This document shows positions 1 through 35,938 of a stretch of DNA of 35,938 nucleotides, one piece after another. The position numbers and the translations under genes are program-made. The stretch is from Clostridia bacterium (GTDB lineage Bacteria; Bacillota; Clostridia; UBA1381; UBA9506), in assembly GCA_017507525.1 (NCBI GenBank), contig JAFWAT010000030.1, positions 1-35,938 of the forward strand, given 5' to 3'. The notes under the pieces are model-generated. The model ran no database searches. It was given only the letters and a program-made list of their open reading frames with translations, and was not told the origin of the DNA. Position 1 is the stretch's first letter; each line of letters starts with the position of its first letter.

Positions 1-507
1 AATAAAATTCTTGCCATAGGTTCCTGCATCGTTTAAGGCCTCAAACGCCATGCCGCCGGTTAACGCACCGTCACCAATCACAGCAACAGCACGGCGGTTT
101 TCGCCAATTAAGTCAGAAGCTCGGGTCATGCCCAGCGCTGCAGAAATCGATGTTGACGAATGCCCCGTGTTATAGGCATCAAAAATGCTTTCGCTGCTTT
201 TAGGAAAGCCGCTTAACCCTCCAAACTGACGAAGCGTTTCAAACTGATTACGCCGCCCGGTTAAAAGCTTGTGTACATATGACTGGTGTCCTACGTCCCA
301 GATGATACTGTCGTTAGGTAGATCCAGTGTTTTAAATAATGCCAGTGTCAGTTCCACAACACCTAAGTTAGATGCCAAATGCCCCCCCGTTTTTGCAACA
401 GACTCAATCAAATATTTTCGAATCTCTGCCGCCAAAACAGAAAGCTCTGAAAAACTTAACCCTTTAACATCCTGCGGACTTTGAATGTTATCCAAGAATT
501 GGTACAT
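1..507 (-). CDS. dxs: 1-deoxy-D-xylulose-5-phosphate synthase, N-terminal part (cut by window edge)
   Basis: The first 169 codons of DXS, which condenses pyruvate and glyceraldehyde-3-phosphate in a thiamine-diphosphate-dependent reaction, the entry step of the MEP isoprenoid pathway. The visible part contains the family hallmarks: [16 protein letters not shown] near residue 40, [16 protein letters not shown] near 70, SGFPK and the [13 protein letters not shown] block, then the ThDP/Mg-binding start [18 protein letters not shown]. The ATG at 507 gives a normal DXS N terminus. The reading frame is still open at base 1, so about three quarters of the protein lies outside the window. Nothing in the visible part looks degenerate. 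It lies downstream of the TSUP pair on the same strand but appears to have its own promoter. Confidence 0.96.
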
Positions 508-577
508 ATTCTTCACTCTTTACACCGAAATTTAGCTTCTGTTTCAAAACTATTTGACAATAAACCGATACTAGAAT

Positions 578-606
578 ATCATATCATATTTTTAGCTTTT
601 GGTAAA
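578..606 (-). promoter_or_regulatory. Putative sigma-A promoter of dxs
   Basis: On the minus strand TTTACC (606-601) and TATGAT (583-578) are separated by 17 bases, which would give a 5' leader of about 65 bases before the dxs ATG. The -35 box is imperfect. The stretch 508-615 holds nothing else convincing apart from a weak GGAAA/TTTCC hairpin just after the TSUP stop codon. Confidence 0.45.
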
Positions 607-615
607 GAGGAAATG

Positions 616-993
616 CTATTTTTCCTTGGCTTTTTTTAATTTTTTGTCTTTTTTTAAGATTTCGTACACACCCATGGCAAACAAAAAGATACCAAACAAT
701 CGTCTGAGCAGCTTTGCCTCCATAAAACCTGCTAAAATCGCACCGCCTACCGCCCCGAACAAACCGGTTAAAATAATTAATACCGCAACTTTAAAATTAA
801 CAGAACGGTTCTTAATGTGTACCCACAGCGAGATCGCCGCAGTGGGAATAAAATACAAAAGATTAATCCCCTGTGCCTCATGCTGACCAATGTTTAAAAA
901 AATGGCCAGTGCAGGAATCAAAATTGTGCCGCCTCCAATTCCCATACCGCTGATGATGCCGGCACACAGTCCCGTTAAAACCGCAACAATCAT
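616..993 (-). CDS. Half-size TSUP (TauE/SafE) family membrane protein, second of pair
   Basis: A 125-residue, almost wholly hydrophobic protein of the TauE/SafE family (sulfite/organosulfonate exporter-like, COG0730). It has the repeat signature GLCAGIISGMGIGGGTILIP at its N terminus, three to four predicted membrane segments, and a Lys-rich cytoplasmic tail (KKDKKLKKAKEK). Canonical family members are about 250 residues with two homologous halves. This protein is one half, and its start codon overlaps the stop of the upstream half (ATGA at 990-993), so the two are translationally coupled. They probably assemble into one transporter, which is inference. The substrate cannot be read from the sequence. 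Confidence 0.85.
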   Translation of the reverse strand: MIVAVLTGLCAGIISGMGIGGGTILIPALAIFLNIGQHEAQGINLLYFIPTAAISLWVHIKNRSVNFKVAVLIILTGLFGAVGGAILAGFMEAKLLRRLFGIFLFAMGVYEILKKDKKLKKAKEK

Positions 994-1361
994 CCCATCA
1001 CCATCCTAACTGCAGCAATGAGCATAAAGGCGCCAAAAATTTTTCGAAGCACAGACCCCGAAAGCTTTTTTAACAATTTTGCACCGATAAAACCGCCTGC
1101 TACGCCACCTAAAGAAACCCAAAGTGCTACAGAATATGATAAATGGTTACGATAACCGTAAAAAAACAAGCTGACAATTGTAAAGCAAAGAATAATTAAA
1201 ATGGCGGTCGCATGGGCTTTGTGTTCGTCCTGATCCAGAAATTCTTCTAAAAACGGTACAATCACTGTACCGCCTCCGCTTCCGAACAGACCGTTTAAAA
1301 AGCCGGCTGCAAGACCGCCAATTACAGATATAACTTTTTTATTTTTAAAAAAACGTTTCAT
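990..1361 (-). CDS. Half-size TSUP (TauE/SafE) family membrane protein, first of pair
   Basis: A 123-residue membrane protein of the same family as its downstream neighbour. It begins with a basic MKRFFKNKK stretch followed by the repeat signature GLAAGFLNGLFGSGGGTVIVP, then three further hydrophobic segments. It ends in the 4-base overlap with the next gene. The GxGGG motif is present in both halves, consistent with an internal duplication expressed as two genes. It begins 82 bases after the smc stop codon and may be cotranscribed with it. No metal or substrate motif identifies what is exported. Confidence 0.85.
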   Translation of the reverse strand: MKRFFKNKKVISVIGGLAAGFLNGLFGSGGGTVIVPFLEEFLDQDEHKAHATAILIILCFTIVSLFFYGYRNHLSYSVALWVSLGGVAGGFIGAKLLKKLSGSVLRKIFGAFMLIAAVRMVMG

Positions 1362-1443
1362 ACCGGCTCCCTTCTATACCGATGCCTGTCGGCACATGGT
1401 ATTACAGAGCTAGTATTTGTAAAAAACCAACAAAATAAACCCT

Positions 1444-4400
1444 TTATGCTTCAATCTCATCCAAATTTAACTGCAAGAGCTTGGAAACGCCCTTTTCCTG
1501 CATGGTTACACCATAAATCACATCAGCGCTTTCCATAGTGCCTCGTCTATGTGTAACCAATATGAACTGCGTTTTGCGGCTAAAGCGTTTAATAAAATCA
1601 GCATAACGGTATACATTATTTTCATCCAACGCTGCTTCAATCTCGTCTAAGAAACAAAACGGCGTAGGCTTAATTCTAAGAATTGCAAACAGCAATGCAA
1701 TGGCAGACAACGCGCGCTCACCGCCTGACAAAAGAGACAGACTTTGCAGCTTTTTACCCGGCGGCTGAACGTGAATACTGATACCGCACTCTAAAATATT
1801 CTCTTCATCTTCTAAAATAAGGTCTGCCCTGCCGCCACCAAACAGCTCAGAAAATGTGGATTTAAAGTGTTGGTTGATTTTTTCAAACTCTTCCCGGAAC
1901 TGGCGCTTCATTACTGATTGCATTTCATCAATAATTTTAATCAAGTCCCGTTTTGCTTTGTGCAGGTCATCCCGCTGGTTGGTTAAAAACTCGTAACGCT
2001 CGCTCACAGACCGAAGCTCTTCAATGGCATCCACATTAACATTCCCCAGTTCGCGGATGCGGCCGCGCAATGAAGAAATCTTCTTAGAAATTTCACTGTC
2101 AGAACCCAAATCCTCTTCTTTAATCTTTTCTGCTTCTGAAAAGGTCATTTCGTACTCATCCCAAAGTCTAGAGATGGCAGCTTCAGACTCTGTTTCCAGC
2201 TTTTCAAGCTGCGCCTGCAGGCGATTGTATTCCGTTTTCAAATCATATGCCGTTTCTCGGGTAGACTTTGAATCGCCCTGTAAGGCCTTTAGCTGCTTTT
2301 CGCAATTCTGACGCTCCTGGGTAATATCGGCAATTTTCTTCTTAAACGCTAACATATCAGCAGAAAACGCTTCTTTTTGTTTTTCTTTCTCGGCAATTTC
2401 CCGCTTATGTTCTTCGTTTGTTTGTTCAATTTCCTTAATTTCGTCAGTTCTCAATGCTGTATGCGTCTCATTCTGGCTCATTTCCTGCCGAATTGCCTGA
2501 ATTCTTTCACCGCTTGCCGTAATATCCTGCCGGCAAACCGTTATTTGGAATCCTTTTTCTAAAAGCTGGTCATTAATTTTTTGCTTCCGGTTAGAAAAGC
2601 TTTCAAGAGTTTCCTCAAGGGCATTAACCTCAGCACGTTTTTCCTGAATATCAGCCTCTGCCTTAGAAAGTTCCTCTGCTGCTTCCTGCCGTCTTACATC
2701 TAAAGAAGCCGCTTCAGTCTCTGTTTCTGCCATATCATTTTGAATGGTAGCAAGGGCGCTTCGCAAAGATTCTAAAAGAAGGTCATGGTGTTCCCGGTCA
2801 CGAATCAAAAGTAGCAAAACTTCTTTATTCTCGGTATAAACCTCTTGGATTTTTGCCTGTTTCTCAGATAATTCTAAAATCCGGGCTTCCAGCGCTTCAC
2901 GCTCCCGCAAAAGTTGCTTTAAGCTGCTATCCAGCTGTTTTAGTGCCTTTTCAAGGTCTTTGATTTCCTGTTCGCGATCTAAAAGCTGGTTGCCCTTTTG
3001 CTGAGAACCACCGGCCATGGAGCCACCGGGATAAAACGCCTCACCTTCTAAGGTCACCAAGCGCAAGCTCTGTTTAAACTTTCTTGAAATAGCAATGGCA
3101 TGGTCAATTGTATCGATCACAGCCGTTTTTCCCAGCAGATTTTTGACTATGCCGCTATAGCGATCATCATAGCTCACAAGCTCAGACGCAATGCCAACAA
3201 AGCCCGGCTCCTGCCGAATCTTGCCGGTATCCATAAGGGAGCCGGATACTGCAGAAATAGGCATAAATGTCGCTCTGCCTGCGCCCAGTTGCTTTAAGCA
3301 GCTAATGACTTTCTTAGCATCTTCCTCTGTATCTACCACAATGTTTTGAAGGGCACCCCCAACAGCAACGCCAATTGCCGTGGCATAAGGCTTCTCCACG
3401 GAAATGAGTTTAGAAACCGGCCCATGAATGCCCACACGCGTCAGCATGCCGTTTTGGTGCTGCTTCATAATTTCTTTAACGCTTTTATAGTATCCTTCAA
3501 AGTTCTGCTCCATTTCCGAAAGCAGGTGGTGTCTGGTTTTCTTTTGATTAAAGGAATTCTGTAATTCCTGCTCCTTTTCCTGTTGTGCATTCAAACACTG
3601 CTGTAGCTCTTTTTCCTGTTCTAAAAGCTCATGAAGCTCCTTTTCCAGCTCTGCAACAAACTCTGATTTGCGTTGATGTTCCGCATCTAAGCTGCCGCCT
3701 TTTGTCTCCTGCTCACATAGCTCCTTTTCTCTTTGGGAATATACCTGCTTAAGTTCCTGCCGCCTAGTTTTTATATTCTGTTCTAACAGGGTTAAATTTG
3801 ATAATTTAATCTTGCTTTCAGACACTTTTTCAAAAGCCTCAGCAATGGCGTTTTGCAGCAGTTCAATTTGTTCTGTCTGCACACCGGTTCCCTCGTCAAA
3901 TTCTGACAGATTAGAAGCAAGCTCGTCCTTTTCTTTTTGTAGTAATGCTAAAGATGCCTGAAGACTCGAAAGCTTTTCTTCCTCGCGGTGCATGCTCTCT
4001 GTCAGTTCCTGCTTGGCAGCTGCCAGGCTTGCAACCTCGGCGAAAATGCGTTCTGTTAAGCGCAGATTGCCCTCAATGGTATTTTTTAATACCTCAATTT
4101 CCCGCACGCCAATCACGGCACCTTCTTCTGCAGATTTAAGTGCCGTTTCCTGCTGTGCCATTGCTTCTGCCAATTCTTCAAACCGCTGATAACAACGCTC
4201 CTGCTCACCTTCTGCCTGAGAAAGCTCCGCTTCTACCTTGGCAAGCTGCGCCCCTGCCGCCTCAATTTTCTCTTGTAAAACCACAGATTGTGTCTTACTT
4301 TTTTCCACAACACGCAAAACGCTGTTCACGTCAAAAATTTTAAGCTGGTCTTTTAAATTCAAATATTTTTTCGCCTTTTCCGCCTGCTGCGTCAGCGGAC

Positions 4401-5007
4401 CAATCTGCGCCTCCAGTTCACCGATAATATCCGCCACGCGGTCAAGGTTTTCATCTGTGTGCTTTAACTTGCGCTCCGCCTCTTCCTTGCGGTAACGGTA
4501 TTTGGAAATGCCTGCGGCTTCTTCAAAAATCTGGCGTCTGTCCTCTGATTTGTTAGACAGAATTTCATCAATTTTACCCTGACCAACCATAGAATATCCG
4601 TCACGCCCCAAACCGGTATCCATAAAGATTTCATGAATATCTTTCAATCGGCATGGGGTATCATTGATCAAATATTGGCTTTCACCGGAAGCAAAGACCT
4701 TTCTGGTGACTGAAACTTCGTCAAAATCTACATTAAAATGACGGTCATGATTATCTAATTTTAAAGTAACTTCAGCAAACCCAAGCCGCTTTCTGGTTTG
4801 GGTTCCGTTAAAGATAACATCTTCCATTTTGCTGCCGCGCAAGGTTTTTGCACTTTGCTCGCCAAGCACCCAGCGAACTGCATCAGAGATGTTACTCTTA
4901 CCGCTGCCGTTGGGTCCTACAATTGCCGTAATTCCATCACTGAACGAAAGTTCAATAGTGTCAGCAAAAGACTTAAATCCTTGCATTTTCAGTCCCTTCA
5001 AATGCAT
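1444..5007 (-). CDS. smc: Chromosome partition protein SMC
   Basis: A full-length 1187-residue SMC, the ATPase of the SMC-ScpAB condensin that organises and segregates the bacterial chromosome. Walker A GPNGSGKS is at residues 31-38. A coiled coil runs from about 165 to 500, the hinge is about 515-675 (with SVEKPYATAIGVAVGGALQN and the glycine-rich GGSMAGGS), and a second coil runs from about 680 to 1010. The head contains the signature LSGGERALSAIALLFAI and Walker B PFCFLDEIEAALDE. Most relatives read DEVDAALDE, and the change is conservative. The start at 5007 gives the usual MxLKxLxxQGFKSFAD N terminus, and its ribosome binding site lies inside the end of the upstream radical SAM gene. The order rnc - radical SAM - smc is common in Clostridia. 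Confidence 0.98.
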   Translation of the reverse strand: MHLKGLKMQGFKSFADTIELSFSDGITAIVGPNGSGKSNISDAVRWVLGEQSAKTLRGSKMEDVIFNGTQTRKRLGFAEVTLKLDNHDRHFNVDFDEVSVTRKVFASGESQYLINDTPCRLKDIHEIFMDTGLGRDGYSMVGQGKIDEILSNKSEDRRQIFEEAAGISKYRYRKEEAERKLKHTDENLDRVADIIGELEAQIGPLTQQAEKAKKYLNLKDQLKIFDVNSVLRVVEKSKTQSVVLQEKIEAAGAQLAKVEAELSQAEGEQERCYQRFEELAEAMAQQETALKSAEEGAVIGVREIEVLKNTIEGNLRLTERIFAEVASLAAAKQELTESMHREEEKLSSLQASLALLQKEKDELASNLSEFDEGTGVQTEQIELLQNAIAEAFEKVSESKIKLSNLTLLEQNIKTRRQELKQVYSQREKELCEQETKGGSLDAEHQRKSEFVAELEKELHELLEQEKELQQCLNAQQEKEQELQNSFNQKKTRHHLLSEMEQNFEGYYKSVKEIMKQHQNGMLTRVGIHGPVSKLISVEKPYATAIGVAVGGALQNIVVDTEEDAKKVISCLKQLGAGRATFMPISAVSGSLMDTGKIRQEPGFVGIASELVSYDDRYSGIVKNLLGKTAVIDTIDHAIAISRKFKQSLRLVTLEGEAFYPGGSMAGGSQQKGNQLLDREQEIKDLEKALKQLDSSLKQLLREREALEARILELSEKQAKIQEVYTENKEVLLLLIRDREHHDLLLESLRSALATIQNDMAETETEAASLDVRRQEAAEELSKAEADIQEKRAEVNALEETLESFSNRKQKINDQLLEKGFQITVCRQDITASGERIQAIRQEMSQNETHTALRTDEIKEIEQTNEEHKREIAEKEKQKEAFSADMLAFKKKIADITQERQNCEKQLKALQGDSKSTRETAYDLKTEYNRLQAQLEKLETESEAAISRLWDEYEMTFSEAEKIKEEDLGSDSEISKKISSLRGRIRELGNVNVDAIEELRSVSERYEFLTNQRDDLHKAKRDLIKIIDEMQSVMKRQFREEFEKINQHFKSTFSELFGGGRADLILEDEENILECGISIHVQPPGKKLQSLSLLSGGERALSAIALLFAILRIKPTPFCFLDEIEAALDENNVYRYADFIKRFSRKTQFILVTHRRGTMESADVIYGVTMQEKGVSKLLQLNLDEIEA

Positions 5008-5015
5008 GCCTCTAC

Positions 5016-6047
5016 CTATACCTTTCTGATACCACAGTCGGTATCATTGTTTTGCAAAACAGAAAATACACCCCAATCCATGTTGCTGTCTTGCTCAATT
5101 GTAATCTTTTTTAGAGAAAATTCTCTGGTGAGCCTATCAATGTTGCTCCGTTTTTGTCCCACCAAAATGGAAACGTAACGGGGATTTGACTGTATGGTAA
5201 CAGCCTGTCCGTAAAAAGGCGCAACCTGCTTTGCTAACCGATTATAGCAAACCTGCGACATAACCAGTTCACCAAACGCCGGGTGATACGGGCCGGCACA
5301 AATACTTTCCGGTTCCATATCAAGCAACCCCATACGAATCACATCAATGTTTTCACTTTGAAACATCTCATATAAAACGGCACATTGCTCCAGCGCTTCC
5401 TGCAAGCTGAGGGGAATATACCCCCCTGTCTCATAAAGTTCCTTAAGCTTGGTGCCACATAATACCAGCGTCGGATAAATCCGTACAGAGCGGGGGTGTA
5501 AGGAAATAAATGCTTCTGCCGTCATACAGGCTGTTTCAAAAGAATCCCCCGGCAGACCCAGCATCATCTGCAGACCCAGTTCAAAGCCGGCAGCTTGAAT
5601 CATCTTCGCCGCCGCCACAGTTTTATCTGCCGTGTGACCCCGATGGCAACCAAATAGTACAGCATCGTTCATAGACTGTGCTCCAAGCTCTACCGTGGTT
5701 ACCCCAAAGCGCTTGAGCCGCAAAAGTACCGCTTCGTTAATATAATCCGGTCGTGTTGAAAGCCGGATGCCATCAGCCCTGCCATCTAAAACAGCTTGAT
5801 ACGCCGGTTGCAAAAGCGCTTCCTGCTGTGGTGCCGGAATCCCCGTGAAGCTGCCGCCAAAAAAACCTATTTCTATGATATCGCCCGGTTCTTTTTCCCG
5901 GGTTCCGGCACGGATGATCGCTTCCGCTCGTTCCGGCGTCATTTCCTCTTTTTGTCCGGTTATGGCTTTTTGATTACAAAACAAACAATCCTGCGGGCAG
6001 CCCCAATGAGGGACAAAAATCGGGATTGTTTTATGCTTACCGGCCAT
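5016..6047 (-). CDS. Elp3-like radical SAM protein (rnc-smc linker gene)
   Basis: A 343-residue radical SAM protein with the cluster-binding motif CPQDCLFC (cysteines about residues 17, 21 and 24), the GFFGGSFTG motif near 64, STRPDYI near 98, and VELGAQSMNDAVL near 119. These are hallmarks of the Elp3/coproporphyrinogen-oxidase-like branch. It lacks the GNAT acetyltransferase domain of true Elp3, so a role in tRNA modification is not established. It starts 11 bases inside the 3' end of rnc, with TTAGGAG six bases before the ATG, and ends just before smc, so all three are likely coupled. This family is conserved between rnc and smc in many Clostridia without a proven reaction. Confidence 0.88.
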   Translation of the reverse strand: MAGKHKTIPIFVPHWGCPQDCLFCNQKAITGQKEEMTPERAEAIIRAGTREKEPGDIIEIGFFGGSFTGIPAPQQEALLQPAYQAVLDGRADGIRLSTRPDYINEAVLLRLKRFGVTTVELGAQSMNDAVLFGCHRGHTADKTVAAAKMIQAAGFELGLQMMLGLPGDSFETACMTAEAFISLHPRSVRIYPTLVLCGTKLKELYETGGYIPLSLQEALEQCAVLYEMFQSENIDVIRMGLLDMEPESICAGPYHPAFGELVMSQVCYNRLAKQVAPFYGQAVTIQSNPRYVSILVGQKRSNIDRLTREFSLKKITIEQDSNMDWGVFSVLQNNDTDCGIRKV

Positions 6048-6738
6048 GAGCGTCTCCTAATTTAGCAAGCGCATCACGCGCCGCCATTTGTTCGGCATTC
6101 TTTTTGCTGCTGCCCTCGCCTTGACCCATAACCTGATCATTCACCGAAAGATGCACAAAAAATACTTTACTGTGGTCAGGACCTGACTCACCAACCACAT
6201 GATAGCAAATGTTCGCTAGTCCTTTTTTTTGCATCAATTCCTGAAAGGCTGTTTTATAATCTGTAAACGTTTTTCCCTTTACGGCTAAAAGGATGGTGTC
6301 ATATAATTGCCCCAACAGCCATTCCCGCGTGACAGAAAAGCCGCCGTCTAGATAAATCGCCGCAATCAATGCTTCAAAAGCATCCGCTAAAATCGATGCC
6401 CGGGTTCTGCCACCGGATCTTTCTTCGCCCTTACCTAAGATAAGAAAATTTCCCAGTTCAATATTCATTGCACATTCCTGCAAGGAGCGTTCACACACAA
6501 TGGTTGCCCGCGCTTTGGTTAAATCCCCTTCGGGAAGCTTTGTATAATTTTCAAAAAGATAATTGCTGACAATTAAGCTTAGCACCGAATCCCCCAAAAA
6601 CTCCAACCGCTCATTATACAAAATGTTTTTGCTGCGATTTTCGTTTGCAAACGAGCTATGCGTCAGCGCCGTTTTAAGCAGGGATTGATCCGTAAATTTA
6701 TAACCGATAATTTCTTCGAACTCTTTTAAGTGATTCAT
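6037..6738 (-). CDS. rnc: Ribonuclease III
   Basis: A double-strand-specific endoribonuclease that processes rRNA precursors and structured mRNAs. The N-terminal catalytic domain carries the signature NERLEFLGDSVL with the metal-binding Glu and Asp. A second catalytic segment (ILADAFEALIAAIYLDGG) supplies the remaining acidic residues. The C-terminal dsRNA-binding domain starts at DYKTAFQELMQKKG and ends with the KKNAEQMAARDAL helix. Length (233 residues) is typical. Two ATGs are adjacent, and I chose the second (6738) because GAGGAG then lies five bases upstream instead of two. The leader contains a long near-perfect hairpin that could be a self-cleavage site. Confidence 0.96.
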   Translation of the reverse strand: MNHLKEFEEIIGYKFTDQSLLKTALTHSSFANENRSKNILYNERLEFLGDSVLSLIVSNYLFENYTKLPEGDLTKARATIVCERSLQECAMNIELGNFLILGKGEERSGGRTRASILADAFEALIAAIYLDGGFSVTREWLLGQLYDTILLAVKGKTFTDYKTAFQELMQKKGLANICYHVVGESGPDHSKVFFVHLSVNDQVMGQGEGSSKKNAEQMAARDALAKLGDAHGR

Positions 6739-6762
6739 CATGACTCCTCATTCTGCCAATAC

Positions 6763-6799
6763 ATCATGAAAGTCCGAAAAGTTTCCGGATTTTCATGAT
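6763..6799 (-). promoter_or_regulatory. Long hairpin in the rnc 5' leader
   Basis: Arms at 6763-6776 and 6786-6799 pair over 14 bases (one G-U in RNA) around a 9-base loop. The structure is 25 bases upstream of the rnc start codon and distinct from the acpP terminator. It lacks a following U-run, so it is not an intrinsic terminator. A double-stranded leader just before the RNase III gene resembles the E. coli arrangement where RNase III cleaves its own leader. That role here is inference. Confidence 0.5.
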
Positions 6800-6819
6800 A
6801 CATTGATCCATATTCATTT

Positions 6820-6846
6820 AAAAGCCCCGCAGTGTGCGGGGCTTTT
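6820..6846 (-). terminator. Intrinsic terminator after acpP
   Basis: A 12-bp perfect GC-rich stem (AAAAGCCCCGCA / TGCGGGGCTTTT, 3-base loop) followed by T residues on the minus strand, 20 bases past the acpP stop codon. It may cap acpP transcripts and let only part of the transcription continue into rnc. Confidence 0.85.
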
Positions 6847-6865
6847 ACTGCATTATAAATTTGCA

Positions 6866-7093
6866 TTACATTTGAGCCTTAATGTACTCCACGACATCGC
6901 CGATCGTTTTCATGTTTTCAGCCTCACCGTCTGAAAATTCCATATCAAACTCCTCTTCAAGTGCCATAACCAGTTCTACAACGTCTAAAGAGTCTGCGCC
7001 CAGATCGTCAACGAAGGATGTATCCTTAGAAATTGATGCTTCGTCTACTCCCATTTGTTCCGCAATAACTTTTTTTACTTTTTCAAATTCCAT
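6866..7093 (-). CDS. acpP: Acyl carrier protein
   Basis: A 75-residue acidic carrier protein that holds growing fatty acyl chains on a 4'-phosphopantetheine arm. The attachment serine is in the canonical [15 protein letters not shown] motif (Ser about residue 36), and the four-helix pattern and acidic composition are normal. AGGTG lies five bases upstream of the ATG. It sits directly downstream of plsX, which takes acyl groups from acyl-ACP for phospholipid synthesis, so substrate and enzyme genes are paired. It has its own intrinsic terminator. Confidence 0.97.
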
Positions 7094-7177
7094 TTTTTCA
7101 CCTCCATAGAATAACGGTCTGAACCATCAGGACCATGAATATATCCTTTAACCTGATTCAATCAGGGTAAAAGCTCA

Positions 7178-8206
7178 TTATAAAGCTTCTTCTGCCTCTA
7201 TTACCTGTTCATTTTCTGCCTGAGACAGTAATGCTTCTTTAATCTTATCATTAACGCCAGCAGAAAGATATGTACTTGCAGCACAAACTGCATTGCAAAT
7301 CGCCTTAGCGTCAGAGCTGCCGTGTGCTTTAAAGACAACACCGTCAACACCTAAAAGGGGAACGCCACCATACTCAGAATAATCCATCTTTGCCTTAATG
7401 GTTTTAAGACCCGGCTTCAAAATCATAGCCGCAAGTTTTGTAATAAAGCTTTTATAGAAAACGCCCTTGAGCATGGTAAAGAGTGCTGATGCAGTCCCTT
7501 CAATCAGTTTAATCACAACATTTCCCGTAAAACCGTCACACACAATGACATCCGCAGCGCCGTAAGGCACATCACGGGGTTCGATGTTACCAATGAAATT
7601 CAGAGGTGCTTCTTTTAACAGTGCATAGGTTTCCTTGGTCAAGCTGTTGCCTTTTGCTTCTTCGGCACCGATGTTTAAAAGGGCAACACGGGGATTTTTA
7701 ATGCCCAAAACATTTTCTGCATAAATCGCACCCATATGTGCAAATTGCAACAAAAATTCAGGTCGGCAGTCGACATTTGCACCGGCATCTAAAATAACAC
7801 CCACGTCTTTTACTGACGGCATGGGGGTTGTAAGCGCCGGGCGCTTAATGCCCTTCATGCGCCCTAAAATGCGGAAAGCACCTGCCAGATATGCCCCGGT
7901 ATTACCTGCCGAGACCACCGCATCTGCCTCACCGTTTTTCACAAGCTGCAAAGCCACCACCAAGGAAGAATCTTTTTTCTTTCTGATCGCTTCAACAGGG
8001 GGCTCACCGGTTTCAATAACCTCACTTGCATGGCGAATGGTAATGCGACCTTCCGGAACGTTTTCCTGTGCCAAAAGCTCTTTAATTTTTGTTTCATCGC
8101 CAACCAAGATAATTTCATCAGAAATTTCAACTGATGCCTTGATGCATCCTTTCACAATTGCCTCCGGCGCATGATCACCGCCAAAAGCGTCCACAGCAAT
8201 CCTCAA
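7178..8206 (-). CDS. plsX: Phosphate acyltransferase PlsX
   Basis: A 342-residue peripheral membrane enzyme that converts acyl-ACP to acyl-phosphate, the acyl donor for PlsY in phospholipid synthesis. It starts with the family hallmark MRIAVDAFGGDHAPEAIVKG and carries the expected GNTGA (SAGNTGAYLAGA), LDAGANVDCRPE, and VCDGFTGNVVIKL segments. The start codon is TTG, with AGGTG about six bases before it. No ATG nearby gives the conserved N terminus. It lies between uvrC and acpP and is probably cotranscribed with acpP. Confidence 0.96.
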   Translation of the reverse strand: MRIAVDAFGGDHAPEAIVKGCIKASVEISDEIILVGDETKIKELLAQENVPEGRITIRHASEVIETGEPPVEAIRKKKDSSLVVALQLVKNGEADAVVSAGNTGAYLAGAFRILGRMKGIKRPALTTPMPSVKDVGVILDAGANVDCRPEFLLQFAHMGAIYAENVLGIKNPRVALLNIGAEEAKGNSLTKETYALLKEAPLNFIGNIEPRDVPYGAADVIVCDGFTGNVVIKLIEGTASALFTMLKGVFYKSFITKLAAMILKPGLKTIKAKMDYSEYGGVPLLGVDGVVFKAHGSSDAKAICNAVCAASTYLSAGVNDKIKEALLSQAENEQVIEAEEAL

Positions 8207-8265
8207 AACCTACACCTACCTATTTCACTCTAATAAAAAAAGTATATTATAAATTCGAAAAAAAT

Positions 8266-10119
8266 TCAAGATGTTTCATGAAAAAACTTATAAATATTTT
8301 CCGCAACACGTTCCGAAATCCCTGAAACAGCGTAAAGCTCTTCCTTTTTAGCCGCACGGATTGCGCTGAGGGTTTTAAAATGGCGAATCAGCTTTTTCCT
8401 TGTTTCAGCCCCCACACCCTCAATTTCCTCCAAGACAGATCCCGTCACGTGCTTAGTTCGCAGTTTTTTGTGATAAGAGATAGCAAATCGATGTACCTCC
8501 TCTTGTATGCCGGCCAAGAGACGAAAGGCTGCAGATGTTTTTAAAAATTCTATCTCTTCTCCATGCACCGTCACCACACCCCGGGTTCTGTGCCTGTCAT
8601 CTTTTACCATGCCAAACAAAGGAATATCCAAATCAAGCATCTTAAAAAGCTCAGAAATTGCGCTAACCTGTCCTTTGCCGCCATCTAGCAAAACGGCATC
8701 CGGCAGCGGCAGAAATTTTGGGTTTTTTAAGGTGCCGGCTTCTACCTCTTCTTCCTCCTCCTTCGCCCGACGAAAGCGACGATACAGCATTTCAGTCATA
8801 CTCTGATAGTCATCACCACCCAAGGCTTTTTCAATTTTAAAATGGCGATAAAAGCTTTTGGCGGGCTTACCGTCCCGAAAGACAATCATAGAACCCACCG
8901 CATCATGCCCTGCCGTGTGGGAAATATCATATGCCTCAAGACGTTTTGGAATAGCCGGAAGATTCAGCTTTTCTTTTAACTCTAAGATACTTTTCGGCAC
9001 GTTTTTGCTGCTGTCTTTTAAAAGATGGTCAACGGCATTTTGGCGAGCGTTTTTGCAGGCCATATCCGTTAATCGCTTCTTTTCGCCCCGAACCGGGCAT
9101 TTAACAACCGTCTTTCTTCCGCTTTTCTGTGATAGCCAACGAGAAATCAAGGCCTCATCCTCACAAGCATAGCACGTGTAAACAGTTTTGGGAATGTCCT
9201 CTGACTCAGCATAAAATTGCTTTAAAAATTCGCTGCATAACTGTGCATCATCAATCTCTCCGGTTTTATCCAAAACCGTGCTGTGTCGACCAATGAGTCT
9301 CCCCCGGCGGACAAACAAAACCACACCATAGGTTTTAATACCTTGCCGATAAAAGCCGATAATATCTTCATCCGCCTGCCTGTCTGAAATGATCTTCTGG
9401 CGCTCTTCAATTTTATAAATGGCGTTAATTTTGTCACGCAATAGGGCGGCTTTTTCAAACTCTAAGTTTTCAGAAGCCTTTTGCATATCCGCTTTGAGTT
9501 GCAACAAAATTTCGTCATGGTCGCCTTCTAAAAATTTGCAGGCATGTATAATCTGCCGGCGATACACCTCTTTTGGAACAGGACGAACGCAAGGCGCTGT
9601 GCACTGCTCAATATGGGCATTTAAGCACTCTCTCTTTTTTCCCATATCGACCGGCAACTTTAGGTTGCACGTTGGTAATTTGCACAGTTTTGAAACCATG
9701 TCAATAGCTTCTCTCACCGCCGCGCTGCTTGTATAGGGTCCGTAATATTTGTTTCCATCCTTCAGCATTTTTCTGGCAAGAAAAATCCGCGGATATTCGT
9801 CACGGATTGTGACTTTTATATAGGGGTAATGCTTATCGTCTTTTAAAAGAATATTATAATAGGGTTTATATTTTTTAATCAGATTGCATTCTAAAATCAA
9901 TGCTTCAAGCTCTGAGTCTGTGATAATATATTCAAAAGAGTCAATATTCGACACCATGGCACGCACCTTAGGCGTGTGATTTTCTACTGCTGTAAAGTAT
10001 TGCTTTATTCGGTTTTTTAAGACCTTTGCCTTGCCGACATAGATGACCTTTCCCGCTTCATTTTTCATCAAATAAACGCCGGGATCCTCAGGTAGGTTCA
10101 GTAAAAGTTCTTTTTCCAA
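8266..10119 (-). CDS. uvrC: UvrABC excinuclease subunit C
   Basis: The 617-residue dual-incision nuclease of nucleotide excision repair. The N-terminal GIY-YIG domain shows PGVYLMKNEAGKVIYVGKAK (residues about 13-32) for the 3' incision. A UvrB-binding UVR segment lies near 200-235 (LQLKADMQKASENLEFEKAALLRD). The RNase H-like 5'-incision domain includes YDISHTAGHDAVGSMIVF and LLDGGKGQV. Two helix-hairpin-helix motifs close the protein (EEIEGVGAETRKKLIRHF, AVSGISERVAENIY). The start codon is TTG, six bases after a strong AGGAGGT site. Upstream lies the HPr-like gene with its own terminator, so uvrC probably starts a new unit or receives readthrough. Confidence 0.97.
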   Translation of the reverse strand: MEKELLLNLPEDPGVYLMKNEAGKVIYVGKAKVLKNRIKQYFTAVENHTPKVRAMVSNIDSFEYIITDSELEALILECNLIKKYKPYYNILLKDDKHYPYIKVTIRDEYPRIFLARKMLKDGNKYYGPYTSSAAVREAIDMVSKLCKLPTCNLKLPVDMGKKRECLNAHIEQCTAPCVRPVPKEVYRRQIIHACKFLEGDHDEILLQLKADMQKASENLEFEKAALLRDKINAIYKIEERQKIISDRQADEDIIGFYRQGIKTYGVVLFVRRGRLIGRHSTVLDKTGEIDDAQLCSEFLKQFYAESEDIPKTVYTCYACEDEALISRWLSQKSGRKTVVKCPVRGEKKRLTDMACKNARQNAVDHLLKDSSKNVPKSILELKEKLNLPAIPKRLEAYDISHTAGHDAVGSMIVFRDGKPAKSFYRHFKIEKALGGDDYQSMTEMLYRRFRRAKEEEEEVEAGTLKNPKFLPLPDAVLLDGGKGQVSAISELFKMLDLDIPLFGMVKDDRHRTRGVVTVHGEEIEFLKTSAAFRLLAGIQEEVHRFAISYHKKLRTKHVTGSVLEEIEGVGAETRKKLIRHFKTLSAIRAAKKEELYAVSGISERVAENIYKFFHETS

Positions 10120-10138
10120 ATAACCACCTCCTATAGCA

Positions 10139-10166
10139 GAAAAGGCGCGCTTGATAGCACGCCTTT
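10139..10166 (-). terminator. Intrinsic terminator after the HPr-like gene
   Basis: On the minus strand AAAGGCGTGC and GCGCGCCTTT pair over 10 bases with one U-G around a 6-base loop, followed by TTTTCT. It lies 15 bases past the HPr-like stop and just before the uvrC ribosome binding site. Confidence 0.82.
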
Positions 10167-10181
10167 AAAATGTAAAATTAT

Positions 10182-10445
10182 TTATGCCTCAACTTCTGTT
10201 CCGATTAAATGCACCAATGCATCCAGCGCTTCCTGTTCATCAGAACCATCAACAATTATAGTGATTTGGGTTCCCTTGGTGATACCCAAAGAAAGAACGC
10301 CTAAAAGACTTTTTGCATTCATCCGACGGTTGTTCTTCTCAACCCAGATGCTGGATTTAAACTCGTTGGATTTCTGAATAAAGAATGTTGCAGGTCTTGC
10401 ACGAAGCCCAACCTGATTATGCACAATTACCTCTTTTGATAACAT
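10182..10445 (-). CDS. HPr-like phosphocarrier protein with Arg15 in place of the catalytic His (Crh-like)
   Basis: An 87-residue HPr-fold protein. In HPr, His15 in GLHARPA accepts phosphate from enzyme I of the sugar phosphotransferase system. Here the motif reads GLRARPA, with the codon CGT, so the PTS phosphorylation site is absent. The regulatory serine is kept: Ser46 in MNAKSLLGVLSLG, the site used by HPr kinase. Bacillus subtilis Crh has the same logic (Gln at 15, Ser46 kept) and acts in catabolite repression instead of sugar transport. That role here is inference. The gene is a single-gene unit with its own promoter and terminator. The start is supported by GGAG eight bases before the ATG. 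Confidence 0.9.
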   Translation of the reverse strand: MLSKEVIVHNQVGLRARPATFFIQKSNEFKSSIWVEKNNRRMNAKSLLGVLSLGITKGTQITIIVDGSDEQEALDALVHLIGTEVEA

Positions 10446-10489
10446 GAATCTCGCTCCTTCTCTGAATAACTTGTGAAGCTCTTTATAAT

Positions 10490-10518
10490 AGAATACTAAA
10501 TTTTCAGCTTTCTGTCAA
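10490..10518 (-). promoter_or_regulatory. Sigma-A promoter of the HPr-like gene
   Basis: Minus-strand TTGACA (10518-10513) and TATTCT (10495-10490) with a 17-base spacer, placing the start about 38 bases upstream of the ATG. Confidence 0.75.
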
Positions 10519-10547
10519 TAGAAAAATTTCAATTTATTCTCATTCAA

Positions 10548-11939
10548 TTAAAATTTTAAGCGCTCCTCAAGATATGCTACCACTTCATCAATTTTAACAG
10601 TTACCTGTTCCATGGTATCACGCTCACGAATGGTTACAGTACCATTTTCCGGACTGTCAAAATCATAAGTGATACAGAAAGGTGTACCGATTTCATCCTG
10701 ACGGCGATAACGCTTACCAATGCTGCCGGCTTCATCATATTCACACATAAAGTGGCTTGCCAGCTTCTGATACAGCTCCGTTGCACCCTCAGACAGCTTC
10801 TTGGAAAGGGGCAGAACCGCCGCTTTAATAGGCGCCAGTGCCGGATGGAAACGCATAACCACACGAGTGTCTCCATCGCCCACAGTTTCTTCATCATAGG
10901 CTTCTGTTAAGAAAGCAAGGGTTACGCGATCTGCACCCAGTGAAGGCTCGATACAATACGGAATATATTTTTCTCCGGAAATCGGATCTGTATACTCAAA
11001 GTTTTCACCGGAATGCGTCGCATGCTGCTTTAAGTCAAAATCAGTTCTGTCAGCGATGCCCCACAGTTCGCCCCAACCAAAGGGGAACATAAACTCAACG
11101 TCAGTGGTAGCATTGCTGTAGTGAGACAGTTCTTCGGGAGAATGATCACGCAGCTTTAAGTTTTCCATGCTGATGCCCAGTGACAAGAGCCAGTTAATGC
11201 AATAATCTTTCCAGTAAGCAAACCATTTAAGGTCTTCACCCGGTGCACAGAAGAACTCCAGCTCCATCTGCTCAAACTCACGGATACGGAAAATAAAGTT
11301 ACCGGGGGTAATTTCGTTACGGAATGATTTACCAACCTGACCGATACCGAAAGGCACTTTTTTTCTGGTGGTTCTCTGTACGTTTTTAAAGTTAACAAAA
11401 ATACCCTGCGCCGTTTCAGGACGGAGATACAATTCCGAGGTGCTGTCTTCCGTTACACCCTGGAAGGTTTTAAACATCAGGTTAAATTTACGGATATCCG
11501 TAAAATCATGCTTACCGCATTTGGGGCAGGCAACCTCGTTGTCTCTAATGAAATCCATCATCTTTTCGTTGCTCCAGCCGTCAACAGTAGCAGGTTCACC
11601 CTTTGCTTTTAAATAATCTTCAATTAAATTATCGGCACGGAAACGACCCTTACATTCACGGCAATCCATTAAAGGATCTGAAAAGCCGCCAACATGACCA
11701 GATGCTACCCATGTCTGAGAATTCATTAGAATTGCAGCGTCAAGACCTACATTATAAGGAGATTCCTGTATAAACTTTTTCCACCAAGCACGCTTAATAT
11801 TATTTTTCAGTTCTACGCCCAGCGGACCGTAATCCCATGCGTTTGCAAGACCACCGTAAATTTCAGATCCGGGATATACAAAACCCCTGCCCTTACAAAG
11901 CGCAACAAGTTTTTCCATGGTTTTTTCCGTGTTTTTCAT
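10548..11939 (-). CDS. glyQS: Glycine--tRNA ligase, single-chain dimeric type
   Basis: A 463-residue class II synthetase of the alpha2 type that charges tRNA(Gly). It begins with the typical [20 protein letters not shown] segment and has motif 2 near [10 protein letters not shown] and motif 3 near [10 protein letters not shown]. Cysteine pairs CRECKG and CPKCGKHDF lie in the insertion between them, followed by [18 protein letters not shown] and the C-terminal anticodon-binding domain ([20 protein letters not shown]). Length is as expected. Many Firmicutes glycyl-tRNA synthetase genes have a T-box leader, but none is visible here: the leader is only about 50 bases. Four-Cys zinc binding is likely, from the motif spacing. 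Confidence 0.97.
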
Positions 11940-11996
11940 ACATAACCTCCGAAACTTTCATAAATGCTTATATTCTAAAAATATCCATATAAATAT

Positions 11997-12025
11997 AGTA
12001 TACTAATTTCTACGGATTTTGTCAA
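11997..12025 (-). promoter_or_regulatory. Sigma-A promoter of glyQS
   Basis: Minus-strand TTGACA (12025-12020), 17-base spacer, TATACT (12002-11997). The predicted start near 11990 leaves about 50 bases of untranslated leader, too short for a T-box. Confidence 0.8.
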
Positions 12026-12064
12026 TCTTTTCACAAGAAAAAATGCGGAATTATAAATTATCTA

Positions 12065-12184
12065 TTGACTCTTGTGCTTCTCTGTGGTATAATGAATGCA
12101 TACCTTAATAAATTTTAATATGTTGCGTTCATTGCACCACAAATACCCTTAAAAAGTTTAAATCGGAAATTTGTGGTATAATAG
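12065..12184 (+). repeat. Promoter-bearing repeat, copy A (inverted relative to 14081-14200)
   Basis: About 118 bases that align, with one single-base gap and roughly three quarters identity, to the minus strand of 14200-14081. Shared blocks include TTGACT-N17-TATAATGAA, CATACCTT, GTTCATTGCACCA and a final GGTATA promoter box. Both copies carry two promoters. P1 here is TTGACT (12065-12070) with TATAAT (12088-12093). P2 has TATAAT at 12177-12182. Inside, AATGAATGCA and TGCGTTCATT form an interrupted inverted repeat overlapping the P1 -10 box. The matching positions in the other copy co-vary (GAACACA / TGTGTTC), which suggests the symmetry is selected, perhaps as an operator. Confidence 0.85.
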
Positions 12185-12255
12185 CATATACATTATAAAA
12201 GCATTATTGGTTGCATTTATATGTATTATTTTTTGAAAGGAATTAACTGACTTAT

Positions 12256-12384
12256 ATGGATACCGACGACGGTAATTATTGCATTACCACAGCACAGTAT
12301 GATGTAGATTTGTTATATAAGGCATACTTGCGCATGTTTACCAATATGCGCAAGCGTGTCTTTTTGTGTTTTTATCGAATCTAG
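12256..12384 (+). CDS. Possible 42-residue leader ORF upstream of the CNNM gene
   Basis: An ATG-started frame of 42 codons lies in the 250-base leader between the repeat promoters and the CNNM gene. The peptide begins MDTDDGNYC and ends in a basic, aromatic segment (MRKRVFLCFYRI). The last third of the ORF overlaps the terminator-like hairpin at 12327-12354, the arrangement expected of an attenuating leader peptide. Against it: the nearest Shine-Dalgarno-like GAAAGGA is about 14 bases upstream of the ATG, which is too far for good initiation. I recognise no family. The segment could equally be a structured noncoding RNA. Confidence 0.3.
   Translation: MDTDDGNYCITTAQYDVDLLYKAYLRMFTNMRKRVFLCFYRI
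12327..12373 (+). terminator. Terminator-like hairpin in the CNNM gene leader (possible attenuator)
   Basis: CTTGCGCAT and ATGCGCAAG form a perfect 9-bp stem with a 10-base loop, followed by a T-rich run (12359-12373). It lies about 70 bases before the CNNM start codon, so it would end transcripts from the repeat promoters before the gene unless readthrough is controlled. A second small hairpin, GGTAAT/ATTACC, lies upstream at 12271-12288. I matched no known riboswitch class. Confidence 0.6.
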
Positions 12385-12442
12385 CCTTGTAAAAAGTTAT
12401 ACAAAATGAAAAACATCTATCATATTTAAAAGGAGTATGAAA

Positions 12443-13717
12443 ATGGATCCCTTGCCTTATATATTAATCATGGCAGCACTTGTTTTAATGTCTGCTTATT
12501 TCTCTGCTACCGAAACTGCGTTTTCTTCCTTAAACAAAACCAGAATGAAGACCATGGCAGAAAAAGGAAACAAACGTGCAACACTTGTACTTAAGCTTTC
12601 CGATCACTACGATAAGCTGATTTCTACCATTCTAATTGGTAATAATATAGTAAACATCGCTCTTGCCTCTCTTGGTACCGTTTTCTTTGTTAGCATTTAC
12701 GGTGACATCGGTGCAACCATTTCAACAGCGGTTATCACCATTGCTGTTCTAATTTTCGGTGAAATTTCTCCTAAAAGCATTGCAAAAGATATGCCGGAAA
12801 AATTTGCAATGTTCTCAGCACCGTTAATCAGTTTTCTAATTTGGGTATTAACACCTCTCAACTTCGTATTCTCTCTTTGGAAAAAGCTTTTATCTAAGCT
12901 TTTGAGGGTCGAAAGTGACTCAAAAATGTCACAGGAAGAACTGCTCATGCTGGTTGACGAGGTTGAGCAAGAAGGCTCCATTGATGAAGATGAGGGTGAT
13001 CTGCTCCGTAACGCCATTGAATTCGGTGAGCAGGAAGCCGGCGACATTTTAACCCACCGTGTTGACCTTGAAGCTGTGCCCATGGATGCCACCAACGAAG
13101 AAATCGCAAAGATCTTTACCCAAACCCGTTTTTCAAGACTTTTGGTGTATACCGAAAGTATTGATAACATTATTGGCGTCATTCATTTAAAAGATTTCTT
13201 TACTGAAACCGGTATTACCGAAAGGCCCTTGGAAGAATTAATCACCAAACCGGTGTTTATTCAGAAATCTGAAAAGATCAATGATTTATTAAAAATTCTG
13301 CAGCAAAACAAATCCCATATTGCCGTTGTCTTAGATGAATACGGCGGCACACGTGGTATTGTTACCATGGAAGATATTTTAGAAGAGCTGGTAGGCGAAA
13401 TCTGGGATGAGCATGACGAAGTGGTTGAAAACTTTAAACAGCTTTCCGAAAATTTGTATGATGTTGATTGTTCAGCAGATTTTGACGATTTCTGCGAATT
13501 CTTTAACATTGAAGCTGAAGATGAGGAAGGCAACGCATTAAGCGGCTGGATTATGGAACAGCTTGACAAGGTCCCCGAACCGGGTGACACCTTTATTTAC
13601 GAACATGTCAGTGTTACGGTAACAGAAACCGACTTTCACAGAGTAACCAAAATCAAATGCGAAATTTTAGAAATTGAAGAAGAAACAGATGAAGATGAAA
13701 AAAATAACACCGATTAA
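12443..13717 (+). CDS. CNNM/CorC (hemolysin-related) membrane protein with CBS pair
   Basis: A 424-residue protein of the HlyC/CorC family. An N-terminal CNNM transmembrane domain (about residues 1-190) contains SAYFSATETAFSSLNKTR, GNNIVNIALASL and GEISPKSIAK. It is followed by a CBS pair (about 205-330, with THRVDLEAVPMDA and VVLDEYGGTRGIVTMEDILE) and a C-terminal CorC_HlyC domain (about 345-415). Related proteins are implicated in magnesium or cobalt efflux. The label hemolysin is historical. I chose ATG 12443 over 12437 because AGGAG is seven bases upstream of it and only one base from the other. The C terminus is very acidic. It has a long leader with two promoters and a possible attenuator. 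Confidence 0.93.
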   Translation: MDPLPYILIMAALVLMSAYFSATETAFSSLNKTRMKTMAEKGNKRATLVLKLSDHYDKLISTILIGNNIVNIALASLGTVFFVSIYGDIGATISTAVITIAVLIFGEISPKSIAKDMPEKFAMFSAPLISFLIWVLTPLNFVFSLWKKLLSKLLRVESDSKMSQEELLMLVDEVEQEGSIDEDEGDLLRNAIEFGEQEAGDILTHRVDLEAVPMDATNEEIAKIFTQTRFSRLLVYTESIDNIIGVIHLKDFFTETGITERPLEELITKPVFIQKSEKINDLLKILQQNKSHIAVVLDEYGGTRGIVTMEDILEELVGEIWDEHDEVVENFKQLSENLYDVDCSADFDDFCEFFNIEAEDEEGNALSGWIMEQLDKVPEPGDTFIYEHVSVTVTETDFHRVTKIKCEILEIEEETDEDEKNNTD

Positions 13718-13733
13718 ATCGGTGTTATTTTTT
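13702..13733. terminator. Bidirectional terminator between the CNNM gene and rnpB
   Basis: A 14-bp near-perfect palindrome (arms ending CGATT / AATCG) flanked by A and T runs, so it works in both directions. It serves the plus-strand CNNM gene, whose stop codon lies within the stem, and the minus-strand RNase P RNA, whose 3' end abuts it. Confidence 0.88.
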
Positions 13734-13734
13734 G

Positions 13735-14076
13735 CATAAGCAGTTCTGTAAGCCGAGTTCTGTATTTGATGATCATCTATCTAGGCCGACTATTACTAGC
13801 CGGCTCAAGCCACCGCCAAGTATAAGCACGCCGGGCAAGCTTAGCTTACACGAGCCAATACGGTGTTGCTTCGGATGGGGTTTACAGAGCCGTGACGTCT
13901 CCGCCACGCTGGTGAGCTCTTACCTCACCTTTCCACCATCGCCGGAAAACCGGCAGTCTATTTCTGTTGCACTTTCCTTAGAGTCGCCTCCACCGGGAGT
14001 TACCCGGCACCCTGCCCTATGAAGCTCGGACTTTCCTCACGGGCTCTCGCCCCCGCGATCATCTGGACTACTTATC
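13735..14076 (-). ncRNA. rnpB: RNase P RNA, bacterial type A
   Basis: The catalytic RNA that removes 5' leaders from tRNA precursors. The ends pair as helix P1 (ATAAGTAGT near the 5' end, ACTGCTTAT at the 3' end). The conserved GAGGAAAGTCCGAGC, CAGGGTGCCGGGTAACTCCC and GGAAAGTGCAACAGAAA stretches follow in the expected order, as does the 3' ACAGAACTCGGCTTACAG. Length is about 342 bases. The overall plan is that of the common type A RNA, and is not the Bacillus type B. The 5' end is set by the TATACT box at 14087-14082, and the 3' end by the bidirectional terminator. Confidence 0.95.
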
Positions 14077-14080
14077 GAAT

Positions 14081-14200
14081 TAGTATACCATAAATCTCTT
14101 ATTTAAAATCATTAAGGTAATTTATGGTGCAATGAACACAACCTATAAAGATTCATTCAAGGTATGTGTTCATTATAACATAACTTCGGTGTAAAGTCAA
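14081..14200 (-). repeat. Promoter-bearing repeat, copy B: tandem promoters of rnpB
   Basis: The minus-strand copy of the repeat also found at 12065-12184. P1 is TTGACT (14200-14195) with TATAAT (14177-14172), spacer 17. Its -35 box overlaps the stop codon of the upstream Nudix gene. P2 has TATACT at 14087-14082, placed to start transcription at the mature RNase P RNA 5' end. Between them AATGAACACA and TGTGTTCATT form a perfect 10-base inverted repeat whose centres are about three helical turns apart, and GTTCATTGCACCA is identical in both copies. Confidence 0.88.
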
Positions 14201-14748
14201 GAAAGTTTCTTATCGACGTTTAGTAATTGAAAGGTTTTTAAAACACCAATAACGGTTTTAGCATCTTCTATTTGATTATCCATAATCATGGCTAAAAGCT
14301 CGTTAATGGGGCATTTTTCCACTTCCAAAAATTCATCGGGGTCAAGCTGCATAGAACCTTTTGACAAGCCTCTTGCCAGATAAATATGAATTTTCTCACC
14401 GCAAAAACCAGGTGATACCATGAAGGAGCCCAGATAATCAAAGGTTTCTGCCGTAAGACCTGTTTCTTCTTTTAACTCTCTCACGCCGCAAGCAAATGGG
14501 TCTTCCCCATAGTTAAGCTTGCCTGCCGGAATCTCCAAAAGGACCTTTTGAAACGGATAACGAAATTGACGAACCATATAAATATTGTTTTCTTCATCAA
14601 CAGCAACCACAGCCACACCGCCAGGATGCTCAACCACCTCGCGGGATGCGATATTACCATTTGGCAAAAGGACCTCATCTTCGTGTACGGTGATAATTCT
14701 GCCCTCAAAAATAACATTTTTCGAAAGGGTTTTTTCCTCTAAATTCAT
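14197..14748 (-). CDS. Nudix hydrolase, ADP-ribose pyrophosphatase type
   Basis: A 183-residue Nudix protein that probably hydrolyses ADP-ribose to AMP and ribose-5-phosphate. The Nudix box is complete: Gly76, five residues, Glu82, seven residues, Arg90-Glu-Leu-x-Glu-Glu-x-Gly (GVRELKEETGLT). The flanking EVVEHPGGVAVVAVD and QFRYPFQKVLLEIPAGKL are typical of the NudF/YqkG branch. Its ATG overlaps the trmD stop codon (ATGA), so it is translated from the rimM-trmD message. Substrate preference is inferred from family resemblance. Confidence 0.9.
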   Translation of the reverse strand: MNLEEKTLSKNVIFEGRIITVHEDEVLLPNGNIASREVVEHPGGVAVVAVDEENNIYMVRQFRYPFQKVLLEIPAGKLNYGEDPFACGVRELKEETGLTAETFDYLGSFMVSPGFCGEKIHIYLARGLSKGSMQLDPDEFLEVEKCPINELLAMIMDNQIEDAKTVIGVLKTFQLLNVDKKLS

Positions 14749-15491
14749 TCTGTTTCACCTATTTCCGAAAGAATTTTTTTGACCTGCAAGGTTTCTTCAA
14801 TGGTTAGTTCTGCCTGAGGCAGTAAATCCGGTCGTTTGGAAACCGTTCGCAGAACAGATTGTTCTCTTCTCCATTTGCGGATATTTTCGTGATGCCCCGA
14901 AATCAAAACCTCAGGAACCTCCCGTCCCAAAAACACCGGTGGGCGTGTGTACTGAGGATATTCCAAAAGACCGTTATATAAAGACTCTTCAGAAAAAGCT
15001 TCCTCTGATGGCAATACCCCCGGAAGCATGCGGCTAACAGCATCAATCACCGCCAATGCCGGAATCTCGCCTCCGGTCAGCACATAATCACCAATGGATA
15101 GCTCTTCATCTACGATTTCTTCAAGCACACGTTCATCAACGCCTTCATAGTGGCCGCACAGAAAAACCAAGTGGGATTCCTTTGCAAGTTCCTTTGCAAT
15201 CTCTTGGTTAAATACCCGTCCCTGCGGCGACATATAAATGACCTTGGGGCGCTTCTCTGCCGTTTCCATAACCGACTGATAGGCTCTGTAAATCGGACCT
15301 GCCTGCATCACCATGCCCATGCCGCCGCCATAAGGCGTGTCATCCACGCGGTTATGCTTATTTTCTGCAAAGTCACGAATGTTTGTATAACGAATGTCTA
15401 AAATGCCGGCTTTTGTTGCCCGTCCAATAATGCTCTCGTCTAAAACGCCTTTCATCATATCGGGAAACAAGGTCAAACAGTCAATACGCAT
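14745..15491 (-). CDS. trmD: tRNA (guanine-N1)-methyltransferase
   Basis: A SPOUT-class enzyme that methylates G37 next to the anticodon in a subset of tRNAs, preventing frameshifting. The hallmark segments are present: MRIDCLTLFPDM at the N terminus, DTPYGGGMGMVMQAGP, the knot residues LCGHYEGVDERV and SIGDYVLTGGE, and VLISGHHENIRKWRRE. I chose the ATG at 15491 (MRIDC) because AAGAGG lies nine bases upstream. The earlier in-frame ATG at 15500 directly abuts that site. It follows rimM, as in most bacteria, but rpsP and rplS are not adjacent here. Confidence 0.96.
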   Translation of the reverse strand: MRIDCLTLFPDMMKGVLDESIIGRATKAGILDIRYTNIRDFAENKHNRVDDTPYGGGMGMVMQAGPIYRAYQSVMETAEKRPKVIYMSPQGRVFNQEIAKELAKESHLVFLCGHYEGVDERVLEEIVDEELSIGDYVLTGGEIPALAVIDAVSRMLPGVLPSEEAFSEESLYNGLLEYPQYTRPPVFLGREVPEVLISGHHENIRKWRREQSVLRTVSKRPDLLPQAELTIEETLQVKKILSEIGETE

Positions 15492-15518
15492 GTCTCTCAT
15501 CCTCTTATGTAAAACAGA

Positions 15519-16019
15519 TTAATCCTCTAAAAGCCCCTCGGGAATCGCAACTGTCATCGTTCCCTCAGAAAGATTAATTTCTTTAATAACCTCTTTAATT
15601 GCTGGTAAATATGCAGGTTTTTCCCCTTTGCGCTTGACCTCATAAACATCATTGGCACCGGTTTGAAACACGTCAGAAACCGTGCCGAAAACTCCATCCT
15701 CTGTCAAAACGGAAAGACCAATTAAATCTGCAATATAATAACGACCCTCCGGCAAATTTTCTTCTTTTTTTACATATAAAACCCTGCCGCGAAAGGTCTC
15801 TGCCGTTTGCATATCATCAACATTTTCAAGCTTGATAATCGCGCAGTTTTTATGGATTCTGACAGAATCTGCATACAGCGCAAGTGCATTGTCACCATCT
15901 TTTACATAAAAGGTTACAATGTCTGTTAAGTCTTCTAAGCTGTCCGTCCAGGGATTTAATTTAATTTCACCACGAATGCCGTGGGTATTCACAACTTCAC
16001 CAATTTCAATCAGGTTCAT
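15519..16019 (-). CDS. rimM: 16S rRNA processing protein RimM
   Basis: A 166-residue assembly factor for the 30S subunit head that binds ribosomal protein S19. The N-terminal RimM barrel starts with the typical GEVVNTHGIRGEIKLNPWTD, and the C-terminal PRC barrel includes YYIADLIGLSVLTEDG and GANDVYEVKRKGEKPAYLPA. It has a strong GGAGGAGG site six bases before the ATG. It is first of the rimM-trmD-nudix group and lies just past the clpX terminator. Confidence 0.94.
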   Translation of the reverse strand: MNLIEIGEVVNTHGIRGEIKLNPWTDSLEDLTDIVTFYVKDGDNALALYADSVRIHKNCAIIKLENVDDMQTAETFRGRVLYVKKEENLPEGRYYIADLIGLSVLTEDGVFGTVSDVFQTGANDVYEVKRKGEKPAYLPAIKEVIKEINLSEGTMTVAIPEGLLED

Positions 16020-16044
16020 GCTGTTTCCTCCTCCGCTTTATAGA

Positions 16045-16070
16045 GAAAAAGGGCGGTTTTGCCGCCCTTT
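16045..16070 (-). terminator. Intrinsic terminator after clpX
   Basis: AAAGGGCGG and CCGCCCTTT pair over 9 bases around a 5-base loop, followed by T residues on the minus strand. The stem begins at the clpX stop codon and separates tig-clpP-clpX from rimM. Confidence 0.85.
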
Positions 16071-17340
16071 ACGATACTGATTCATTTAACATTTCCTGTT
16101 TTTTCTTTTTCTCTTTATAAAGAATCTCCGGTTTCGCCTTTTGCGTAACACATTTTTCGGTAATCACACACTTTGCCACATTATCCTCTGACGGCAGGGA
16201 GTACATAATCTCTAGAAGCGTTTCCTCCATAATGGAACGAAGGCCCCTGGCACCGGTTTTTCTTTCCAAAGCCTTTTGCGCAATGGCGCTAATTGCCTTT
16301 TCTTCAATTTCAAGCTTGACGCCATCTAACTCAAACAGCTTTTGATATTGCTTTAAGAGTGCATTTTTAGGCTCACGAATGATGTTAATGAGAGCCGCTT
16401 CATCCAGCATATCCAATGTTGTAATGACCGGCAAACGACCGATAAGTTCAGGAATCAAACCAAACTTTAAAAGATCCTGAGGCTCAAGTTGAGACAATAT
16501 CTTGCCAATATCCACGCTGTTTTTCGACAGTACCTCTCCGCCAAAGCCAAGAGATTTTGTGCCGGTTCTGCGCTCAATAATCTTTTCAATTCCTTCAAAT
16601 GCACCGCCGCAAATAAACAGAATGTTTGTTGTGTCAATCTGCAAAAATTCCTGATGGGGATGCTTTCTGCCACCGGTAGGCGGAACAGATGCAACCGTAC
16701 CCTCTAAAATTTTCAACAGTGCCTGCTGAACGCCCTCCCCGCTCACATCACGGGTGATAGAGGTGTTTTCAGACTTACGGGTAATTTTATCAATTTCGTC
16801 AATATAAATGATGCCTCGCTGCGCTTCTTCAATAGAACCGTCAGCCGCCTGAATGAGCTTTAAAAGAATGTTTTCAACATCCTCGCCGACATAACCGGCT
16901 TCGGTCAATGTCGTAGCATCCGCAATGGCAAAAGGCACATTCAAAATTTTGGCTAGTGTTTGAGCAAGCAAGGTTTTACCGGAACCGGTAGGACCCAACA
17001 GAAGAATGTTTGACTTCTGAATGTCCACCTCACCTGTCTGCTGCTTGCTTTCAATACGTTTATAGTGGTTATATACTGCAACAGCCAATGCTTTTTTGGC
17101 ATTATCTTGACCGATTACATACTGATCTAACCGTTCTTTAATTTCTTTTGGCTTTGGCAGACCGGAAAGATTAACGTCCATATCGGCAAAATCAAAATTA
17201 TTGCCCATATAACGGTTGCACATAGCAATACATTCGTTACAAATGCAAACATTCGGTCCTTTAAAAAGCTTTAAAACCTGGCTTTCACTCATGCCGCAAA
17301 AATTACAATACGGCTCGTTTGTGCCATTTTTATTTGCCAA
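16069..17340 (-). CDS. clpX: ATP-dependent Clp protease ATP-binding subunit ClpX
   Basis: A AAA+ unfoldase that feeds tagged proteins into ClpP. The N-terminal zinc-binding domain has paired cysteines (C12, C15, C34, C37, from YCNFC and CICNEC). The AAA+ module has Walker [13 protein letters not shown], Walker [12 protein letters not shown], the pore loop [11 protein letters not shown], and the ClpP-contact IGF-type loop in the form SLGFGG. I chose TTG at 17340 as the start: AGAGGTG lies six bases upstream and the resulting 423 residues match the family. An in-frame TTG at 17358 would place the ribosome binding site inside the coding region. It follows clpP in the usual order. Confidence 0.96.
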
Positions 17341-17367
17341 AACACGCACCTCTTTCAAAAAGATTCA

Positions 17368-17949
17368 CTATCTGGAAGTGATAACCTGGTCAATCAGACC
17401 GTACTCCATGGCCTCCCCAGCGGTCATAAAATTATCACGCTCGGTGTCCCGTTCAATCACTTCTAAGGGTTTTCCGGTTCTTTCGCTCAGAATTTTGTTT
17501 AAGGTTTCCTTAATTTTAATGATTCTGTCAGCGTGAATCTTAATATCTGTTGCCTGACCCTGCATACCGCCTAAAGGCTGGTGAATCATAATTTCACTGT
17601 TCGGCAGGGCAAAACGCTTACCCGGTGTGCCTGCTGCAAGCAAAAATGCACCCATGCTGGCAGCCATACCCACGCAAATGGTTGACACATCACACTTTAT
17701 GTATTGCATTGTGTCATAAATAGCCATGCCGCTGGTAATAGAACCGCCGGGGCTGTTAATGTAAAACTGAATGTCCTTATCCGGATCTTCCCCTTCTAAG
17801 AATAAAAGCTGTGCTACAACAAGGCTTGCCGTTACATCATTCACTTCTTCAGATAAGAAAATGATGCGGTCTTTAAGCAGTCTTGAAAAAATGTCATAGG
17901 AGCGTTCACCGCGATTGGTTTGTTCAACAACAACAGGGACTAAACTCAT
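17368..17949 (-). CDS. clpP: ATP-dependent Clp protease proteolytic subunit
   Basis: A 193-residue serine protease that assembles as a double heptamer barrel and degrades substrates delivered by ClpX. The catalytic triad is visible: Ser in [14 protein letters not shown], His in [10 protein letters not shown], and Asp in the [12 protein letters not shown] segment. The N terminus [20 protein letters not shown] is typical and probably has a short propeptide. GGAGG precedes the ATG. It lies between tig and clpX, the arrangement of most Firmicutes. Confidence 0.97.
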
Positions 17950-17968
17950 AATTGGTTATACCTCCGCA

Positions 17969-19498
17969 TTATTCTTGCTCGGTTTTCTTAGTGGTTTTTT
18001 TCTTGGTTGTAGTAGTTTTTTTGGCTGCAGCCGTTTTAGTTTCGGTTGCTTTTTTGGTTGTTGTCTTGGTGGTCTTTGCTGCAGTTGACTTTGCAGTTGT
18101 AGACTTCTCCCCAGCAGACTTAGCGGTCTTTGCTGCAGTTGTCTTTGCTGCAGTTTTCTTAGCAGCCGGCTTCTTTTCTACCTTTTCACCATCTTGAGCC
18201 TTTGCCTTTGCTTTAGACCACTTAGCGTTATCAACAATAAGCGCAACAGCCATTTCCATCTTCATATCTTCTTTTAAGTTTTCAGAATCCGCATCGCTCA
18301 AGTTTTCCTTCAGCTTATCTGCATCCATTTTAAAGGATTCTGCCATTTCGCGGATTTTAGCATCCAGCATTTCATCGGTAACCTCGAAAGCTTCTTTCTT
18401 TACAATTGCTTCTAAAATCAGGTTTGCTTTCACCTGCTTTTCAGCGTTAGGACGCATCATTTCCTTAAACTGGTCAATGGTGCTGCCCATGAAAGAAAGA
18501 TACTGTTCAAAAGTCAAACCCTGCTGAGCCATACGCATATTGTTTTCACGGATAATACCTTCAACACGGTTTGTAATCATGCAATCCGGCACGTCAATCT
18601 CGGTTTCAGAAACCAGCTTTTCAATGGCTGCATTTTCCTTTTCCTGTTTGGTAGTTTTTTCCGCTTCTGCTTCTAATTTTGCCCGAATATCAGCTTTTAA
18701 TGCATCCAGTGTATCAAATTCGCTGACATCTTTTGCAAATTCATCATCCAGCTCAGGGAGCTCTTTATATTGTATGCTGTTAACCTTAACTTTGAACACA
18801 GCCGGCTTGCCCTTTAAATCTTCAGCATGATATTCTTCAGGGAAGGTAACGTTAACATCAAACTCGTCATTCGTGTTCTTGCCTACAATCTGTTCTTCAA
18901 AACCGGGGATGAACTGGCCGCTGCCGATGGTCAAATCATAGTTTTCGCCCTTGCCGCCAGGGAAAGCAACATCATCAACAAAGCCTTCAAAGTTGATGTT
19001 TGCAATATCGCCTTCTTTAACTGCGCGGTCTTCTACGGTTACCAGACGGGAATTTCTTTCCTGCTTCTGGGTCAGTTCACGTTCAACATCGCTGTCCTCA
19101 ACAGTATGTACAATTTCTTCCAGTTTAATACCTTTATATTCACCTAAAGCAACTTCAGGCTTAACGGTAACGCTGATGGCAAGTACCAAATCCTTACCGT
19201 TGCCGATTTCTTTCACGTCCAGCTTGGGAACGTCAACAGGCTCTAAGGCTAAATCTTTAATTGCTGCTTCATATTCAGCAGGGAAAACAAAATCTATTGC
19301 ATCATCATAGAAAATTGCTTCACCGTAGGTTCTTTCAATCAGCTTTCTGGGGGCCTTACCCTTTCTGAAGCCGGGGAGAGCAATGTTTTTTACATTCTTT
19401 CTGAACGCACGATCCATTGCTTCTGCAAAAACCTCTGCCTTGACTGTCATGGTGAAGTCAACTGTGTTTTTTTCCTTTTTGTCTAATACGCTACTCAT
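17969..19498 (-). CDS. tig: Trigger factor with long Lys/Ala/Thr-rich C-terminal tail
   Basis: A ribosome-associated chaperone that receives nascent chains at the exit tunnel. The ribosome-binding signature GFRKGKAPRKLIE lies near residue 43. The FKBP-type peptidyl-prolyl isomerase domain is about 150-245 (GDIANINFEGFVDDVAFPGG, IGSGQFIPGFEEQIVG), followed by the helical substrate-binding domain to about 428. Usual trigger factors end near there. This one adds about 80 residues made almost entirely of K, A, T and S with repeats such as AAKTT and TTKK, resembling histone H1-like tails. The tail is probably disordered and could bind RNA, the ribosome or DNA, which is inference. The reading frame is uninterrupted. 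Confidence 0.95.
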   Translation of the reverse strand: MSSVLDKKEKNTVDFTMTVKAEVFAEAMDRAFRKNVKNIALPGFRKGKAPRKLIERTYGEAIFYDDAIDFVFPAEYEAAIKDLALEPVDVPKLDVKEIGNGKDLVLAISVTVKPEVALGEYKGIKLEEIVHTVEDSDVERELTQKQERNSRLVTVEDRAVKEGDIANINFEGFVDDVAFPGGKGENYDLTIGSGQFIPGFEEQIVGKNTNDEFDVNVTFPEEYHAEDLKGKPAVFKVKVNSIQYKELPELDDEFAKDVSEFDTLDALKADIRAKLEAEAEKTTKQEKENAAIEKLVSETEIDVPDCMITNRVEGIIRENNMRMAQQGLTFEQYLSFMGSTIDQFKEMMRPNAEKQVKANLILEAIVKKEAFEVTDEMLDAKIREMAESFKMDADKLKENLSDADSENLKEDMKMEMAVALIVDNAKWSKAKAKAQDGEKVEKKPAAKKTAAKTTAAKTAKSAGEKSTTAKSTAAKTTKTTTKKATETKTAAAKKTTTTKKKTTKKTEQE

Positions 19499-19514
19499 CT
19501 TTCTTTCGTCCTCC

Positions 19515-19606
19515 TACTATTTCCTCAATTTGGTTTTTTAACCAAAGGAGTGGCTACTTTCCAGCCACACCAAAATATTATACCACAAATAATATTAACA
19601 TTTCAA
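19515..19606 (-). promoter_or_regulatory. Promoter and hairpin leader of tig
   Basis: Minus-strand TTGAAA (19606-19601) and TATAAT (19582-19577), spacer 18, drive the tig-clpP-clpX genes. The leader then holds two small hairpins (GTGGCT/AGCCAC and TTTGGTT/AACCAAA) without a U-run, so they are not terminators. No CtsR- or HrcA-type operator was recognised. Confidence 0.6.
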
Positions 19607-19671
19607 TAGTAAAACCTGAATATTTTAAAAAAATTCCAAAATTTCTCTTATACATATTTACCATGCTTTGT

Positions 19672-20505
19672 TTACCACTTGCCATCTTCACCGAATCCGT
19701 AGGAAAAAACCACTTCCAAATCTGAAGATGCAGATATATCGCAGGGCGACACCAGCCACCCGCCGTCAGTATCTAAATCCAGTCCTGTCGCCTTATATGC
19801 CTGCCAGACGAGATGCGAGCAATAGGTGTAATTGACGGGTACAACATTCGATTTATCCTTATTCATAAATCCGGCAAATAAATGGTAGGGAACATGCAGC
19901 AAATTCCTGCCGGCAAAATTGAGCGCTTTTTTAGTCTGCTCTGCTTTTGTCTTAGGCCTGAGTACCATCAAAGTGGCATAAGACCCCCAGCTGTCTACTG
20001 AGGTCTGTGCCGATACGGTTCCAATCATCATTGCCTCCATGGCAGCACCCCGCTCTGCATCTGTCACAAGGGCGGCATGGCCATGGCGGTACACCAGTGT
20101 TTTGGTTGACTTGGTAAGCAAAACATCCCCATCTTTTAAAGGTGGAATGGTAAGGGTTCTAAAGTCTCCCTCATCGTTTACAAGAACATCTGCCGTTGTG
20201 GTGGGGAAAAACAGGTACCGACGCTCATAGGTTGCCGGAAGTCGTTTTTGTTGTTGAAAGCTTGCAAGGGTTTGATAAAAATTTTCATCCGATGCTTTCA
20301 AATCGTCTACAGCCACTCTTCCCAATCCTGTTTGAGAAAAAATCAGTTTATAATCCGCTTCCTGCAATTCTGCCTTTTCTGCCACCGCTTTTAAATCCAC
20401 AAAAGGAGCCGTTCTGTGATCGGCAAAACTCAAACTGTCAAATATTTCTACCCAAAATAAAACAAACAGCAAAGCAAAAATGCTCCAAAAAATTTTTTTA
20501 CCCAC
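19672..20505 (-). CDS. Secreted/anchored YiiX-type permuted papain-like hydrolase (NlpC/P60 superfamily)
   Basis: A 277-residue protein with an N-terminal hydrophobic segment (residues about 4-20), probably an uncleaved anchor or signal peptide. The core resembles circularly permuted NlpC/P60 enzymes of the YiiX/YebB (C92) group: a GDVLLTKS strand, a His in YRHGHAALVTD, and a downstream Cys in YTYCSHLVWQAY, the expected order in the permuted family. Possible activities are amide or ester hydrolysis on cell-wall or lipid-linked substrates, but none is assigned with confidence. The start codon is GTG with GGGAG upstream. It is a single gene between the tig promoter and the divergent spoVAC group. 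Confidence 0.7.
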   Translation of the reverse strand: MGKKIFWSIFALLFVLFWVEIFDSLSFADHRTAPFVDLKAVAEKAELQEADYKLIFSQTGLGRVAVDDLKASDENFYQTLASFQQQKRLPATYERRYLFFPTTTADVLVNDEGDFRTLTIPPLKDGDVLLTKSTKTLVYRHGHAALVTDAERGAAMEAMMIGTVSAQTSVDSWGSYATLMVLRPKTKAEQTKKALNFAGRNLLHVPYHLFAGFMNKDKSNVVPVNYTYCSHLVWQAYKATGLDLDTDGGWLVSPCDISASSDLEVVFSYGFGEDGKW

Positions 20506-20537
20506 AAAGCACGCTCCCTTCTTTTTCTGTTTTTATT

Positions 20538-20566
20538 ATTGTACTAAACACTTGGAAAAAACGCAA
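20538..20566 (-). promoter_or_regulatory. Possible promoter of the YiiX-like gene
   Basis: Minus-strand TTGCGT (20566-20561), 17-base spacer, TACAAT (20543-20538), about 33 bases upstream of the GTG start. Confidence 0.4.
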
Positions 20567-20573
20567 GTAAAAA

Positions 20574-20602
20574 GAATAAATTATAAAAATTTAAAAATAC
20601 TA
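20574..20602 (+). promoter_or_regulatory. Possible sigma-F/sigma-G type promoter before the small ORF and spoVAC
   Basis: GAATA (20574-20578) matches the forespore -35 consensus GHATR. AATACTA (20596-20602), after a 17-base spacer, matches 6 of 7 bases of CATNHTA. Forespore transcription would suit spoVAC. The region is AT-rich, so chance matching is a real possibility. Confidence 0.35.
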
Positions 20603-20635
20603 AAAACAAACGAAATTTGAGGGAGTCAAACCAAA

Positions 20636-20776
20636 ATGAAACTTGTATCTATTCGATGGGCAACGGTTGTCATCATTTTCTGTGCCTTGTTTGCCGGCGC
20701 CCTTTTTCACTGCATCGCTTCAAAACCGGACAGACATTCAAACGCGGTTTTGGTTATGGCATATCACAACAATTAG
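20636..20776 (+). CDS. Small membrane or exported protein upstream of spoVAC
   Basis: A 46-codon ORF beginning MKLVSIRWATVV with one hydrophobic segment (residues about 8-28) and a short polar tail ending MAYHNN. GGGAG lies ten bases before the ATG, and spoVAC begins 16 bases after the stop, so the two are likely cotranscribed. No lipobox is evident (the cysteine sits in LFHC). I recognise no family. Its position suggests a sporulation role, but that rests on context alone. Confidence 0.5.
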   Translation: MKLVSIRWATVVIIFCALFAGALFHCIASKPDRHSNAVLVMAYHNN

Positions 20777-20791
20777 AACAGGAGTTATTCT

Positions 20792-21229
20792 ATGACAAAA
20801 CAAGAATACCAAAAATATATTGAGAAAAAAACGCCTAACTCTCACCTTTTAAAAGACCTTATTTTTGCTTTCGTCATCGGCGGTATAATCTGCTGTATTG
20901 GTCAGTTGATTTCCGACGGCTTTAAGATGCTGGAGCTTGATAAGGATACAGCCGCATCTGCCACCTCGATTGTGATGGTTTTTTTAGGTGCGTTTTTCAC
21001 CGGCATCGGGGTCTATGACAAAATTGCAAAGCATGCCGGTGCCGGTACCATTGTCCCCATTACCGGTTTTGCCAACTCTGTTGTTTCTCCGGCTATGGAA
21101 TTTAAAAGCGAGGGCTATGTGCTGGGTCTTGCCGCAAAAATGTTCATTATTGCAGGTCCTGTCATTGTCTACGGCATTTTATCGTCTGTCATAACAGGTA
21201 TTATCTATTATATTATGTCCCTTTTGTAG
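20792..21229 (+). CDS. spoVAC: Stage V sporulation protein AC
   Basis: A 145-residue integral membrane protein of the SpoVA complex that moves dipicolinic acid across the spore inner membrane. SpoVAC in Bacillus behaves as a mechanosensitive channel. The hallmark segments are DLIFAFVIGGIICCIGQ, the GAFFTGIGVYDKIAKHAGAG loop, and PITGFANSVVSPAMEFKSEG. The cytoplasmic N terminus starts MTKQEYQKYI. Usually spoVAD and spoVAE follow directly. Here they do not, and an unrelated P-loop protein follows, so the rest of the complex must be encoded elsewhere or be absent. The gene shows that the organism, or its recent ancestor, makes endospores. Confidence 0.93.
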   Translation: MTKQEYQKYIEKKTPNSHLLKDLIFAFVIGGIICCIGQLISDGFKMLELDKDTAASATSIVMVFLGAFFTGIGVYDKIAKHAGAGTIVPITGFANSVVSPAMEFKSEGYVLGLAAKMFIIAGPVIVYGILSSVITGIIYYIMSLL

Positions 21230-21304
21230 GTACAGCTTCAATCATAATTAAGGCTTCTTTTAACATATACTGTATTTGAAGAAGCTTGAAAGGAGCTGTC
21301 ATAA

Positions 21305-22306
21305 TTGGAACGTCATTTTTTTCTAACAACAAACGGCTGTCAGGGGCGTGCCAGCTTTTTAGAAGGTGAAATCAGCAAATACCATGATGTCATAAGGCTG
21401 TTAGGCTATCCCCGAAATGTTGCTGCCGCTCTCATGCGCGAATGCTACGCTGCTGCAAAACAGGGGCATTTAAAAATGAATATTGTACACAATGCCCTCG
21501 ACAATTCACCTGAGGGTATTTTCTTTCCCGAACTGGGAACCGGCGTGGTCAATCAACCGGTTTATGAGCCACGCTTTGACATGGCTGCCCTATTTGAAAG
21601 CGAGGCCCTGGTAGCTTGTGAAAACTGCTTAAACAAAGCAACCGAATGTTTTTCTCAGGCAAAAAAAATACACGATGATTGGGAAAAAATTTATATGAAT
21701 GCCACAGACTACAACGCCTTAAACCGCCTGACGGAAGACAGCATTGCCGCCTTAATCGACGGACATAAAACCGCATACCGCGGTACAATGTATGACCGTT
21801 TTTTCGGGGCTGCCACCATTAATGGTTCCATGGACTATATTGAAATGATAACCGAAGGCTGCAGGCGTTACTTTATTAAAGGCCGCCCCGGCACCGGCAA
21901 GTCTACATTCTTAAAGAAGCTGGCACAAAGCGCGTTTGATGACGGCATGACTGTGGAACGGTATCACTGTGCCTTTGACCCTAACAGTCTCGACATGATT
22001 ATCGTTCGGGAACTCAATCTTTGCCTTTTTGACTCAACAGCACCCCATGAATACTTCCCCTCCAGAGAAAATGATGAAATTATTGATTTTTATGCTGCCG
22101 CTGTTGCAAAGGATACAGACGAAAAATACGCTGCAGAGCTTTCTGAAATTGCAAGTAAATACAAAAAGAACATAGGCGATGCTGTCAAGCACTTAATCGC
22201 TGCTAACGAAGCCTGCAAAAAAACAGAAGATTCTTACGAAAAACAAATCAGCCGAGATAAATTGATGGAAGTCAGAAAAACCGTTTTAAAACGAATTTTT
22301 CCGTAA
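21305..22306 (+). CDS. P-loop NTPase of the PRK06851-like family, one half degenerate
   Basis: A 333-residue protein with an intact Walker A (FIKGRPGTGKSTFLKKLA, about residues 193-210). An N-terminal half begins HFFLTTNGCQGRASFLEGE, which resembles a P-loop position but lacks the GKS/T residues. Family members I know of have two homologous ATPase halves of unknown function and occur in spore-formers. Here only the second can bind nucleotide in the usual way. The C terminus is charged and helical. The start is TTG at 21305, with AGGAG nine bases upstream. It may be cotranscribed with spoVAC, 75 bases upstream. Function is not known. Confidence 0.65.
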   Translation: MERHFFLTTNGCQGRASFLEGEISKYHDVIRLLGYPRNVAAALMRECYAAAKQGHLKMNIVHNALDNSPEGIFFPELGTGVVNQPVYEPRFDMAALFESEALVACENCLNKATECFSQAKKIHDDWEKIYMNATDYNALNRLTEDSIAALIDGHKTAYRGTMYDRFFGAATINGSMDYIEMITEGCRRYFIKGRPGTGKSTFLKKLAQSAFDDGMTVERYHCAFDPNSLDMIIVRELNLCLFDSTAPHEYFPSRENDEIIDFYAAAVAKDTDEKYAAELSEIASKYKKNIGDAVKHLIAANEACKKTEDSYEKQISRDKLMEVRKTVLKRIFP

Positions 22307-22313
22307 AGCTAAA

Positions 22314-22352
22314 CAGTAAAAGGGAGAACGAACTTCGTTCTCCCTTTTACTG
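22314..22352. terminator. Bidirectional terminator, convergent genes
   Basis: A perfect 19-bp inverted repeat around a single central base, with A-rich and T-rich outer parts. It ends transcripts from both the plus-strand P-loop gene and the minus-strand alpha/beta hydrolase. The hydrolase stop codon lies inside the stem. Confidence 0.9.
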
Positions 22353-23084
22353 TTTTATCATATTTAAAATTGCTTCCGTCATGGCTTTCTCATCCTCGAT
22401 TGCATACATAAAATGTGCTGAGTTTTCAAGAACATGCACCGTTATATTGTCCTTTCCGGGAATGTATTTTAAGGATTTCATAGACACCAGTTCATCGTTT
22501 CTCGCTTGAAAAATTATGCATGGAACATTGAGCCTGCAAATGGTCTCCCGTGCACGTTTTGATTCAGAAAACAGCTCCAGATATCGGGGAATCCAACCAA
22601 GATATTCCCAAATTTTATAATTCAGCGTTACACTGTGAGCCGTCTTATATGCTCGACTGATTTCATCCTCACCAAAGATATTAAAAAACGATTTAAAGGT
22701 ATTGATTGCCGCGGAGGGCTTCACGCCGATTTTTAGCGGCGTTTGAAGCAGAATAATCCCTTTGACTGTATCCGGATGTTGAATGGCAGCCTCCATGGCA
22801 AAAAACGTTCCCATGGAATGGGCTACTATATACACATTTTCATATTTTTTACAAATGCGTTCTGCTTCCTGTGCTGTCTGCTGCTTCCACGCCTCCATAG
22901 ACACATTGGCAAAATCCAAAACCGTTCCTCCATGCCCTGCAAGAAGAATGTTAAACACAGAAACATAGCCGTCAAGTTTTGCAAGGAAACGGTCAAAATG
23001 CTCCGTGCTGCCCAAAAAACCGTGTATAAAAAGCACAGCCGTATTCGCACCGGATACCTCATTAACATACGTTTTATGCGCCAT
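22347..23084 (-). CDS. Alpha/beta hydrolase, carboxylesterase/lipase-like
   Basis: A 245-residue alpha/beta hydrolase with no signal peptide. The oxyanion HG motif is in LFIHGFLGSTEHFD. The nucleophile elbow is AHSMGT, so the first Gly of GxSxG is Ala. The acid is the Asp in ARNDELVS and the His is in NSAHFMYA. A cap region lies around residues 125-185. Closest in style to the cytosolic monoacylglycerol-lipase or Est30 carboxylesterases of Firmicutes. Substrate unknown. Of two adjacent ATGs, 23084 sits five bases after AGGTG and 23087 only two, so I chose 23084. It has its own promoter. Confidence 0.85.
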   Translation of the reverse strand: MAHKTYVNEVSGANTAVLFIHGFLGSTEHFDRFLAKLDGYVSVFNILLAGHGGTVLDFANVSMEAWKQQTAQEAERICKKYENVYIVAHSMGTFFAMEAAIQHPDTVKGIILLQTPLKIGVKPSAAINTFKSFFNIFGEDEISRAYKTAHSVTLNYKIWEYLGWIPRYLELFSESKRARETICRLNVPCIIFQARNDELVSMKSLKYIPGKDNITVHVLENSAHFMYAIEDEKAMTEAILNMIKQ

Positions 23085-23128
23085 CATATCACCTCATGGT
23101 TCTCTGCTTTTCGTGCTGTCATAACAAA

Positions 23129-23157
23129 ATCATATACCATACTTGCATCAAAGTCAA
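23129..23157 (-). promoter_or_regulatory. Promoter of the alpha/beta hydrolase gene
   Basis: Minus-strand TTGACT (23157-23152), 17-base spacer, TATGAT (23134-23129), about 40 bases upstream of the start codon. Confidence 0.65.
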
Positions 23158-23222
23158 CACAAGTTCAGCGGATTTTTTACAGGTTTCATATTATATGATT
23201 AAATATGTTTTATAAATTATAC

Positions 23223-23251
23223 TGGACAAATCAACAGGAAAAAGGTATAAT
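23223..23251 (+). promoter_or_regulatory. Sigma-A promoter of nagB
   Basis: TGGACA (23223-23228), 17-base spacer, TATAAT (23246-23251), giving about 55 bases of leader before the ATG. No clear GntR/NagR-type palindrome was found in the leader. Confidence 0.75.
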
Positions 23252-23312
23252 ATAAAATATAGGAAAAATTTAGAATGAATCCTAAGTAATTTTATGCGGA
23301 GAGTGAGCAAAA

Positions 23313-24098
23313 ATGAAACTGATTATTAAGAACAACTATGATGACATGTGTGCCTGGGCTGCTCAGCATATTGCTGATGCAATCAACGCCCACACTGAAA
23401 ACCGTCCTTTTGTTTTGGGTCTTCCTACCGGTTCTTCACCGCTAGGTGTCTATAAAAGACTGATTGAAATGAATAAAAGCGGTGCTGTCAGCTTTAAAAA
23501 TGTTGTAACCTTTAACATGGATGAATATGTAGGCCTGCCAAAAGAGCACGACCAAAGCTATTGGTATTTCATGCATGACAATTTCTTTAATCATATTGAT
23601 ATTCCAAGTGAAAATATCAACATTTTAAACGGCATGGCAGAAGACCTTGAAGCTGAATGCCAGCGTTATGAAGATAAAATTGCTTCCTACGGCGGCATTG
23701 ACCTCTTCTTAGGCGGCAGCGGCGTAGACGGTCATATTGCTTTTAACGAACCCTTTACTTCCCTTTCTTCCCGTACCGGCGTTCGTGCACTAACGCAGGA
23801 TACTTTGATTGTGAACTCACGTTTCTTTGATAACGACCCTGACAAAGTTCCCAAGACTGCACTTTCTGTGGGTGTAGGTACGGTGTGTGACTCAAAAGAG
23901 GTTTTACTCTTAATCAGCGGTCATAATAAAGCCCGTGCATTGCGCCATTGCGTTGAGGGCGGCGTTGACCATGCATGGACCATCAGTGCCCTCCAGCTTC
24001 ACCCCTGTGGTATTGTTGCCTGCGACGAGGATGCCTGCGGTGAGTTAAAGGTTGATACATATAAATACTTTAAGGAAATTTATAAAAACGAAAAATAA
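23313..24098 (+). CDS. nagB: Glucosamine-6-phosphate deaminase
   Basis: A 261-residue enzyme that converts glucosamine-6-phosphate to fructose-6-phosphate and ammonia, the last step of amino-sugar use. Hallmarks: [18 protein letters not shown] (phosphate loop), [11 protein letters not shown] with the catalytic Asp, and [14 protein letters not shown] with the catalytic His and Glu. Most relatives have GGIG at that last site, where this protein has GGSG. Gly-Val-Gly-Thr and GHNKA segments follow. Length is typical of the short Firmicutes form without an allosteric extension. It is a single-gene unit with promoter and terminator. nagA is not adjacent. Confidence 0.95.
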
Positions 24099-24125
24099 TT
24101 TTCTGCTTTATAATCTTTTTATATA

Positions 24126-24155
24126 AAAACGAGCTGACCTTTCAGCTCGTTTTTT
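24126..24155 (+). terminator. Intrinsic terminator after nagB
   Basis: A 12-bp stem (AAAACGAGCTGA / TCAGCTCGTTTT) with a 4-base loop and a T run, 27 bases past the stop codon. Confidence 0.9.
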
Positions 24156-24276
24156 AAAAGCTGTTTTTTATATGATATATTTTTTGACCGCAAAATAACA
24201 AATCCTTTTACGCAGCCGTGTCAATAAAAAAAGCAGATGCATACAAATATTATGAGAAACCACGGGTAAAATATTG

Positions 24277-24305
24277 TTGACAAGAAAAAATTTTTTTGAT
24301 ATAAT
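24277..24305 (+). promoter_or_regulatory. Consensus sigma-A promoter of the aspS-gatC/gatA/gatB unit
   Basis: TTGACA (24277-24282), 17-base spacer, TATAAT (24300-24305): a perfect consensus promoter. Transcription would begin near 24311, exactly where the T-box stem I starts. Confidence 0.88.
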
Positions 24306-24310
24306 GTTTT

Positions 24311-24523
24311 GCGGAGACTCAGCTTTTTGGGAAAGTCTGTCAGGGAGAATGCGTCATGGACTGAAAGCGCATTTCAGATGAGTAGTAAGCTTGGGAACAC
24401 TCCGCCTACCATAACAGTTTCATATAAAAGCGGACACTTTTGTGTCAATGCGGGTGGCACCGCGGGTTAAATTTTATGTTTACTCGTCCCGGAAATATAT
24501 TTTTATATTTCCGGGGCTTTTAT
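24311..24523 (+). promoter_or_regulatory. T-box leader with probable Asn (AAC) specifier
   Basis: A tRNA-sensing transcription attenuator. Stem I closes by GCGGAG (24311-24316) with CTCCGC (24400-24405). On its 3' side GGGAACACT offers AAC (24396-24398) as the specifier, an Asn codon. The T-box sequence AATGCGGGTGGCACCGCGGG is at 24448-24467, and its TGGC (24455-24458) would pair with a GCCA tRNA end, matching discriminator G73 as in tRNA(Asn) and tRNA(Asp). The competing terminator has 12-bp arms at 24488-24499 and 24504-24515 plus a T run. Uncharged tRNA(Asn) would therefore turn on the downstream genes. The specifier reading is by position and context. GAA, ACA and GGA are the alternative frames, and no GAC is present there. 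Confidence 0.88.
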
Positions 24524-24548
24524 TTTTACCAAAACGGGAGGTATATGC

Positions 24549-26627
24549 ATGTATAGAACACTATTTTGCAACGACATACGTGACGAGCACATCGGCAAAA
24601 CCGTTCAGCTTGCCGGCTGGGTTGATGTTGTACGTGACCATGGTGGCGTTATCTTTATTGACCTTCGAGACTATACCGGTGTAACACAGGTGGTTGTTCA
24701 CGATGAATCTTTAGTGAAAGACATAAACCGTGAAACGGTTATCTCTGTCAGCGGTATCGTCAACAAGCGTGACCCTGAAACGGTTAATAATAAAATTGAA
24801 ACAGGCAGTGTTGAACTGGTGGCTGACACTCTGCAGATTCTGGGCAAAAGCCAGAACAAGCTTCCTTTTGATGTTCGTTCATCCAGAACCAGCAAAGATG
24901 AACTGCGCCTTAAATATCGCTATCTGGATCTTCGTAATCCTAAAAACCACGATAACCTTGTAAAGCGTTCGCAGATTATTCGCTTTATAAGAAATAAAAT
25001 GGAAGATAAAGGCTTTTTGGATATGCAGACCCCCATTCTGACTGCATCATCCCCGGAAGGTGCAAGAGACTTTTTGGTTCCCAGCCGTAAGCACCCCGGA
25101 AAGTTTTACGCTCTGCCCCAGGCACCTCAGCAGTTTAAACAGCTGTTAATGGTGTCCGGCTTTGACAGATATTTTCAGATTGCACCTTGCTTCCGTGATG
25201 AGGATGCCCGTGCTGACCGTTCTCCCGGTGAATTTTACCAGCTTGACTTTGAAATGGCATTTTCAACACAAGAAGAAGTTTTAGATGTGTGTGAAGACGT
25301 CATTTACGAAACCTTTAAAAATTTCTCAGACAAAAAAATTACACCGAAGCCCTTCCGCCGTATCACCTATGCTGATGCGATGATGACCTATGGCTCCGAT
25401 AAACCCGACCTTAGAAATCCGCTCTTAATCTGTGACTTAACAGACTTTTTTGCAGGGGTTGACTTCCCCGCCTTTAAAGGCAAACCCGTTCGTGGTATTG
25501 TGGCAAACTGCCAGGGCAAATCAAAGAAATTTTTTGAAGACTCACTTAAATTTGCAACCTCCCCGGAAGTTGGTCTTGGCGGACTTGGTTATATCACCTT
25601 AAAAGACGGCGCTTTTGCCGGCCCCATTGCCAAGTTTTTAACCGATGAAAAGAAAGCAGAAATCCTCAGCATAACCAGTGTTAAAGACGGCGAAACGCTG
25701 TTCTTTATTTGTGATGATAAGAAAAACGACACTGAGAAAAAAGCCGGTATGATTCGCACCTGGCTTGCTAAAAAAGAACAGCTTGACTTAATAAATGAAG
25801 ATGCTTTTGAGTTCTGCTTCGTTGTTGACTTCCCCATGTATGAAAATGACGAGGAAACCGGCGAAACCATTTTCACCCACAATCCGTTTTCAATGCCTCA
25901 GGGCGGAATGGAAGCACTGCTCACCAAAGAACCCACCGAAATTTTAGCATATCAGTATGACTTAGTCGGCAACGGCATTGAGCTGGCTTCCGGTGCTGTT
26001 CGTAACCACGATATCGACATTATGAAAAAAGCATTCGAAATTGCTGGCTATCCCGAAGAAGAGCTGAAAAAGCGCTTCAATGCTCTTTACACAGCCTTCC
26101 AGTATGGTGCACCGCCCCATGCCGGTATGGCTCCGGGTATCGACCGTATTGTTATGCTGCTCACTGATGAAGAAAAAATTATTGATGTTATTGCCTTCCC
26201 CTTAAACGGCAATGCACAGGATTTACTCTTGGGCGCTCCCAGCAACGTTACCAACCAACAGCTGGAAGACGTTCACCTCTTAGGCAGCACCAATGCGCTG
26301 GCAGGTCGTGTTGCCGGTCCTGCTGTCTCTGCAAAACAGTCGGCAGGCAAGCGTTCAACCTTCTCTAACGCGCAGCAGCTTAACCAAATCGCTCTGTCTG
26401 AGGAAGAAGAAAAGCTTGTGCAAAATATTTTCAGCGATATGGCTGAAAAAGAGAAAATTCTTGCAGAAACAAACACCGAAGGTGTTGAACCCATGGTGCA
26501 TGTTATGCCTATGACCAACGTTTTACGTGAAGATGTACGCAGTCAGCCCTTTACAAGGGAAAGTCTTTTAGAAGGCGCTCCCGAGCGCAGTGAAGATAGC
26601 TGGCAGGTACCCAGACTTGTAAAGTGA
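24549..26627 (+). CDS. aspS-gatC: Non-discriminating-type aspartyl-tRNA synthetase fused to GatC
   Basis: A 692-residue protein. Residues 1 to about 580 are a bacterial AspRS: an N-terminal OB-fold anticodon domain, class II motif 2 (CFRDEDARADRSPGEFYQLD), the bacterial GAD insertion at about 290-410, and motif 3 (GMAPGIDRIVMLL). His31 in RDHGGVIF is the residue associated with AspRS that also charge tRNA(Asn). Normal AspRS ends near 590. After an Ala/Gly/Ser-rich linker (about 580-604), residues 605-692 read as GatC: a helix starting LSEEEEKLVQNIF, then TEGVEPMVHVMP, TNVLREDVR and a final SWQVPRLVK. GGAGG is seven bases upstream of the ATG. The product would hand Asp-tRNA(Asn) directly to the amidotransferase encoded next. 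Confidence 0.92.
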   Translation: MYRTLFCNDIRDEHIGKTVQLAGWVDVVRDHGGVIFIDLRDYTGVTQVVVHDESLVKDINRETVISVSGIVNKRDPETVNNKIETGSVELVADTLQILGKSQNKLPFDVRSSRTSKDELRLKYRYLDLRNPKNHDNLVKRSQIIRFIRNKMEDKGFLDMQTPILTASSPEGARDFLVPSRKHPGKFYALPQAPQQFKQLLMVSGFDRYFQIAPCFRDEDARADRSPGEFYQLDFEMAFSTQEEVLDVCEDVIYETFKNFSDKKITPKPFRRITYADAMMTYGSDKPDLRNPLLICDLTDFFAGVDFPAFKGKPVRGIVANCQGKSKKFFEDSLKFATSPEVGLGGLGYITLKDGAFAGPIAKFLTDEKKAEILSITSVKDGETLFFICDDKKNDTEKKAGMIRTWLAKKEQLDLINEDAFEFCFVVDFPMYENDEETGETIFTHNPFSMPQGGMEALLTKEPTEILAYQYDLVGNGIELASGAVRNHDIDIMKKAFEIAGYPEEELKKRFNALYTAFQYGAPPHAGMAPGIDRIVMLLTDEEKIIDVIAFPLNGNAQDLLLGAPSNVTNQQLEDVHLLGSTNALAGRVAGPAVSAKQSAGKRSTFSNAQQLNQIALSEEEEKLVQNIFSDMAEKEKILAETNTEGVEPMVHVMPMTNVLREDVRSQPFTRESLLEGAPERSEDSWQVPRLVK

Positions 26628-26637
26628 GGTGTGTAAA

Positions 26638-27816
26638 ATGAATTACTATCGTACAAAATGTGACGGCGGAAACATCGCCGTTGATGATACCATTTTAGTA
26701 AAAGGCATGGAGGCTTCTGCCGGTTCAAAAATCTTAGAGGGGTTTAAACCTCTGTTTAGTGCCGAAGTGGCTACCCGCCTTGAAAGCAAAGGCTATAACA
26801 TTGCAGGAAAAACCCATGTAGGTGAATTTGGGCTTGACCTTTTGGGTGAGTTCTCTCACTACTCGGAAAAACAAGATGCTTTAAAAGGTGCTGCAGCAGA
26901 GCTCGTAGCACAAGGCACTGTCAAGGCCGCATTGGGTGTTGATATGAATGGCAGCACAAGACGTGCAGCAGCTATTTCCGGTGTAGACTTTTTAAAACCC
27001 ACCTACGGAACCGTTTCCCGTTACGGTGTCATCTCCTGCGCCGCCTCCGGCGAGCAAATCGGCGTCTATGCACCTAGCGCATTGGGGATAAAAGAAATCA
27101 TGGATGTTATCGCAGGGCATGATGATAAAGACGGCACAAGCCTCAGAAACGAATCCTATGATTACACGATTTCCGATGCTGCCGGCAAAAAGGTTTGTAT
27201 TGTAAAAGAGCTTTTAGAGAAAGCCGACGATGAAACAAAAGCACGGCTTAATGCCTTTACTGACGGTCTTCGTGCAAAGGGCGTAATGGTAGAAGAAATC
27301 TCCTTTGAAATTTTTGAAACTGCAAATACCGCATGGCAGATTTTAATGACCGCAGAAACCTGTAACAACATTTCCCGCTATGATGGCGTTAAATTCGGTC
27401 ATCGTGCAACGGAATACAAGAACATTGACGAACTGTACGTCAACTCCAGAACAGAGGGCTTTAACTTTTTAACAAAGGCAGTCATTCTCTATGGTTCTGA
27501 TGTGCTTTCCAAAAACCGCTATGCAGACTGCTATGACAAGTCCCTGAAGGTGCGCCGTGTGCTTTGCGAGAAATTTGAGAAGCTGATGGAAAATTATGAT
27601 GCCATCCTGACGCCGGCATGCAGTAAAACCGCTTATAATCGCTTTGATATTCATGAAGCCTTCGGCAAAGTCTTTGAAGAGTCTGTATTTACAGCTCTGG
27701 CAAACCTCATTGGCATTCCGGCTCTGGTTTCCGGCGGCGTTCAGCTGATGGGTAAACACTTTAGCGAAAGCATGCTGCTTAGTCTTGCAGACTGTGTGGA
27801 AAGGAAGGGTGAATGA
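26638..27816 (+). CDS. gatA: Short GatA-like protein lacking the catalytic Lys and cis-Ser
   Basis: GatA is the amidase subunit that releases ammonia from glutamine for Asp-tRNA(Asn)/Glu-tRNA(Gln) amidation, using a Lys / cis-Ser / Ser triad. This 392-residue protein (family about 485) lacks roughly the first 70 residues. Alignment by eye puts Asp16 (IAVDDTILVKG) where the family has IAIKD. The Gly/Ser-rich GGSSGGSAAA motif is gone and reads DALKGAAAELVA, with Lys83 at the cis-Ser position. The nucleophile Ser106 remains (VDMNGSTRR). The rest is well conserved (LKPTYGTVSRYGV, SRYDGVKFGHR, YDAILTPACSKTAY). The frame is intact, so it is probably an expressed non-catalytic subunit. Start ATG 26638 has GAGG eight bases upstream; the first in-frame codon, GTG 26629, is less likely. 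Confidence 0.9.
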   Translation: MNYYRTKCDGGNIAVDDTILVKGMEASAGSKILEGFKPLFSAEVATRLESKGYNIAGKTHVGEFGLDLLGEFSHYSEKQDALKGAAAELVAQGTVKAALGVDMNGSTRRAAAISGVDFLKPTYGTVSRYGVISCAASGEQIGVYAPSALGIKEIMDVIAGHDDKDGTSLRNESYDYTISDAAGKKVCIVKELLEKADDETKARLNAFTDGLRAKGVMVEEISFEIFETANTAWQILMTAETCNNISRYDGVKFGHRATEYKNIDELYVNSRTEGFNFLTKAVILYGSDVLSKNRYADCYDKSLKVRRVLCEKFEKLMENYDAILTPACSKTAYNRFDIHEAFGKVFEESVFTALANLIGIPALVSGGVQLMGKHFSESMLLSLADCVERKGE

Positions 27817-27817
27817 A

Positions 27818-29236
27818 ATGAATTATGAACTGGTGATTGGTCTTGAGACCCACGTTGAACTCAGCACCGAATCAAAAATTTTCTGTTCCTGCGGCGGTCA
27901 TTCTGCTGCAAATGAACCCAACGACTGTGTGTGCCCTGCCTGCAGCGGCATGCCCGGTATGCTCCCGGTGATGAACAAGCGTGTTGTAGAGCTTGCCGTC
28001 ACTGCTGGTCTTATGCTAAACTGTGATATTAACAAATATACCACCTTTGATAAAAAGAATTACTATTACCCTGACCTGCCCTGCGCATACCAGATTACGC
28101 AGCTGAATCACCCCATCTGCACAAACGGCTGTGTTACCTTAAAAACCTCTGCCGGCAGCCGTGATATTCGCATTAAGCAAATTCACATGGAAGAAGATGC
28201 AGGCAAGCTGGTTCACGGGGGAAAATATTCCTATGTTGACTTTAACCGCACCAGCGTGCCCCTGATTGAGATTGTTACCCAACCGGACTTTAGAAGTGCT
28301 GAAGAAGTTGTTACGTACTTAAACAAGCTGAAATCCATGTTCCGTTCCGGCGGCATTTCAGAATGTGAAGAGGGTGCTATGCGTTGCGACGTTAACATTT
28401 CCGTTCGCCCTGAAGGCAGCGAAGCCTTTGGTGTTCGTACTGAAATTAAAAATATGAGCTCCTTTGAAGCCATTGAACGGGCAATTCACTACGAAGCACA
28501 GCGTCACATGGATGCGCTGGAATTTGAAACCGAAGAACTGGTTCAGGAAACCAGACGGTTTGATGATGCAAGCGGTAAAACCATGGCAATGCGTAACAAA
28601 GAAACCGAGTCAGATTATCGCTACTTCCCCGATGCAAACTTAATGCCTATCATCATTGACGATGCTTGGCTTGATGAAATTAAGGCAAAGAAGCCTGCTG
28701 CTGTGGATGAAAAAGCTGAAGATTACCGCGCTGCGGGCATTTCAGAAAAAGAAATTGACATGCTGATTTCAAATCACAAGGTCAGCAAGCTGTTAGATGA
28801 TATTGTGGCAATGGGTTGCAAAGCAAAAGATGCTGCAGCATGGATTTTAACTGACTGCGCCGGTATCTTGCGCAAAGACGGAAAAACCTTAAACGATTTG
28901 ACCATAACAGCCGAAAAACTGTTTGCTGTTACCAGCATGGTTGATCGGGGAGATATTAACCGCAACGCAGGTAAAAAGATTCTGATTGCCATCATCGAAG
29001 ATGATGTTGACCCTGTTGCATACTGCAAGGAAAAGGGGCTTGACAAGAAGTTTGATGCCTCTGCTGTTGAGGCTGTGATTGAAAAAGTCATTGCTGAAAA
29101 CACTCAGTCCGTTCAGGACTATAAAAACGGTAAGGTCAAAGCCATCCAGGCATTGTTCGGTGCTTGTATGAAAGAGCTGAAAGGTGCAGGCGACCCCGCT
29201 GTGATTAAAACAGTACTGGAAGAAAAGTTAAAGTAA
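27818..29236 (+). CDS. gatB: Aspartyl/glutamyl-tRNA(Asn/Gln) amidotransferase subunit B
   Basis: A 472-residue full-length GatB, which phosphorylates the misacylated tRNA side chain and transfers ammonia to it. Active-site residues are kept: Glu10 and His12 in VIGLETHVEL, and Glu125 and Glu126 in QIHMEEDAGKL. Zinc-type cysteines are present (C23, C25, C39, C42). The cradle is followed by the YqeY-like helical tail from about residue 325, which binds the tRNA elbow. The ATG at 27818 is one base after the gatA stop. Its integrity contrasts with the degenerate GatA-like neighbour and suggests that the amidation site, fed with ammonia from some source, is still used. Confidence 0.96.
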   Translation: MNYELVIGLETHVELSTESKIFCSCGGHSAANEPNDCVCPACSGMPGMLPVMNKRVVELAVTAGLMLNCDINKYTTFDKKNYYYPDLPCAYQITQLNHPICTNGCVTLKTSAGSRDIRIKQIHMEEDAGKLVHGGKYSYVDFNRTSVPLIEIVTQPDFRSAEEVVTYLNKLKSMFRSGGISECEEGAMRCDVNISVRPEGSEAFGVRTEIKNMSSFEAIERAIHYEAQRHMDALEFETEELVQETRRFDDASGKTMAMRNKETESDYRYFPDANLMPIIIDDAWLDEIKAKKPAAVDEKAEDYRAAGISEKEIDMLISNHKVSKLLDDIVAMGCKAKDAAAWILTDCAGILRKDGKTLNDLTITAEKLFAVTSMVDRGDINRNAGKKILIAIIEDDVDPVAYCKEKGLDKKFDASAVEAVIEKVIAENTQSVQDYKNGKVKAIQALFGACMKELKGAGDPAVIKTVLEEKLK

Positions 29237-29241
29237 TAGAG

Positions 29242-29279
29242 CATGCCAATGCCTCTTACCAAGCGGCATTGGCATGTTT
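29242..29279 (+). terminator. Intrinsic terminator after gatB
   Basis: Perfect 12-bp arms CATGCCAATGCC (29242-29253) and GGCATTGGCATG (29264-29275) with a 10-base loop and TTT. Confidence 0.82.
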
Positions 29280-29286
29280 CTGACGC

Positions 29287-29333
29287 AAAAATAGACCGTG
29301 ATAAAATGATTGCATTTTGTCACAGTCTATTTT
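29287..29333 (-). terminator. Intrinsic terminator of the ECF transporter operon
   Basis: On the minus strand AAAATAGACTGTGA pairs with TCACGGTCTATTTT (one U-G) around a long loop and is followed by T residues, about 50 bases after the ECF gene stop codon. Confidence 0.7.
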
Positions 29334-29385
29334 CATATCTCTTGGTTTTAGTATATTACGTATTTTCAATCTTGTTCAATAATTT

Positions 29386-31887
29386 TTATGCGTATAATCC
29401 ATATTTGACCCTGACTCTTTCAAGCTTTTCTAGCATCGGAGCAGAAAGAATCCACAGGAAAAATGCCGTTGACAGTGCGTGAACGATATCAAAGGACACC
29501 CCGGCAAGATAAGCTGACAGAATCATGTTGTGCGTAATGGTATTCTGCCACATAATAACAGAGGCAGGGTTCATAATGCCGCCGTATAATAAAAAAGTAG
29601 CTAAAAAGCCAAAAATGCTAAGGGATGTTTTTGTTTTTCGCAAAAATCCATGCTTAAATAAAATACCGGCAATAAAACCAATAATGCCAAAAGTAAACAT
29701 TTGCCAAGGTGTCCACGGGCCTTGACCCAAAAAGAAGTTAGACGCAAAGCCTGTGACTGCTCCCACTAAAAATCCGGTTTCACCGCCAAAGCAAACGCCC
29801 GCTATAATCACAAGAGCCACAACCGGCTTAAACTGCGGCAGCATAAAAAACGCAGTTCTGCCCGCCACTGCAAGAGCACATAAAACACTGAGCGTAACCA
29901 ATTCTCTTGCCCGAGGCTTTCTGCTTTCAAACATCACACAAAAAGGTATGATTGCTTCCAGCAAAATTAAAAGGCTAATAAAATAATATTTTCTGTTCTC
30001 CAAAAAGCGAACACCCACGTAGATGGTAAGCGGCATAGCCAAAAGAATCAACGCCACAGAAATAAGAGCGCGCTTGCTCAGTTTTCGAGCCTTTTTCGGT
30101 TGGCACGCCATTTCTGTACCACGTTCTTTCTTTCGTAAGGCCGTTAATTCTTTAGCAGCAGTTTTTTCCATCCCCTCTTTGTGCGGTTTATTAGTTCCAA
30201 CCTTGGAGGATGGTTTTTGGGGCAACGCACCGCCGCAAGCTGTAATAATATCTTCAACAAGAACCGCGTTCAAAAGCCTTGTTCTTGCCATACGGTTTGC
30301 AGCTGTGGTATAAAAACTCTTTCCGGCAAAAAACTCTCTGGGGCTGCCGACAGATGCGATGTTGCCGTCAAAAAACATAGCGCATCGGTCGGCATATTCT
30401 GCACAGAACTCAATATCATGGGAAACCATAACGACCGTTACGCCTTTTGCCTTTAAATTCTTTAAAATGTCTGCAAATTCTGTTTTAAATTGCACGTCCA
30501 TACCCTTAGTCGGTTCATCAAGCAAAAGGATTTCCTGCGTGTTTAAGAGCACCTTTGCAAGGGCTGCTCTTTGTTGCTCACCGCCGGACAAATCATAAGG
30601 ATGGCTATCGAGCAAATCATCAATCCGGCATAAGGCTGCTGCCTCCTGCACTCTTGCTGCCTTTTCTGCTTTTGACAGCTCACTTTCGTCAAGCATCTCC
30701 AGCAAATCAAGATAAACCGTTTTCTTGGCAAAAACACTTTGCGGATTTTGCGGCAAAACACCCAAAATGCCACGATGCAAATCCTTTGTTTTAAAAAGAC
30801 TTTTGCCCTTAATGAAAACCGCCCCTCTGTATGGTTTTTGCAAGCCGGCAATCAAAGATAGAGCCGTCGTTTTTCCCGTTCCATTGCCCCCGACAATGGC
30901 AAACAATTCTCCTTTGCCAACAGACAGATTCAGTCCCTTAATAACATCCGGTGCGTTCTTTTCATACCGAAACCATGCGTCTTTTATTTCAACAACCGTA
31001 TGTAGGCTCTCACGTTGCGGCTGAGCCTCGGGAATTAACTCGGGGTGAAGCGTTATTTGCTTAGATATATTTTCAAGCCATATCCGCCCCTCGCGAACCG
31101 TCATCGGGCAGGAAAGCGTATTGTCTACAGCGCCATGAACCCGCATGGGTGCAGGTAAAGCCAGATACATCTCGTGATTTTCTCTGTGCAAAATTTCTCC
31201 AACCCTACGCGGCGTGTCATCTGCTATGATTTCTCCGTTATCCATCACAATCACCCTGTCAGATAGAGGAAAAGCCTCCTCCAAACGGTGTTCTGTCAAA
31301 ATAACGGTTGTGCCAAGCTCACGGTTGATTTTTCCCAAGGTTTGCAAAAATTCCTGAGCAGCAATGGGATCCAGTTGGCTTGTGGGCTCATCCAGCAGAA
31401 GGACAGACGGGTGCAGAGCCATAACAGAAGCAAGATTTAACATTTGCTTTTGCCCACCCGATAACTCTGTTACCTTTTTATGAAACCAGCTTTCAATACC
31501 GAAAAAGGAAACCATTTCCGATACTCTTGTTCTGATTTCCGGTGTAGATACGCCAAGGTTTTCAAGACCAAAGGCAAGCTCGTGCCATACCTTGTCTGTA
31601 ACAATCTGGTTGTCCGGACTTTGCATAACAAAGCCTATCAAAGCAGCCTGTTCCTTTGCCTTGTAGGAGGATAAAAGACGATTTTCAAACAAGATCGTTC
31701 CCTCTGTTGCTCCAAAAGGCGCTAAAGAGGGCTTTAAGAGCTTAAGAAGTGTGGTTTTACCGCAACCGGATTTTCCGCACAGGGTTACAAATTCACCTTG
31801 CTTAACAGTAAAATTGATGTTGTTAAGGGTTTGATTTTCTCTGTTTGGATACGTAAAGCTCAGATTTTGGATCTTAAAACTTTCCAT
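29386..31887 (-). CDS. ECF transporter: two ATPase domains fused to a membrane S component
   Basis: An 833-residue single chain. ATPase 1 (residues 1 to about 240) has Walker A CGKSGCGKTTLL, signature LSGGQKQMLNLAS, Walker B VLLLDEPTSQLD and switch His TEHRLEEAF. ATPase 2 (about 295-525) has GGNGTGKTTAL, LSGGEQQRAALAKVL, LLLDEPTKGMD and VSHDIEF. A polar Lys-rich linker (about 555-605) leads to about 220 residues with six membrane segments typical of an ECF S component (TFGIIGFIAGILFKHG, SFDIVHALSTAFFLW). The cobalamin riboswitch upstream points to vitamin B12 or a precursor such as alpha-ribazole or dimethylbenzimidazole as the cargo, which is inference. The ATG overlaps the end of the T-component gene by 28 bases. 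Confidence 0.88.
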   Translation of the reverse strand: MESFKIQNLSFTYPNRENQTLNNINFTVKQGEFVTLCGKSGCGKTTLLKLLKPSLAPFGATEGTILFENRLLSSYKAKEQAALIGFVMQSPDNQIVTDKVWHELAFGLENLGVSTPEIRTRVSEMVSFFGIESWFHKKVTELSGGQKQMLNLASVMALHPSVLLLDEPTSQLDPIAAQEFLQTLGKINRELGTTVILTEHRLEEAFPLSDRVIVMDNGEIIADDTPRRVGEILHRENHEMYLALPAPMRVHGAVDNTLSCPMTVREGRIWLENISKQITLHPELIPEAQPQRESLHTVVEIKDAWFRYEKNAPDVIKGLNLSVGKGELFAIVGGNGTGKTTALSLIAGLQKPYRGAVFIKGKSLFKTKDLHRGILGVLPQNPQSVFAKKTVYLDLLEMLDESELSKAEKAARVQEAAALCRIDDLLDSHPYDLSGGEQQRAALAKVLLNTQEILLLDEPTKGMDVQFKTEFADILKNLKAKGVTVVMVSHDIEFCAEYADRCAMFFDGNIASVGSPREFFAGKSFYTTAANRMARTRLLNAVLVEDIITACGGALPQKPSSKVGTNKPHKEGMEKTAAKELTALRKKERGTEMACQPKKARKLSKRALISVALILLAMPLTIYVGVRFLENRKYYFISLLILLEAIIPFCVMFESRKPRARELVTLSVLCALAVAGRTAFFMLPQFKPVVALVIIAGVCFGGETGFLVGAVTGFASNFFLGQGPWTPWQMFTFGIIGFIAGILFKHGFLRKTKTSLSIFGFLATFLLYGGIMNPASVIMWQNTITHNMILSAYLAGVSFDIVHALSTAFFLWILSAPMLEKLERVRVKYGLYA

Positions 31888-32747
31888 CTTCTCGCCTCCC
31901 TACATTCAATGATGATTGGACACATGCAAAAAATTAAATAAGAAACAAACACACTTGTGTCAAAAACTGAAAACGCTGCTGCTGACAACGATGGAAAATA
32001 CGCAAAATGCATAGCACCGCACAAGCTTCCTGCCAATGTATATATGCCCAGTGCCACAATTATAAAAATCGCTCTCATATCTCTTGTATCAAAGGTAAAG
32101 ATGGAAAAAGAAGACCTACCCGAATGCCCATAACCACGAGCATTCATACTGCTGGCGGTTTCTATGGCATTTTCAAGCGCCCAGGTGGTCATAATCGAAA
32201 GAATCGACAGTCCGTTCTTTGCCCTCTTTAAAATACTGCCCTTTGTTACATCCCGCCCCATACATCGCCGGGCGTTTATTACAATCTTTAATTGCGTCAT
32301 AAACCGAGGCACAAACCGCAAGGTCATGGAAAGGACTAATGACAGTGCGGGAATGATTTTGCCGAAAAGATACATAAATTTATCACTTGTCATAATCTCA
32401 TTATAGCAGGAAAACCAACAGATAACGCTAATAACCATCATTGCTGCAAAAAGCCCGTAAATCACAGACTCGAAGGTTAGCGGGTTGCCACCGGGCAGAT
32501 AGGTTAAAACCATTGCGCCCTGGTGATTAAAAGCAGGATTAATCAGAGCCATAAAAAGAGCCATTGGCAGCATATAGATTAAATTGGTTCTAATGGCTTT
32601 TTTGCCTTTGAGCATCACAGAATATAAAAATCCGCACAAAAACGAAATAACAAGGCAAATCGGATGCATAAAGAACATAGAAAAGCCAATGACAAAGACA
32701 AAATATATAAAATTTACAATCGGGTGATAGTTTTTAAATTCGTTCAT
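31860..32747 (-). CDS. ECF transporter T component (CbiQ/EcfT family)
   Basis: A 295-residue membrane protein that couples ATPase motion to the S component. It has about five to six hydrophobic segments, and the cytoplasmic coupling region carries the two Ala-Arg motifs of the family (INARRCMGRD and MNARGYG). It is the first gene after the riboswitch leader and overlaps the ATPase/S gene, so both are made from one message. With its neighbour it supplies every part of an ECF importer. GGAGAG precedes the ATG. Confidence 0.9.
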   Translation of the reverse strand: MNEFKNYHPIVNFIYFVFVIGFSMFFMHPICLVISFLCGFLYSVMLKGKKAIRTNLIYMLPMALFMALINPAFNHQGAMVLTYLPGGNPLTFESVIYGLFAAMMVISVICWFSCYNEIMTSDKFMYLFGKIIPALSLVLSMTLRFVPRFMTQLKIVINARRCMGRDVTKGSILKRAKNGLSILSIMTTWALENAIETASSMNARGYGHSGRSSFSIFTFDTRDMRAIFIIVALGIYTLAGSLCGAMHFAYFPSLSAAAFSVFDTSVFVSYLIFCMCPIIIECREARRWKVLRSKI

Positions 32748-32840
32748 ATTGTCTCTCCGCAGACTGCCAAGCGCAAAAAAGCCGTTGCAAATTTAATACA
32801 TAAATTTACCACAGCTGTGTGTTTCTGTGATGATTCACAA

Positions 32841-32869
32841 GATATCTGCATAAACGCCGTGCAGATATC
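32841..32869 (-). promoter_or_regulatory. Hairpin between the riboswitch and the T-component gene
   Basis: GATATCTGCA and TGCAGATATC form a perfect 10-bp stem with a 9-base loop. No U-run follows, so it is not a simple terminator. It may be part of a riboswitch expression platform acting at translation or through other folding. The rest of 32748-32930 shows no further gene. Confidence 0.45.
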
Positions 32870-32934
32870 AATGTTATTTACAACACCGGCGCAAATAACA
32901 CCAAAGCAGGTCTTGTGACTTACATCTTATAGAC

Positions 32935-33112
32935 ATAGGCAGTCAATATTTTTGTGCCTTGCCTTCTCGGTTTCCCAATGACCGGTTTTCACCGACAGAC
33001 ACAAAAACATTCGATGCATACACCGACAGTTTCTCGCAGGGGATTCTCACCCCATTCCCTTTTCATCCGTTACACCTTGGCTAATGCCCTTTGCAGTATA
33101 ACCGACACTTTG
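32935..33112 (-). promoter_or_regulatory. Cobalamin riboswitch
   Basis: On the minus strand the conserved core elements occur in order: GGTGTAACGGATGAAAAGGGAA, GGTGAGAATCCCCTGCGAG, AAACTGTCGGTG, and the B12 box region GGTCATTGGGAAACCGAGAAGGC near 32958-32980. It sits about 40 bases after a strong promoter and 190 bases before the ECF T-component gene. Family knowledge says such RNAs bind a cobalamin and lower expression of uptake or synthesis genes. The exact ligand form cannot be read by eye. Confidence 0.86.
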
Positions 33113-33158
33113 TGTGAAAAATTAATTATATTGGTTATATGTTCATATTTACCGTTTC

Positions 33159-33187
33159 ATTGTAATATAAAGAACAAAGGCTGTCAA
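33159..33187 (-). promoter_or_regulatory. Promoter of the riboswitch-ECF operon
   Basis: Minus-strand TTGACA (33187-33182), 17-base spacer, TACAAT (33164-33159). It lies immediately downstream of the TetR stop codon, so the operon starts independently of the regulator gene. Confidence 0.82.
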
Positions 33188-33202
33188 CTATTTTTTAAAT
33201 TT

Positions 33203-33811
33203 TTATTTCATAATATATCTTAAAATCATATCCGTAATATGGGCACAGCGTTTTTTCATCTCATCCTCGCAAAAAAAGTCCTTGTCCATCATATATGTCA
33301 TAGTGTAAATATTGGAAAAATAGGAATAAGACATCATCTGCGTCGATATAATCAGCTCATCTTCATCAATATCATCTCGGAACACACCCTGCTCCACACC
33401 TTTTCGCATCACGCTTCTGAGTACATCGAAAGATGCTGTTTTTGTCTGCTTGCCAACAGACTCTTTTAAATACTTGGCTTCATTTAAGTTTTCCCACAAG
33501 ACTATTTTAACAAATGTCTGATTTTCATATAAATAGAAAAAGCTACTATCAATGTATTTTTTTATTAGCTCTACACAGTCTGCATCCTGACTCAAAACCG
33601 CTTGTTCACGCTCTGCAATACGCCCATAAACCATATCTAAAACTGCCATATATAGCTCTTTTTTATTTCCAAAATATGCATAAATCATTCGCTTATTCAC
33701 ACCGGCAAGTTCAGAAATTCCATCAACTCTGGCACCATAAAGCCCTTTTTCGGCAAAAGCCTGCTCTGCTGCCTGCAGAATTTTCTGCTTGGTAATATCC
33801 GATTTTTTCAT
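33203..33811 (-). CDS. TetR/AcrR family transcriptional regulator
   Basis: A 202-residue repressor-type protein. The N-terminal helix-turn-helix is typical (KILQAAEQAFAEKGLYGARV, DGISELAGVNKRMIYAYFGNKKELY, residues about 9-55). The C-terminal ligand-binding region is all helical and variable, with aromatic clusters (SSFFYLYENQ, MMSYSYFSNIYTMTYMM) suggesting a hydrophobic ligand. The target and ligand are unknown. It is not divergent from a pump gene as TetR genes often are. It has its own promoter and a GGGG-type ribosome binding site. Confidence 0.88.
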   Translation of the reverse strand: MKKSDITKQKILQAAEQAFAEKGLYGARVDGISELAGVNKRMIYAYFGNKKELYMAVLDMVYGRIAEREQAVLSQDADCVELIKKYIDSSFFYLYENQTFVKIVLWENLNEAKYLKESVGKQTKTASFDVLRSVMRKGVEQGVFRDDIDEDELIISTQMMSYSYFSNIYTMTYMMDKDFFCEDEMKKRCAHITDMILRYIMK

Positions 33812-33859
33812 GTATAAAAAACCCCTTTGGTCCTTTTTTCAAATTGAACACATAAAATT

Positions 33860-33888
33860 ATTTTACCGTATCATAAAAATTCTGTCAA
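33860..33888 (-). promoter_or_regulatory. Promoter of the TetR-family gene
   Basis: Minus-strand TTGACA (33888-33883), 17-base spacer, TAAAAT (33865-33860), about 50 bases upstream of the start. Confidence 0.65.
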
Positions 33889-34132
33889 TGTAACAACCTT
33901 TTTTATGTACTTTCTTCTCTTTTTGCATATATTTTCAGACAAAGTTCTTGGATATTTTTTTATAAGCGATAATTTTGTTGTAAAAAACGACCATTTTGCT
34001 ATAAAATCCAAATTCCAAAGTCTGTCGTATTTTACCACAGTGCTCACCTTCACTTTTAAATCATTACTTAATAATTATACTACTATTCGACAAAAACATC
34101 AAGACTTCTCTCGATTTTTGTCATGTTGTATT
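33889..34132. other. AT-rich intergenic boundary between core and accessory DNA
   Basis: No convincing gene. A 60-codon minus-strand frame (33871-34053) lacks a family match and runs through the TetR promoter. A hairpin with GACAAAAA/TTTTTGTC arms near 34088-34124 follows the integrase remnant and could be its terminator or part of an old attachment region. Base composition changes from here onwards towards AT. Confidence 0.5.
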
Positions 34133-34477
34133 TCACTTTACAATTGAGGGTATAACTGAGAATGCTTTGTTTAGTATTTGATTTACAATGTTGTACACAT
34201 TGAGGGTAAATGAAACATTCTTATGTCCTAGTATCTCTGATAATGACTTTATATCAAATTCCGGAATTACGATAGATTTTACAGCAAATGTATGCCTTAT
34301 TTCGTGAAATTTCACCTGCTGTAAGCCATTTCTTTTTAGAAAACGAGCAAAGAACTGTCGGTAAGTTCTTGGTTCTGTGGGCTTTGTTTTACACGTCAGA
34401 AAGTAATGGTTTGGATTACCGGTATAAAACTTTTTAATAATATTTATCAGCAATGAAGGTATTGGTAATCCTGTATT
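34133..34477 (-). pseudogene. Tyrosine recombinase (integrase), C-terminal remnant
   Basis: An open frame matching only the C-terminal third of a phage-type tyrosine recombinase. It keeps the box II residues His and Arg in KFHEIRHTFAVKS, the second His in ILGHKNVSFTLN and the nucleophile Tyr in NVYN. The first catalytic Arg and the whole N-terminal DNA-binding region are missing. Upstream the frame continues as PIPSLLINIIKKF and then meets a stop within the HsdR-like remnant. The remnant is of the kind found next to type I restriction loci, where such recombinases shuffle hsdS. It cannot be active alone. Confidence 0.8.
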
Positions 34478-34554
34478 TCAACAGTGTCATACTTTTGGCT
34501 ATTTAACTGTTCTATAAACTGTAATTCCAATTCGGCTTCGCTTTGGTATGCCAT
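34447..34554 (-). pseudogene. Type I restriction subunit R (HsdR), N-terminal remnant
   Basis: A 35-codon ORF with GGAG eight bases before the ATG. Its first 30 residues (MAYQSEAELELQFIEQL onwards, to EIQDY) match the characteristic N terminus of HsdR, which is normally about 1000 residues. After EIQDY the homology stops and the DNA continues, in another frame, as the integrase remnant. The junction is near 34465. This is the scar of a deletion that removed a type I restriction-modification locus. Confidence 0.75.
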
Positions 34555-34591
34555 TAAATCATCTCCTAATTCAGATATCCGTCTATTTTAT

Positions 34592-35881
34592 TTACAATTC
34601 AAGTGAATTTTCATTTAAAAGAAATTCATACAAGCCCAAATGCAGAATACCTTCTTCATCAGTCCAAGGCTTCATACTTGTTTTTGTAATGAGTATTTTT
34701 TTAAAGAAATCGTTAGTATGCTTAAATGGTCTTATTTCAGTTTCCAGCTTGTTGCTATCACTAACATATAGAGCAGATTGTATATAATATTTTTTAGAAC
34801 CAAAATTAACAACAAAATCAATCTCACATTGTTTTCTGGTTCTTTTTCCATTTTTTCTTTCACAGATTTCTATAACGCCAACATCAACCGAATAATCCCG
34901 AACAAGAAGTTCATTATAGATTATGTTTTCCATAATGTGAGTTTCTTCCTGTTGCCTGAAATTTAAACGAGCATTACGAAGTCCAATGTCTGTGCAATAG
35001 TATTTAAGCGGATATTCAAAGTATTTTTTCCCTTTAACATCGTACCTCTTTGCTTCGCTAAATAAGAAGGACTCCGTAAGATGGTTAATATATTTTGAAA
35101 CCGTATTACTTGATACAGGTATCCTTTTCACAGATGTTAAAGTATCAGCCAATTTAGTGGAGTTTGTGAGAGAGCCAACTGATGAGCATAAATCATCCGT
35201 TAAATTTTCCAATACCTCTGGTAGCTCGATGTCATATCGTTCAATAATATCCTTAAAATATGTTTCTGCAAACAGACCTCGCAAATAATTCATCTTTGCT
35301 GCATCAGATTTTTGAACATAAACAAGCGGCATACCGCCAAATAGAGCATACTCTTCGTAGACTTCTGATTTGTCCCCACCCACGTGATTGTAATATTCTC
35401 TAAAGGAAATCGGATAAACTTTAACTTCATCGCCTCTTCCTCTAAAGGCTGTCAACACATCTTTTGTGAGCATTTTTGAATTACTGCCCGTAACATATAT
35501 ATCTACATTTCTAAGTCTCATAAGTCCATTTAAAACATTATACAACCTAATATTTTCTGGATTTTTTAACTCTTCTTTTGAAATAGCATATTCTACTTCA
35601 TCAATCAAAATATAATACATATCATCATTGGTTATCCTGGAGCGAATATATTTTGAAAGCTCGTCCGGATTACGATATTTAAGGTCTTTATCATCATCAA
35701 GTGCGATTGCTATAATATTTTCTTCTTTAATTCCACTTTGAATTAGATAGTCCTTATACAAAGTAAAAAGTAAAAAGCTTTTGCCACATCTTCTTATACC
35801 TGTTACTACTTTAATCAAACCATTTTCTTTTTTCTCAATAAGTTTCTGCAAATAGGTATCTCGTTTAATAGTATTATCCAT
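34592..35881 (-). CDS. AAA-family ATPase with DUF4143 domain
   Basis: A 429-residue protein of the widespread AAA_14-DUF4143 family. Walker A is TGIRRCGKSFLL (about residues 27-38), Walker B is YYILIDEVEYA (about 89-99), and a sensor-like VTGSNSKML follows. The AAA part runs to about 200. The DUF4143 part contains YFKDIIERYDI and a nuclease-like segment, EIDFVV...KKYYIQSALYVSD, which resembles a PD-(D/E)xK core. Function of the family is unknown. Members are often accessory and patchily distributed. AGGTG lies five bases before the ATG. It shares a strand with the HsdR and integrase remnants and is AT-rich, consistent with acquired DNA. Confidence 0.87.
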   Translation of the reverse strand: MDNTIKRDTYLQKLIEKKENGLIKVVTGIRRCGKSFLLFTLYKDYLIQSGIKEENIIAIALDDDKDLKYRNPDELSKYIRSRITNDDMYYILIDEVEYAISKEELKNPENIRLYNVLNGLMRLRNVDIYVTGSNSKMLTKDVLTAFRGRGDEVKVYPISFREYYNHVGGDKSEVYEEYALFGGMPLVYVQKSDAAKMNYLRGLFAETYFKDIIERYDIELPEVLENLTDDLCSSVGSLTNSTKLADTLTSVKRIPVSSNTVSKYINHLTESFLFSEAKRYDVKGKKYFEYPLKYYCTDIGLRNARLNFRQQEETHIMENIIYNELLVRDYSVDVGVIEICERKNGKRTRKQCEIDFVVNFGSKKYYIQSALYVSDSNKLETEIRPFKHTNDFFKKILITKTSMKPWTDEEGILHLGLYEFLLNENSLEL

Positions 35882-35938
35882 CTCTGCACCTCATTTTTAA
35901 AATTCATGTGTACTGTCCACCAACTTTTAATTGTATTA
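35882..35938. other. Upstream end of the window
   Basis: Fifty-seven bases upstream of the DUF4143 gene, holding its ribosome binding site. I see no complete promoter or gene. The minus-strand stretch GTTGGTGGACAGTACAC could be the edge of a mobile element, but one end alone cannot show this. Confidence 0.3.

Follow-up and report, generated by a model that had tools for sequence, protein, structure and literature searches.

A GatA homologue without a glutaminase site in a conserved clostridial operon, probably part of a dedicated Asp-tRNA(Asn) amidotransferase

Introduction

In bacterial tRNA-dependent amidation, the hydrolysis of glutamine by GatA is regarded as the first half of the process and as what defines it. 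The window analysed here, a stretch of 35,938 nucleotides from a Clostridia bacterium, contains a gene, gatA*, whose product resembles GatA but, according to a sequence-only reading, lacks the catalytic Lys and cis-Ser of the family. What does such a protein do beside GatB, and where would the ammonia come from? Neither a glutaminase-dead GatA nor an operon joining AspRS–GatC to a dead GatA turned up in a literature search restricted to open-licence papers.

Results

The operon and its proteins

The gene order of the operon (AspRS–GatC fusion, gatA*, gatB) is constant across all sufficiently long loci, and its features are collected in Table 1. The sequence-only reading, which had rightly called the open reading frame of gatA* GatA-like, missed both the fusion and the T-box leader, which are the biological context of the gene. 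GatA* matches TIGR00132 (E 4e-81; 273 bits, not reaching the curated cut-off of 481) and PF01425 (E 3e-55). Its AlphaFold model has the GatA fold with a mean pLDDT of 83, and the best structural match of this amidase-signature fold is Thermotoga GatA (2gi3, Z 42.6), with S. aureus GatA (2df4_A) at Z 42.0. The upstream gene exceeds the cut-offs for AspRS (PRK00476, 742 bits against 443) and GatC (TIGR00135, 49.2 against 47.1), while the AspRS–GatC fusion model PRK12820 gives 468 bits and does not reach its cut-off of 1379. GatB scores 569 bits with PRK05477 (cut-off 338).

Table 1. Positions of the features discussed, in the window and in related loci
Feature	Location	Positions	Strand	Remarks
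RNase P RNA, class A	window	13733-14074	-	Rfam
nagB (glucosamine-6-phosphate deaminase, releases ammonia)	window	23313-24098	+	immediately before the operon
Sigma-70 promoter, TTGACA-17-TATAAT	window	24277-24305	+	12/12 consensus; stem I follows after about 6 bases
T-box stem I with specifier loop	window	24311-24405	+	covarying stem, 24 leaders
Specifier codon AAC (Asn)	window	24396-24398	+	unpaired 3' side of specifier loop, consensus fold
T-box antiterminator sequence GGGTGGCACCGCG	window	24452-24464	+	UGGC bulge
Intrinsic terminator of T-box leader	window	about 24486-24527	+	14-bp stem, then T-rich tail
aspS2-gatC (AspRS fused to GatC)	window	24549-26627	+	PRK00476, TIGR00135, PF02686 matches
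GatC part of the fusion	window	about 26358-26624	+	TIGR00135
Alternative GTG start of gatA*	window	26629
gatA*	window	26638-27816	+	392 aa; GatA-fold pseudo-glutaminase; second gene of operon
gatB (kinase/transamidase subunit)	window	27815-29236	+	PRK05477; start overlaps gatA* stop
Cobalamin riboswitch	window	32888-33127	-	Rfam
Asparaginase-family gene	L183	7461-8501
Asparaginase-family gene	L221	2417-3520	-
Asparaginase-family gene	L222	5413-6480
Asparaginase-family gene	L224	979-2100	-	deep-branching, unfused operon
Asparaginase-family gene	L033, L040, L043, L044, L049, L055, L059, L064, L069, L079, L082			further loci with this neighbour
AlaX-like (alanyl-tRNA editing) gene	L221	1258-2460	-	after operon or asparaginase gene, among several loci
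AlaX-like gene	L222	6477-7652		as above
AlaX-like gene	L212	6013-7167		as above
Other AspRS–GatC fusion with intact GatA and GatB	L176 (G033:C57)	1-5980		fusion of 698 aa, 40% identical
Stand-alone AspRS	L178 (G053)	98-2023	-	57% identical to fusion AspRS, without GatC; two other AspRS genes beside it
Canonical-type gatB	L224 (G391)	7475-8977	-	just upstream of unfused T-box/gatA* operon, in tandem
tRNA-Asn of a GatA* genome	L206 (G195)	119-194		G1-C72 instead of U1-A72

Loss of the glutaminase site

Residues of 56 GatA* relatives were compared with those of S. aureus GatA, which gives the numbering, and of 35 canonical GatA proteins encoded in the same genomes or in related ones. The catalytic Lys79, present in all 34 canonical proteins that have a letter at this position, is Asp16 in the window protein, just as the sequence-only reading had it, and is replaced by Asp in 54 relatives and by Glu in two. 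The cis-Ser154 of the GGSSGGS motif corresponds to Leu82, in an ungapped block after the deletion, and is Leu in 56/56. The earlier placement of Lys83 at the cis-Ser has to be corrected, as Lys83 aligns with Ser155; since it is moreover missing from 14 of the 56 relatives (Lys in only 42), the salt bridge with Asp16 that had been imagined there finds no support as a general feature. Ser106 aligns with the nucleophile Ser178 and is indeed the sole catalytic residue left in the window protein, as claimed, but this does not extend to the relatives, of which 40 have Ala, three Thr, one Phe and only 12, the window protein among them, Ser.

The residues that bind glutamine, which we take to be Arg358 and Asp425 in S. 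aureus numbering, have become Val in 54/56 and Ser in 51/56 relatives, respectively, including the window protein in both cases. The binding role itself was assigned to their equivalents, in yeast numbering, in yeast GatFAB (PMC4027206). The N-terminus is truncated as had been noted, although by somewhat less than the 70 or so residues proposed: residue 11 lies opposite S. aureus residue 74 in the alignment, which leaves about 63 residues absent. Judged by these alignments, GatA* is a GatA homologue without a glutaminase site, and its complex probably does not obtain ammonia from glutamine via known GatA chemistry.

The transamidase partner presents the opposite picture. The kinase residues checked in GatB, E10, H12, E14, K79, E124, E125 and E150, are invariant in 60/60 of the GatB proteins linked to GatA*. 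The mechanistic argument made below rests chiefly on this pairing of an intact GatB with a dead GatA.

Distribution and maintenance of GatA*

Relatives of GatA* were found in 55 named loci, mostly gut clostridial metagenome-assembled genomes (MAGs), in 11 of 20 genomes of the same family and in 9 of 393 sampled clostridial genomes. A plasmid search for relatives gave only matches below 60% identity; the five matches listed share about 34%, a value typical of ordinary GatA. More than 60 gut clostridial genomes have the frame open, and pairwise dN/dS is about 0.03–0.12, far below 1; as the relatives come from independent MAGs, a sequencing error is excluded. Roughly 100 columns are invariant across 50 relatives. 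In the tree, 58 GatA* proteins form one clade, separate from 37 canonical GatA proteins, and the exact point of origin of this clade is unsure because its branch is long. The sequence-only reading had inferred a maintained non-catalytic protein from the open frame and the good conservation of the remainder, and had suggested dN/dS in relatives as a check; the strong purifying selection, the clade-wide loss of catalytic and glutamine-binding residues, the invariant operon and the single clade now support that inference, and we describe GatA* as a maintained pseudo-glutaminase.

In two divergent members (L189/L224 and L190/L223), aspS2 and gatC are separate genes while the catalytic Lys and cis-Ser are already gone, and the loss of the glutaminase therefore seems older than the fusion of AspRS with GatC. 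Conversely, genome G033, which has a GatA* operon and one more canonical GatA, encodes another AspRS–GatC fusion with an intact GatA and GatB, so that the fusion alone does not bring glutaminase loss.

An asparagine T-box leader

The leader contains a T-box sequence, a specifier loop and a terminator. The match to the Rfam T-box model RF00230 (E 1.8e-9, 47.7 bits) does not reach the gathering score of 93, and the stem I that the model predicts lies in part before the promoter. In an alignment of 24 leaders, 13 of the 24 pairs of stem I show double changes; for example, pair 8-97 is G-C in 19 leaders and A-U in five. The Asn codon AAC is present in 47/47 readable leaders, while the base before it varies (45 G, 1 C, 1 T) and the base after it is A or G. 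The UGGN bulge reads UGGC in 49/49 leaders and matches G73 of the tRNA-Asn genes. In the window genome, tRNA-Asn carries G73 and the U1-A72 pair, which ordinary GatCAB reportedly recognises. An Asp codon is not encoded in the specifier. A Glu codon overlaps the Asn codon (GAAC) in 45/47 leaders, and two members lack GAA; tRNA-Glu in two GatA* species (L204, L206) has A73, which does not match UGGC. With AAC fixed between varying flanks and UGGC matching G73, the operon should, on sequence grounds and in the absence of binding data, answer to uncharged tRNA-Asn.

The canonical AspRS differs from the fusion AspRS by a Leu/His difference at the position of E. coli Leu30, where its Leu looks "discriminating". 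We dropped this difference as proof of tRNA specificity, since AsnRS is missing as well from relatives whose only AspRS is the Leu form. Genomes of the same family that have no GatA* operon get by with canonical GatCAB and AspRS alone; their canonical AspRS must therefore charge tRNA-Asn, and the Leu is not decisive.

Routes to Asn-tRNA

The window genome is a 1.36-Mb MAG with an estimated completeness of 96%, in which AsnRS, GlnRS, AsnA and AsnB were not detectable. A weak match to asparagine synthase turned out to be GuaA, leaving no asparagine synthase. A second, ordinary GatA with GatC and GatB is encoded on another contig, and the genome also has an ordinary AspRS, so that the operon is not its only route.

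The situation is different in ten GatA* genomes with a GlnRS sequence (G002, G003, G004, G026, G030, G032, G041, G044, G045 and G050), in whose MAGs neither AsnRS nor canonical GatA or GatB was detected. In these, the GatA* complex appears to be the only visible route to Asn-tRNA, as far as MAGs can tell. All genomes being MAGs, such absences are partly incompleteness; the absence of a single gene is weak evidence, and the pattern across several genera is stronger. G045 belongs to the same species as G176, which is 93% complete. The class II synthetase of 449 aa beside the operon in G004, AsnRS-like in a Pfam search, is actually an archaeal-type AspRS, and those of G002 and G003 look alike by sequence.

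Three further genomes (G047, G048 and G054) have both AsnRS and GlnRS and keep the operon as their only GatCAB, where it is not needed for charging. By analogy with Bdellovibrio, for which tRNA-dependent asparagine synthesis has been shown (PMC4206432), they may use the complex for this purpose.

Discussion

We consider it likely, although there is no biochemistry, that the complex is a dedicated Asp-tRNA(Asn) amidotransferase, and that the operon makes Asn-tRNA(Asn) with ammonia not made by GatA. What carries this proposal can be read from the genes themselves: the lost glutaminase site, the intact GatB, the fixed operon, the asparagine T-box, the purifying selection and, in some genomes, the apparent lack of any other visible route. 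When uncharged tRNA-Asn accumulates, it would bind the leader through the AAC specifier and so induce the operon. The second AspRS, which is joined to GatC, would then charge tRNA-Asn with Asp, an activity on this tRNA that is only inferred, and GatB would phosphorylate the Asp side chain and amidate it. GatA*, a pseudo-glutaminase, would have a structural part, holding GatB and GatC without hydrolysing glutamine; of the roles considered, this one within an Asp-tRNA(Asn) amidotransferase is the best supported. GatA* would also pass on ammonia from another source, either free ammonium or locally made, and both this transport and the source are inferences.

By analogy, free ammonium may be the simplest source: in yeast GatFAB, damage to the scaffold of the glutaminase site decreased transamidation with glutamine and increased transamidation with NH4Cl (PMC4027206). 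NagB, encoded next to the operon in the window, was rejected as a general ammonia partner, as it is present in none of 55 related loci.

A more specific proposal, possible but tentative, is that an asparaginase-family partner encoded beside the operon supplies the ammonia, as archaeal GatD does for GatE. This would refine the best explanation and might apply to some of the lineage only. No gene is found next to the operon more often than one of the asparaginase family, which in most cases follows gatB immediately and in the same orientation. It occurs in about 18 of some 57 loci, roughly a third, including the deep-branching L224; the count includes one gene at the opposite flank (L212), one in reverse orientation (L053) and a fragment (L063). 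An apparent fusion of GatB with asparaginase in L044 was caused by a run of N and is not real. The gene matches type I asparaginase (E 4e-31) and GatD (E 2e-25), the GatD models giving 89 of 310 bits, below the cut-off. In cells free of AsnRS, where free Asn cannot be loaded onto tRNA, its hydrolysis would yield Asp and NH3, both substrates of the complex. However, within the neighbourhood of the operon, such a gene is missing from the window and from most loci. While the Thr and Thr-Asp motifs of the protein are invariant, its catalytic Lys is, by alignment, apparently an invariant Arg, which makes its activity uncertain. The wider picture of a bacterial GatD-like system, in which the dead GatA* docks and tunnels and either this partner or free ammonium replaces glutamine for tRNA-dependent Asn synthesis under the control of tRNA-Asn, likewise remains a conjecture.

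It is unlikely that GatA* carries a re-invented amidase site and still draws ammonia from glutamine or another amide. Canonical GatA has 131 invariant columns, of which GatA* retains 58; 36 are variable and 37 have switched to another conserved residue, with Cys242, Cys298, Trp233, Lys292 and Arg294 among the new invariant residues; the pocket is thus not freely drifting and may be kept for something. The Ser-Ser-Lys set and the glutamine-binding Arg and Asp are gone, however, and no Cys-His-Glu arrangement is evident; residues 269-295, highly conserved, are predicted only at low confidence. The idea of an "acidic ammonium funnel" was dropped, as the conserved switches bring no net negative change.

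Still harder to sustain is a regulatory or mistranslating device without amidation, which would make Asp-tRNA(Asn) when Asn-tRNA is scarce. The dead glutaminase and the canonical GatCAB of many GatA* genomes would agree with it, but not the invariant kinase residues of GatB, nor the ten genomes lacking AsnRS in which the operon is the only visible GatCAB. That GatA* is merely a decaying paralogue, which its lost catalytic residues and its dN/dS, above that of gatB and mostly above that of aspS2-gatC, might suggest, is already contradicted by its low dN/dS, invariant columns, intact frame and single clade.

If the dedicated amidotransferase is real, a conserved and regulated branch has dispensed with the glutaminase half, and the kinase/transamidase half can use another source of ammonia. 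Such a branch would provide a naturally uncoupled enzyme with which the entry of ammonia into the GatA–GatB tunnel could be tested, and the supply of Asn-tRNA would be glutamine-independent in many gut clostridia. Models that score GatA as present or absent would misread these genomes.

The proposed complex shares with the canonical GatCAB of S. aureus, A. aeolicus and T. maritima the GatA and GatB folds, an intact GatB site and a GatC domain, whereas it lacks the glutaminase site and the N-terminal residues of GatA and carries GatC on AspRS. The Asn-transamidosomes of Thermus thermophilus (3kfu) and Pseudomonas aeruginosa (4wj3) likewise bring AspRS, GatCAB and tRNA-Asn together, but their AspRS is a separate protein and their GatA an active glutaminase. 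Archaeal GatDE, which is specific for Glu-tRNA(Gln), resembles it in having a GatB-like transamidase without GatA and, possibly, in the asparaginase-like partner; in contrast, a GatA-fold subunit is kept here, and the neighbouring asparaginase gene lacks the N-terminal region of GatD. Vertebrate carbamoyl phosphate synthetase I is a glutamine amidotransferase that works with free ammonia and whose retained glutaminase domain is a dead scaffold, an analogy only, as fold and pathway are unrelated. The closest regulatory parallel is the T-box-controlled transamidation operon of C. acetobutylicum, with an extra AspRS, a second GatCAB and a two-codon Asn/Glu T-box (PMC4052509, PMC4206432). The GatA* operon has in common with it the overlapping GAA/AAC specifier codons, in the 45 leaders noted above, as well as the extra AspRS and second GatCAB; it differs in the two members that lose GAA and in the mismatch of UGGC with A73 of tRNA-Glu. 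GatA2 of C. acetobutylicum is presumably full-length with a catalytic triad, whereas in the GatA* operon the GatA active site is lost and, in most members, AspRS and GatC are fused.
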